The translations under genes were made by a program, and so were the position numbers. From Neonectria sp. B-13 (taxonomy: Eukaryota; Ascomycota; Sordariomycetes; Hypocreales; Nectriaceae): 64,000 nucleotides of DNA. The stretch's first letter is position 1. The number at the start of each line of letters is the position of its first letter. Positions 1-64,000 of this stretch are shown piece after piece. Below the pieces are notes generated by a model. It was not told the origin of the DNA. It saw only the letters and a program-made list of their open reading frames with translations, and searched no databases. Location: positions 1,189,559 to 1,253,558 of the forward strand of contig NOKP01000014.1 of the NCBI GenBank assembly GCA_002682825.1. Direction: 5' to 3'.

Positions 1-1500
1 TGAGAGAGCTCGCGCGCTGCGGTTCCGGGGGGTTAGCCTGTTGCTGCTTCTGCTGTGCTGTGCTGTGCTGTGTGGCGGCGCGGTGCGATGCTGAGCGGAG
101 CGGAGTCCGAGGTGGTATTGGTGGTTATGCTGGATGATGACGACGTGCTGGCGCAGGACGAGGCAGGTCAGTATCTGGCCAAAGAGGAAACGTTTGGGAT
201 GGGTTGCGACGTCGTGTTGCGCGCTGCTGGCATGNNNNNNNNNNNNNNNNNNNNNNNNNNNNNNNNNNNNNNNNNNNNNNNNNNNNNNNNNNNNNNNNNN
301 NNNNNNNNNNNNNNNNNNNNNNNNNNNNNNNNNNGGGCGGGCTGGACTCGGCTGGGATGGAAATGGAGATGGAAATGGGCTCGGCTTAGCTGAGCTTGGC
401 TTGGCAGACCGGTGGGAGAAAGAACGAGGGAGCTTGGGAAATGTGTGCGCGCGTGTGGGTGGATGTGTGAGATGCTCAAGATGGTTAGGGTGGTAGCGGC
501 AGGGAACTTGCGACCAGTCCCAGCGGCAGAAGAAGACTTATTACTCACTCAAACTCACGAAGCGGGAGACGGGAGGCGGGAGGCGACGACGACACGACGC
601 AGGACAAAAAAGCTAGGCGGGTTGACTGGCAGTTGTTTGCCGATCCAACGTTGGTAGCGTCGTGGTAGACGCGGCGAGCGACAGGACGATGGGTGGTTGG
701 GTGGGGATTAGTGACGACGAATTGCAGTGCGGCCAGGCGAGAGGATAGACCGAGGACACAAATGGATGAGGAGACGGTGAGCGAATGGGTGGTTGAGAGC
801 GAGGTGAGTGAGTGCCGTGCTTGCGTAGGCCTGCGTTTGTCCGGGCAGATGGGGCAAGGACGAGGGTGGAGGGTGAAGGGGGAATAGGAATTGCGGGTGG
901 TGAATGGCTGTAGGTTCTGCTTGGGTGACTGTGTTGCTGCTGCTCGGACAGTCGGAATTGAGTGACCAGGTGGCGGGTGGCAAGCGACGCCAACAGTGAT
1001 AGCAGCAGGCGGCTGGATCGCGGATCTGGAGGTTTCGTCCAAGGGCCAGATGCAGTGGATCCTGGGTCCGGTCCAGTTCTGGGGAAGGAGAATGGGAGCG
1101 AAGTTGGTGACAGGACAGGGCCGAGAGACGAGACGAGACGAGACGAGCAGTAGAGGGACGGGAGGAAGGGGAAACGGAACGGGCGACTTGAGGGCGACGA
1201 TGGATGGTACCTGTGGGCAAAGTAACTCGGGGCGGGCAGAACCTGGGAAGTCGCTGGGACCTGGGGGGAGGGGAAGGTGGTCGGTGGTCAAGGTGGTCGA
1301 TGTTTTGGCTGGAAGTCCTTTTTTTGGTGAAGGGGGGAGAAATGGGGGAGCGAGGTTTTGGGCACGGCGCGACAGAAGGCTACTGACCCGGTCTAAAAGT
1401 GGAGATGCGGGTCTCACTGCGAGGTGGGTTCGTACCGTGCAAGTATTTTGCGGCACGGTCCTTCTACCTGTTTCTACTGCTGCCGCGCACAGTGCCATCA
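1..1500 (-). other. probable leader/promoter of a leftward gene outside the window
   Basis: Apart from the gap, the + strand here is strongly G/GA-rich, so the - strand is C/T-rich. Elsewhere in this window C/T-rich tracts lie on the coding strand just upstream of genes (for example 61170-61958, 43500-45325 and 19700-20340). By inference this is the 5' leader or promoter of a gene transcribed leftward off the edge. A 318-codon open frame on the - strand (545-1501) is low-complexity Pro/Ser/Leu and is not accepted as a gene. Confidence 0.35.
235..334. other. assembly gap (100 N)
   Basis: Exactly 100 consecutive N, the conventional scaffold gap of unknown true size. Open frames drawn across it are meaningless. 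Confidence 0.99.
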
Positions 1501-4500
1501 CGCAAGAGCGGGGCTTCTAGCTGCCTGCCTGGGCGCACGGGCCATTGGAAACCTGCGAAACCTGGGAAAAAGCCTGGCCTTGAATGGGTGACAAACACAA
1601 GGTACCTCCAGCCCTCCCTGGTACGTACCGCTCGTACCCGCTGTACTTGCGCTCGTGGCCGCCCTTTGCGGCCAGCCCTCGGTCACTCGCAGACTCCCAC
1701 AGAGTCACAGAGTCCCAGCTTTTGTCCTTCCCCCAGCCGCTCGGGTCGCTTGGCGGCTTCGCTCTCCTCCAGCTTGGGCCACCATGGCAGGTACCGAGGT
1801 ACTTGCGGTACGTCCGGATGGTACCATCATGTGGGAAAGCATCTGATGGCGGATGGTTGCAGTCGATGCATCTGATGAGAAACATGCTGTTGGACATGTC
1901 ACCAAATCACCCGAGCCACCGTTCCCCATCGCCCAGATCAGGGATCGCATGAAAGGAATTTTCACAAGAGCCGAGTCGTCGACCGATCCCGAGGGGGCTT
2001 CCAGAGGGCGTTCTGAGGCTGGAAGAGAGCAGAGCAAGTAGGAGACGATAATAAAACCAACGTGATACGAAAGTGACGGAAGGCAGTGGAAACGCCAAAG
2101 CACCTCGAGGTCGACAATCCCTTGTCTGTTGTGGGAGAACTACGAATACTGTCGCATGGACTCTGAATGAGTACAATGGGGTCCTCGTCGACCAAATCAA
2201 TGTGTGGCTGCCCGTGATTCTTGTGCATGTATTTGTGCCAGACGCCGCCTACGCTCACCTCAAGAGATGAATGCAATGGCTTTATTCCGCCTTGGGTTGA
2301 TGGTTTGAGGTCTGCTTCGTTCTCCTCCTTTTCCTCTCGCCGAGGCACATCTGCTTGCTTGACCAGGACAAGACATTGCCACAAACCGAGGCTTCGATCC
2401 GAGGCATCTCATCCATCTGATTGATGCAAGCAATCATGCAGTTTCTCACTGTTGCGACGAGGCTCCCGCCCCTTCCAACCCGACAATGCCCCTTTCCCCG
2501 CCCGCTGGACCCCGAATTCTTGCCATGACGCACCGGCGCCAAAACCATCGGCGACGCGAGCCAGTCTGTCCAGCGAGAGAAAGTCGTTTATATCGTCCTT
2601 TTAAGACGGCCCTCGAATCCGGCCCCGGGCCAGTCTGTGACTCCAGTACTTTTCCCTAGGTACCGACACCTTCAAAATGGGGCAGGATCAGAGCCGCAAC
2701 CACGGATATGCCAGATGCTCCACCCCCGATGTACCTCATGTACCCAGCAACCTGGCCGCTCTCGAGCTAAGATCGTGACCTCCAGCCTGTGTACCTGGGA
2801 AGTCTCCCTTTCCTTGCTCAACGGCTCGACGACACGTCTGTGTAAGTCGGCGCGCGCACGATCCCCAGCTCGCGGCTCTCAAGACACCAACGCTGAATTC
2901 AATTTTGTTCTTTTCGTCACGCCAAAGAACGCATTCAAAATCGCTCAGTTCCCCTCCAATGTCACGTTCAGCAGTCTAGCGCATCAATTTGGTGCCTTGG
3001 CCTCCCATCTCAAACCGGCCTCACGCGTCACGTCTTACATCTTACTCACTGTCTGTTCAAACCAACGTCGGGAGCCGAAACTGCATCTCGTATTTTGCAT
3101 TTCAATTCGGGCAACCCAGCCAATCTTCCTGCGCTGAGCTGTCTGGTACGATGCCGCACCTTTCCGATTCGATTTCAACTCCTCGATGTCAGGGTCCAGG
3201 GTAGGTGTATCAAATCACATCAGACATATCTCACTCAGACAACAATGTAAGCGCAAGCGGTAAGAAATAAGAGGCATGTGGACGTTGCTGCTCTCATACC
3301 CACTGTCTGGTTGTCGATGGGCCAGATCTCTATTCCATGGTGACACTGCTGTCGATAGCATCTTTGGGAGAGCCACGTAGTCGTCCATTTCGGAAATAGC
3401 CTTACTACTTGTGATAGTTTGATCGAACTCACAAGAGAGATAAGGTTCAAGAGAAGCCTCGTCACTACTGTTGAACCATTCCAGGCGAACTTCGGGCTTC
3501 TAGAAACGAAGGGAATGTCTTGGTACGGCAACGACTGTTAAGGTTGTGCGACCTTTTCTCACCCCCACACTCAATGACATCAATTCCGTGGTTGCTGGTG
3601 AACTTGCCAAAGCTGTGTCAACTCTAGGCCATGCGGTGCAGATGAAACCTCCTCGCCTACATGGTCATATGCGCATACAGACTCTACCCTTGAGCTTCCC
3701 AACCCCGGACAAGTACCGAGCCGGTGCTACACTGACGGGTGAGACCGGGGTATCGACTGAACCCCGAAAAAGGCGACGAGGTTTCAACTGAGAACTCGAG
3801 GCAATAATGCGGTGTAGATATCTTGGACTCCTGAAACTGCTCGCTGGAGACAGAAAGATCTAACGTTGGAAACTTCGAAACGTGGAGGCGCCAAGAGATG
3901 AGCGAGTGTTGCCGTGGTATCGCGGGACTAGGGCTACCCGCAACAAAACATGCATATCGTCGAAGGGGCTGCATCGTCACGAAGTTGGTTACACATCAGG
4001 CATACTAGTCCCCAGTCAGGAAACGGGCAAGGAGGTCGAGGCCGAGCATGGTTTGATATTGTAACCGATGTTAGATCGGCCCAGGAAACAACTCAGACGG
4101 ATCTTGGGAATGCGAGCCATCTGCATCATATGGTAGCAACCATCGGCACCTGTGACATGTCGACGGCGCCGGCTTCGAAACAAAGTAGGCGCTGGGAGAG
4201 GGCTGGCCAGTAGGCGGCGTGCACGAGAGCGCCACACCTATAATCCGAGGCCGTTGCGACCCCAGACTGGGTTGAACAAGGCATTATTAGATCTTAGCTC
4301 ATATCGTGTTTGAGAGGTGCTTCAGCCTCTCACTGGCCGAGGACATCCGGATTCGCTGGAAACGTCCTGACGCCGGGGCCGATGACATCCGCCTTGGCTG
4401 GGACTGGGCAACCGGTTCGCTTCTTCGGATGAGGGATCCTCCGGGGCGGTCACTGAAACTGGCTGCAGAGGGGAGAAGACACAGAGTGAGAGAGACGTTT

Positions 4501-7500
4501 TGAGTCAGCGGTCTGGACTTGGGATGGAACTCGACAGCACACAGCACAGAGCACGCACCCCATGGCCCCCCTGGTACGGCGGCAAGGCCAGACAGAGCCG
4601 GCTGCTGCCGAGGGTGAAGGGGAACCCTAGAGGAAGGGGAGGGGGGTCGGTTAGGACGGGCGTCGGCCGTGATGATCTCCAGGGAGGTTGTTTAGAAGTC
4701 ATGGCGTGAAATGCTAGATGGGGGGATAGATCCGCAATATGCAAATCGGGAAGCCAGGTTTAGGGCAAGCCTCCAATCTGGGAAATCTACGCAACGAACC
4801 CCATCTACTTCGTATTTGGGCGGCGTACGTGGTAATTGTATTCGTAGGCCCCAGGAGCAAACCTAGGGTGCACGAGTTAAGATGACGTGGATGGGTGGAT
4901 TGTTTGGCGCAAGTAATAAACTCGGGACAACGGGAATTTGATGATGGGAGTTGAAGCTACGAACAAGGTAGAAATGAGATGAGCAAAAAGTAAAAATTGA
5001 TTAACGCCGCCTTGGGATTTTGCCCAGGGGCGCTGGCTCTCCCGGTAGCCACGAACAAGGCCAAAGCCAAAAAGCAAAGCCCTGTGGAAGCCTTCTTTGA
5101 TGTCGAACCGGCGCCAGCGTTTCCTGTGTGTTTCCTGGGCCACCGCTCGCGTCTGGGGATTTGTTTCTCGCCCTGGAACATAAACATGGCCGGTATTTAC
5201 AACGGCCCGGGGGGAGGGGGCATTTGCAAAACACGACCATCGTCGTCGTGTTCCCCTTCTGTGTTACCTTACCGCTCCAAGCATGGACGCACCCCCCCCT
5301 TCTAGAGATCGAACATGGAAAACAAGAACGGGACCCAAGGTAGGCTCGTGAACAATAACCCGGCGATGCGAGAACTGGCAGAGTCGATCCCGCCAATCAG
5401 GGCTCCGGCATGGCGAATGGCTTCCTGATACTGAGGTGAAATTACGCCAGTGCGCTAGCGAGTTTCAAGGTGCTCGACCCTGGCGAACTGGGCTTGCACT
5501 GGTCTGGAAACGAGCGGGCTCCGGGCGGGATTTTTGGGGGTTCTTGGGCGTTGCAGTGGCGGGCGCGGGGTGTTGGTTTGCCGACATGGGTGTTTGGGTT
5601 GGCTTGACCAGGAGGGACCGGCGTGGTTAGTAGAGGATGGAGGATTGTTAGTCGAGTGATGGACTGACGAAGGTGTGGTAATACCCAGACGGGGGAGATT
5701 TGCAGTTCCTCTCTAGTTCTTGTTTAGGTAGTTGGATGTGCCGGAATGCAGTAGATGCAGTAGGCTTACCTGCTGGACGCTGAAAGCGGAGATGTGGTGA
5801 TGTAGACGGGGAGTGTAGACGGGAAGATATGGATATGGAGATATGGACTCATCCCATCTTTAGTCTACTTCGTACATAGTACTCCCGAACTGAACGTTTA
5901 CTGATGCTGACATTGAGAACCCACTCTGCATCATGGGCTTTGCACGGGAGATCTCTCGCCCACCTATCACACGGATCAAAGTTACGGGAGGACAGGGATG
6001 CGGGCACCAGAGGAAACAGTTGAGGCCCTGTTTCGATGGAACCACTCCAAACCAAACGCCTGGGACCGTCCGTACTCTGGGCCGCCGGTGTCTAGGGCCC
6101 TGGCTTTGCGAGCGGTGGGTATTTGGCTCTCTGCGTGTGGGTGTGCCGGTGTGGACTGCGGCGCCGGGGCCAATGAGCAAGGAACGAGATGAGGGCAGGT
6201 ATGAGATGGCGTGGATGGGTGGATGGACGGATGGATGGCTGGAGAAGTCATGGGTTCTTGACGAGGAAGAAGAGCCATGATGGAACAAAGCAAGCCACCA
6301 TCAACAACGACATTGGCATCACCAGCATCAGCATCATTGTCAGCGTCATTGTCGTGGACAGCAAGCCATGGATCAGCCACGGCGCAACCAGGGAGCAAAG
6401 CCACGGCAGACTGGCAAACTAGTAAGCTACTGTAAGAAACTACTGTAAGGTACGAAGACTGCAGCTCACTCACGCAACCCACAATTTCCCGGATGTTGGC
6501 GTGCGTCTAGATCGTTCTCAGACCAGACCAGACGACGATGGATGACAGGACGCACCACAGACCAGATGATGGCAGGATAGACGACAGGATTCGACCCTAC
6601 TGCAAGTCGACGACTCCATCGCTCCATTATCACGGAGTCGACGGGGCATCGAGGAACCGTCGAGTGCAAGCTTGCTCGGCCAATCAGAGACCCCTGTCGT
6701 GGGGGTTCAATTGCGCGCGCGGCGGTCGGGAACACCTGAAGCTGAGGTCGGTGCAACCCCGCCGTCGATGGAATGGTGTCCTTGTGTCCTTGTGTTCTTG
6801 TGTTGTCCTTCAGTGTTACTCAACCTTGTCTGGCAGGACGGACTCGCAGGAGTTGAGACGAATCTGATGAAAGAATAACCTAGTCTTCTCCTCTGTTCCC
6901 CTTGACTCATTCTCTCTGTTGAGATCGGATGCCAAGAACCACACCCAGCCAACAGGGCTGTGCCGCAAACAGGCCCGCAGCATTCCTCATCTTTCGAGGT
7001 ACTCTGGTAGCGAACATGGGATGGCGCATCCCCATCCATCACCACTTCGCCCAGCCAGGTACCACACGCCTCTCCCCGTCCCGGTCGTTCCAGGGGTCAA
7101 TCCGGGCGGACGAAACTTTGATTGAGGCGACGCTACGACGGTGGCGACCGTTTCCCGCCATGGATCTCGAGGCCCGTTCAGGCATTCGCCCTACTAACAA
7201 GGAAACCGGAACGAGGACCAGAACGCCATAACGCCCCAGAAGATGAGGTGCCGCCGCCTCGCTTGTCACTGCGTGCAGGTGGGCTTCGCTCCATATTCCT
7301 TTTTGATAGATCTCGTCCGTGATGCCGAAATGCAAGGCCCTAAACAATTGCCATCTGGGTTCTTTCGGTCTGCGGGCAGGCAGTCAGTCACCGCAAGTCC
7401 CATACAAACAAGCCTAGAGCCTTAGGGGCACTTCGCTTGTTGGCGCGGCCTGTCTCGCCTGTGACCTGGTGAGAAACTTGTGTCGTGTATTCTCCGAAGT

Positions 7501-8100
7501 TTCCAGGAGCAGGAGGCTCGTATTTGCGTGCGTGTGTCTTTTGCCGCCCCCGTGACCCCGTAAAACGTTTCCGCCGTGGATGAGGAGGAGGAGGAGACGG
7601 AGACGGAGACGGGGACGGAGACAAAAAACCAGATACACGGAGAAGGGCGACAGACAGGCGCTGTTAGAACGGAGAAAGGCTAAGGACGGAAACATATTCA
7701 CGACACATCCGGCGAGTCAAGACAAGGCAAAACAACACAAAACAAGACGAGATATGACACCAAAACAGTAGGCGTGTGATGGGCGCTCTTGTCACAGGTT
7801 TGGTCCATCTGGGTTTGGTTTTGTGGTGTTGAGTGTATTGTGTGTCCCGTCTGCTGCTGCTAGTTCCTCACTCGCTCGGCAGGCCTGGGCTTTAGGTAGA
7901 CTCTACAGGCCCCCCTGGCCCCTGCAAGGTCCCCGCCTGGTCCCCTGGCGTGGCCCGTACATGGCCCGTACGTGCGCCCCATGGGCCATCATCACCGCTG
8001 TGGCCGTTGCAATCTGCAGGGCTCTACCGCTCTGCCACTATGTACCTTACAGTAGGCCTGTCCGCTAAAACCATTCCCAGGTTACGGAGTAGTTCGAGTT
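1501..8100. other. long intergenic stretch, no gene recognised
   Basis: All six frames are broken into short open frames with no recognisable domain and no coherent exon/intron chain. It holds a GA-rich microsatellite at about 7581-7621 and an inverted repeat at about 6608-6643 (GTCGACGACTCC against GGAGTCGAC). The stretch at about 3140-4300 is less GC-rich than its surroundings. I see no tRNA or transposon open frame. Confidence 0.5.
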
Positions 8101-8736
8101 TATTATGCCACTTGCCCCTCCCGTAATCTATTTACTCCTCCTCTTTTCCCTTCTTTTTCACCTGCATGTCAGTCCTCTCTATCCATCACCTTTTTCTTCT
8201 ACCGATTCTTCGTGGGAAAGCGCTGTTGCGTCTTCTATTCTTTCTTTCCCCTCTTCATTTTTTCCCTTCTGAAATCCCGAAGCCGGCTCAACCACACTCC
8301 TTAACAACACGCTGTTTAACACGCGCTGGATATCCAACTGGCTTGGCTGCTGACACTCCTTTGAAACCCGTACAAACACCCATTGTTGATCAACACTTAT
8401 CACTTATCCCATTTCCTGAGGAAACATTCCCTCGAATCCGGTGGCTTAGTTTTTCGAGTCTTATTCTCGCAGGACAAACACAAAGCACACTCGGCTCTCA
8501 CTCTCTTCGAAACGATCAAACGAATCTCCATTCGATTCTCTGCGCGGCCTCACGTTGCCCGCCTGGCTTTACCCGACTTGGTTACCACAACCACCACCAA
8601 AAGAGTATACTTCGGTTATATTCTTCAACTACTTTCGACTCACGACGACCTTCGTCCTACTTGTTATTCACTTCAAAAAGATACCCATTTTAAGAGAGGA
8701 AAACACACCTCCGGTAACGACATCGAGCTCAGGAAA
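8101..8736 (+). promoter_or_regulatory. C/T-rich leader of the Myb/SANT gene
   Basis: Pyrimidine-rich tracts on the + strand (about 8130-8275) precede the Myb/SANT gene start. This is the usual look of a Pezizomycotina core promoter and long 5' leader. A 175-codon open frame (8166-8693) in another frame has biased composition and is probably not translated as a main product. Confidence 0.4.
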
Positions 8737-9865
8737 ATGTCTTGCAGACAGACAGCTCAGACCCAGGCCCAAGGGCCTTACATCCCCATGCGGGATGCCA
8801 TGGACCGCCACGATTACGGTATCACCAAGACCCGTAAGGCTTCATCCACCGGTGGCGGACGTGCTTGGAGCGAAGAAGAGGTAAGTCAGCGAGTTTGAGA
8901 TGGAGTTACTCCACTCGGTTACTTGATCATGGGGAACACTGTCTAACAAGCCTATCCAGGAGCACTATCTTCTCCAGACTCGACTCCAGAAGATGCCCTA
9001 CAAGTACATTGCGGCGCATCTCAAGAAGACGGAATTGGCATGCCGTCTTCACTACCACCAGCTTTCCCACGGCAGCAACCGACGCAAGCGTGCTGCGTCG
9101 TGTTCTTCTGTCGGCACCTCCAACGATATCTCACCTGCCATGGCCGCGAGGGCACCCAGCCAAGCCCGCGAAAGCGTGTCTCGGTCGGCCTCACCTCCCG
9201 GAAGCTCCGTCAGCTATAGCCCGCCGCCCCCGAGCATCGGCAACAGCAACGGCCACAACTGCATCCAGCTCCCCAGCATCATGACCTCCGAAAACATGCC
9301 CAGGCTACCGGCTATCCTTCCCAAGCCAGCTTCCATGACTCTCCCTCACCCCTCCGCATCCTCCCACACAACTCCTCAGACGTATGCCTCGCCGGTCGCG
9401 GACAACCACGTTTCCCTCTCCCCCTCTGCTGCCTTCCACCACGGCCACCCCAGCCAGCAGCGAACAACTCCTCCTCTTCGCCTCGACTGCTCAGGCATTC
9501 CGGCGTCTACGATGCCGGCTCACACGGCCGCCCATGTCGATCTCTCTCGCCTCCACTCCATCTACTCGGCCCACCGAAACTCATTCTGGACCGCCGTCGC
9601 CAACGAGTACGGACCCAATGTCTCCCCCACCATGCTCGAGCAGGCCTGGAAGACGGGCGTTTGCTGCAGCCAGACTGCGCTCACGCCTATCACGCCCATC
9701 TCGAGCCCTGGTAACGGAGAGAGGGAGTCACAGAGCAAGGGTCAGGACAAGACCCGGATCTCCTCCATCCTGGGCATTGACGCCGACCCGAGGACTGCTC
9801 GCGATCGAGATATCGTGAGGAGGATGGAAGAGGAACGATTCGGCGTGATGCAATCTGCTCATTAA
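8737..9865 (+). CDS. Myb/SANT-type DNA-binding regulator, 2 exons
   Basis: Exon 1 is 8737-8880; a 79-nt intron (8881-8959, GTAAGT...CCAG) keeps phase 0; exon 2 is 8960-9865. The product is 349 aa. The start lies in a good context (AAAATG). Across the junction, residues about 43-85 form one Myb/SANT-like helix set: RAWSEEEEHYLLQTRL, then KYIAAHLKKTELACRLHYHQL. A Ser/Pro-rich linker follows. A second ordered block near residue 235 (LHSIYSAHRNSFWTAVANEYG) resembles another SANT-like helix pair. A basic RRKR after the first block could help nuclear import. The fold and nuclear DNA binding are family knowledge; the target genes are unknown. The unusually long upstream intergenic region fits a regulated transcription factor gene. 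Confidence 0.8.
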
Positions 9866-12459
9866 GCCGTTTCATCCCTTCATCTCTACCTGCGGGCACA
9901 TTCACCGCAGGACAATCCCCGGGAGACGGGAAGTGGCGAAGACCCATTCGACCATCTTCTGTCCGTGTACTATATACGCACATTTTCATTGCTTCATTCT
10001 TTTATTCTCACTCTGCGGAACCGGAACCTTCGTTTGGGAAGCGATGGTATACATCCATCTGCAGTCGATACCAACAGCACCGCCCGTTTCGACGAGCGGG
10101 CAGAGGCGTTTTTCTCTTATGCCTCTTCATTTGATGACGCTATCATTCATTCATTCGCTTCGATATATGGGACTTTGCTTTTGCTCTATTCTTTTTATAA
10201 GACGAGTATTGTTTAGTGGAAGGGATTTATTCTCATGGGATGGGGAAAAAGGGGGTTGATATTCGAGGTCCTGCTACAGGACATGAAGGGTAGGCCTCGA
10301 GGATTGGAGGAACAGTTTCTACATGACTTCTTCTTTTCGACTTGGCTTGGAGGAACGCGGACCAGCCGGACGGCTCGGATCTCTTTTTGTGTCGTCTCTG
10401 TTCATTTCTGTCTTTTTCTCATTGAGACGTCGTTGCTTGCTTTTGTTGCTCACTTTTTTTTTTTGCTTCATCTTTCTTCTATGTAAAGTCCTCTACAGCA
10501 GGACTCACGAAATGATGTGATGAAACTCGACGCCTCTGGAGTCTGGCCTACACACCGCTTCTTGCACATGAGGTTATTTCACGTCTTGCGGAGGAGGGGA
10601 AGGGGATTGGCTAGGTCGGCTGAAAGATAGCCGACGAAACAAATGTTTAAGTCTATTTTGCACTCTTCAAACTCTTGCCCTTGCCTTGATGTGAATTTGT
10701 GAAAGAGCATGAAACCGGCTGATGGATGTGTTTGGCGCGTAGAAGGGGGCAGATCCCAGGTGTGTGTGTGTGTTTCCTCGTGGGCGACTGACGAGACGAG
10801 GCGTGCTTCATGGTTGTAGGATCTACGGTCTGCGACGGCGGATATGGAGCGTGCCGGCGCCCGTTTGCAATGCTGCGATGCGATGGAGACCCCGCGTCCT
10901 ACGTTTCAATGGACCGTGGTTGCGGAATTGGGCATGTGAAGAGCCTGAATCTCGGGACAATGCTATTTCTGGCGTTTCAATGGATTGGTTGGCATGTGCT
11001 CTCTGTCGTGGCGTGACGTGACGTGCTTGATGGCGGGTGTCACGGTGGCGTTCGGCCTGCATGCAACGGTTGATTTTTGTTTGTTATCTCGAGTGCCACA
11101 AAAATTTCCCTTATCCTTGTCTTTCTGGCCTCTTTGTTTTGGTATCCGAGTTTATGTTTCTTTAGAGAAGTAGATGGTGGGGAGAGGAGGTCGGGATCTT
11201 GACTTTGATATGCCGATGCCGTCCCGGGCCCGGAGGTCGGGGTACCGGATGTGGGTCCGATTGGAGCCGGAGCAAACGCCCGGAACACTCCCGGAGTCTG
11301 CAGGACCAAGCTGCGGATCCGACGTAGCATGGGAACCGAAATAAGACATAGCCTCCATTAGCAGCATGTCCGCGAACACCCACGTGAAGAGGCCTGCACA
11401 TACCGGTACTGGCTTGCTTGATTTCCGTAGTGTTTCCTGCTGGCCAACTAAATGTGGATCGTCGTACAGCTTTCGGAACCCCTCTTTTATTTTTCGAGAC
11501 TAAAAAGCTGAGCTGCACGTATGGGGTTTTTCGTCTCGGTCCGGATTGCTAAGCCGAGGGCGGGCATTCGACGAGGCCAATGGATGTGGAGGAGGGGGAG
11601 GGGGTGGAGCTGCTCGGGTTGTGTTTCTTTGGTTTCCTTTTTGCTTTTCGGAAATGCAGACCGGCTGGGCTGGGGCTGGGTTTCTTGGGGAGATGGTTCC
11701 GGTACTGGGGAGTTGGTTGTGGAAGTGGAGGAGAGGGGAGGAGATCAATTGGTGATGGTGAAGAGGAGGAGGAGAAGGGGGATAGTTTCGTCATGATTCT
11801 GCTGTCTGTGTCTCCAATGCCTGTCTACTGTCCACTGTCCACTGTCCTTCCACTCTAATCTTCTTAATCAACATACCTACCTACTTATCTACTAGTCTAG
11901 TTATCCCCGGCATCACTTCTATCTCTGGCGAGAGCAACCCTAACTATCTATACCCAAATGCCACCGCCATCACCTGTTTGTCAAGCCCGGAACACCCTCT
12001 ATCAAAGCATGCCATTGCTTCCCACGCCATGCAGTCTCCACCAGTGCATCTCGCCATGTTGCAGACAGAAAACCCTCGCCCAATCTTCCCCGATTAGCAA
12101 TTGCTTCTGTTCGTTAGCCCCGGCAGACACACGAACGCCACACTCCAACTCTCTCCGCACCGGCTTCTCGTCTCCGCATGACGCACGCCCACAACGCCCG
12201 TCGCACCACATTTTCCTCCTTCACCTTGATGTCCGCCCTCCTCCCTCTCCCCTTAGGACGTGTTTTCCTTCTCCGACATCGCTGCCTCGTTTAATTCGAT
12301 TGTTGATTGATCAATTCGACCTGCTGATTTCGAAGGCCCTAGAAAACTCACCCTCAGCACTTCCACCCACAACAGACAAGGCCCTTTTGGCAGCGTAAAA
12401 TCGAACCTAGATTTTCCCTCCAGATACACAGAGGACCACCCTCAACTCCATATCCCACC
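9866..12459. other. intergenic: 3' end of Myb gene and leader of DHAD gene
   Basis: Nothing here is accepted as a gene. The T-rich part to about 10490 looks like the 3' untranslated region of the Myb gene. 11950-12459 is C/T-rich on the + strand and looks like the dehydratase leader. 11520-11800 is C/T-rich on the - strand, with a short - strand open frame below it (about 11152-11500) that contains a hydrophobic stretch. A small leftward gene is possible there, but I cannot build a start or exon chain. Confidence 0.4.
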
Positions 12460-14558
12460 ATGGCGGAGCACCAACAGACCAACGCCAGCCCGGTCCCCAC
12501 TGCCGATCCCAAGGCCCCCAAGGACTATATCCAGTTCCCCTGTCTCCCCCCTGGCGGAGCTCTCAACCGCTGGTCCGCCAAGATCACCCGTGAACATGAC
12601 TATCCTGGCGCCCAGGTATGTTACCGAGCCCCCTAGAGCTGAATGGCCGTCATGAGAGAGGGTGAGAACTGAGTTAAGTACAGGCCATGCTCTACGGAGC
12701 CGGCGTTCCGAACAGGGACATGATGAAGAACGCACCCCAGGTCGGCATAGCCACGGTCTGGTGGCAGGGAAACCCGTGCAAGTGAGTACTGGAACGAGAC
12801 ACATGCGTTGCAGAGTGAGAGGCTGACTGAGATTACGGGCAGTACTCATCGTGAGTGACACCTAAGAAGAAGAGCGAGAGACAGCGAATGAAGACGACGA
12901 GCAAAGCGCTTACAATGGGCTAGTCCTTGACCTCGGTAATATTGTCAAAAAGTCCATAGAAAACGAGGGCATGCTCGGATGGCAGTTCAACACCGTCGGC
13001 GTGTCAGACGCCATCACCATGGGAGGCGAAGGTGAGTGAAAAACATCCGAAACGGCCGGTAGCTAAGAACAAAGCCTGAAGTAACACTCGTGAACACCCA
13101 GGCATGCGCTTCTCCCTGCAGACGCGCGAGATCATCGCCGACTCTATCGAGTCCGTCACCTGCGGGCAGCACCATGATGCCAACATCTCTATCCCGGGCT
13201 GCGACAAGAACATGCCCGGCGTGGTCATGGCCGCCGCGCGCCACAACCGGCCCTTCATCATGATCTACGGCGGCACCATCCGCAAGGGCCACTCCAAGCT
13301 CCTCGAGAAGCCCATCAACATCAGCACCTGTTATGAGGCCTCGGGCTCCCTCGCCTACAACCGCCTGCACGCCAAGACGAACCCCGGAGAGCCCGGACGG
13401 ACCCCCTCCGACGTCATGGACGACATCGAGAAGCACGCATGCCCCGGCGCCGGAGCTTGCGGCGGCATGTACACGGCTAACACCATGGCAACGGCCATCG
13501 AGGCCATGGGTCTGACGCTGCCGGGCTCGTCGTCATTCCCGGCCGAGTCACCCGAGAAGCACCGCGAGTGTGAGCGCGCTGCCCGGGTGATCCGCACCAC
13601 AATGGAGAAGGACCTGCGGCCGCGCGACCTGCTGACGCGGGCGGCCTTCGAGAATGCCCTCGTGCTGACCATGATCCTCGGCGGCTCGACCAACGGCGTG
13701 CTGCACTTCCTGGCCATGGCCAACACGGCCGGCGTGCCGCTAGAGCTCGACGACGTTCAACGCACCAGCGACCGCACGCCATTCCTGGCAGACCTGGCGC
13801 CCAGCGGCAAGTACTACATGGAGGACCTATACGACGTGGGCGGTACCCCGTCGGTGCTGAAGATGCTGGTGGCCAAGGGCGTCATCGACGGCAGTATCAT
13901 GACGGTGACGGGCAAGACGCTGGGCGAGAACGTCGCCGACTGGCCGTCCCTGGACCCAGGACAGCAGATCATCCGCCCGCTGGACAACCCCATCAAGACC
14001 AGCGGCCATATCCGCATCCTGCGCGGCAACCTCGCCCCCGGCGGCGCCGTGGCCAAGATCACGGGCAAGGAGGGCTTGTCGTTCACGGGCTCGGCGCGCG
14101 TCTTCGACTGCGAGAATGACCTGTCGGCGGCGCTGGCAGCGGGCTTGATCCGGCGTGAGGACGGCAACCTGGTCATCATCGTGCGGTACGAAGGACCCAA
14201 GGGCGGCCCGGGGATGCCGGAGCAGCTGAAGGCATCGGCGGCCATCATGGGCGCGGGGCTGAACAACGTGGCGCTGGTGACGGACGGACGATATAGCGGT
14301 GCGTCGCACGGCTTCATCGTCGGCCACGTGGTGCCCGAGGCCGTCGTGGGCGGGCCGATTGCGCTGGTGCGTGACGGCGACGGCATCACCATCGACGCCG
14401 TGCGCAACCGTATCGATGTTGACATCAGCGACGCCGAGATGGAGAAGCGCCGCGGCGAGTGGACGGCGCCTGAGCCGCGGGTCAGGAGGGGCGTGCTTGC
14501 CAAGTATGCGCGGTTGGTTGGCGATGCGAGCCACGGCGCTTTGACGGATGTATGGTGA
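12460..14558 (+). CDS. dihydroxy-acid dehydratase (IlvD/Ilv3 family), 5 exons including an 8-nt exon
   Basis: Converts 2,3-dihydroxy-3-methylbutanoate or -pentanoate to the 2-keto acid in valine/isoleucine synthesis. Exons: 12460-12615, 12684-12781, 12843-12850, 12924-13031, 13102-14558; 608 aa. The start has a perfect context (CCACCATGG). Family residues are all present: cysteines in NPCN (C84), PGCDKN (C157) and [10 protein letters not shown] (about C243), as expected for the Fe-S cluster, and the C terminus ends GALTDVW. The third exon is only 8 nt, but it is needed to read NTHLLDL across the conserved NPCN motif. The N terminus ([10 protein letters not shown]...) is acidic/polar and lacks the Arg-rich presequence of mitochondrial Ilv3. 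This could therefore be a paralogue like the Aspergillus Ilv3B/Ilv3C type rather than the main biosynthetic enzyme. Family certain; isoform role inferred. Confidence 0.93.
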
Positions 14559-15041
14559 AGAAGACAAGTCTGGGGTCGGCAGTTGAGATCAGCTTAGTGT
14601 ATCATATAACCTCAAAACACTACGGCGAACTACACATGGGAAATGATGGTGACCACGATATTCGAGAATAGAGAAATTGGGTAAAGAATTGGATAAGTAG
14701 TTACGCAACTGAGACCACCAAAGCCCAACAACACCTTACTCGCGAATTTGACTTGTATGAGGGCATTGCGTGAGCACTCAGGTAGCAGCCGCTGGCTGCG
14801 GGACGTGGTTTCGGAACTGGCCACAATGGGCTCATCGCTCTCGACGTAACAGCTTGCAAGAAAGATGAGCCACGATTCTGGAAGGGACTAAGGAATTTGA
14901 CAAAATGGTAGAAGGAGAGTGTGTACAGGCGCGGCAAGAACGAGTTGAAGGCAAGCAACGCTGGGAAGGTCCCTGGGTGCGCCTCGAAACCCAACTCAAG
15001 CTAGGTGAACTTTTTTTCTTCTTTTTTTCTTTTCTTTTTGA
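14559..15041. other. intergenic between DHAD and the microexon gene
   Basis: No gene seen. A T-rich tract (15008-15039) precedes the first recognisable splice donor of the microexon gene. The 15 or so bases before it resemble the sequence just upstream of the second copy near 29150. Confidence 0.5.
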
Positions 15042-16602
15042 CTGTACACCATCACACACCCGGTAAGTGAACTTTTTTCGCTTGAATTCTTGACGAACGT
15101 GCCGATACTGACGCTGCACGCAGACCCCCGACCGACGACGGTATGTGGCCTCCCACACCATTCCCCTGGCTTTGGCACTTTACGTGGAACTAATGTTCAA
15201 CCTCAAGAAGACCAAAATGCCCACTGTATGTGGTGCTCCCTCCAACCCTACCACTATTATCAGGAAGCTCAACTAATTCAATGCAATAGTACCCGTCGCT
15301 CACCGTAAGCCGACCCTCATCCTTCCCCGCGCTTCAACTCCTCCCGCCTCTCGCCCTGTCCCTCACCTCATGACCGGAAGACTCGCCATCCATTGCGGTG
15401 TTGACTGGTGGTAAATGAACGGAAACTGACATGCTGGATAGAATGACCGCCAGCCCGGCCGCCGCCCCAGGGGGCGCAAAGTAAGTCCTCTCCACGATTG
15501 ATAGTTTCTTTGGAGAACGTGGCTGAATGAGATGTAACAGCACCAGCCCATCGCCGTCCCGGCCCCCGTCCCGGGCCCCGTGGTACGTCCCAACGTGGTC
15601 CATGCGTCTCGATATTTTGATTTGTCTAGTGAAGCTAAACGTCTAGCAGCGAGCCCTTGTATGTCGTCCCCGCAGCCCGCCCATGAAACATGTGCAACAA
15701 TGTCGCAGAGATTGACGCATGATCATTAGAAGGGAACCAGGCAGGTAAGTTTCTTCTTGTCTAAACGAGATTCTGAGGACGTTGACTTAACTATTTCCAT
15801 TAGGCGGCTGCCGAGAACGTTGCCGTATGTATCCTGTCCTCTTTGACCAAGTCTTACATGCTTACTAGCTTCAGTTTTGGCGGCAGAAGGCCATAGTAAG
15901 TTGCAGTCTTCTCAACTAACATGACATCTCCAAATCCTAACCTTGACCTACATTCTAACTGACTCTGACCTCAACCTGAAACCTAACTGATATGGCATAT
16001 AGAACCTTCAAACTGAGAGTGATGGGCTGCTGGCCCAACGAGACGTGCGAAGCTCCTCCATCTACGGCCTTTCTGCTATTTGACTAACCATCTATGTGTA
16101 GGCCGCCATCAAGAAGGCCGTCGTATGTACCATGCGCGCTTGTTGTAAACGAGTTGACTGACATGGATTGTTACGATAGCATTGGAAGGCCATTGAGGCC
16201 GGCGTAAGTATTCCACTGCACACACGCGCATGGTACAACTTGGACAACCCACTAACAAGATTTGCTATTAGGGCAACCATTTGGAAGTGAGCCATCATTT
16301 CCTCGGAGTTTTGAAGATTGGAGCAAACTACTAACAATCCCAAGGAGCCGTCCGTTCAGGTCGCGGTAACTGAACAAACGTTTCTATTGCAGGTATGAAG
16401 TACAATCTAACATGTCATCTATAGCGACTGGTTTCGGAGGCCCTGGCCGCCAGGGCCAAGGTCAAGCAGGCCGATGCTGTAAGTACTCTCCCAAATCCTC
16501 ACACCAACAGCAATACCTGCCAAGTCTCCTGGGCTTCACGCGTACTGACGTACTGACAGGGAAGCAAATACCTGAAATTTGAGGGCCCCGGGCCCATTGT
16601 CG
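15042..16602 (+). CDS. unrecognised gene built of phase-0 microexons (3' end unresolved)
   Basis: I do not recognise this family. Two probable untranslated exons end at 15062 and 15140 (introns 15063-15123 and 15141-15207). The ATG at 15217 has a strong context (ACCAAAATGCC). Coding exons: 15217-15225, 15290-15304, 15442-15480, 15541-15582, 15647-15658, 15730-15744, 15804-15824, 15869-15895, 16003-16044, 16102-16122, 16180-16203, 16272-16286, 16345-16365, 16425-16478, and 16560 onward. Exon lengths are 9,15,39,42,12,15,21,27,42,21,24,15,21,54: all multiples of three, all joined in phase 0, with no stop in 133 codons. Nearly every intron has GTAAGT/GTATGT-like donors and a CTAAC/CTGAC-type branch site. 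The product begins Pro/Arg-rich and basic, continues as Ala/Lys-rich helical segments, and reaches GSKYLKFEGPGPIV. No signal peptide is visible. The frame then runs into the COX4 promoter without a stop; a GTAAGT donor at 16603 may splice onward. Confidence 0.62.
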
Positions 16603-16635
16603 GTAAGTCACGTGTGTCACATTACCTCTTTCCTG

Positions 16636-16645
16636 ATTGGCCAAT
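16636..16645. promoter_or_regulatory. palindromic CCAAT element upstream of COX4
   Basis: ATTGGCCAAT joins two CCAAT boxes head to head, about 117 bp upstream of the COX4 start. CCAAT boxes bind the Hap2/3/5 (CBC) complex, which activates respiratory genes including COX4 in fungi. Use by this gene is inferred from position. Confidence 0.5.
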
Positions 16646-16761
16646 TGCCTTGCCCGAATTGGGTCCGCCATTCAACTTCCTCCCAAATCAGCCCATCCTC
16701 ACAAATCCCTCGACAACCTCCCAGCTTCACCCAAACCTCCATCGCCGGCGCAATCGACACA

Positions 16762-17618
16762 ATGTTCATGCAACGCACCGCCATCGCCGCGGCCCGCCGC
16801 GCCGCCCTCCGCCCCGTCGTCGCCCGCACCTTCACCACCTCCTTCGTCCGCCGTACGCTTTTTCCTCCCGCCCGCTCAATCGCAATCCTCGTATGATGAT
16901 GACTGGTGACGATGGCTGACCTCTGTTGTGCTCCCAGGCGATGCTCCCAAGGCTCCCGCTCCCGCTGCCGCTGCTCCTTCTGCCGAGACCAAGGTCGGCG
17001 CTTACAAGACTCTGAAGGGTACGTCCGCCGCGATTCCGAGCCCAATTGCCATCTGCCCGCATCTCCCATAACCTCGGTCGAGTCATTGTGAGGGTCACAT
17101 CCGCTGACGAGAAGCCGTCAACAGAGATCCAAACTGATGAGGATCTCTTCGGCCCTGGTGCCAAGCCCGGTACCGTGCCCACCGACCTCGAGCAGGCTAC
17201 TGGTCTGGAGCGTCTCGAGATTCTCGGTAAGATGGAGGGAGTCGACATCTTCGACATGCGCCCTCTTGACGCCAGCCGCCTGGGAACGATGGAGAACCCC
17301 ATCGTCGTCCGATCCGCCGGTGATGAGCAGTTCGCCGGTTGCACCGGCTTCCCCGCCGACTCCCACAACGTCCACTGGCTCGGCGTAAGTGCCCTCCCTT
17401 GATGATGATATCCGGACGGACGGGATTGAATTGCTAACTACGTCGACTGACTACAGATTACCCGTGACCGCCCCATCGAGCGATGCCCCGAGTGCGGCAG
17501 CGTCTACAAGATGGACTACGTCGGCCCCGAGGAGGACCACCACCACCACCACCCTCAGGAGGTCGAGGAGCCCAAGACCTTTGCCGATTACATCAAACCC
17601 GAGTACCGATACCGATGA
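16762..17618 (+). CDS. COX4: cytochrome c oxidase subunit 4 (mammalian COX5B homologue), 4 exons
   Basis: Nuclear-encoded, zinc-binding subunit of mitochondrial complex IV, facing the matrix. Exons 16762-16852, 16938-17018, 17125-17384, 17457-17618; 197 aa. The N terminus is a classic matrix presequence, rich in Arg/Ala/Ser and lacking acidic residues (MFMQRTAIAAARRAALRP...). Core family blocks follow (LERLEILGKMEGVDIFDM, then ENPIVV). The zinc ligands C130, H138, C154 and C157 have almost the same spacing as in yeast Cox4. A run of five His (HHHHH) sits in the acidic C-terminal extension. The upstream gap to the microexon gene is only about 160 bp and contains a double CCAAT element. Confidence 0.95.
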
Positions 17619-18260
17619 ATGCACATCCGTGGCATTTAGGAGCGGGCGGTTGTATTACGCCAATACTAGAATGAAGGCAGGAGGGTGCCCCGGGGAGTGC
17701 AGCGGTTTGTGTAGATTAGGGTGCCAATTTCCCCGTGTCAATTTACTAGCTTCCAGAAGTCTTGTTGACAGCTGTTTGAGTGCCATTCCAAGTGTTCCTA
17801 GATCACTTTGACTGGCAGAGGGTTTACTATAGTTCCTGCGAGAGCTTGTAATCCTCTGTAAATGTAGAGTTGGTGCGCTTGCACTGTGACGCAAGTCTAC
17901 ATATCGGAATGATCTCGAAGCCGATTCAAGCGGCTCCCTCGGGAGTCTAGTAGGTCACTTGCCAAGTCATGAATCAATGCTTTCCACCTCGAGCCTAGAT
18001 TCAGGCTCCTCACCAAGAAGGGTTACCTCTTATCCGAGGCGAGAAGAGTTCACGAACCAAGCTGGGTTGCGTAAAGGTAGGCTCGGGCGGGCGTGAATGG
18101 GGTTCTTGAGCGGTCGTGAGGTGGCGTGAGGTGGCGTGAGACACCGGGGCTTCCAGGAACACTTGAGGCACAGCAGCAGCTCATGTGGTCAAGCTGTGGG
18201 GGAAACCTCGAGCTGACCGCTGATGGCAATAGACTCGTCCGTTGGTCCATATATTTAGAT
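17619..18260. other. convergent intergenic region
   Basis: Shared 3' flank of COX4 (+) and the DUF4604 gene (-). No open frame or RNA gene supported. Confidence 0.6.
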
Positions 18261-18755
18261 TCAGCCTTCATCTTCGTCAAAGCTCAACTTGATCTTCTTG
18301 GACTTCTTTTTGGGCTTGCGGTCCTTTGCTCCCTCTTTGGCGTCGCCCTTTTCACCGTTGCCAGCAGCGTTCTTGTTGGCGGGCTGGTCGGCAGAGTCGC
18401 CAATGACCTTTCCAACCTTGCGTTTTCGTCCGCCGATGGAGGCCTTGCTGTTGGACTCCTTGGCCGTCTCTGCAGCGGGCGCAGCTGTCGACCCGCCAGG
18501 GGCGTGGTCCTGCGTGTCCTTGACGACGCCGTCCTTGTCCACCTCAAGGTCCCTCACGACATTGCCGTCCTCGTCGACGATCAGGGGCGCGTCTTCGGCC
18601 TCTTCGCTGCTGGACCGCTTTTTGGCGGATCTGCGCTGGGCGGCGAGCAAAGGGTCGGGACCCCGAGCGCCGGAGGCTTGGGCGCGGAGAGCGGCGAGAA
18701 AGGGCGGGGTGGAATCGTCGTACTGCAGGTTCTTGGAGGTGATTTTGGGTGCCAT
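18261..18755 (-). CDS. DUF4604 family nuclear-looking protein
   Basis: Single exon, 164 aa. The N terminus (MAPKITSKNLQYDDSTPPFL, then AALRAQ) matches what I recall of the fungal DUF4604 family. The rest is charged and disordered, with Lys-rich clusters (GGRKRKVGKV, KPKKKSKKIKL) that read as nuclear localisation signals, and an acidic end (FDEDEG). No catalytic motif is visible and the function is unknown. It converges with COX4. Confidence 0.75.
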   Translation of the reverse strand: MAPKITSKNLQYDDSTPPFLAALRAQASGARGPDPLLAAQRRSAKKRSSSEEAEDAPLIVDEDGNVVRDLEVDKDGVVKDTQDHAPGGSTAAPAAETAKESNSKASIGGRKRKVGKVIGDSADQPANKNAAGNGEKGDAKEGAKDRKPKKKSKKIKLSFDEDEG

Positions 18756-20339
18756 TTTTTCTTTCTTTGCAGAGGGGTTGAAAAGGGTTGCGTGCCAAAA
18801 TTAGCTGACGCGTTCCAGGAAATGGAAATTGGCGCCCGCTCGGGACTACTACTTGGCACGGCCACTTCAATCTCTCTTAGAGTGTACTCCGTAGTTTCCG
18901 TAGAGTGGCAGTGGCAGTAGAGTTGCGGTGTTTCGAAGTTGGTGGGTTCCGGTGCAACGCTTGGAGTCAGGCGAATGAAGAGAGTGCAGCTGGTGCTGAC
19001 ATGATGAGCCTCAATTCCTTCCCGTGAGTTTGGTTTGCGACAGTTTTAGCTCCACGGGCGCGCATGGACTCTCGGGTGCATGTGGGAATGCCGAATGGAG
19101 GGGAACGTGCTGATGCCCGCAGCCGGATTCCCGTCATCAATGCGAGGGTCTGTGGACTGGGGACTCAGATACAGGTGCTACATAATTACCACGAAGTATG
19201 TGCTTGATGTAATTAATGCACCGCCATGGCTTGCTGCATCTGTGCTGTACTCCGGTTGCGGTGGGGCCGCCCAGACAACCCAAAAAGCTCCTATCGCTCA
19301 CATGCTGCACAGAGAAAAGGAAAACCAAAAACTTGGAAGCTTCCCTTTTTCCCCAAGCTTCCTTTCCTGGCTGGCATGTCTTGCTCTCCCCCCCCCAATT
19401 AAAGCACCAACCATGCCCCAAATTGCCAAGGGGGTGATGCCGGATCTGGGAGATACAGATTATCCGCTATTCTTGGTCCGGCGAGCCCCCTGATTGGACC
19501 CAGTTTTCACGTCGACCGCGCAGTGATTGGCCCGTGGATTCCCTCCCCTGTTCCAAGTCGCAGGGATCGTCCATCTGAGCAGTGGGCACCTCCTTGCCAG
19601 GAAGTCTTCTGTGGCCTTGTCTGCCGAGCTTCCAAACAATCCACTGCGTCTCGCCCGCCAGAGGCGCATCGCATCGTCAACCGGGCTTACATCACATCAT
19701 CGGTTCTCTCGTCCCCTCACCTTCAACCTTGAGAGAGACAGAAATCAAACAGACAGGCCCGTTTCTCATCGCCGGGCTCCCAATCACACTGTTCTCCCCC
19801 TATAGCCCGCCACTACTACGGTACTCTCTTCCGCTTCCGCTGTCGATTTTAGGACCCACTGCCGCCGCTTTCTCGGTGGACGCGTCAGTGGGTGGGAATC
19901 TGGTTTAGGGAACGTGGTCCCTGCCGCTCGTTATTAATTCCATCTCCATATCTCCCACTCCTTGCCCAGGCCGTGCTACGTACGACTCCTGGAAACGCCG
20001 GAATTCGCGACTTGGCGCATTCGAAGACGACGTTCGCTTCTCTCCCGTATCTTCCCTATCTGTGGCTTCTTCCTTCCAACATCTTTCGGTTTTTCGTCTT
20101 CCACGTCTTCGTCCCCGTCTCCGTCTCCGTCTCCGTCTCGCCTCAACTCGCCACCTCCAGACTCGACGATAACCCTCGCTCGGCCCTGAGATCCCCCGGT
20201 CGTCCTCCCTACCAAGTACCGTCTCTCCTTCGCCGCCGCCGTCCCGACGCTGGCGCCTCCTAGCGGCGCATTCTATGTCCCGACGACCTCCTCCGCCCTC
20301 AATCTCAACACCTGCCGCTGAGGCAGGCTCGTTATCGTC
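18756..20339. other. divergent intergenic region and mannosyltransferase leader
   Basis: No gene recognised. 19700-20339 is C/T-rich on the + strand, with a CCGTCT hexamer repeat at about 20112-20140, consistent with a long leader for the mannosyltransferase. The first bases from 18756 serve the - strand DUF4604 gene. Confidence 0.5.
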
Positions 20340-22100
20340 ATGGACCTAATCCGCCGGGCCACCAAGGGCGCATCCAACGACCCGGCCCTTCCGCTTCCCA
20401 ACGACGAGAAGAGGGGCTCAAGGAGCAAGAGCGCCGACTCCCGCATGGCCTTCTTTCGGAGGCCCTTGCGGTTACGGGGGAACTCGACCATTTCCGTTCC
20501 CTTGGGCATTGTCATTTTCTTCCCAATGCTGGTGCTCGTCCTCATCTTCATCCTCTTCATCAGCCATCCCAGCTCTCCCGCGAGGTTCTTGATACCCGGG
20601 GGAGCTGCCCCTACCATGCGGTACGTCCGGCCCCGATGCTTCCGTAGCACCATCATCCATGCCCGCAACATCCACTGATAGGTCTGCAACTATAGAAAGA
20701 TTAGCGAAAAGTACGACAAAGTCTTCGTCGATGGCTGTGCCAAACCCGATACCTCGAAGCCCCGGGCCAATGCCGCCTTCGTTATCCTGGCCAGAAATAA
20801 GGAAATCGACGGTGTTATCCAGTCCATGAAGTCGGTTGAGCGTCACTTCAACCGCTGGTTTAACTACCCCTACGTCTTTCTCAACGACGGCGACTTCGAC
20901 GAAAACTTCAAAGAAACCATTCGAAACCACACGTCGGCTGACGTTGAATTCGGCAAGGTTGGCCCGGATATGTGGGGATTCCCTGACTGGATCGACCCCA
21001 ACGTTGCCAAAGAAGGCATTGCGAAACAGGGCGATGCCGCCGTCATGTATGGCGGGTTGGAAAGCTACCACAAGATGTGCCGCTTCTACTCTGGGTAAGT
21101 CTCCCACGATGCGCTCCTCGAATTGAACCTAACCGCGTCCAGCTTCTTCTTCAACCACCCCCTTCTGCTCAAGTACGAGTGGTACTGGCGTGTGGAACCT
21201 GAAATCAGTTACTTCTGTGATATTACATAGTACGCCGTTCCCACTAAGAGACACTCCAGCCTGTATGCTAATTTACCTTGCAGTGATCCCTTTCAGAAGA
21301 TGATTGAAAACAACAAGACATACGGGTTCACCATTGCCGTCAAGGAACTTCGGGAGACCGTCCCCAACATGTTCCGATACGCCTCTGCTTACAAGCGGCT
21401 CCACAACCTAACCTCTCAGGGGCTTTGGGAAATGTTCGTCGAACCTCCGGAGGATCAGGACGATGACGATGAGCCTCCTATGGACAGTGAGACCCCAGGG
21501 TCTGGAAGTGTCCCACGGACTAGCCCCAAGAAGCCCACCAAATCCAAAATCGACCCTGAGTCCATGGAAGGCGAAAAGTACAACATGTGCCATTTCTGGT
21601 CCAACTTCGAAATCGCCAAACTCAGCTGGTTCCGAAGCAAGGAGTACTCGGATTTCTTTGAGATGATGGACCGGAGTGGTGGCTTCTGGATGGAACGGGT
21701 ATGTTTCGCTCCTCACCCGCAAAAGTTTCACGAAGTAGACGATGCTAATTCTTTCCAGTGGGGTGACGCACCAATTCACTCTCTCGCCGCCGGCGCTCTC
21801 TTGGGCCCTCAGGATATCCACTACTTCCGTGATTTTGGGTATCGGCACACTACAATCCAGCATTGCCCCTCAAATGCACCTGGGGCTCAGCTTCCCCGCG
21901 ACCCTTACTTGGAGGAGACGACGCTCAACGATCGCGCGCGCTTTGAGGAGGATGACTATTGGGAACACTGGGACGCCCCCCAAGAAGGCGGCGTTGGTTG
22001 CCGATGCAGATGTGACACCGACGTTGTCGATGTGGAAGGCAAGGAAGGATCCTGCCTCGCAGAATGGGTGGATGTTGCAGGCGGTTGGGCGCATCCATAA
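20340..22100 (+). CDS. KRE2/MNT1-type alpha-1,2-mannosyltransferase (GT15), 5 exons
   Basis: Golgi type II membrane enzyme that adds alpha-1,2-mannose from GDP-mannose to N- and O-linked glycans. Exons 20340-20620, 20696-21094, 21143-21229, 21284-21698, 21759-22100; 507 aa. There is a short basic cytosolic tail, one transmembrane anchor at about residues 51-75 ([20 protein letters not shown]), then the lumenal catalytic domain. GT15 landmarks are present: [74 protein letters not shown] and [13 protein letters not shown]. An acidic, Pro/Ser-rich insert (about [13 protein letters not shown] to SKIDP) and a CRCRC-containing tail extend the core. KTR-family subtype not resolved. Confidence 0.92.
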
Positions 22101-22963
22101 AGAAGATGCGACTTCGAACCAAAGCAACCAAACAAATAACGGCCAGTCCTCTCAAGCAGGTGCTTCGAGATAATGAGGAGCCGATTCAAGACCATTCGAG
22201 ACGGACGCAATCAGGAACATGTACAAAAGCACAGCCGCACCGAGCACCCCCAAGAGTGCTTGGAAGTATTGGGGAGTATTGGGGGGCATAACCGACTTGA
22301 TTCATACTTGTGGAATCATTGTACACAACAGCAGGGACGAGCAGGAAAGACGAGAGGCGTTTAACTTTGAGAGGTTGTCCCATGGTTTCTTTTCTTCGAC
22401 GACACCTTGGCCAGGATACTCAAGGATCTTTGCGGGACATGGCACACGCCTTGAGGATCTTGAGAGGCTGGGTGTCATTTGAATAATTTTTTGATAGAAT
22501 TCGGACTGCATTTGGTACTCAGTTAGGGAGGAGAGTACCCGGGTGTTAGTTAATGATGCACAGGATGGAACGTTGGTCCAATCCTGGAATACGGCCTGAA
22601 AACAGCGAGACTGATCATTATTGGTTAGCGACTTATTTTTGTCTTTATGCTCTTCCGTGTTTGGATTTAAGCTGTCTAAGTGTTGTCCTTGGATCTAAGC
22701 CTCCACCGCGTGCTCTGCGCTACTATTGATATAGTCCTAGGACAAGGCGGATTTGAGCATGCCTAAGTTAGGGTGTGGCTTGCATTGGAGGCCCTCGAGC
22801 TAGCTCAGCCATCTCCGGGGTGAGACATTGAATGCTTTCTTATTGCTATATATTGTGCTGGCATTCATCAGTTGACTCTATTTCATCAAGACAGATCATT
22901 ATACCCCTCTATCAAACTTCTATCAGACCCCAGTGTAGTCTACCTTGTTGATCCTTGCTCAAG
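22101..22963. other. intergenic
   Basis: No gene seen. A TATATA-type stretch (about 22845-22853) lies about 110 bp upstream of the metallophosphoesterase start and could be its TATA element. Confidence 0.45.
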
Positions 22964-23815
22964 ATGGACATGCTGCAGCGGTTTTCGCAGATATTCACGG
23001 GACCACCCACACCCTACGGAACACCATGTGGACGCCAGGTGCAGATCATGTCAGATCTCCATCTGGAACTAAACCGGCAGTACTCGACGTTTGAATTCCC
23101 TGTCAAGGCCCCGCTGCTCGTCCTCGGGGGCGACATTGGCCGGCTGGTCGACTACGAGCCTTTCTTGGGCTTCTTGGCCAGGCAGACGGCGCGGTTCGAC
23201 AAGGTGTTCCTCGTACTGGGAAACCACGAGTTCTACGAGATGAGCTACGACGCAGGCATCGAAAAGGCCCTGGAGCTGGAGAAGGAGGAGGCCCTGGGCG
23301 GCAAGCTGGTGCTGATGCATCGCAACCGCTGGGACGACCCGGACTCTAAGCTGACCATCCTGGGCTGCACGCTGTGGTCCAACATCCCGCCCGCGGCCGA
23401 GGACGACGTCACCCTGCGCGTGTCGGACTATAAGATGATCCAGGGCTGGACGGTGGCCCAGCACAACTCGTGCCACGCACAGGACGTCTCGTGGCTGACG
23501 ACGACGCTGCCGGACGTGGATGCGGCGGACCGGCTGGTGCTGGTGGCGACGCACCATGCGCCGTGCATCAAGGGCGCGTCGCGGCCGGAGCACGAGAAGA
23601 ACCCGTGGAAGGCAGCCTTCTCGACCGACGTGCTACAGCGGCGTGAGTTTGCTCGCGTGGCGTGGTGGATGTTCGGTCACACGCACTTCACGACGCAGTT
23701 CCAGCGCGGCGGCATCCGCGTCGTGGCCAACCAGCGCGGGTACGTGCTCGGGTTCGGGGGGCCGACGTTGGAGAATACGAGGGGGTTTGATGCTGAGAGG
23801 GTAGTCGATTTGTGA
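22964..23815 (+). CDS. calcineurin-like metallophosphoesterase, intronless
   Basis: Single exon, 283 aa, starting at ATG 22964. An in-frame TTG nine bases earlier is not a plausible start. The full two-metal motif set is present: MSDLHLE (D31, H33), GGDIG (D57), LGNHEFYE (N87, H88), ATHHAP (H197, H198) and FGHTH (H239, H241). No signal peptide or membrane segment, so probably cytosolic. The substrate cannot be deduced. The downstream gene order suggests no pathway. A second, distantly related member lies at 35599-36582 on the other strand. Confidence 0.85.
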   Translation: MDMLQRFSQIFTGPPTPYGTPCGRQVQIMSDLHLELNRQYSTFEFPVKAPLLVLGGDIGRLVDYEPFLGFLARQTARFDKVFLVLGNHEFYEMSYDAGIEKALELEKEEALGGKLVLMHRNRWDDPDSKLTILGCTLWSNIPPAAEDDVTLRVSDYKMIQGWTVAQHNSCHAQDVSWLTTTLPDVDAADRLVLVATHHAPCIKGASRPEHEKNPWKAAFSTDVLQRREFARVAWWMFGHTHFTTQFQRGGIRVVANQRGYVLGFGGPTLENTRGFDAERVVDL

Positions 23816-24352
23816 GAGGTGGGACGGGAGGGTGGTGTTTAGGAGGGGCTGGATGGATTGGGATGGCGTTTGGAATCGGGCATTTGGGACGGGTTGGCAT
23901 GCAGCGGTCGTTAGTATTAATTGTTGAATGTTAAATCTGGTTATCATCAGTATTCTTCTCATAATTTTTCAGGCATCTTTTTAGTCTGGGAAAGGCACGA
24001 AATGTGTTAATGTAGGACTCAAAGGAGTCCTGTGATATCCCTCAACAAAGCCATCGACGGCGGTCACCACGGCATGTAGTTCAAAGTTTGGGGGATTTCG
24101 GAAATATTTTAATTGATTGGGACTTAGATATTTGGCTTTCTTATATCAGACAATACCCATTTATTGCCATGTCCACAGACTGGAGGATCTGAGGTCATCA
24201 CTGCCATCCTAATAACAGTCAAAGTTGCCGCCTGAGGCACCAATATTTCCGTAGCACCGGCCCGCCAAAACTTCCAAAAAATAGACGCCGGACAGCCAAG
24301 CAGCGAGAGCCTCATATCAACTCGACACGGCCACGGCCTCACTCCCCCGACA
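23816..24352. other. intergenic
   Basis: No feature recognised between the metallophosphoesterase and uL15m genes. Contains AT-rich 3' flanking sequence (about 23910-24150). Confidence 0.55.
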
Positions 24353-25293
24353 ATGCCTCCCCGAATCTCCCCTCTCAGCACGTCGCTGTGCTGCCGCGCA
24401 ACCGCCAATGCGCCCGTCACCTCGCTGACCGCCTACATGGCCGGCCTCTCCCTCCAGAACCGCCACGCCTCCATCCTCGGTAGCCTCGCCAACATCCCCG
24501 GCGCCATGCACAAGAAGAAGCGAGTCGGCCGCGGTGCCTCGTCTGGCCACGGAAAGACGTCTGGACGCGGTCACAAGGGTCAGAAGCAGCACGGCAAGGT
24601 CAACCCGTGGTTCCAGGGTGGTCAGACTCCCCTGATTGTCAAGCTTGGTCGGAAGGGATTCAACAACTAGTAAGCCCTCGGAATATGGAAGAAAACGGTC
24701 AATTCCGCTAACTGTGACGCAGCCGGTCCCTCAATATGTCGGAAGTGAACATCGACCAGATCCAGGCCTGGATCGACCAGGGACGACTCGACCCGACGAA
24801 GCAAATCACCCCCAAGGAATTGATCGAGAGCGGCCTAGTGGGAAACATCAAGGACGGCATCAAGGTCCTCTCCCGCGGCGCAGAAACCCTCAAGCAGCCC
24901 ATTGACGTGATGGTCTCGCGCATCTCCGCCCAAGCCATCACCGCCATCGAGGGCGCCGGCGGCAAGGTGCTCACGCGGTACTACACCAAGCTATCCATCA
25001 AGCGACTGCTGACGGGTGAGTCGGTGAACACGGACAAGCCGCTTCCCCAGGGCAAGGAGCACGTTGAGGGCGTGCTTGCGGAGGCGAGGAAGAACCTGTA
25101 CCGGTACCGGCTGCCGGATCCCACCGGCCGTGAGGACATTGAGTACTACCGTGACCCGGCGCATCGGGGATACCTGAGCTACCAGCTGTCTCCTGGCGAG
25201 TCGCCCAGTCTGTACTTCCGGGTGCCCGGCGTGCACAAGATCAAGAGCGCGGTCAAGAAGGAGAACAAGAAGGCGGACGAGACGCTGTGGTAG
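24353..25293 (+). CDS. mitochondrial large ribosomal subunit protein uL15m (L15/MRPL10), 2 exons
   Basis: Component of the mitochondrial 54S ribosomal subunit. Exon 1 24353-24669, intron 24670-24722 (53 nt), exon 2 24723-25293; 295 aa. An N-terminal presequence rich in Arg/Ser/Ala precedes the L15 signature block ([20 protein letters not shown], then HKGQKQ), which is the glycine/basic arm that penetrates the rRNA core. The splice restores FNNYRSLN across the junction. The C-terminal extension (ending [12 protein letters not shown]) is typical of fungal mitochondrial L15, which is longer than bacterial L15 (about 145 aa). Confidence 0.93.
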
Positions 25294-26027
25294 ATGTGGA
25301 GGACCAGAAGCGAAGAGCGGCTGGGCTAGGGACCTGTATTATAATGTACTGGAGCAAGTACCTGAATGTGACAATACCGCCAATGTGCAATCATGCCTGG
25401 ATACAACTATTGAAAGTCATCAACTCCTCAAATGCATGAATAGTCCAATATTCCAATGCTGGAAGTGGTTATTAGAGGCACAACTCCAGCCACACTGTCT
25501 CACGCGGGTTCTCCGTACCTGTGGCGTCGTCGCCGAACGGGAGCGATAAGATCGGGCGCATGTACGGAGTCTCCGGTGCATGCACGTTCGCTGCCAGTGG
25601 TTCAGCGCAGTGCTCCACAGGAGCTTTGGTTAGGTGCCTCGGTGCGTGTTACAGCGCCGACTCCCCCAACACCACCTCAGGCTTCTCCACTCAGGAATGA
25701 CTTCACCAACCTCCCTCTACCTCCACCAACGGCCGGACATCCGAATTGTATGCATCTCTTTTTCCTTGGCCGCTGCATTCCTTCTTGATACTGCTGCATT
25801 TCCAGGCTGCAGAGTTTGCTTTACTTATTCAGTGCCCAGGCGCGTGGCCTAGCGCTCTCCTCCGTCGTCATTGACTGCGTGCATTGCTTCGCGCTCTCGA
25901 TTACGAGTCCCTCTGACGACGCCCGTCAACATCCACCCTTGATCGGGACACGGACGAAGACCTCGACGACCCAACCCGCTGTGCGATACATACAACGACC
26001 ACATCCTGAACTTCGATACACACTACA
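25294..26027. other. intergenic and sorting nexin leader
   Basis: No gene seen. 25660-26027 is C/T- and C/A-rich on the + strand, fitting a leader of the sorting nexin gene. Confidence 0.5.
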
Positions 26028-28540
26028 ATGTCCCTCTTTGGATCGTCGCCGCCCGACGACGAGCCGACGATGGTGACGTCGCCACCGGCACGGGCTGGCG
26101 GCGGCCTCTTCGACGTCGAGGCCGAATCTAAAGCCTCATCCAGCAGCCTCTTCGCCGACGAGGCCGGAAATGGCGACGCCGGCTCTCCTTGGGACATGCC
26201 CACGCCGCGGAAGAAGCAGAGCCGCGCCGACCTGATCCGCAGCCTGCTCCCCGCGTCCGAGGTACCCGACAGCTACATCGAGACGTTCGACGTCGCCCTG
26301 CGCGACGACGGCGCCGGCGGTCGGGTCGCAGCCGGCGGCATCGCGAAACTCTTTGCCGCTGCCCGGCTCGGCGCTGATGCCCAGGCCCGCATCATGTCCC
26401 TGGTGGCTCCCGAAGGCGGCGATGTCGCGCTGGGGCGGGACGAGTTCAATGTCGTCCTGGCGCTGGTGGGTCTGGCGCAGGAGGGCGAGATCATCAGCCT
26501 GGATGGCGTGGATGAGCGACGACGCAGTAAGTACACGCCCACACAGTGCTTTTCTCCCAACCAACTTCTCTCGCAACACAATTTGTATTGTAACAAAGTG
26601 ACGACTGATGGAGTTCTCTGCTGTCGTCATGCCGTTTGCCTTATCGTATCGCATTGCATTGCATCAGTGGATTCATGTCCCCCGGCGGTTGGTGGAGACA
26701 CTACTATGTATACAGCTAATAACTCATTTCGTTGGCAGACCTACCGCAACCCAAGCTCCCCGGCATCACCGCTGAGCCCGTCCTGCCTCCCGTGGGCGAG
26801 CTTTCAGCCAAGCCTCCCCAGACACCTCCCAAAGACACACCGCCGACTCCCCGCCAACCCAAGCTGCCTCGACCGGCCATGGCCGACCCTGACGATGACC
26901 CATGGAACACGCCTGATCTACACAAGACCCATGATCACCACAACGTCAAGCCAAATGGTGCCCGAAACCGCGACACGAACGGCCATACCAGCTTCGTCGA
27001 GCCGGCCGTGACAGCTTCCATCGCCCCTACGGCAATCGCCCAGTACGTGCCACCCACCTCGCCTCCTGCTGCAAATGGAGGACAGCAGACCGCCACCGGC
27101 ACCACCCCCTCCGCCCCCGGGCCCGGCGGATGGGGCTACTTCGACGGAAACAATGCTGCCGTCGGAGGCTTCGGCGAGACGCCGCAGAGCTCCGACCCGA
27201 ACCCGTTTGGCGGCCCTGACCGCACGCCCAGTGGCAACCCGCCACCTGGTCTCCCGCAGCATCAGAGCGTGAGCCGGACTGGTCATAGTCCCGAGGAGAA
27301 TGTTATTGTGACCTTGATGCCGGAGAAGGAGGGCATGTTCATGTTCCAGCATCACAACTACGAAGTCTCCAGTCTGCGTCGCGGCAGCAAGGTCATCCGC
27401 CGATACAGCGATTTTGTCTGGCTGCTGGACTGCCTCCACAAGCGATACCCCTTCCGAATTCTACCGCTGCTCCCACCCAAACGCATGGGCGTCAATGGCA
27501 GCCATCTATCCAACGACGGTGCCTTTATTGAGAAACGGAGGAGGGGGCTGGCTAGGTTTCTGAATGCTATCGTGCGACACCCTGTACTGAGCCAGGAGCA
27601 GCTAGTCATCATGTTTTTGACAGTTCCTACGGTATGTAGCCTTTGCCTATTTGATGGTGTGTCATTGACCCTAACAGGACGAACAGGAACTGGCTGTTTG
27701 GCGCAAACAGGCCACGATTTCTGTTCAGGACGAGTTCGCCGAACGAGTGCTGCTTCCGGGTCTCGAAGATTCGCTACCACCCACCCTCGAGGAGCTCTTT
27801 ACCCGAACCCAAGCTGGTATCAAACGTTCCGCTGAGCTATACATAACCGTGTGTAACATCATGGATCGCCTAGTCAAGCGGACTGAGGGTGTGGCAGCCG
27901 ACCACGCCCGCATTGCCCTGTCTCTAGCATCCCTTACCGAAGCCTCGGCCGACACATATGCGACGGACACTAACGAGGTTCCCCTGCTCAACGACGGCCT
28001 CGTCGCAATGAGCAAGCATCTGCGGACATGTCAGGCTCTGATGGAGGACGAGAGCCGAGGATGGGACGAGGGCGTACTAGAGGACTTGAAGCGACAGCGC
28101 GATGCGCTGGTGAGCATGCGAGAGATGTTTGAGAGGCGAGAGCGGTTGGACAAGGACAACATTCCCTACCTTGAGCGGAGGATCCAGACGAACGAGACGA
28201 AGCTGGCCAACTTGAGATCCAAGCCGGAAGGCCTGGTGAAGCCTGGCGAGATTGAAAAGGTGGCCGAGAATATTATTAAGGTGAGATTCGCAAGCCTGTC
28301 TAGGTTGGTGTGGTGGCTAACAAGAAATAGGACAAGGAATCCATTGTCCAGCAGCACAATCGGTCCATCTTCGTCAAGGAGTGCATTCGCGACGAGCTCG
28401 TCACGTTCCAGACGACGCAGTATCACGTCAGTCGCTGGAACCAGGACTGGGCCGGAGAGCGAGTCAAGTATGCGGAGATGTTGGCCGACAACTGGCGACG
28501 GTTGCTCGACGAGCTCGAGGGCATGCCCCTGGGCGACTAG
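26028..28540 (+). CDS. Mvp1/SNX8-type sorting nexin (PX-BAR), 4 exons
   Basis: Endosomal sorting factor that binds phosphatidylinositol-3-phosphate and shapes tubules for retrieval to the Golgi (family knowledge of Mvp1). Exons 26028-26526, 26739-27631, 27678-28280, 28332-28540; 734 aa. The N terminus has short acidic/Pro-rich and EH-like helical parts (ADLIRSLLPASEVPDSYIET). A disordered Pro/Thr-rich linker follows, then the PX domain at about residues 350-465 with the lipid-binding RRYSDF and the Pro-rich LPLLPPKR. The C-terminal half is the helical BAR-like region, ending WRRLLDELEGMPLGD. The first intron (212 nt) is unusually long for this genome; the second is only 46 nt. Confidence 0.9.
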
Positions 28541-29185
28541 AGCCCGCCGGAGAGTCACCGGACGACATGCTGTTTTGGAAGTCCCGGCAGTAGGATGAAT
28601 GGGGAGGGTTTTGGGAGCACACCGTGGAAAGCAGTCAGGTGGTGATATCGGTCTTTTGAGATCCTACCGAGCGAGCATGGGGCGGGTTTCCCTAGGAAAA
28701 CAGCCCCTAGGAAGATAAGATGGGAAGTTGCTGGGTTTGAATTGGTTTGGTTTCATTACATGCATTGCACTGAGGACCAGGAGTAAGCAATACGCATACG
28801 CAGAAGAGAGGAGGCGCAAGGGGAGACGGAGACAGAGAGGAAGCATATGCTGTCTGTGTGATACCCTTTGTTCGTTTGTTGGCTTTTGCAGTATGGATGG
28901 CCGTTGCCGATAATAGAGATGAGTTTGTATGTACACATATCTACAGTGTTTTCTTATGGTCCAACCTCTCCAACGGCAACACAAACCACGCCGCGGAAGT
29001 AATCTGGCCGATTCCAGGCCTGGCGAGGGTGATGATGATGTGATGCGAAGGTGAGAATGCTTTCTTAGAGTCCGTTGGGATGCCCCGATGAGCCCTCGCA
29101 GCATACGAACCGGTTGAGTCTTCCTGGACCTCAACACTGGGCAGTGTTGGCTTCAAACCCATCTCAGCCTCTCTTCTTTCTCTTC
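28541..29185. other. intergenic
   Basis: Nothing recognised. 3' flank of the sorting nexin gene, then sequence leading into the second microexon-gene copy. Confidence 0.5.
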
Positions 29186-29660
29186 GGGCTGTACACCACC
29201 ACGCTGCCCTGGCTTTGGCAATCTGCCTGTGACCAAGGTATGTGATGCTCTCTATGATACCGCCGTTTTGTTTTTGGAACCTCAGCTAACTGGATGTTAC
29301 AGCCTCGTCGAGTGCTCTCGGTAAGCCAACCTTCATTTTCCCACATCGCACTCCAACTCTACCCGTCTGGCGATCGCCTTGTCCTGTCGCCTGCCTCTGG
29401 GCCGGACAACCCACCATCGAGCCGCTCCAGCCAGTAAGTACCATCCCGAATCTTGTAATACCTGCAAAGTCTCCAGAGAAGCAAGTACCTGGAATTTGAG
29501 GGTCCCGGGCTAAGACACAACTGGTACAAATGGGCGCGCCGTGATGGAGCTAGGAAAGACCGACGAGCAGCTACAGAAAAGCGTCACAAATGCAGACGCG
29601 GGCAAGAAGAACACCGTGGTGGGAATTGATGAAGAAGCAAAGGGATTTCAAGCGAGTGAG
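29186..29660 (+). pseudogene. internally deleted second copy of the microexon gene
   Basis: Blocks in the same order as the 15-16.6 kb gene are recognisable. CTGTACACCA (29189) and a 14-base identity CCCTGGCTTTGGCA (29207-29220) match 15042 and 15164. Donor GTATGTGATGCTCTCT (29238) matches 15226. An 18-nt exon (29303-29320, a multiple of three) precedes donor GTAAGCC (29321), matching 15305. Donor GTAAGTACC (29433), an intron body sharing AATACCTGC.AAGTCTCC, and the terminal exon from 29476 match 16479-16592. The sequence corresponding to most middle microexons (about 15330-16440) is missing, and so is the ATG exon core. The terminal exon still reads SKYLEFEGPG, against SKYLKFEGPG in the other copy. 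By inference a relic, although the remaining splice sites look intact. A 66-codon frame (29541-29741) overlaps its end in another register. Confidence 0.55.
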
Positions 29661-29908
29661 CCCACTACATTAATATTTAGACCACAACAAATGTTCAACT
29701 CTTGTCCATGTCATACGAGAAGCAGTGACTTCCGTGTCTAGTGGGACTAGCAACTAACAACTTTATCATGCTTGACTGTCAAGTGTGTAATGAGCTAAGA
29801 ACAGGGAAAACAGCAAATCTCCATCATCCTCATCGATTCCTGCTCGAACTCGGTGTAAGTGCTCATCGTGGGAAGCTCGCGCCTCGAAATGGTGGGTGGG
29901 CTTGTTGC

Positions 29909-30934
29909 CTACTCCCCTTTGTTGAAAGTCGGATTCAATTGAGCCTCACGGAGCTTTTGCTTCTCTCTGAATCCATTGACGCCGCTGTACCCAGCAGTGC
30001 TGGCAGGTCTCTCCCGTCTTTCTCGCTTGAACTGGCTTGCAGAGCGGGTTGGTTCCTTGCGAACGGGCGGTTGCAGGCGACTGGCCGTCTTCTGAGTGCG
30101 AGTGGTAAGCTTCTTGGTATCGACATTGGGCTTGGTGACGTTCTTCGATCCGTAGTTGGCGAGTTTGTCCCGGTACTGGGCCGACCGAAGTACCGCCATA
30201 CGCAAGAGACGATCCTCGTACTTCTGCGCCTGCTCATTACCGCTGTCATCGCAGATCTTGTAGATGACGGTCTTGATAACGTCTCTGGTGCTCTGCCAGG
30301 ATGCGCCGACAAGAGACCGGGCCTTGCTCACGATCCTCTAGCGGAGGAAGTCCCATGGGTCCATTGCAAGCTCTTGGCGGTTGCGAAGCTCGCGGAGGTC
30401 GGAGACTTTACATGCCAGCTTGTACATGATCTCTTTCTGGCAAAGGCCGCCCTGGGGGAGATGGTGCTTTGACGCCAGTTGATTCGGATGGTATGGCGAA
30501 CCACTTCCGAATATCTCGCGGATCTTCCGGTGCTTGCTCACGTTATCCATGTGGAATTTTGCCTTGGCAGCGAGAGCTTTATCTCCGGGGAGCCGGTGCA
30601 GCCTTTCGTGGTAGTTCTGCTTCAGTTCTTCCTCAACGGATTCCCGAGCGAGAAACTCCTCTAGGGAATGCCACGATTGGTCCCAGTATGGGCCAGTCTC
30701 ATCGATCTTGTCGACTGGCACGCCACCGAGGGCCGATGGGCCCTTGTAGGTCTTGTCATCCTGACTAACCGCATACACCTCGTGCCAGGGAGTCTGAAGC
30801 ATTTTCTCGACTGCAGCTTCAAGCTCTGGGGCGCGATCGGCCTAAAGCGTCAGAATGAGTATGGTAGAGAAGGATAGAAGAAACAAACTCACTGGTCTCT
30901 GGGGGTTTGGGTGTTCCATGTTGGAGTTGTCCAT
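29909..30934 (-). pseudogene. unrecognised gene interrupted by an in-frame TAG
   Basis: On the - strand, exon 1 is 30934-30893 (14 codons, MDNSNMEHPNPQRP, good start context). A 51-nt intron (30892-30842, GTGAGT...CTTTAG) is followed by an open frame from 30841 to a TAG at 30340-30338, giving 181 aa. The same frame then stays open for 142 more codons to 29909. The downstream part reads like protein (KICDDSGNEQAQKYEDRL, then a basic Lys/Arg/Gln-rich tail). No known domain is recognised in either part. The simplest reading is one gene of about 320 codons with a nonsense mutation or a sequencing error. Genuine termination at the TAG would give a 181-aa protein. Confidence 0.55.
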
Positions 30935-31939
30935 GTTGGTTGGTATGGCTTTCTTGTGTGTGGATGAATGAACAAGTGGATGGAGTAAGTTGAAGTTGAA
31001 GTTGAAGGGAGAAGAAAGAGAAGAGAGCATGAGAAAAGCTAAGAGCGTGAGATCTCGTCACTACCTTGGGCAGGTGCCTAAACATCAAAACAGTGAATCA
31101 TGCTAAATAAAGGCGTTTGCTTTTACCCGAAGGTAGGGACCAATCAAGGTAGCTGGCGTGTGTGGTAAATGGCCGGTGTTTGGTGGCCGGCGGAGGCGGC
31201 AGTTGGCCGCTTGACTACGCGCGTGGCTGCACGCGCTTGTTTTTCCGTCCCTGTGTTTACAGGGAGTGTTGGGGGGCCCTGAGTGACAAACAAGCAAAAT
31301 ACGTCAATCCCGTAGCTAGGCATCATTGGACAAGACAGAGAGAAGCAAAAGTTGAGTATGTACAATGTCTGAGGGCAGGTGTTCCGAAGACGCCATGGAT
31401 TGTTCAAAAGGGGTTCCTAGAACGAAGAGGACAGAAGATGGAGATCCTCTCAACTAAAATATCATGCTATTATTCCAGGATCGCTCTAAAAAAGGCGAGG
31501 GTCTATGTACTGTTCGTTGTTTACAGTTATGACGCATTTGACAAACGGTCGTGGGGTCAGGGCGCATCTCGGCGAGATGCGAGACAACACTGTTTAACTC
31601 TGATTTTGGCCTGGAATACCCTCAATTCAATATTCCAATGTCTCATATCAGAGAAGTCAAGCCACTGGTTGTAGTAGTGTAGCTTGACAGTTTTCTCCGG
31701 CCATATTAGCCCAGTCTCCCAAGAGGTGCTCCGTCAATGGTTCCAGCTCAGATCGAAGTCAACCAGCCCGATTTTAATCTATGAGAGAATGCAGACCCAG
31801 TGTGATAAAGATGAAGCGGTATCCTCCAGTGGATCTGTGTTGGCCAGCAGGCGAGCTGCACCACGCGAACTGGAAACACAGTGATGCGAGAAAGAACAGA
31901 CGATCTATGTCTACAGCGCATGCTAACAGAGCTCTAGTG
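30935..31939. other. intergenic, no gene recognised
   Basis: Fragmentary open frames only. The part near 30960-31100 is the promoter side of the interrupted - strand gene. The AT-richer stretch 31430-31700 has no recognised element. Confidence 0.45.
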
Positions 31940-33139
31940 TCAAAGCTTTTCTTCCCTTGATGCCATTGACGTCGACGGAAACAGAATCCCATCTTGATAT
32001 CCCGTTGCCACATGCTTCCCCTCCGGGCTCCAAGTAAGGCTCACCATCGACCCTCTCCCTGCGCTGTATCGAGGCCAGTAGACCTCTTGCACCCACCATT
32101 CGTCCCCGTCCATGACAGCTTCCTCGCCGTTGACATGCACGTAGAACGAGTAGCTCAGCGTCGCTGCCACGCCCAGGCTGTACCCGTACCCAAGGTGGTT
32201 TCCGAGCATGATCAGGCCGTTGCGATCTGCCTCGAAGGCATGGCAAACGATGTGCGCGTTAACGTCTTCCCTCGGGATCGGCTCGAGCAGTCGGTAGAGA
32301 ACGAGCTCTCTGCGGTCGGAGAGAGGCTTGTCGGCATTGTAGCCCGTCATGTCGACCTTGCGCATGTCGAGGATCGGGAAGGCCCCCGGGCCGGGATTGG
32401 GGAAGGCTTCTTTGAGCGCGTCAATGTCCGCCTGCGGGCAAAGGTCCCATTCCGTCGGCAGCCTTGAGGACAGGATGCTGTGGTAGCGCTCCTGTGGTGA
32501 CGAGTCCTGGACGTCGGCGGGGCTTGTGCTGGGCCGTTTGAAGGTGACGAGGCAGGAAAAGCAGTTGTCTCCTGGAGGAGCTGTGGCGTCGGAACTGGGG
32601 AAAGGGCCAGAGGGGTTGGCCGAGGGCTGAGTGGATTGATGAACATTGACAAGACGTGTCGAGAAGGCACGGCTTGAATGTATCTCAGACACGTTGAAGA
32701 TGAACGGTCTGTCCTGGACCGCAGGGTTCGTGAACACTGCTTGTATCGACTGTTGCACGCCGCATGTCAGTTCCACCAGAGCAATCAAAGTGTCACAACC
32801 CATCTTACTCACATGAATAGCCCGCTTGTTCCCATTATCATGACTACCGCTCTCCCTGTCTTCGCCTTCAACTACCCGCGCCGCTGCAAGGGGAGCCATG
32901 GCGTACACGACGCCTCCAAAAGCGCCCCTCGTGATTTTCGCTGTCGAGACCCCGATGGACTTCCAGGGGAGCTCCGCCCCAGGAACCCACGGCGGCTGGC
33001 GGTTCATGAACTTAGCCACGGGTTTCTGAGCTCCCGGGGCATCGTCGGCCAGTCTCTCGAGCTCCATTGCTTCCTGGAACGACATGCGCTTCCATTCCTT
33101 GGCGGACGCCAGCGTCCCCGCGTCATTCGGCTCCGTCAT
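31940..33139 (-). CDS. acyl-CoA thioesterase II-like double-hotdog protein, 2 exons
   Basis: Predicted to hydrolyse acyl-CoA thioesters (TesB/ACOT8-like family). Exon 1 is 33139-32813, exon 2 32749-31940; the 63-nt intron 32812-32750 has GTGAGT, an AACTGAC branch site and CAACAG. Spliced length is 378 aa. The first hotdog is marked by TRGAFGGVVYAMAPLAAARVV and, after splicing, HSIQAVFTNPAVQDRPFIFNV. The second ends with SYSFYVHVNGE, DEWWVQEVYWPRYSAGRG and LTWSPEGKHVATGYQDGIL. The intron is divisible by three and stop-free, so retention would add 21 residues inside the first hotdog. The C-terminal tripeptide EKL is only a weak peroxisomal (PTS1-like) signal. Confidence 0.8.
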   Translation of the reverse strand: MTEPNDAGTLASAKEWKRMSFQEAMELERLADDAPGAQKPVAKFMNRQPPWVPGAELPWKSIGVSTAKITRGAFGGVVYAMAPLAAARVVEGEDRESGSHDNGNKRAIHVSKMGCDTLIALVELTCGVQQSIQAVFTNPAVQDRPFIFNVSEIHSSRAFSTRLVNVHQSTQPSANPSGPFPSSDATAPPGDNCFSCLVTFKRPSTSPADVQDSSPQERYHSILSSRLPTEWDLCPQADIDALKEAFPNPGPGAFPILDMRKVDMTGYNADKPLSDRRELVLYRLLEPIPREDVNAHIVCHAFEADRNGLIMLGNHLGYGYSLGVAATLSYSFYVHVNGEEAVMDGDEWWVQEVYWPRYSAGRGSMVSLTWSPEGKHVATGYQDGILFPSTSMASREEKL

Positions 33140-34027
33140 TGGGCCGGCAAAACTGGCGAGGCTGGGGAATCGAATGTTGGTTTATCGGGACGTCTTCAGA
33201 AGCCATAAAGATAGCTACTTGTTCGTTATCCGTCTTGACAGATGGAGAGGCTACTGGTAAAGGGCTTATCATGGCCGGTGTCGCAGGTTCTGAAGTCCGG
33301 GGTTAAGTACTTAGCATGGGCTGTACAGATGCCGAGGTACTTGCCGTTTTAGGCAGTCAGTTGGCTCAGCTGTCTCAACATTTCGATTCTGGCCACTTAC
33401 GAAGGCCCCCTTTTCATCTCCTCGTGATCGAAGTCTGTAGGGGTTGTCCTGCTTTGCTTCAGACTTACTTTAGACATCCAGGTGATGCACAGTCTCTATG
33501 AGCAACGAGGAATCCCAACATGTCCTTTAAAGGTTCATGCAAAACCTACATTCGTTGGCGGCTGAAATGTCAAGGCATTCTCGTACCAAATAGCGGCAAA
33601 TAATGGGTCGACGTGCAGAATTGAACATTAGGATAATAAGTGTCCTTCTAGTCGCCAACCGAGCCCAATGATCCCATCCAGTCCAAGCCCCTCTCATTCA
33701 GTCCAAGTCTCGCCCATCCAATCCAAGCCATCCATGTCCATCCAACCCTATCCATTCATAATTCGCATATCCCTGTACTCTTGAATTGTATCCTTCTCTT
33801 TCCATCAACAACGACTCCCCACTTGCGTCTCCTACATTGCCTGAAGTCGTGAACCTTCTCAAAGAGAGGCGACCAGGTCTCCGGGCGGCACCACGAGGAG
33901 GTTGTAGGAGTCCGACTTCACCGCCCGTACCTTCAGCGCCCGAGGTGCAATGGGGTGAAGGTACCCCCCCGGATCTGTGATGAACTCACCGAAAACTGGC
34001 ATTCAATGCTCACTTCTCGCTGGATCT
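33140..34027. other. intergenic with CCATCCA-type imperfect repeats
   Basis: No gene seen. 33671-33760 carries an imperfect repeat of about 17-20 nt built on CCATCCAATCCAAGCC. It lies downstream (3') of the - strand family gene at 34-35 kb. Confidence 0.45.
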
Positions 34028-35271
34028 CTATCCTTCTAGCTCATAAGACCCCGTAGAGAACAAATGGCTGATGTTAGGGGGATTTTGTTGGCTCTGGCTT
34101 CGCTCAGGGTAGTCCGCATTGTAGCTGGTGCACGCCCTGGCTGCCGCTTGTTGCTGGCCAAGCCCGAGGTAAACGACCGCCGCTGATGGGTTGGATCGGG
34201 AAGATGGTCTTTCTTGGCTCATCTATGACTCTGGGTCTCGTCTGGGGATGTCGTCCCATTTTCCCATCTCGTATGGACTTGGGTAATGGGGTGGAGGCGG
34301 CGGATTCTTGTTGATCTTGGCCTTATTCTTTAGTGCGTCGGTGGTCTTGATGGCCTGCGCGGTCAGGATGGGCTCTCCGTCCTCATCCGAAGCCGTGGAT
34401 ATGGCCGCCCACTGCTCGTCTAAGCCGTCGACAAGAAGTCGGTGCTGCTCCTCAGTGTAGATGCCAGCCTCGCGACTCTCATCCGCGTCGTTCTTTTTGG
34501 CCTCGATGGTTCTCTTCATCTGAGTCCAGTTGACGCACTCCCAGGCTTCAACCCCATCGACCCAACCCCCCGGCTTCAGGTTGTCCTCGATCCGAGCCTC
34601 CGGGTAGTGGGCGATCTCGTCGCGGATGCTGTACTGATTGATCCAGGTGAGCGCCGTAGTTCTTGTCACGCCACGTTCCGTGCATAGGAGCTGAATTCGG
34701 TCAAGGAATGGTGTTCGGGGCTCGTGGCCTGCTGGCTCGCCGTCATCCCTCCACTTGTTTACCAAGTCCTGCTCTGCCTTGACGTTGGCGTCTAAGTCTG
34801 TAGCCCGCCTACCGTTCACCGCGCTCCAGACGATGTCCGCTTCGCCAGCCTGTTGGGCCTCTGTTTTGGTCATGCCATTTCTTCTGTGCATGTCCATTAG
34901 CATCGACTTTTCTCTCTGCTTGACTTCTTTCTCGTAAGCCCCCAGGGAATTGTAGAGCGCTCCGAACAAGTCACCGCTCTCGACGATGAACCTAGAGTTG
35001 TCTCGATCTCGGATAGCGTCAGCGCGGTCGGCTGCCTTGGCAAAGGCCTCCCAGCCTGCGAGGAGCAGTCTCCTATCGCCGGTACCGTCCTCTGCGAACT
35101 TGTTAGCGCTTTCGAGGATGTCTTCACTCAATCTCTCCGTATTTGGACTTAACAGCCCGGACTTTGACGCTTGGTAATGCCGTCAATGACCCTGTCCACC
35201 TCCTCGTCACGCTTTCTCTTGTGACTGGGATGAAGGGGGAGAGAGAAACTGCCGTCAGCTGGTGAGGACAT
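34028..35271 (-). pseudogene. copy A of an unknown family, frameshifted near its N terminus
   Basis: The frame starts at ATG 35271 (MSSPADGSFSLPLHPSHKRK) and continues to EVDRVIDGITKRQ. It then hits a stop in that register. The next register continues at once as SGLLSPNTERLSEDILESAN and stays open to a TAG at 34223 (about 300 codons). Copy B at 38.8 kb reads through the same junction in one frame (VDNIHDINKRRNSGRMSPDT), and aligned to it copy A lacks one base near 35179. The body is hydrophilic and helical (LLLAGWEAFAKAADRADAI, QQAGEADIVWSAVNGRRATD) and ends PPPPPHYPSPYEMG...DPES. After the TAG, the same frame reopens with ATG for 64 codons to 34028. No domain recognised. A sequencing error is an alternative to a real lesion. 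Confidence 0.55.
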
Positions 35272-35598
35272 GGTAGATGTGTTTAATTAATGTGCTAGAA
35301 TTGATGATTTCTTGGATTCTGAAGTTTGATAACTCGCAAGTAACTCTGATGGTGATGCGATGATTGGAGTGCTTCTGGTGGCAGCATGGACATCTCGAAT
35401 GGGGGTTCGTTAGGTATATGGTGCTTCTCCCTTATGGTCTTTCCTTCCATCACATTGAATGAACCTGATAAGGAGCTCCTGAGGTAGGAACCAGGTAGCG
35501 CAAGCACTTGAGAAGTTGCGCCTACCTAAAGTCAACAACTGGCCAACTTGGTCGTAGCAGTGACGTTTCTCGTGGGATGCTTCCTTCCGTCGCATGGT
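35272..35598. other. short intergenic region
   Basis: 5' flank of copy A (-) and 3' flank of the metallophosphoesterase (-). Nothing recognised. Confidence 0.55.
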
Positions 35599-36582
35599 CT
35601 ATTGATACATAAGCTTGAGTTCGATGTCCACCAGCCAAGGAAGTTGCGTGAGCTGATCCCCATCATCCCCCTTGGCTGCCGCGTTTACAAACAGTGTCTG
35701 CTTCCCTTCCTCGAGCGGATTGTCGTCTCCATTGCAATGGCTTGTGCGGTAGCATGTGCCGTCGAGGAAAGCATTGGCCCTACTCTCCTTCTCCTTCCTC
35801 TTCGTTATGTCGTCGTCATCATACTTGGACCTACTGAGTCCAGCAAGGTTCTCAACGAGAACAGATTTTTCGTTGTCAATGTCTGAGAAGTGCGAGGGAG
35901 CCTCGCTGACCTGCTCCTTCCAGGCGACCAACTTTGCTCCCCACCCTTCGTGAATGTGACCGAAGCAGTGCAACCTGGGGCGCTTTCTGGCTGCTGCGGC
36001 GAAGAGGTCAGGGCAGCCAGCCCGTTGTCGTGCGTCTGTTCTATCCATAATTCCCTTTGGGGGGCCATGCGTGATGAACAAATCTGTGCCATCTTTGACA
36101 GGAAAGTCGTGTCCTTCCTGCGGGTGATATTGAAACCCCCAATCATCCACTGAAGGGGTAAAAGGGCTTGCGAAGACTGTCAACGCTGCTCCATTATCCA
36201 AAATAAATTGGTGGGTCCCTTCGTCCAAGAAAACGACTCCTGCGTTCTTTGCGTCATTGAACAGAGCCATTACCTCTCCCCAAGTGCCGTACTCCTTCTT
36301 CACGAGCTCTGGCTCTAGTGGTGGGCGGGTTTCGGCGACCTTTTTCTTGAACATGGGGGTGTCCATGGTGAAGTCATGATTTCCGGCTATTACCAGTTTC
36401 AATGGTGCGTCGAGGCTTTGAAGAAGTTGGAGAGATGCTCGGAACTCGGCAATTTTGGACTCTTCGGTGAGGTCGCCGCAATGGATTGCAACATCTGCAC
36501 GGTGGTGTGGGTGACGATCAGGTGAGAAAGCCATGCCGTGAGTATCCGAGAGGATGAGGAAGCGAGTCTTGACAGATGCCAT
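35599..36582 (-). CDS. metallophosphoesterase (MPPED-like), intronless
   Basis: Single exon, 327 aa. ATG 36582 (GCCATGGCATCT) was chosen because the frame upstream opens only at a TTG and adds a non-conserved stretch. The motif order is that of calcineurin-like esterases: LILSDTHGM (D13, H15), HCGDLT, AGNHDF, THGPPKG and CFGHIHEGWG, with the GxIHEGxG ending typical of the MPPED1/UPF0046 subgroup. No signal peptide, so probably cytosolic. The substrate is unknown; subgroup members act on cyclic nucleotides in other organisms. Not closely similar to the esterase at 22964. Confidence 0.83.
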   Translation of the reverse strand: MASVKTRFLILSDTHGMAFSPDRHPHHRADVAIHCGDLTEESKIAEFRASLQLLQSLDAPLKLVIAGNHDFTMDTPMFKKKVAETRPPLEPELVKKEYGTWGEVMALFNDAKNAGVVFLDEGTHQFILDNGAALTVFASPFTPSVDDWGFQYHPQEGHDFPVKDGTDLFITHGPPKGIMDRTDARQRAGCPDLFAAAARKRPRLHCFGHIHEGWGAKLVAWKEQVSEAPSHFSDIDNEKSVLVENLAGLSRSKYDDDDITKRKEKESRANAFLDGTCYRTSHCNGDDNPLEEGKQTLFVNAAAKGDDGDQLTQLPWLVDIELKLMYQ

Positions 36583-37241
36583 GGCGCCTGGGCTTCGACA
36601 ATGTAGACAATGTAGACAAAGATGGAAGATGCTCAAGGGGGGAATGTCCTCAAGTTTATGACGGTCAGTTGAGTGGAGTGAAATGAAAGTTGGGAGCAGC
36701 AACAGGAGGCCCCAAGAACTGCGCTTATTCAAAGACAGGAGAAACGTTCAAAGATACCCCACGAGTGGGATTTCTTGGGTTCGTGGTTCGAGAGAACCTC
36801 GATGACCTTCGCAATAACTTCCACAAGGACTATTGCGTCCTTCTCGCCGAATCCCACAGGCACCTCATCGATTTTCCCAAGTACGATGCTTGTAGAACCA
36901 GGAGATCGTTTCATGCAAATGGCTTTCCGCGAACTGGTGACGATTAGCGTGGTGATGACTGGAAGTCCTACCCTAACAAGCGTTAAGTGGCCTTCAAGGT
37001 TATGACCCATCCGCCGTGACGCGTCCAACAACAATAAGTTTATTGTCTGTCGATTCAAGGTTCTCGATTTTTGCGAATTTTATTTTATTTTCGGAGAAAC
37101 ATCGAGTCCAAGGCATATAAATCAAGGCCCTAGCCATGGAATTGTCAGAATACTCTCTTTTCCTCATCCACACTTACCCATTCTCATCCATCAGCCTTTT
37201 CACTCTGACCTCAAACAACCTTCAATAAACACGCCCTAAAG
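36583..37241. other. divergent promoter region
   Basis: Lies between the - strand esterase and the + strand 2EXR gene. A - strand ATG frame of 93 codons (37010-36729) reads fairly smoothly but has no recognised domain and sits in the esterase promoter, so it is not called. See the TATA element at 37116. Confidence 0.4.
37116..37121 (+). promoter_or_regulatory. TATA box candidate of the 2EXR gene
   Basis: TATAAA lies about 121 bp upstream of the ATG, followed by a short C/T- and C/A-rich leader. This is the expected spacing for a TATA-dependent fungal promoter. Functional use is inferred. Confidence 0.45.
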
Positions 37242-38327
37242 ATGTGCTCCGCAACATTTCACCTTTTCTCAAACCTATCATGGGAGCTGAGGCGCCAGAT
37301 CTGGGAGTCTGCAATCCGTCCAACGGGTCGTGACTACGCGGGTATACACAACTTCTCTGTCTTTGACAACGAACTGGTGGCAGACAAGAGCATGAAGCCT
37401 CACATAGTCTTGCCATTCAGACTTCTTAAATTCCGCAAAAACTTCGTCGCTGCTGTTACAGGACTTGACCATCATGGCAAGGCCAACCGGTCCGCTTACC
37501 TTTGGGACGCCGGCCTTTGGACGGCATGCAGGGAGTCTCGCGAAGCCATCACGAGCCATTTAAACATGTCCCAGTGGGACAAAAAGAGACGCAGTCTCGT
37601 TGATTCATATGAACAGAGCTTTATCCAACCTCGGATCATCCCGCAATGGGAACAGTGGAGAGATCACAGGGAACTTCCAGCCATGACTACAGCTCCACCA
37701 TTGCGAGGCTGCAAAGAAGGCGAGGAGTGGCAGCTCATGGTGCGTCCGTACCAAGACGCTTTTAACTTGGACTTTATGGACCTCGCTGCGCTTTCGGGTC
37801 GACGGAAAGACTTTTGGAAACACCTGGATTGGTACGATATCTTTGTCGACTTGTTCTTCTCGTCGCCCTCCAGGGGCTGCAGACCCGTGAGAAACCTCGT
37901 TGTTGATTTTGACCCGAGCTGGAACCGCGACTTACCAGAGGATCTGTACAACCTCGATTGCGAGCATACGCTACGGGGTTTTGTCGCCTCGTTGCTCACA
38001 CCAATTGCCTCTTATGAGTTGGACTGTGTCGTCTGGTTGGTGGACCGGGGTGCCCGCCAGTGTGAACAGGAGTGCACTCCTTGTCGGTCGCGAAAGACTC
38101 CGCGCAAGGTCTTTTACAACTGCGATGAGGAATTCGTTGAGATGGGTGACAAATGTGTTGAGAGGCGGAGGTGGGAAGAAGAGTCGGCGGCGTACTTCGT
38201 CAACCATCTGAAAGACATGACCGAAGATCTACGAAATCCATATTGGTACCGAGGAGAGTCCGATAACGGAGAGGATTTTGACGCGGAAGATCATGTACGC
38301 ATTCTTTATTGTAAGAGCGGATGCTGA
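37242..38327 (+). CDS. 2EXR domain protein
   Basis: Single exon, 361 aa. The N terminus FHLFSNLSWELRRQIWESAI is the 2EXR signature (F-x-x-F-x-x-L-P/S-x-E-L-R-x-x-I-W). It is followed by the expected aromatic/basic middle and the WTACRESREA block near residue 100. The C-terminal half is Cys- and acid-rich (CEQECTPCRSRK). 2EXR proteins are an expanded fungal family of unknown biochemical role and are often found in accessory regions. It has a TATA-type promoter and no introns. Confidence 0.85.
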   Translation: MCSATFHLFSNLSWELRRQIWESAIRPTGRDYAGIHNFSVFDNELVADKSMKPHIVLPFRLLKFRKNFVAAVTGLDHHGKANRSAYLWDAGLWTACRESREAITSHLNMSQWDKKRRSLVDSYEQSFIQPRIIPQWEQWRDHRELPAMTTAPPLRGCKEGEEWQLMVRPYQDAFNLDFMDLAALSGRRKDFWKHLDWYDIFVDLFFSSPSRGCRPVRNLVVDFDPSWNRDLPEDLYNLDCEHTLRGFVASLLTPIASYELDCVVWLVDRGARQCEQECTPCRSRKTPRKVFYNCDEEFVEMGDKCVERRRWEEESAAYFVNHLKDMTEDLRNPYWYRGESDNGEDFDAEDHVRILYCKSGC

Positions 38328-38780
38328 GCATACCACAATAAGAACGGCAAGACGAGGGGAGCCTTCAAAATGCCACCCTCAGCCATCGGCTCCCTTTCTT
38401 GGGGTATTAGCTGTGACCTGAGATCTCTTTGCCTCCGCCAGGCCAAAGAAACCGGTGTAGTCAGGTGGACTGGAATTCTGATCGGCTCTCTGCGATCGAA
38501 ACTTGGACTACGTGAGTCGCAGCGTGGATCGCCAATTTTGAAGCCACTGTAATCAACGTCTCGATCAGCCAGCACTCTGCGGGAGATGCACATGTCAATC
38601 ACCTTTTTTAACTTTAGTAGTACTCTACAATCTTGAACTTCATAATATTGCACCACCTCTACCACCGTCGTCGCTGCTGCCGACGAGGACGACGAGTCTG
38701 TCACAGTGAATCCTAAAAACGCTAAAGACCTAGCCTTTATCGTTACGACGACTGGATATTTCCCCTATTCATAGGGGGCG
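38328..38780. other. intergenic
   Basis: No gene recognised. Separates the 2EXR gene from the family fragment at 38.8 kb. Confidence 0.5.
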
Positions 38781-39141
38781 ATGGGAGGCTTTGAGTTCCG
38801 TAGTGTGGCCGTGGACAACATCCACGACATCAACAAACGTCGGAATTCCGGCCGGATGAGTCCAGATACAGCGATAATTAGCAACGTGCTTCTGCAAAGC
38901 GCTAACAAGTGTGTAGAAGACGGGACTGGCGACAAGCCTGCTCCTCGCAGGCTGGGAGGCCTTTGCCAACGCGGACGATCGCGCTGACGCTGACCGATAT
39001 CGCGAGAAGCTCAAAAAGCAAATCGAAGAGGCTGAGGCTGTCATTGCCAAGATCGAGGAAGCACGGGGAAGAGCCATATATCATCAGCAGCCCTACATCC
39101 ATCTTCAAAACCGGCTTCAGTGGCCTCCCGTGATCCATTGA
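38781..39141 (+). pseudogene. copy B of the 34-35 kb family: truncated and frameshifted fragment
   Basis: From ATG 38781 the frame reads MGGFEFRSVAVDNIHDINKR and on through SANKCVEDGTGD. This aligns with copy A (EVDRVIDGITKR, then SANKFAEDGTGD). After GTGD a 2-base deficit relative to copy A shifts the register. In the new register it continues SLLLAGWEAFANADDRADAD, matching copy A LLLAGWEAFAKAADRADAI almost exactly, then a divergent helical tail ending PPVIH and a stop at 39139-39141. The remaining roughly 230 codons of copy A are absent. The lesion is at a different place from that of copy A. Clearly a duplicate fragment; function unknown. Confidence 0.7.
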
Positions 39142-39550
39142 TCCGAATTATTCTTAGGCCCGGGGAAGAAGCATGCGACAATTACCCCATGGGCAATATA
39201 TTTCGGGTACTGCGCAATGACAAAAGTACGTGCTCAGACTTCGAGAAGCAATTTTATCCAGTGATATTTAGAATTCATTCAGAGGTAAGTACACTGGCGT
39301 GGCCGTTGATGATGCTCGTCTCCCCCAATGGATGGCGGTGTTGCCGTGGAAGCACCCCAGGAACGAAAGCTCCGCCGGAGTCAATGACGTCGTCGCTGCG
39401 AACAGGGCGTGCTACGTAAAGTCAGACTCGCCCAGCGCCATCATCGATCGGAGAACGGCCACCACCAGAAAAAGGCGACGTATAAGACCAGACAACGCGC
39501 CCTTGTCTGCCAGATAAGCCTTTCCGCCAAGCACTCACAAAATCGCAAAC
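39142..39550. other. intergenic, HAM1-like leader
   Basis: Nothing recognised beyond the presumptive promoter and leader of the HAM1-like gene. Confidence 0.5.
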
Positions 39551-41779
39551 ATGTCATCGTGCTTCGGATTCTGCAGGTCTCGCAGCCGCGACAGCGAGCG
39601 CGAGCCTCTGCTCCCGCGGTACAACGACGACACGGCGCTGCAGACGCGTCTGCACGAGAAGCTCCACACATATCAGATGCTCCGGGCCTTTTCCAAGGGA
39701 TATATGCCCACCAACCAGCAGGCAGTCATTCACTTGCGCACGCTTCTTTCGGCCGAGGCCTTGAACCCGCGCGGCGACGACCTGAGCCCGTCGGGACGAG
39801 CGCTGATCCGCACCATTAAGCTCTGGCTCACGCAACTCACCAAAGTGCTCCAACACAAGAACGCCGAGGACCAAATCCAAGACTTCATCTGGTATCTCAC
39901 CAAGGCACGGCTGGACGTGGATGTGGCCGACATTGGCGCCAGGGCGGGGAGGGCAAGAGTCAAGGCAGATGCGACGGCGACGTACAGGAGCCTGCAGACG
40001 GTGGGTTCATTACTACTAAACAACTCGGACTTTCGCATCTTCTTGTCGGATTTGAGCACGGTTGGGAGGGAGGTACTTCGTGATACGGCCTTTTCCCTAG
40101 CCGACGTGTCCAAGCAGGCCGGCAAGGCAATCGAGCCCGACAAGAAGGACCAAGATGCGTTGAAGCATCCCAACGGGAACGGAGAATCCAAGCCTGTGCC
40201 TTCGAACAAGGACCTTACCGATGAGCTGGCAAAGGTTTCCGAAGCGGTGGTAGACGGTACCGCAGAGGTGCTTAACGAAACCGGCCAGAGCATTGCCGAC
40301 CATGTCACAGGCGAGGAGGGAGAGACTCTCGTTCATCGCCTCAAGCAAACCGTCCTCCATCTTCGGGAGCATACAGACTATTCCGATTCTGTCTCGACCT
40401 TGTCTCTTCTCATCCGTCGTTATCTCCTAGCATACTCGCACGCCGCAGCGGCAACAATTGATGCTATCGAAGAGGATACCAACACCAACGCGGATGCTGA
40501 TCGGGCGCTTCATAACTTCTGGCTCTTTATCACCTCTCTTGGAAAGCGCGAGCACTGGGATGATGTGGAGAAGTCGTTTGCATCGGTGATGGAGGTTGGC
40601 CAAACGGATCCGAACTTCGACGAGCTCATCAGGCAGGTAGGCAACATGGTGCAAGACATGTTGATGGATCCGGACTTCTTCGAAGAGGCCGAGGAGCGGT
40701 TCCAGCAATTGCGCAAAAAGTCCAACGATCTCGTGGTCAAGTCCTCCGTTCGGGACGACCTTGATGCCCTTCTCGCTAGCCTTTACGCGGCCTTCCGCTC
40801 GGTGCTTGAGGATGCGGACATCAATAAACTCGTCCAAACCACTAAGAGGATCGTCAGCCTCCTCTCCCCAGCTGGACAGAATACTAATTCGGAACTGATA
40901 TCCGACTCCATCAACATATTTGTGCCGCTGCTCATCCAAGCCATTCAGTACATCCCCATCCCCCGTCTGGAAGTGGCAACGCCGGCCGTTGACTTGTTGC
41001 TGGAGAATCTCATCCTTGAACCAGGCCGGACGGTCAACCACAGCTCTTTCTTCCCCTACAAATTGAATATTTCGACACGGAACGATGTCGAAGTGCGCAA
41101 AGCACGATATGGAACGGCATCGACAATGACGTCGCTGCTGAACATCAAAGTATCGGGGTTGTCATTTGCGGCGGATGACCTGGGCTACTGGTTGCGTCTA
41201 CACTCGGGCCTCCTCCGGATGGCTGACGAAGGCCTTGCGGGATTCTACCTGGACGAGCGAGGTGTTGACATTTCTCTGGATATCGAGATTGGGCGGGAAC
41301 GGCTAGAGCAGATGGTTGTGTTGCGCGGAGTCGATGTGCGCATTCACCACCTCAACTACAAGCTCAGCAAGTCCAAATTCGCTTTTCTGGCGTGGATCTT
41401 CAAGCCGTTCATACGACCCTTGGTGAAGAAGGCGCTTGAGATCAAGGTCGCGGCGGCCATCGAAGAAGGTATCCACACGCTGAACAGGGAACTGCTCTAC
41501 GCACGGGAGCGGCTGCGAGCAACCCGAATTGCCAACCCTAGCGATCTATGGACGTTCATCCGTGCGGTGCTTGCCCGCTTGGTGCCGGCACCTGACCCAG
41601 ACATTGAGGCCCGAATCGGTGTTCAGGCAGGGAAGGGAGTCTTCCGTGGACGGTACGCTCCGGGAAGCTTGGTCAGACTTTGGGAGAGGGAGGGGCGAGA
41701 CGCGGAGCAGCAGGTGTTCGAGTATCAGAGGGCGGGGTGGAAGAATGAGATATTCGACGTCAAGACACAGCCTGTGTGA
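39551..41779 (+). CDS. HAM1-like protein (fungal HAM1 N- and C-domain architecture)
   Basis: Single exon, 742 aa. The N terminus is Cys/Arg/Ser-rich (MSSCFGFCRSRSRDSEREPL). A long alpha-helical HAM1 N-type domain follows (LHTYQMLRAFSKGYMPTNQQ; DFIWYLTKARLDVDVADIG; LLLNNSDFRIFLSDLSTVG). The C-terminal part contains HAM1_C landmarks (DLGYWLRLHSGLLRMADEGL; GVDISLDIEI; AFLAWIFKPFIRPLVKKALE). Related proteins resemble BPI/LBP-type lipid-binding folds and may act at membranes; the exact role is unknown. The many Cys near the start could be lipidated, which is inference. Unusual among its neighbours for a 2.2-kb CDS without an intron. Confidence 0.85.
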   Translation: MSSCFGFCRSRSRDSEREPLLPRYNDDTALQTRLHEKLHTYQMLRAFSKGYMPTNQQAVIHLRTLLSAEALNPRGDDLSPSGRALIRTIKLWLTQLTKVLQHKNAEDQIQDFIWYLTKARLDVDVADIGARAGRARVKADATATYRSLQTVGSLLLNNSDFRIFLSDLSTVGREVLRDTAFSLADVSKQAGKAIEPDKKDQDALKHPNGNGESKPVPSNKDLTDELAKVSEAVVDGTAEVLNETGQSIADHVTGEEGETLVHRLKQTVLHLREHTDYSDSVSTLSLLIRRYLLAYSHAAAATIDAIEEDTNTNADADRALHNFWLFITSLGKREHWDDVEKSFASVMEVGQTDPNFDELIRQVGNMVQDMLMDPDFFEEAEERFQQLRKKSNDLVVKSSVRDDLDALLASLYAAFRSVLEDADINKLVQTTKRIVSLLSPAGQNTNSELISDSINIFVPLLIQAIQYIPIPRLEVATPAVDLLLENLILEPGRTVNHSSFFPYKLNISTRNDVEVRKARYGTASTMTSLLNIKVSGLSFAADDLGYWLRLHSGLLRMADEGLAGFYLDERGVDISLDIEIGRERLEQMVVLRGVDVRIHHLNYKLSKSKFAFLAWIFKPFIRPLVKKALEIKVAAAIEEGIHTLNRELLYARERLRATRIANPSDLWTFIRAVLARLVPAPDPDIEARIGVQAGKGVFRGRYAPGSLVRLWEREGRDAEQQVFEYQRAGWKNEIFDVKTQPV

Positions 41780-42371
41780 TGTGGAGGTTGGCTGACGGAG
41801 GCGGTGGGTTGTAATGGCATTAATGCCTCGATGGGGTTGGGGAAGTGAGTATTCGCACAGTTGCAGTATTAGATGATATCACGCTTCACATACGGAGTAC
41901 GTTGGCACAAGATTAGGCACTAAGGAACAAGGACCAAGGCGTATAGGGGGTGGCTCATGGGGCGTTCTGGCTGGAACTGGGGAATTCGAGTGGCAAACAC
42001 AAAATTGAGGCTTACTTGTTTTCATTGACCGAGTTGACCTGAGCTGAGGCGTACGGAACAGTTAGGCATAGGATTGTATTGAGTTTCGATGACCAAGACC
42101 CCAGATCCAGACCAAATGTGAGAAGTTGATTACCAACGGACGGACTGTCGCTGGTCCAAAGACTTGGAGCTGGGGGATCCGCTGACCGAGGAAACGGAGT
42201 AAAACGCTGGGATGGATACATAGATTCATGGATTATAGACCTAAGAGTAAGACACGACAAGGGTCGAAGGGGTCTGGACAGGGGCGGGGGGACGGACGGG
42301 ACGAGGGGGACGGACCCAAAGCCAAGGACCAACATCAGACAAGGGACAAGGGGGAAGACCGGAAGAGTGGC

Positions 42372-42414
42372 CTGCGTGCTGCGTGCTGCGTGCTGCGTGC
42401 TGGCTGCGTGCTGC
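42372..42414. repeat. 7-bp tandem repeat (CTGCGTG)
   Basis: Four perfect consecutive CTGCGTG units, a CTGG break, another CTGCGTG and a partial unit. A simple minisatellite in non-coding sequence. Confidence 0.9.
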
Positions 42415-42638
42415 AGGTGCGTCCTTTTTACTGTGGGGAAGTCGGCAACGCATGCATGCATGTCGAGGAGGCATGTTGCGTTGAGTGAGGTTTTGGCGAA
42501 GGCCGGGCTGGTTACGCTGGAGTGACGGGATATTTCGTGGTCAGAGGAGCCCAGTGAACGAATGTCTGAAAAGGTGTGTGCATGTTGAGACATGGGCTGG
42601 GCCTGGCCTGTTCCGTCTTGGCTGCTAGTGTAGCCGCC

Positions 42639-42653
42639 CACACACACACACAC
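42639..42653. repeat. CA microsatellite
   Basis: A short uninterrupted CA dinucleotide run in non-coding sequence. Confidence 0.85.
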
Positions 42654-43553
42654 TCCATCACATCGCGGCCACGACGTCGAAGTTGGTGCGTTGAGATGCG
42701 GTGCTAAGGTGCGTCTGCGATGGCTGCGGTGCGGTGCGGTGCGGTCCTTGCGGTCCACGCGACCAGGATCCGGATGGAGGATGACACCCATTCAGGCATT
42801 CGCCCATTCACCACCCATGGATGGCTTCCAGACTTTCCCAGTCTCGTCGCCCCCTGAATCGCCACTGCTTGCTCCCAAGGCAATAGTCCGGACCACGTAT
42901 GTAGGCCAGGGGACGGTGCTAGTCGAGCCACAGCCCTGTACGAAAGGTCAAGGCAAATCCGGGCTGAGTCGATCCCTTCCCCGATCTGGTTTCTGTTCTT
43001 GGTCCTGGTCCTTGGCGCCCTCCTCTTTCCCCCACTGCGACGAGGCGGAAAAAGCAATGCTGTGGGAGGGAGTGAGAACGGAGAAGAAGTCGTACCATGG
43101 GGAAGAGAAACAACCGTTTCAGCTAGAGCCAGAGGCTAGAGGCACTTTGGAGGTGCTAAGCAGCTAGCACCCAAGGTACCTCCGGTAAGGCAGGCTGTGG
43201 GAGTGGAGGCCGGTCACGAGAGGGGGATAGCATGTATACCTAGGAATAGTGTCAAGCTGTGGTCCAATGCTGTGGATGTGTGCAGTGGGTGGTGAGTGTA
43301 GTTTGCAGTGTGCAGGAGGGTATTCGTACACCTTGGAAGACCCGTTGCAGGCACTACACTGCAGTCTCATTCATAAGTTACACCGGCTGGCTGGCTGAGC
43401 AGGGGACGGACATTTCAAGTTCCATTTCGCATTTCTCCGCCTCCCGTCCCATCCACTGGAGTCCTCAGGCTCTCTAACCACTGACCAGTCACCATTCAGC
43501 CTTCTCTCTCTCCACTTCCACTTCCCACTTCTACACGTAGGCACTCTCGTCAG

Positions 43554-43583
43554 TCTCTCCCTCTCCCTCTCCCTCTCCCTCTC
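43554..43583. repeat. CTCCCT hexamer microsatellite
   Basis: About five tandem hexamers within the C/T-rich region upstream of the gene at 45326. Confidence 0.85.
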
Positions 43584-45325
43584 TTCCCCTGTTCCCTGTC
43601 CTCCACTTCGTTTCCTCCCGAGTTCCCCATCCACTCTCCTCCTCGCCCGACCACCCGCGCGCCACCAAATGCCAATGCCTGCTATTGCCGCCGTACATAC
43701 TCATACTCGCACGTATCTGGAGTAGCACTGCACCGCGGGCCCTGTGCCACTTTGTCAATGTGGGCATCCCTGAACGCTTGATTCAACCGCCTGACCAACG
43801 CCCGGCCTATGACACGCTGGGAAGAGGGCGTCCTTGTCCCCCGGATGGATCATGGCTTACCCCGGACCGACACGACGACGCGGGCCTGCAGGGACATTTT
43901 TGTTTGTTGAATGAATTGAGTGAAGCTGGTCGCCGACTGGCCGTCCCCCCTCTTTTCAGTGAGTCTGTCTCTCCTCTTTTTCCAGGGTGCTTCCATTCTC
44001 TGTTGTGTCTGCTGTCTGCTGTCTGGTCTGTCTACGAATACCAGACTGCCGAGACCTCCTCTTTTTACAAATACGCAATGCCAGCAACCTATTACCAGCC
44101 TGGGTGTGTCCTGTATCGCAGCCCGTCTCTCAACTACTCCTACTAGTACTGCTCAAGTGCCTCACTCAACCCACCCGCCGTTGATCATTCCTACGCCTAC
44201 ATGGCTAGTTCGACTCTTCAACCTCTGACAACCAACCACTCACCCTGCCCTTTACCCCATCTCCTTGTCTCTTCTGATCCCTTGACTGTCTTCCCTCTGG
44301 CCTGCAGATCTAGTCTACGCATCACAGGGCAGCACTGTACTTCGTACTCTGTTCGGTCTGTCCAAAGTGCCGCCACCCCAGAACCTGTCCAGCCCAGTCC
44401 ACCTTTTGCTCGTGCCGGCCCCGGATTTCCCGTGGAATTGGTTCGGCGTGATCCTAGGCGGCCACACCATCTTGGCTGTCGACCCCGTCCGTACCTCGTA
44501 CCTCGTTCTTCCATCTTACATTACAAAACGCCTCTTGTTGATTCGAATCCTTCATCGGCGCCATCCATCCCATCGTCATCCACTTTCTGCTCCAGCTTTG
44601 ACTTTTGCTTTTGCTTTTGTCAAAACACCACACGCACGAGACATATAACTCCATCGGCCCCTCGCCTATCGCATCGCTTCACTTCACCTTTAGCCGGCCA
44701 CCACCTGCAGCAACCTCCTGCAGCACATCCATCGCCTCCGCTTCCGCCTCCGCTGTCCACCTCCGCCCTGTCCACTCCCGCTCTGTCCACGGTCCACGGT
44801 CCACCTCCGCCGTCCGACTCGTGCCCCACTCTCCGCACTCCAGGAAATCACCATCACGCGAGGTTCGAGTCTGAGGTTCTGCTTCTTCGCCCGGCCTCTG
44901 CTTTCTTTGTCTAGACGCATTGGCAACTCTGCTTCAGAGAAGACGTCGCTCTTCAACCTTGCTGCCAAACCCCCCCAGCGAATCCGGCTCAGCGGCCACC
45001 TCGGCATCCGTCACGACTCTCCACAACGAAGGTTTTCTGGTAGAGAATCAGCAGAGCATGGTCTGACCAGAACCGTGAGCTCCAACCCGACGACAAATTC
45101 TCGCCCAACCCGCTCTCAACCTGCCCCAACCACTCGGGTCCTTGCCATTGCATCTGACCCGTTGCACGACCTCCGTACTTGAACTACCCCGTCCCTCTCT
45201 CCCTCTCCCGCAGACCTGGATCCCTTACTCGGCTTACTTCGTTGTAAAGCGGATGGACCGGCTGCACCAGCCTTGACGACGCGCGGAGCCCCTCCTCTCC
45301 TTCAAACGAAGCGGAAGCTGTCGTT

Positions 45326-46594
45326 ATGGAAGTAGAGGCGAGTGGGCAGAACTCCATCAATCTTCTCGAGACATGGCGACATTGCGCCTCTCTCGGTTGT
45401 CATGAAGACATCCCCCTCCCGGCCTTGGACAGCGAATTGGCCAAGGTACCCAGGTGCCCGGCCTCAGATCCCTTGTTGAAGGAATTGCTGAAAGAAGTGC
45501 CGTTCAAACCAAGCAGGCATGGAACCGATCTCAAGAAGCCACTGCCAAAGAGGTCCTTGTTGCATACCATCACTCACATGCTACGGCCCACGGCCACGGC
45601 CACGGTCAAGACCGTTTTCACGTTCACTGCCTCGGATGACAGGATACAGCCGTTATTCATCCGGCCCAAATCGTCCCCTCCAGTGTTCCGTGGCGTGAAG
45701 CGGCGCCGCAACATCTCAGATGTCGACGGCTTCAACACCGTCGACATGAGCTCCAAGAAGCGACGGCTCCGGGTCGACCTCATCACGAGCCGGCTCTCAC
45801 AACCCTACTCGCAACCAGCAACCCACATCCTCAACCGAGAGGGCCAGGACTCGGGCGACAAGCGATTCCTAAAAATGGCGACGACGCTTGATTCTTCAAG
45901 ACGAGCTGTTTATCTGCACGCAACGTCCTTTTTGCGGTACGCCACCATGAACTGCCTCCGGAAGAGGCTCAACCAAGTCCACCACCACCACCCCGGATCC
46001 TTTGCTCGGCGAGATGACCAAGAGGCCGCCGCCATGGTTGCGTCAAAAACGAGCTCCAAGGTGGCATGGCAGCCCCAGAGCCTAGAGGCTTCTTCGGCCG
46101 GAAAGTCTTTAAGAGTCTCCGCGGATCCCGTCGACGGAGTGTACGCCTCGCCAGTGATACCAACGCCTTCACCTTCGCCATTGCCATCACCATCACTATC
46201 ATCGCGATCTCAACCAGCCACCCCCAAACACATCATTCCGCACGTAAAACCCCCCGCATGCCGCCTCTCCAGCCCTGCCGCACTTCCTCTCCCCGTCACA
46301 GACCTCGCCGCCACCAAGAAGCGTACCTCGCCACGCATCTACCCCGTGCAGTCGCCTGAACTGCGGCCGTTGAGTTCGTTCTCGCACCTGGACGATCCGG
46401 ACGAGGACAGCTTCGCGTTCCTGCACCCCGCCGACGACGACTGGGACGAACTAGGCGACGACAATCAGGACGGCGTGTATACGGACTTTAGCGTTGTCTT
46501 TGGCCAGGACTCCTCTGGCGGTGAGACTAAGGATGAGCGGACATATGAGGAGTACTTGGATGAACTGGATGGCATATGCTGGGTTTCGAGGTAG
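45326..46594 (+). CDS. unrecognised fungal protein, probably nuclear
   Basis: Single exon, 422 aa. I do not recognise a domain. Visible features: a helical N terminus (INLLETWRHCASLGCHE), a basic cluster GVKRRRN / SSKKRRLRVDL that could be a bipartite nuclear signal, a conserved-looking segment around ITSRLSQPYSQPATHILNRE, a Ser/Pro-rich linker (TPSPSPLPSPSLSS) and a strongly acidic C terminus (DDDWDELGDDNQDGVYTDFS) that resembles an acidic activation or binding segment. The frame is intact from a clear ATG, and the C/T-rich leader upstream supports it as a real gene. Function unknown. Confidence 0.75.
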   Translation: MEVEASGQNSINLLETWRHCASLGCHEDIPLPALDSELAKVPRCPASDPLLKELLKEVPFKPSRHGTDLKKPLPKRSLLHTITHMLRPTATATVKTVFTFTASDDRIQPLFIRPKSSPPVFRGVKRRRNISDVDGFNTVDMSSKKRRLRVDLITSRLSQPYSQPATHILNREGQDSGDKRFLKMATTLDSSRRAVYLHATSFLRYATMNCLRKRLNQVHHHHPGSFARRDDQEAAAMVASKTSSKVAWQPQSLEASSAGKSLRVSADPVDGVYASPVIPTPSPSPLPSPSLSSRSQPATPKHIIPHVKPPACRLSSPAALPLPVTDLAATKKRTSPRIYPVQSPELRPLSSFSHLDDPDEDSFAFLHPADDDWDELGDDNQDGVYTDFSVVFGQDSSGGETKDERTYEEYLDELDGICWVSR

Positions 46595-46951
46595 GGCTAA
46601 GGAAAGCCCTGGATGATTGGGAGCATTGCAAAAGTTATACATGGGATTTTAAGCATCGGCCTTTGATACTCTATAGTTGTAGGCGAAACAGGAAACAGAC
46701 CTGTCGAGAGAATTGCATGTCCAGATGAACTGGAGAATTTATCTGCATTAGTATGACTGGGTCGATTCCGAGTCTTTGTGAGTTCAAGGTTCTTTTCTTT
46801 GAGAGTCCTCTGAGTTTGCGAGTCCTTCCTAGTCCGCTGAGTCTCTGTAAGTCCTCTGCGTCTACCTGGGTTCTCTGCGTTTGCTTGAGTTCTCTGCGTC
46901 CATCTGAGCCCTCTGCAACCATGTGAAGCCTCTAGGCTCTTATCTTAATAA
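46595..46951. other. convergent intergenic region
   Basis: Between the 3' ends of the + strand gene at 45326 and the - strand OHCU decarboxylase. Mostly occupied by a degenerate 19-bp tandem repeat (next entry). Confidence 0.6.
46801..46933. repeat. degenerate 19-bp minisatellite, seven units
   Basis: Seven consecutive 19-nt units begin at 46801, 46820, 46839, 46858, 46877, 46896 and 46915. The three clearest are GCGTCTACCTGGGTTCTCT, GCGTTTGCTTGAGTTCTCT and GCGTCCATCTGAGCCCTCT. Weaker units may precede 46801. The period is not a multiple of three, so it is not protein repeat DNA. Confidence 0.8.
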
Positions 46952-47544
46952 TTAGTTCTTTAAGAGCTTCGTTGCCCGATCCTTTGCGATATCACACATT
47001 GCCTATTGGCCAGTTAGTCTGTCGCAGCAACGTGCACAGAACAAAACACTCATACCTGCAACGCCGCATCGACTTCCTTTGAATAGTCCCCCCTGGCGAT
47101 CCTGGCCTTCATGTCCTGCATGATCTCGGGCCTGCCACGGCCGTTGACGAAGACGACGTAGCGAAGGCCGGGAAATTCAGCCTCATACTCGCGGTTCAGT
47201 TGGTCCAGCTCCTCGCCCTGGCCGTGCAGGTTGGCTTGCTCGGCGGCGGACTGGGCGGAGTCGACCTTCTTGGCACCGAGGCGAGGGTGCGAGCTCAGAA
47301 TGGCGAGCAGGGTGGAGTCGGGGTTCACGGTGGCTCCGGCAGCGCCGGCAGCGGCCAGCGAGAGCAGGCGGATGTGGCAGGCGTCGACGAGCTCGGCGTA
47401 CGACGAGTACTCGGCGGTGCGAATCACAGGGATGAGCAGCTCGCGGATGGCCGGGCTGGGCTCGAAGAGGCGGTCCAGGGTTTTGGCCTGGAGGGAGTCA
47501 CCCGTGATGTGAAGGTGTTCGATTGGAGGCAACTTGAAATCCAT
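46952..47544 (-). CDS. OHCU decarboxylase (uric acid degradation), 2 exons
   Basis: Decarboxylates 2-oxo-4-hydroxy-4-carboxy-5-ureidoimidazoline to S-allantoin, the last step of the urate oxidase pathway, usually peroxisomal or cytosolic. Exon 1 is 47544-47056, intron 47055-47003 (53 nt), exon 2 47002-46952; 179 aa. Without splicing the frame would end AALQV. The second exon supplies AMCDIAKDRATKLLKN. Family blocks: LFEPSPAIRELLIPVI, SYAELVDACHIRLLSL, SSHPRLGAKK, LNREYEAEFPGLRYVVFVNG and RGRPEIMQDMKARI. No SKL-type C-terminal signal. GATAAG motifs cluster 300-400 bp upstream, as expected for a nitrogen-controlled gene. Confidence 0.88.
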
Positions 47545-48096
47545 GATGGAAGTGTAGAAGTGAAGGTGGAGGTTGGATATCCAGATGCTGGAAGTTGTGA
47601 CAGTCGCTCTTTGGCGGGTTGCTTCAAACAGCGAGGCACAGGTCGAGATATAAACAGGTTACACGAAGATGAATAATTTCTCTGTCTTGTAAGAGACGAG
47701 ATGAAATGAACATGACACAAAGAAAGTTTGCGCCACGGACAGTTTCAACGGCTCTGACTTGTCGACCGGATGGCGGAGAACAGCGAAGATATTGGCGCGG
47801 TGCTCCCCGCTCACACCAACACTGAGCAATGAGATGCACTAGTAGTCCACGATAAGATGGTGAATATGACGCGATAAGGCGGATGACCGATTACAGGGAT
47901 TACCGATAAGGCACCTAGCTCCTTTATATCTTATCTTATCTCCCGTGACCCAGAGCTGCCCGTGTTTGCGTGGTCAATGCACGGACAAAATCTCGACTGC
48001 GAGGTCGTCGTCGCAACCGGGATTCTAGATCAGAAAGTCGTATCCCTCTAGAACAAAAGCAATTGAGGCCCCGTCGAGCTTCAAGTTGCAGTCGCC
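47545..48096. other. divergent promoter between OHCU decarboxylase and PRP19
   Basis: No gene within. Carries the GATA motif cluster listed next. Confidence 0.6.
47851..47940. promoter_or_regulatory. cluster of five GATAAG sites
   Basis: GATAAG occurs at 47851, 47873 and 47905 on the + strand and as CTTATC at 47930 and 47935 (the last two share a base): five in 90 bp. HGATAR sites bind AreA/NIT2-type GATA factors that derepress nitrogen-source catabolism, including purine breakdown. The target is inferred to be the OHCU decarboxylase rather than PRP19. Confidence 0.6.
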
Positions 48097-49767
48097 ATGC
48101 TTTGCGGAAGTTCGTGCCGCCCCGATCCCGCCGTTAATCTCGCCTTGCGCTGACTCCGTCTACAGTTTCTGGGGAGGCTCCCCAAGAGCCCGTCGTGTCC
48201 AAGAAGTCCGGTGCGTACATCTGCCTGCCTACCCATCTAACCATGTCCCACGCGCCATCCCGCTGACTTTCCCTCTCCTGCCAGGCGTCGTCTACGAGAA
48301 GCGACTCATCGAGCAGTACATCAACGAGCACGCCACCGAGCCCAGCTCCGGCGAGGCTCTGACCGTCGAAGACCTCCTCCCCATCCACTCGTCGCGTATC
48401 GTCCGCCCGCGTCCTCCCACCCTCACCTCCATCCCCGCCCTGCTCGCCACCTTCCAGAACGAGTGGGACGCGCTCGCGCTCGAGACGTACAACCTGAAGG
48501 AGCAGCTCGCGCGCACCCGCGAGGAGCTTGCGACAGCCCTCTACCAGCACGATGCCGCCGTCCGAGTCATCGCCCGGTTGACGAGGGAGCGAGATGAGGC
48601 CAGAGACGCGCTGAGCAAGGTCACTGTGGCTGGCGGTGCCGGTAGCGGAGATCAGATGGTGGTGGACAGTGTGGAGGAGCTTCCCGAGGAGCTGGCGGCG
48701 CGTGTGGACGCGACTCATCAAACGTACGTGGTTATGCTGGTTCATATTCTGGATAGGGGACTAACGTGGGTTACAGGCTGTCCAAGGGCCGCAAGAAGCG
48801 ACCGATCCCAGAGGGCTGGGTCAGTTCGGAGGAGGTGTCTACGTTTGCCGTCGAGACGACAAATGCTCTTCCCGTGCCCCAGGCTACGTCACTGGGCCTA
48901 GAGGGTGATTACGCTGCGGTTGGCGGTGTGACGGGCGAGGCCGTCATCTACTCGGTGGGCGAGGACAAGGTCGAGCGAAACGTTGCCGTCAACGAGCCGG
49001 TGACGGATACGCTCTGGTCTGGGTCCAAGCTGGCCTTCGCTACGGGCCAGGGTGCCGTCAAGATCTTTGAGAGCGGAAACGAGCTGGCGTCGCTGAGCGA
49101 GCACTCTGGCGCTGTTACGGCCTTGAGTCTGCACCCCGGCGGCGAGCTGCTGGCTTCCGTGGGCACTGACAAGAGCATTGTCTTCTACGACTTGACTTCG
49201 CTGAAGCGTGCCAGCCGTGCCTACACTGATGCTGGTGAGTACACATGACAGCAGTTTTGATGGAGTCTCCTAACTAATCGTCTCTTTCTAGCTCTGACGT
49301 CGTGCGCTTTCCATCCTGATGGCCACCTATTTGCCGCCGGTACCGTCTCTGGCGATATCAAGCTCTTCATGACCAAGACGCTCGAGCAGGCTGCCGTCTT
49401 CAAGCTGGGTGCACCGGTGCAAGCGCTTGCCTTCTCGGAGAACGGCTTCTGGTTTGCGGCCACGGCCAAGGGCCAGACTATGGTGACCATCTTCGACTTG
49501 CGCAAGGAGGGCGACGCAGCAGTGGCCAAGGTCCTCGAGACAGGCGGGCCGGTACAGTCGCTGGCGTGGGACTACAGCAGCCAGTTCCTGGCAACTGGCG
49601 GCGCGTCGGGCGTGACGGTGCACCAGTACACCAAGTCGAGCAAGAAGTGGACGGAGCCCCTGAGGAACGCGACGCCCGCGATCGCGGTCCGGTGGGGAGA
49701 GTCGGGGAAGAAGCTGGTGACTGTGAATGGAGAGGGCGTGGTTAGCATACTGGGCGCGAAGGAATAG
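48097..49767 (+). CDS. PRP19: pre-mRNA-processing factor 19 (U-box E3 ligase), 5 exons
   Basis: Core of the NineTeen complex, which activates the spliceosome. Exons 48097-48109 (13 nt), 48166-48210 (45 nt), 48285-48723, 48777-49234, 49292-49767; 476 aa. Residues 1 to about 70 form the U-box (MLCGISGEAPQEPVVSKKSG, then VVYEKRLIEQYI and LTVEDLLPI). A coiled-coil tetramerisation segment follows (NEWDALALETYNLKEQLART), then a basic linker (LSKGRKKRPIPEGWV) and a C-terminal WD40 propeller (for example HSGAVTALSLHPGGELLASV). The 13-nt first exon is assigned because it restores the conserved MLC-ISGEAP start; its donor GTTCGT is unusual. Family members are about 480-500 aa. Confidence 0.93.
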
Positions 49768-50625
49768 ATGGTAGATTGGCGGGTATGTTTGCTAGCTAGT
49801 CTCGGGGAAGGCATTCACAGAGACGGTTTTCACGGAAGAAAGGGGAGGAAGTGTCGATTTAATAGCTGTACAATTAACGCCTGGGAGACTGGTCGACGGG
49901 CTGGGCTGGACAGAAGATGGATGGCTTTTTACACAAAATGAAGATTTCGATTGCCACAACTATGTGAATCACAGATTCCGTCTTGTTGAAGCATTGATTG
50001 ACTGCAAACACAGCGTTGCTCGAACAAAACAAAAACAACGGAATCACCGCCACTGGCACCAACGATGATCCGGCCACGGTGGGGACGATTCGCCGCAAAC
50101 CGGCCGTCCGCTCCACCGTCGAGCCCGCTGGAACTCCACCAGCCTGGCCGCCTAACGGACCAACTGGCCCCTGCAAATTAGGGCCCCGGGCTCCATATCT
50201 AGCGGGGTAACTGCTGTCCGTACAGGCGGGACGGACCCTGTCTGTGTGCGTCCACGGCAGCCTTGCCCTGCAGCAAACCACCAGTTGGCGGGCACGGGCA
50301 GGGTCGGGATCTAAGTTCGGATTCGATTCGCCTCGACGCTTCAACTTCGACTTCGCCTCTTAAACATCCTCGCTTTTCTTCACCCTTTCCCACCGCCAGC
50401 TCTTCCGCCCGCTACGCTTCTTGCCTTTCGACGACGATCACGATAAATACCCCCGACGCCCGCTCCCCTCCGTCGCCCGCCCTCGTTTCCCGTCTCGCCC
50501 TGTGGCAACACAATCTCAAACGCTGCCTTGAGCGGAATCCGCCAGAGGTGCATGCCATCGTGAACCCGCGAACGCCGCCTGGCTGCCTCCAGACAGCCGG
50601 CGCGCAGAGCCAGAGCCCTTGAAGC
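49768..50625. other. intergenic
   Basis: No gene recognised between PRP19 and the RING-like gene. 50340-50620 is C/T-rich on the + strand and is probably leader. Confidence 0.5.
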
Positions 50626-51880
50626 ATGGCATATCAAGGCTTCCACTTCCGCGAGACTCCTCCGCTGTCGCCGCGCCATCTCTCGAACCACCCCATCTTC
50701 AGCATGCCTCACCAGCCCGACATGGCGCCTCCCAGCGACGAGGGCTCGCTCTTTGTCGGTGATAGCGATCCCATCGAGATCGATCTCATGTCGCCAGATC
50801 AGAACCCAAACGTTGACTTCAACCTCATCCTGCCGCAGCCCGAGGCCTGGTCCAACGGGGGAACGCCCAACACCTCGCAACAACCCTCGCGCAGTACTCG
50901 TCGCTCTGAACGCCGTCCACCTGCACAGCAACAACCGCAGCCTCCAGCTCCCGTCATAGACCTCACGGAAGAGCCCGATTCTCCCGTTCAGACACGACCG
51001 CCGCTCGCCCACATTCACACCCACACCCACATTCACACCCACGACCACAACCACAACCACAACCACGGCGGTCGGAACCCACGCAGAACACACTCGCAGC
51101 GAGTATCGCCACCGCGGTTGGCTCGTAGCGATAGCACCTTTTTTGGCCCCGCCTCGTCATTCATCGACCTCACTGCCGACTCTCCTGAAGCCGACCGTTC
51201 GGCCGACCCAGCACGCCACCGGAACCACGGCGGTCGTCTCCGCCCGCGGCCAGACGAGCTGATCGAGCTCGAGTTCATCAGCTCCGTGCCCCGGCGAGCC
51301 AACTTTGCCATCGGCCTGACCAGGAGACTGGCTGGCATCCTCGGCGCCGACATCATTGGTTTCAACCAGCCGCAGCTCGACGTGTCACGCAACGCCTTTG
51401 CCCCCCGGGAACCGAGCCCCAAGCCGCCCATGGACCCCGCCCCTCCCACCCGCGAGGGCTTCACGCGCGACACCTGTGCCGACCCGGAGAAGGAATCAGA
51501 GACCATTGTCATTTGCCCGGCATGCAATGAGGAGCTGGCATACGATCCCAACGAGACGGTGGTCCACAGCCCCGTCGGCGGGAAGAAGAGGAAGAGAGCG
51601 CCCGGGGAGCACCACTTCTGGGCCCTGAAGAAGTGCGGTCACGTACGTCCCCCCAGCAGGTTTCACTCTCCCAACCGCCTGTAACTGACAATAAATCTAG
51701 GTCTACTGCGCCGACTGCTTTGAGAACCGCAAACCGACAAAGGCCAACCCCGACGGCGTGGGTTTCCGCGCTCCGGAGGGCAAAGTCCCCTACAGCTCCC
51801 CCAGCGAGATGAAGTGCGCGGTGGAGGGCTGCGAGTCAAAGGTCTCGGCCAAGGGCGAGTGGGTGGGCATCTTCCTCTAA
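50626..51880 (+). CDS. RING-like protein with SUMO-interacting motifs (STUbL subunit-like), 2 exons
   Basis: Exon 1 50626-51642, intron 51643-51700 (58 nt), exon 2 51701-51880; 398 aa. Four hydrophobic-acidic motifs look like SUMO-interacting motifs: IEIDL (about 50), VIDLTEE (110), FIDLTAD (179) and LIELEF (212). The C terminus holds zinc ligands in RING-like order: C297/C300 (CPAC), C337/H339 (KKCGH), C342/C345 (CADC) and C378/C383. The intron falls between H339 and V340, in the ring. A His-X dipeptide tract (about 129-147, HIHTHTHIHTHDHNHNHNH) may bind metal. The architecture suggests a Slx5/Rfp-like SUMO-targeted ubiquitin ligase subunit. That identity is inference; the zinc and SIM pattern is visible. 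Confidence 0.75.
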
Positions 51881-52458
51881 TGCCAAGCCAGGAATCAAAG
51901 CGACGACATCACGACGGGACGAAGGGGGTCAAGGGGCATCAGGCTGGCGTTCAGGGGCTGTCATTTAATAGACCCTTTCTTTTTTTTTTAGTTGAGGGCA
52001 AAGTCCCAGCGACACTCCAGATGACTGGGTCGTCGCTTTTCTTTTTCGCGTCATGGCAAGAGATGGAGGATTCGCCTCACTGCTGCAACATGTCTGCGGC
52101 AATGTGTGCCGGATGGTGCGTGCGTGGCGAGTTGAGCCTTGCTTGGACACCACGGGGAACATAGTAGGCCATGCTAAGTAGCGTTACAGGGAGCGTAATG
52201 AGTAGACACGATCAATTGCCAATGTAATATATTCATAAAACGTATCGCCAAGTGCTATGTGCTTGTAGTCACATCAAAACGTTACCGTAAACCAACCAAC
52301 ACCAAGACACCGCTGCTCAAAGTAGATTACCCCTTTCCTACCAAATCTGCCCATGCAAACTCCAAGATGATACTTGTCCCGCTGCGCTATGCCTGTCATA
52401 TCCAAATTCTATGTAAAAGTACTAAAACCCAATCACGATGTGCCTCCATCCTGTCATG
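51881..52458. other. convergent intergenic region
   Basis: Shared 3' flank of the RING-like gene (+) and the Lys/Glu-rich gene (-). A T tract at 51982-51990. No gene seen. Confidence 0.55.
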
Positions 52459-54252
52459 TTAAATCATCAGCTCGAGGGCTATCTCATCCACCCAGTCTCC
52501 TCCGTACTCTGTCTCCTGGGAGGCGCTTAGCTCGTCTTCTAGACCCTGAAGTGGCGGTACATTCTCTTTGTTGCTCTGCAGAGAGCCTGCGGTCTTTTTC
52601 GGGTCTGGCACGGGCTTGGCGGGTGCTTCTGTAACGGGCTTGATAGGCGCTGGCGTCGTAAGCTTCGTCTTTGTGAGGGCCCGGGCTTCTGGTTGAGGGC
52701 GGACAACCCTCTTCGGATCGGGCACTGGCTTGACGGGCGCTGTTGTCATAGGTCTGATAGGTGCTGCTTTCATATGCTTGATGGGCGTTGGTGTTGTGGG
52801 CTTCGCCTTCGCGCGGACTTGGGCTTGGGCTTCTGCCTGTGCGCAAACAACCATTCCCGCTCGGGTGCGCTCGCGCTCGCGCTGCTGGATCTGCTCAAGG
52901 GCTGCGGTGCGGCGACTGCGGTGCAGGGCGAGAGACATGAGTTCGTGGGAGCCCGAGGAGGTGAAGAAGCGGCGTGGCGGCGGCGATGGGGACGCGATGA
53001 CGGGCTCTGGGAGCGAAGGTTCCGGGGGTTCTGGTTCAGGGGCAGCGACAGCAGCGGTAGACTGTCTCTCTTCTGCGATTTCTTCTTCGAGCTCACGGGC
53101 TTGCTGGGACGACGAGGGGAAGAAGTCGTCGAAGTTGAAGAGGATGGCTTGGGTGCTGAGGGGAGGGTCTTGGCGGAGCGAAGTGGGTGACGATGAGTGA
53201 CGGACTGGAGTGACGGGGTGTGGTCTTTGAAATGAGGGTTTCGGTCGTTGTGGTGAGGGTTCGGGCCAAGGTTGTCTTACAAGGCCGAGATCTTGTGCGT
53301 ATCGAGTCGGGGGGTTAGGTTCTCTTTGGATGGGGGTGTTGGTATTCTGGTTATATCGAGTCGGGTGATGTGATTCTCTTTGGATGGTGGGAGTGTTGAT
53401 ATTTTGCGCGTGTCCAGCCGTGGGGTTTGGTCCTCCTTGGATGGTTGGAGTACTGTCTCTCTGGGGAGCGGGAACAGAGAGGATGAGTGGTGGCCTCTTC
53501 GATACCGCCTCCCTGGCCTCGTCCACCAAATCTTGTAGCAAGTCTGAGGCTAACTCTTCATCAAAGTATTCGTCCACTTTGTCCTGCTTTTCTAGCTCCT
53601 CCATTTCCTCCAGGGCGTCCAAGTCGTCCACAGCGTCTGAGTCGTTCCAAGGATCAAGGTCATTTCTCATCTCTTTCGTTTCTTCTTTTTGCTCTTCTCT
53701 TTCCTTTTCCTTTTCGTCCTCCTTTTTGTCTTCTTTTCCGTCTTCCATTTCGTCTTCCATTTCGTCTTCCATTTCGTCTTCCTCCTCCTCCTCCAGGACA
53801 TCCCCTAGCCTCGGTGCTTTCACCGGCAGACAAGACGTCACCGGCTCCGGAGTCTCGTCGGCTTTCACCTCCCGCCCCTCCGAGTCTCGCTTTTTCACAG
53901 TCCCATTCCCCCGCACAAACCTGGCAATCGTGTCCTGACTCGGCCGTACACTTACAAGCGGCAGTCCCTTCTTGCGCTTCTCCTCCCTTTCGGCGAGCTC
54001 CTTTCCCTTCTTCTTCTCCCTCGCAGCCCGGGCCTTGGCGGAAGCCTTCTCCTTCTCGAACTCCTTGCGGATGCGCTCCTGCTCGGCCTTCTCCTCCCTT
54101 ATACGCTCGGCACGGGAGAGGCGCGGACCCTTGTTGGCGGCCTTGTAGGCTTTCTGGACCTGCTTGGAGGTCATGGGACGGATAGGCGCGGCGGAGTCAT
54201 TGCGGACCGGGTTCTGGGGGATGAGCGTGAATGTCCTCTGGGCGGGGGCCAT
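52459..54252 (-). CDS. unrecognised charged, repeat-containing protein with a PIP-like motif
   Basis: Single exon, 597 aa, largely disordered. Order of features: a short conserved-looking N terminus (SAAPIRPMTSKQVQKAYKAA), a long Lys/Glu coiled-coil or basic helix (about 45-96), then SVRPSQDTIARFVRGNG (about 101-117). In that stretch Q106-x-x-I-x-x-F-V resembles a PCNA-interacting peptide lacking the second aromatic. An acidic block follows, with a four-residue EDEM repeat encoded by a 12-bp tandem repeat (about 53735-53786). Then come two imperfect protein repeat sets: TPTIQRE.../TPIQREPNPPTRY, and PIKPVTEAPAKPVPDPKK and relatives. A nuclear, DNA-metabolism role is only a guess from the PIP-like site. 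Function unknown. Confidence 0.7.
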   Translation of the reverse strand: MAPAQRTFTLIPQNPVRNDSAAPIRPMTSKQVQKAYKAANKGPRLSRAERIREEKAEQERIRKEFEKEKASAKARAAREKKKGKELAEREEKRKKGLPLVSVRPSQDTIARFVRGNGTVKKRDSEGREVKADETPEPVTSCLPVKAPRLGDVLEEEEEDEMEDEMEDEMEDGKEDKKEDEKEKEREEQKEETKEMRNDLDPWNDSDAVDDLDALEEMEELEKQDKVDEYFDEELASDLLQDLVDEAREAVSKRPPLILSVPAPQRDSTPTIQGGPNPTAGHAQNINTPTIQRESHHPTRYNQNTNTPIQREPNPPTRYAQDLGLVRQPWPEPSPQRPKPSFQRPHPVTPVRHSSSPTSLRQDPPLSTQAILFNFDDFFPSSSQQARELEEEIAEERQSTAAVAAPEPEPPEPSLPEPVIASPSPPPRRFFTSSGSHELMSLALHRSRRTAALEQIQQRERERTRAGMVVCAQAEAQAQVRAKAKPTTPTPIKHMKAAPIRPMTTAPVKPVPDPKRVVRPQPEARALTKTKLTTPAPIKPVTEAPAKPVPDPKKTAGSLQSNKENVPPLQGLEDELSASQETEYGGDWVDEIALELMI

Positions 54253-54562
54253 CGTGGCGACGTCATTTGGTCAAGCCCTTTGGGATGTTTTGTTCGGATT
54301 GGGATTTGGGAACTGCAGTTGGTTGAGGGAGGGGATGGCGACGCGCTGGTGGGGTGACTGACATGTGTGCATTGACGCGAGTTGGAAACGAGGTCACATG
54401 ACTACCATCAACACCGACTAGTAAGTATAGTTTATGCCATCGAGACCATCAAACGAGACTTGGGTGAGTATTGTTGCGAGTTTGGGCTATTGCATGGGCT
54501 ACATGTAAACTAACACAACCGTCTTCACTTTACTGTCCCTCGTTAGCCCTAGTTCAAGCTGT
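54253..54562. other. short intergenic region
   Basis: Promoter side of the 52459-54252 gene (-) and 3' flank of the aldo-keto reductase (-). Nothing else seen. Confidence 0.55.
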
Positions 54563-55604
54563 CTACTTCTCCAGCGGCTCGACGGTCGGGTCCCAAGCAC
54601 ACGGACTATAGTCGTCAGTCGCGACATCCTCCACCTCGGCCTCGGTCAGCTCAAAGTCGTACAGCTGCGTGTTCTCGAGGATCCGCGATGGCGTCACGCT
54701 CTTGACCAGCGGCACGTATCCGCGCTGCAGGCTCCAGCGCAGCAGGATCTGGGCCTCCGTCTTGCCGTACTTGGCCGCCAGCGCCGCCACCTTGGGCTCG
54801 CCCCATCGCTCGCCGCGCACGATAGGACAGTAGGCCTCGACGGCGACGTTGCGCTCGCGGCACCACTCCACGATGTCGCGCCGCGTCAGCCACGGGTGCA
54901 CCTCCCACTGCCCGACTGAGAGCACGCCACCCCGGCCCGCGCCGCCGCGCTCCGCCTCGAGCTGCTTGATGTACTGCTCCAGCTCGTCCAGGTGGTGCAC
55001 GCCGTAGTTAGACACGCCGATAGAGCGCACCTTTCCAGCCTCGACGCTCTCCACCAGCGCCCGCCATGCGCCCTTGCGGTTCTCAGGGCCGCCGTACGGT
55101 GCGTGGATGAGCACCAGGTCGAGGTAGCCCAGCTTCGTCTCCTCCAGTGCCACGTCCACGAGCTTCAGCGTGTTCTCATACCCCAGAGGGAAGCTGCGCA
55201 CCGGTACCTTTGTCGTGAAGAAGACCTCGGACCTGGGAATGCCAGAGGCGGGGATGGCTGATGCGCTCTGCCCTTGGTTGCGGTAGGCTGAGGCAGAGTC
55301 GATCTACGGCACGTCAGTTCTGAGTGGAAGACAGGAGGATTGCGCTGAAGGAACTAACATGTCGGTATCCGACTTCCAGAGCTACCTTGACGGCGTCCGG
55401 GGCATTCTCCAGAGGTCTATGCCTGTGATTAGAACAACATTCCAGTGGTCAAGATGATAGATGTCTCACGTTTGATAAACCTGAACACGAGTTAGATTAA
55501 GTGTAGGTGCAATAAGACGGGAAACGTACGCCAAAGCCAAGTCGGGGAATCCGATACCCCGAGTTGAGCTTCTGAGTAGACTTGAGAGTGAGATTGGACG
55601 CCAT
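54563..55604 (-). CDS. aldo-keto reductase, 4 exons including an 11-nt exon
   Basis: NAD(P)H-dependent carbonyl reductase of the AKR fold. On the - strand, exons are 55604-55530, 55480-55470 (11 nt), 55422-55359 and 55303-54563; 296 aa. The catalytic tetrad is visible: D52 and Y57 (IDSASAYRNQ), K82 (FFTTKV) and H117 (LIHAPYGG). Later family blocks follow: GKVRSIGVSNYGVHHLDEL, QWEVHPWL, VEAYCPIV, GKTEAQILLRWSLQRGYVPL and VKSVTPSRILENT. The 11-nt exon supplies VYQT, the junction of the first strand with the cofactor site (GFGVYQT). Both flanking introns use clear GTACGT and GTGAGA donors. Substrate unknown; typical length for the family is about 280-320. Confidence 0.9.
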
Positions 55605-55958
55605 TTTGCAGTTCATCAATGACTTTCGTGGTTACGCTTCATACACTTGAAGAAGTATGGTTTGAGGCGGGGTCGAAATGCTGTGATGATGCTTAGTGTT
55701 CGATCTGCGCCCGGCATTCTCGGCAACTGTTCAATCAACAAGCCCGGAGATAACGCCATAACTCCCACAAACAGCATTGCTTCTACAACATAAAAAGAGA
55801 CGGAAAAGTGGATTGCTGCCGCCTTCTTTACGGTATTTTGAGCGAGGTGGAGGTCGTCATCTAAGTTGGGGATGCTTGTACAGGGTAGCGGCCGACAAAA
55901 TAGGTGCGAAGACGACACGACAGTTACACATTTTACGATTTTTGGGGATTTCTGCTGC
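55605..55958. other. short intergenic region
   Basis: Promoter of the aldo-keto reductase (-) and 3' flank of Dom34 (-). No gene supported. Confidence 0.55.
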
Positions 55959-57551
55959 CTATATGACGCTGTCCATCATGTCTTGATGTTCTCGGGCATT
56001 TCGGTCTTCGGCCTCTTCGACCTCTTCCTCCTCTTCTGCGTCATCGTCCAGGTCTAGCATCGGGTAGTTGAGAAGGGCGGCAATGTCGCCCAGCATGGCT
56101 AGTCGCTGGCCACTTTCATGATCACTGCTCAAGACCCTCGCCTCGCCGCCGTCGGCCCTGACCTTCTCGACGAGAGCGACATACCTCTTGCGGGTGGCCA
56201 AGTCTTCGCTCCGGAAGAGCGAGTTGTTGATCAGGAGGACGCCGCCGCCAGGACCGACAGCACCGTCATTGACGGCCTTCTCGACGGCTGAAGCACCGTA
56301 CCAGGCGCGGCCATCGTCGAGCTTGAGCTTGTCGAAGAACTGGTCGACGTACTGGGCCTCACGGGCAAACTTCATGTCCTTCATCTTGGCCAGGACTTCC
56401 GGGCTCTTGAGCACCTCATTGAGGCTGTGGACATGACCCGAGTTGGCATGGACGACGGTGGCTTGCTTGGACACAGCGAGCAGGATCTTGTCGGCCTTGT
56501 CGCGACCCTGGTTGGCGATATACTTCTTGAAGTCAGTTGCGACGAAGCCTGGGCTGGCCAGCAGCAGCGGACGGGATTCGGAAAAGTCCATAGTGCGCAG
56601 CAGAGTCGACAGGGTCTTCTCGAAGAAGCGGCGCATGCCGGCGTCCTGGTCGGAAGCCAAGTCCCGCTTCTTGGGGATGACACTCTCGACGCGGACTTTC
56701 AGGACGGTGCGGAACTGGGTAATGAGGCAGATGTTGGCTAGGCCCTCCTGCATGACGACGGCCGCCATGGCGCCGTCCTTGTCGTCGGACAGGGACTCAT
56801 TCAGGGCGGCCCTGGCGATGGAGTCCCAGCCGTCGGGCTTGATGACAGTGAAAGCCCGGTTGACCTCGAGGTCGAGGGTGTGGTGTGAGCCGAGGGTGAC
56901 GTGGGGGTTCTCGGCGACGACGGTGCCGGAGACGCGGAGGGCGGAGATGACGGGGTCGAAGAAGGTCGACTTGACTTTGATGGCAAGGTCGGTGTGAACC
57001 CGCTCCGACGCCGTGCTTCCGGTGCTGCTGGTACTGACGACCTTGCGGATAGCATGGGCGTGGATGATGTCGCCGGGGAGGATGAGGTTGTAGGCGTGCC
57101 ACTTGATGGGGTTAGTCGGTTGCGATCACGGGGCCGATGCTATCATGAGGCCATATCTAGAGATGAAGCACGGGGTTCAAGGGTATCGTGAGAGATGGTG
57201 CGATATGACAGAGTTTGAGTGTGCAGCAACGGGCGCTGACGGCAGCCGCCACGAAGCCTTATGGTGATGCTGATGGTGACGATAGTCGTGCAGGGAAGGG
57301 TCATGGAGGGTGAGGGACAGGGACGACATGACAGGGCTGAGATGGAGGGGTAGAGACCAGGCAAGGTAGAGCGACGGGGTCACGGAAAGAGCATAACAGA
57401 AGAGCATAACAAAGAGCATAACCGGGAACGGGGAACGGGGAACGGGAAACGGGAAACGGGGCTGACGGACCATGTCTTCGGGATCCTCGGGCAGGAGAGA
57501 CACCGTCTCCTCCTCGAGGGTTTTGGGCACCTTGCGCGATACTAGCTTCAT
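55959..57551 (-). CDS. DOM34: Dom34/pelota, mRNA surveillance factor, 2 exons
   Basis: eRF1-related factor that, with Hbs1, splits stalled ribosomes in no-go and non-stop decay. On the - strand, exon 1 is 57551-57471 (27 codons, MKLVSRKVPKTLEEETVSLL, then PEDPEDM) and exon 2 57101-55959; 407 aa. The join gives EDM-WHAYNLILPGD, as expected in the first (Sm-like) domain. eRF1 domain 2/3 landmarks: AAVVMQEGLANICLI, SRPLLLASPGFVATDFKKYI, VHANSGHVHSLNEVL, AWYGASAVEKAVNDGAV and LLINNSLFRSED. It ends with an acidic tail (DDDAEEEEEVEEAED). The single intron (57102-57470, 369 nt) is several times longer than others here, has donor GTCCGT, and contains tandem repeats. Confidence 0.93.
57389..57461. repeat. 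tandem repeats inside the Dom34 intron
   Basis: Three copies of a GAGCATAAC unit spaced about 12-13 bp apart, then about five GGGAACG/GGGAAAC units of 7-8 bp. All lie just inside the 5' end of the intron, next to the unusual GTCCGT donor. Confidence 0.8.
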
Positions 57552-60500
57552 CCTGGCCGGCCTGCTCTGATATCTCTGGGTTTGTGTTTGCCGGGATAGT
57601 TCTTTGGGAACAGTCTAGAACTGGGGGAGGGGTGTGTATGTGGTGCGGCTTGTGTGGTTGGGTGTGAGAGAAGGAAAAAAAAAAGAGAATTCCAAGAGAG
57701 ATTCCGATTTATCTCGTGTCTATCTTTTTCTTTTTTGGGGGGCGGGCTTTTTTTTAGGGGTGTGTTGGTGAGGTTTACAGAGGTTGGATGCCCAAACTTG
57801 GAGTCAAAAAGTCCAGCAAGGTTCAGGCTCAGACTCAGGCTCGGGCAGGGTAAGGCGGCTCAGGCAAGGCTCAGACTACTAGTAGGTACTAATTATGTAG
57901 GCAAGGCAAGGCTACGAGTGTGTGGGTGGGTAAGGGAAGGGAAGGGAAGGGAAGGGTAGAGGCTTGCATCCGGCACTTGAGGAATTGGAGATTGCGCGCG
58001 CGCGAGTGAGTGAGAGCGTGATGTGTGTGTGTGAGAGAGAATGTGCATGTGTGTGTGGGCAGTCATCACTAAATCGATTCAGTCAGTTGCTGGTTGGCTA
58101 CCGACTGGCGATGGCCTGAAGCCCGGACAGCGGACATCGGACAAAGGGTTGTCAGACTCTTGAACTGCCAAGTCGGGTCTGCCGGGAACCAAGGCCAAAG
58201 TTAATCGCTGGAACGACCAGGACCAGGCCATGACGGCAACGGCAGTTGACAAGTCCCCGCCGCTCCGTCGGAGTTTCGCACTGTAGCTTTGTACGCAGGC
58301 AGGAAGCACGGCGTGATACGGAGGGTTGGCATTGGACACGGATGCCCGCGGCGGCCGATTAGTAAGTCTGTGAGGGTTTTCTCCATATTTTGTTCTTTTC
58401 TGGCCTGGGCCCGGCATGCGGTGTGAATCTACTTTGCTCGAGATGGAGACAGATAGAGATGTCCGCCGGCCAAGGGGCTGGCTGCCACGCGCTCTCCCTC
58501 TCTAGCTAATATGGTGGGACAGTGGGAACGAGTGGGAACAGACAAACTAGGTCCGTTGGTTTCAGCGGAGAACTAGAAATGGTGGCGGACTTTGACGCAT
58601 TTCAGTCTTTTTCGCTCTCTTTATTTTTCTGTCGCAGTCCCACGCTCTCCTCCCTCCGCCGCATGGCGGTCGGGGTTCAAGCCGCGCCGGCACCGCCGTC
58701 TCGCCGTCGGAGTTTGCCAAGAAAAAAGAAAATGGCTTGAGCAATTCCGGTCTCGTTCGGCGACCCATCGGCGGTGGATCGGAGCCGAGGCAAGGGCCCG
58801 TTGTCTGGCAGAAGAAAATAAATTCCTTATTGTGGCTTCTGTGCCTGTTTCTGGAATCTGGACCGAGACGGTGATCCGTTGCCTTGGAAAGCATCCACCT
58901 GGAGCCGCGGCACATGTCATCGAACGAAGCGGGAAGCAAAGCAGCAGAAAAACACATGGTGACGAATGACAGACAAGCCTTGGCGTTCGCTGCGTTGTGC
59001 CGTGCCGTGTGCGACAACCGGGTCCCGACGGATACTAGATTGATTGATCGGTCGGCCCATGTACATTTGTAGTCGATCGTTCTCGACAGATTACGGTATG
59101 GATGCCTGCTCGTTTTCGTTCGTGCCGTCGTCCCCCCCGGGGAGCTAGCGCATCGTTCGAGAAGAAAGCGGTCCACGTCATCAGACGATACTCGGCTCGG
59201 TCCCAGGCTTCCCAGTTGCCAGGCTGCCACACCGTCTCTCTTCCAATCCCGAATGCCTCTAAACGATTCCCGTCGGCCATTTGCGCCGGCGTCTGGCCAC
59301 TTCCCTACTTTCCCAACGTAGCATGCATACGAGGGAACGTAAAGGACAGAAAAGGACGCAGGCCGAGCCTTTTGAGTTTCGTAGCTAAAAAAACAGCGTG
59401 ACGGGATACGAGGAACAGAAACAGAATACGCGGATATCGTATTTGCATGGAAAAAGACGAGTTCCTGCCTTGAATTTTGTGACAGGAACCGACCGACCCT
59501 GCTCAAATGCGACGTAGAAAAACCGGCCTAGCAGCTCAGCTGCCTGAAAGAAAGGGCCTGGAACTCTGGGGGATCGGAGGAAGGGGTTCTGACAGCTACC
59601 TACTTAACACTAGCCCGTGCTGCTTTTAGCAGCAGCAGCAATGGTGGAGTTGCAGATTGCAGCGAAAAGCAACGCTGCAGAAAATGATCTGAGGGAAGCA
59701 AGGGCAGCGGCAAGTGAGGTCATGATGCGCGCCGATCTGGCTGCTTTACATCTTTGAACCTGAACCCTTCAGCTGGGCATTTGAGAGAACCAGCTGTAGT
59801 TCACTGCTTACTATTCATTTCACTTTTAGTTAAGTATGCCGAACGTTTAGGCTTCAGGAATACCTCGAGCGTCCCGTCGTCAGCATGGTTTCAAATTCAC
59901 CCCGCCAACGACGATAATTTTTCCCTCCGGCCGCCGCCTCGCTTCGCCAAGCAATTAATAACAATCCCGCGGACCTGGCCAAAAAAAAAAAGGCACGAAG
60001 GGGGAAAGGGGGAAAAGGGTAAGAGATCTTGCTAAGCCTCATTCGGGGTAATAGGTTGGCCCCAATTCCGAGTTGGAGTTTTGGCAAAACGCCGCAACGG
60101 CGACGATTGGGTCGGCGAGTCGATGATGTATGTACTTTGGTACTAGTCGGCCCCCCGGACTTGTTTGTGCTGGGCCTGTTCGAAGGTGCCTATGCTAGTG
60201 GGACGGCGTGTGGCGTGGATTGGTTTCCTTTTCGGGACATAGGTTCGAAGGTCTAGACTGCGGCCGATGGTCCTCTTGCTCCAGGCTGCACGATATGCAT
60301 TAATGGACTGTACAGTAGCATTCATCGGGATCAGCCTTGAGCGCAGTGGATGCACAATGTACCGTAGATCAGCGCCTCAGGACAGCCCTCCATCAGGAAG
60401 CCAACCGGCCAACCACAGAAAAGTCGCCGGTCTGCCTCGTCTTACCGCACATCTACTTGGCCTTGGCACATGTTTGGCTGGGCTGATGGGGGAAGTCCCA

Positions 60501-61170
60501 TGACAGTCGAGGCCATCCATCCAATGGATCCCTCCCTCGCCGGCATTGGACAAAGTACCTTATTCGTACCTACCGCCTCCTTCTTCGAGGCCTTCCCTCC
60601 TGTCTCAGCTACTGTCAACTACACCGGGCTAACTGCTGACGGCATCTCAGCCACAATCAAGGACAGGCCAAGCGCAGGCTTACCCGTCATCCATTTTAGA
60701 ATCCTCCCATGCCTCCCTCCCATGCCCCCCCCGAAACGCCATCTTTTGCATCTTCAACCCAAGGTCCCATCACCAGCAGTATTCTGTTTGTTCTTTTGCT
60801 CGCCAGCATCGCTAGCATCACGAGCCTCTCTCTGCCCTTTGCTTGGGCACTCTCGCAACCTCGTGCTTCAGCCCCATCTCACTCTGCCTCGGCCTCTCGC
60901 TCCACTGATTCGCCCCCGGCGACTTTGCGGCCCACCGCCACTCAATCTTCCGACGGCCGACCGCAAACCGTCCCAAGTCTCCCCTCGCAAGGGTCTATTA
61001 CACTAAAAAAGACCCCCCCACCCACTCTCGCTGAGCTGACATGGACGACAATTTGTTCTTACTATTCGTACCTACCTGACGGACAACAGCGAATGTCAGA
61101 TTTAGGCCATTTACCACGACAGAGCAAAGCGGAACACACATTGCATTACCATACCTTACAAGTACATCAC
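57552..61170. other. long intergenic stretch, no gene recognised
   Basis: GA-rich on the + strand next to Dom34 (its - strand leader), an AAGGG pentamer run (57932-57957), and GT/GA-rich sequence at about 58015-58060. A 314-codon - strand frame (58562-59506) has no recognisable domain and an open overlap on the other strand, so it is not accepted. No tRNA seen. Confidence 0.45.
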
Positions 61171-61958
61171 CTAGCATAGCGAACAACGCACCCCCTCTCC
61201 CGTCGAAAGCCACACTGACGCTTCCCGACTCTCTTCGTCACTGTCTCTCTCACATTTTCTCCAACTCTCTACTCTCTCACCTCCTCTGTTCACCTCATCC
61301 ACCACCTCCTCCTCCTCCTCTCAGCTGCATCATCCTTGGACGACGGAATCCACCCGTCTGACGCACCACCAACCTTCCCCGGCGGCCCCGGACACCCCAA
61401 CTGCATTGCACGCGCGCTCTCTCGACGCCCACTTGCAACCTCGCGCGGCGCCCATACACCGTCTCTCCGCCTCCGAGCTCCGTCAACCGACTCAAAGCCC
61501 GCCGCCAGCCGCCATCTTGTCTCGCACTCCGCGCACTTGCTCGGACCCTTCGGATCCCTTGGAACCTCGTCTCTGCGTCCACGTCCACGTCCACCCACGA
61601 CCACGGGCCATCTGACACTCTGTTCCCGGCCGTGTCCCCCCCCCACCACCTCGCATTCGCACCCTCTTACGCACACACACCCCTCCTCCCTGGCTGAGTC
61701 CAGTCCTCCACCCACTTCCCCACGACTGGTGCTGTCCCTGTCCAGGCTGTACCGTTAGTACTTCGTACTGTACCTCTCTGGCGCTGGCCTCGTTCTCGTC
61801 CTCGTTCTCACTCGCTCTTCGTCGCTTCGCTCGCTCTCCTCGGGTCCGCGGACTTTCCACTGAGTGCGACGCCGACCGCCGGTTGCCCGCAACCCTCCGG
61901 CTCCCTGATGCCTCTCCTTGATCTTCTTTAGGTTCTTGTTGCCCATGCAGCATGGAAC
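61171..61958 (+). promoter_or_regulatory. C/T-rich leader of the WD40 gene
   Basis: The + strand is dominated by C/T tracts up to the start codon region, as in other leaders here. It contains upstream ATGs, including one overlapping seven bases before the chosen start. Confidence 0.45.
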
Positions 61959-64000
61959 ATGTCGCCCTCTATGTCTCTGCCTGCTGCTGTTGCTGCTCAA
62001 GGCGACTCCGAATTGACCTCAAGAAGACACTCCCGCACCGTCTCCAGTCCCGACACCATCAAGGGTCGCCGCCAGAGCCTCGCCACACACTCTGAATCCC
62101 CAGGTGCGTCCAAAGCTGCCCTCGAAGCTACTCAATGCCCCAATGCCCCCATCCTTTCCCTCCCCCGACCCCACTGCATCTCTCCCGCTGCCTCTGGGTG
62201 GTCGTTGCTTTGCCTTGCTTTGCCTTGGCTGCGTCTCCCGGCACCTATCCCGTTCCTGCGTTTAGCTCCAATTGTTCCCATGCCGTGTCTTATCAAATAC
62301 CCGCGCGCCCTCACTTTCACTTTGCATCTCTCGGCCTAGGTCGTCATGTAAGCTGACGGTACTTTCACCAGGTGTCCCAATCACCAGACAAGAAACACAC
62401 TCGAGCAGGTACTCGACCACTCAACCATCTAAACCTAGCTCCGTCCAGAATGCCAAGGACTCGAAAGATTCCAAAGATTCCAAAGACCCCTCCAGAGCGC
62501 CAACTCCCAGTCCTGCAAATGTTGGCCTCGACCCATTGAGCACAGTGAGCTCCCTCCTGGCTTTCTTGGTCTTGATGAACGTATTGCTGACCCATACCTA
62601 CAGCAAATCTATCTCAGAACTAACAGTAACACTACCGCTGAGCCTACCATCGCCCAGCGCCTGCGCAACACCACGGGAAGACCTGACAGCCCTGCCGTTG
62701 ACAACATTCGAAAACAGAGCTCCGACCTCAGCAAGCAGTCGAGTAATCTTCTGGATATTACCAAAGATCGAAGGTGCGCATCCGACTCTCCTAGGCCCTA
62801 ACTTTGTGGCTTTGAGGCAAGCTAACAGCTGCGATTTTCAGGAAGGGACCCTCGTTCTTGAGCCGGTTGGGGATGCGTGGTAGCCGGAAAAAGGACGATG
62901 ACATGCACGACTCTGATTCTGAACTTGGCGAATTGCGCACCGATGGCACCAACGCCCAAGCTCTCACATCTCTCATCGGCGGCGCGGGCGGCGGCTACAT
63001 CCCGCTTTACAAGGAACCCCCCCGCTACATCCGCGTCAAGGCGCATAACAAAAAGGACCGCGAGTTCAACCACCTGTTTCTGGCCCAGGAGCTCATGGGC
63101 ACTAAACCAACCTCTGACCAACAGTCACATGGTCGCGCCCCGGCCACGGCGGTGGGAAGCAAACTCTTGAAAGGCGGTGATGCCATCTGGGCCGCCGAGT
63201 TTAGCCTGGACGGCCGGTACCTGGCCGTCGCTGGCAAAGACCAGATAGTGCGTGTCTTCGCAGTGATATCAACACCCGAGGAGCGCAAGGCGCACGAGGA
63301 CGAAGAAGCTCAGAATGGAACAAGTGGAGAGAAGCTCAGTGCCCCGGTCTTTCGCACCAAGCCCTTAAGAGAGTTCCGTGGACACACCGGCGAGGTCCTG
63401 GCCCTGAGTTGGAGCAAGAATAACTTTCTTCTCTCCTCTTCCATGGACAAGACTGTGCGGCTCTGGCACACGAGCAGAAACGAGTGCCTCTGTACGTTCA
63501 AGCATAAAGACCTTGTCACGTCGATCGCTTTCCACCCTACCGATGACCGCTTCTTCCTGGCTGGCTCCTTGGATGCACAGCTCAGACTTTGGAGCATTCC
63601 GGACAGGTCAGTCGCATTCGAGGCGTCGGCAGGGGAATTCATCACGGCCGTAGCCTTCACCCCAGACGGAAAGATGGCCATCTGTGGCGTGCTCAGTGGT
63701 ATGGCCACATTCTTCATCACAGAAGGCCTCAAGTTGAAGTATCAGATCCACGTGCGTTCATCACGAGGCAAAAATGCCAAGGGGAGCAAAATTACCGGCA
63801 TCCGGACAATGACGGTGCCCTCGGGCCCGGAAAGCGGCCAAGTCAAGGTCCTCATCAGTTCCAACGACTCCCGTGTTCGAGTGTACAACCTAAACGACAA
63901 GGTGGTTCAAGTCAAGTTTAAGGGCCTGGAAAACCAGTCAAGCCAGATCCACGCCCGCTTCAGCGACGACGCCAATTATATCATTTGTGGAAGTGAAGAT
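61959..64000 (+). CDS. WDR44-like WD40 repeat protein, cut by the window end
   Basis: Exons 61959-62103, 62372-62544, 62604-62773 and 62842 onward; no stop before 64000, so at least 548 aa are present. The N-terminal part is disordered and Ser/Thr-rich, with a DSK triplet repeat (AKDSKDSKDSKD). From residue about 250 a WD40 propeller follows (KGGDAIWAAEFSLDGRYLAV; FRGHTGEVLALSWSKNNFLL; DKTVRLWH; DLVTSIAFHPTDDRFFLAG; RLWSIPD; KITGIRTMTVPSG). This arrangement, with the conserved IRVKAHNKKDREFNHLFLAQ segment before the propeller, matches WDR44-type proteins (human WDR44 binds Rab11). A membrane-traffic role is inferred. The intron after exon 1 is 268 nt. Confidence 0.85.

Follow-up and report, generated by a model that had tools for sequence, protein, structure and literature searches.

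Between the dihydroxy-acid dehydratase (DHAD) gene and COX4 of Neonectria sp. B-13, a predicted chain of microexons runs along the + strand at positions 15042-16602 of the window, that is, of the whole stretch of 64,000 nucleotides that was analysed. All fourteen coding introns of this chain up to position 16559 fall between codons. It is very likely that the chain is a real + strand gene, and it is probable, though with considerable reserve, that it represents a skip-tolerant predicted gene for a small basic protein, with all coding introns placed between codons.

The exon chain and its coding character

Both neighbouring genes lie on the + strand and were identified by Pfam (ILVD_EDD for DHAD and COX5B for COX4). 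The features of the locus are the following.

15010-15039, + strand: pyrimidine-rich (T/C-rich) tract, a possible core promoter by its putative role, with the transcription start predicted just 3' of the tract
15042-15062, + strand: predicted 5' untranslated exon 1, its start guessed; donor GTAAGT at 15063, 10.2 bits
15124-15140, + strand: predicted 5' untranslated exon 2, 17 nt; acceptor 15123, donor 15141
15208-15225, + strand: start exon with ATG at 15217, MPT (splice model and joined frame)
15290-15304, + strand: microexon YPSLT, 15 nt (splice model and joined frame)
15442-15480, + strand: exon NDRQPGRRPRGRK, 39 nt (splice model and joined frame)
15541-15582, + strand: exon HQPIAVPAPVPGPV, 42 nt (splice model and joined frame)
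15647-15658, + strand: microexon QRAL, 12 nt; 9 nt via the neighbouring acceptor 15649 (exon from 15650), which the model prefers
15730-15744, + strand: microexon KGTRQ, 15 nt (splice model and joined frame)
15804-15824, + strand: microexon AAAENVA, 21 nt (splice model and joined frame)
15875-15895, + strand: microexon FWRQKAI, 21 nt; 27 nt via acceptor 15868 (exon from 15869)
16003-16044, + strand: exon NLQTESDGLLAQRD, 42 nt; its donor GTGCGA at 16045 is the weakest in the chain, 3.6 bits
16102-16122, + strand: microexon AAIKKAV, 21 nt (splice model and joined frame)
16126-16143, + strand: 5' arm of an inverted repeat, in the intron upstream of exon 16180-16203
16180-16203, + strand: microexon HWKAIEAG, 24 nt, flanked by both repeat arms (splice model and joined frame)
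16220-16237, + strand: 3' arm of the inverted repeat, in the intron downstream of exon 16180-16203
16272-16286, + strand: microexon GNHLE, 15 nt (splice model and joined frame)
16345-16365, + strand: microexon EPSVQVA, 21 nt; acceptor AAG
16425-16478, + strand: exon RLVSEALAARAKVKQADA, 54 nt (splice model and joined frame)
16560-16602, + strand: final chain exon, GSKYLKFEGPGPIV plus one base, 43 nt, ending in phase 1
16580-16582, + strand: stop of an alternative 3' end, reached after QIPEI via the neighbouring acceptor 16564

The exons were delimited with a self-written splice and gene model in which the intron costs were set by hand. The model was trained on 264 kb (the window and the 200 kb upstream of it, with 57 genes and 110 introns), with positions 14900-16930 masked, and the chain was searched for as the best series of introns, the reading frame being left unused. 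With the intron cost set at 5 bits, 13 of 13 internal coding exons in an uninterrupted row (9-54 nt) were multiples of three, and the two 5' untranslated exons were also recovered. The fact that the internal coding exons are all multiples of three means that the 14 coding introns are in phase 0. The symmetric phase-0 microexon chain of the original prediction was thus recovered by a model that is blind to frame and had the locus masked in its training. The branch sites in the introns of the window are CTAAC or CTGAC; these sites, the introns themselves and the two neighbouring genes would suit a filamentous ascomycete.

At costs of 2 and 0, the weak intron 16603-16691 is added, and the 43-nt exon becomes a fourteenth internal exon, with a length not divisible by three (13 of 14). 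At the strictest cost, 8, three introns are missed (15305-15441, 15659-15729 and 15825-15874), which counts against the gene model, as does the weak donor at 16045; at this cost, 7 of 10 internal coding exons have a length divisible by three, the exceptions being the three fused exons. A coding-aware finder with free choice of phase returned the same chain, in which the 14 introns up to 16559 are in phase 0, but preferred to start at the in-frame ATG at 15193, which adds eight residues if the intron 15141-15207 is retained. The alternative acceptors 15646/15649 and 15868/15874 differ by 3 and 6 nt, and the frame is kept with either member of each pair, but the alternatives 16559/16564 do not differ by a multiple of three. 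The frame had been said to stay open for 133 codons from the ATG at 15217; this length is obtained with acceptor 15868, while acceptor 15874, preferred by the model, gives 131.

Two minor regularities were observed in the chain and at its 5' edge. A direct repeat links 15002-15016 with 15064-15078 (14 of 15 positions identical), its second copy starting inside the first donor GTAAGT. Six of the 13 internal exons (15290-16478) are multiples of seven codons, which is unexplained; the P value of 0.006 is uncorrected and belongs to the best of 10 periods.

The joined exons (394 nt) form 131 codons without a stop, with a codon-usage score of 40.9 bits versus -27.7 and -25.0 in the other frames. For 5000 mixtures of local non-coding pieces, the mean score was -23.7 (sd 9.5) and the maximum 12.3, and the stop-free fraction was 0.0004. 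The G+C content is 65.5% in the exons and 44.6% in the introns. The phases, the open frame and the codon usage are three signs of a coding gene. A locus without a protein product, either the host of a non-coding RNA or snoRNA transcript or a chance run of splice signals, would be in line with the lack of a protein family match above cut-off and of a confirmed relative in the viral contigs. Nonetheless, codon usage and the open frame argue against it, and so do the shuffled sequences, which never came close to the locus in score: 150 dinucleotide shuffles reached a maximum of 4.8 bits versus 32.6 for the locus, the minus strand of which scored -1.3. Furthermore, no match above cut-off was found in 14600-16900 (best E 9.7) with Rfam, a database that may lack fungal snoRNAs. 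A locus of this kind is considered highly improbable.

Microexons and intron phase in the rest of the genome

Elsewhere in the 264-kb sample, a length divisible by three is found in 24 of 60 internal exons, and phase 0, the commonest phase, in 49 of 110 introns. At this background rate, the probability of finding 14 phase-0 introns out of 14 is approximately 1.2e-5. The 13 of 13 exons of the locus compare with 40 of 94 control exons (Fisher P 5e-5), where the control set mixes two methods, given that it contains 60 finder exons and 34 splice-only exons (16 of 34 multiples of three) from two enzyme loci described below, argininosuccinate synthase and adenylosuccinate synthase, with GMP synthase (4 of 12 at cost 5) left out. 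The chance estimate made earlier, (1/3)^13, comes to 6e-7, and becomes 1.5e-5 when the control rate of 40/94 is used.

With 32.6 bits, the locus ranks at the top of 1050 overlapping 1750-bp windows that cover the 264 kb on both strands, and the best window in an extra 50 kb from two other contigs reached 13.7 bits. When strong intron signatures were simply counted, the locus had 14 in 1600 bp and the next separate window 9. Over the entire 264 kb, these signatures number 250 on the + strand and 229 on the - strand, fewer than the 295-345 obtained in five shuffles; their sole unusual aspect is the clustering at the locus.

Whole-genome searches covered 61 Mb in 123 contigs. The pattern searches gave at least three places with neighbouring microexons among the matches listed, and the three that were retrieved were identified by Pfam as the genes for argininosuccinate synthase, adenylosuccinate synthase and GMP synthase. 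These contain 10, 7 and 9 internal exons of at most 54 nt, respectively, and show that the method recovers microexon-rich genes carrying known domains. They lie outside the 264-kb sample and, having been picked for their microexons, serve for comparison rather than as a random sample. The enzyme genes resemble the locus in their microexons and splice signals and differ from it in coding for conserved enzymes and in the phases of their introns, which are mixed in all three finder models. Internal exons that are multiples of three amount to 6 of 18 for argininosuccinate synthase, 5 of 8 for adenylosuccinate synthase and 6 of 12 for GMP synthase, the last two models being incomplete. The splice-only scores of the first two loci are 30.7 and 31.3 bits per 1750-bp window, and GMP synthase reaches 46.0 bits over 2.2 kb, which means that the microexon chain is not the highest scorer of the genome. 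Microexon-rich genes are a feature of the genome of Neonectria sp. B-13, and the oddity of the locus is its uniform phase 0. From the original claim of an unusual microexon gene, it is the symmetric phase 0 that stands, whereas the possession of many microexons per se is shared with three mixed-phase enzyme genes.

The enzyme genes also bear on the proposal that the chain is an ordinary, anciently intron-rich gene with constitutive exons, where the uniform phase 0 results from lineage bias or chance and skipping is irrelevant. The fact that three enzyme genes of the same genome are likewise cut into microexons, and that phase 0 is the commonest phase, is what such a gene would lead one to expect. 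The mixed phases of these same three genes and the low probability of 14 phase-0 introns at the background rate point the other way, leaving an ordinary gene as a possible but doubtful explanation.

Single-microexon patterns were not enriched genome-wide over a reversed control (190 versus 392, 210 versus 432 and 152 versus 248). Further loci of the uniform-phase kind may be present in the genome beyond the matches listed. No second copy of the gene was found in the 61 Mb by a protein search with an approximate query in which one exon was misread; it returned four weak matches, all inside the locus, and distant relatives would escape it at such exon sizes. When the DNA of 15200-16620 was searched against its own genome, the single match was the locus itself. 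An origin of the introns as copies of one mobile element was discarded, given that merely two short direct pairs occur within the locus and that the genome DNA match is the locus itself.

A separate observation from the pattern searches concerns the assembly. Among the matches listed, many form mirror pairs, the coordinates of which sum to a constant for each contig. These were seen in contigs C20, C27, C36, C38, C41 and C54 and in the first parts of C1, C40 and C50, and the sums obtained among the matches listed were 1460298 for C20 (six pairs), 1050730 for C36 (six pairs) and 1450800 for C27 (nine pairs), with one pair in C41. The mirror pairs mean that long stretches of these contigs resemble inverted palindromes, which look like assembly fold-back or real palindromic structure.

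Tolerance to exon skipping and known microexon genes

Filamentous fungi splice via recognition of short introns. The introns of the chain are 50-137 nt long and flank exons of 9-54 nt and, therefore, with recognition of this kind, tiny exons between short introns would likely be skipped often. Selection, or a biased gain of introns, could then have left frame-neutral joints only, and messages that are mis-spliced, or shortened deliberately, would still yield protein. As computed from the gene model, the skipping of any one internal exon merges its two introns into one of 130-236 nt, creates no new codon and keeps the frame. Introns of 130-236 nt are long for this genome (75th percentile 76, 95th percentile 270), which counts against skipping, but they are within range.

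An inverted repeat is found in the two introns around exon 16180-16203, with 16 of 18 positions paired. Arms of this kind, 40-120 nt apart, occur in 3 places in the 264 kb, including the locus. The stem is present in the predicted fold, which is modestly unusual in its stability (z -2.46, with 3 of 200 shuffles equally stable), the arms having been spotted post hoc. Because its flanking introns are predicted to pair, looping the exon out, exon 16180-16203 appears as the best candidate for regular skipping.

Genes built in a comparable manner have been described in animals. In schistosome micro-exon genes (MEGs), approximately 80% of the coding region lies in symmetric exons of 6-36 bp, and the products are almost always secreted or membrane-anchored (PMC5825161). 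The likeness lies in the runs of short symmetric exons, where the frame is kept on skipping (PMC5825161). At the locus, 351 of 394 coding nt are in symmetric pieces of 9-54 nt and 174 of 394 (44%) in pieces of at most 36 nt, so that the locus is symmetric but falls short of approximately 80% at the exon size of the MEGs; unlike the schistosome products, that of the locus has no visible signal peptide, and one copy is seen in the genome. Aphid bicycle genes form a gene family in which the internal exons are numerous, unusually small and almost all in phase 2 (PMC9168663); they share with the locus the many tiny internal exons and the near-uniform phase (PMC9168663), but the locus has phase 0 in its 14 coding introns up to 16559 and one copy.

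For fungi, three reports describe microexons or small exons. Xlr2 of Trichoderma virens has a functional, switch-like microexon in a transcription factor gene (PMC11121469), which is like the locus in being a microexon of a filamentous fungus and unlike it in being one microexon and not an entire gene (PMC11121469). Basidiomycete P450 genes contain microexons (PMC1184071), and a transferred basidiomycete gene has undergone massive intron gain and has small exons (PMC3584928). By analogy, massive intron gain as in PMC3584928 is one possible route to a structure such as the one described here. No fungal gene made wholly of symmetric microexons was found among the titles and abstract openings listed by searches of the open-access literature, which is not proof of novelty.

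If the chain is transcribed as predicted, the symmetric-microexon plan of flatworms and aphids would extend to a filamentous fungus, in a product without a visible signal peptide. This would uncouple the plan from host-directed secretion and suggest that the unreliable splicing of tiny exons is generally answered by frame-neutral exons. Standard gene callers would probably miss or mangle genes of this type.

The predicted product and the 3' end of the chain

Residues 1-44 of the predicted product are proline- and arginine-rich and basic (9 K/R versus 1 D/E), and the remainder is charged and alanine-rich. The N-terminus, MPTYPSLTNDRQPGRRPRGRK, was read by eye and contains no hydrophobic stretch, in agreement with the earlier statement that no signal peptide is visible. 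No cysteine is present in the 131-residue product. Bicycle proteins have paired cysteine-tyrosine-cysteine motifs, and the product, in contrast, is without cysteine and hence without such motifs. Searches of Pfam and PDB with the product gave nothing above cut-off, and a PHROGs search with the approximate query, one exon misread, gave no family match; in the viral contigs, no relative was confirmed. Annotated orthologues of the gene may well exist. An intracellular role, perhaps in binding nucleic acids, is a guess.

Three candidate assignments were set aside. A coiled coil is unsupported, given that the hydrophobic moment at periods 3.5-3.6 does not exceed that of shuffles (P 0.55 for residues 45-86, 0.39 for 92-118 and 0.43 for 45-118). 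A Ctp1-like domain was suggested by the best match among solved structures (4x01, E 0.33), which is regarded as chance, and the Pfam match to Paxillin (E 0.015) is below the family cut-off and is ascribed to the proline-rich composition.

The last exon of the chain ends in phase 1 and is followed by COX4, the first two exons of which are placed as follows.

16762-16852, + strand: COX4 exon 1, the N-terminal 30 residues upstream of the conserved domain, which we take to be the mitochondrial targeting part
16938-17018, + strand: COX4 exon 2; of the acceptors up to 400 nt from donor 16603, its own scores best, and it is in matching phase

The chain could be an alternative 5' part of COX4, where a splice from 16602 to 16938 would replace the targeting exon by a 131-residue N-terminus, an arrangement compatible with skip tolerance. 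Donor 16603 is strong (8.9 bits), and the acceptors before the COX4 start score at most 0.1, versus 8.0 for that of COX4 exon 2 (16937). The phases agree (1 and 1), no stop interrupts the joined frame before that of COX4, and the frame that enters from acceptor 16559, unspliced at 16603 or beyond, stays open until 16919. When given free choice at full coding weight, the finder selects this splice. Nonetheless, the finder tends to join neighbouring genes, having once called a single gene from DHAD through the chain to COX4, and with the coding weight halved its path to COX4 exon 2 is a different one, via an exon 16560-16890. When the chain is cut off before COX4, the finder ends the gene via acceptor 16564 with QIPEI and a stop. 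Such a separate gene (43.7 bits) and COX4 alone (87.8 bits) add up to 131.5 versus 134.5 bits for the joined model, a gap that depends on the hand-set gene-start cost and is a tie within the parameters. The agreement of phases has a 1-in-3 chance, and, at 335 nt, the intron would exceed the 95th percentile (270). Furthermore, the motifs CACGTG (16609-16614) and ATTGGCCAAT (16636-16645) are likely promoter elements of COX4 itself; they lie just past 16603 and, therefore, the last donor of the chain adjoins the COX4 promoter.

The splice into COX4 is considered unlikely on this evidence. If used, the 43-nt final exon would be an adapter from the phase-0 series to the phase-1 joint of COX4 exon 2, and the splice would give a respiratory subunit two N-termini by a new route. 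That the chain serves as a frame-neutral cassette for a second, interchangeable COX4 N-terminus, where any internal skipping pattern would give an in-frame COX4 without the targeting exon, is at least as unlikely. Further along the window, a single-exon gene with Pfam DUF4604 (E 1e-36) is found on the minus strand at 18261-18755.
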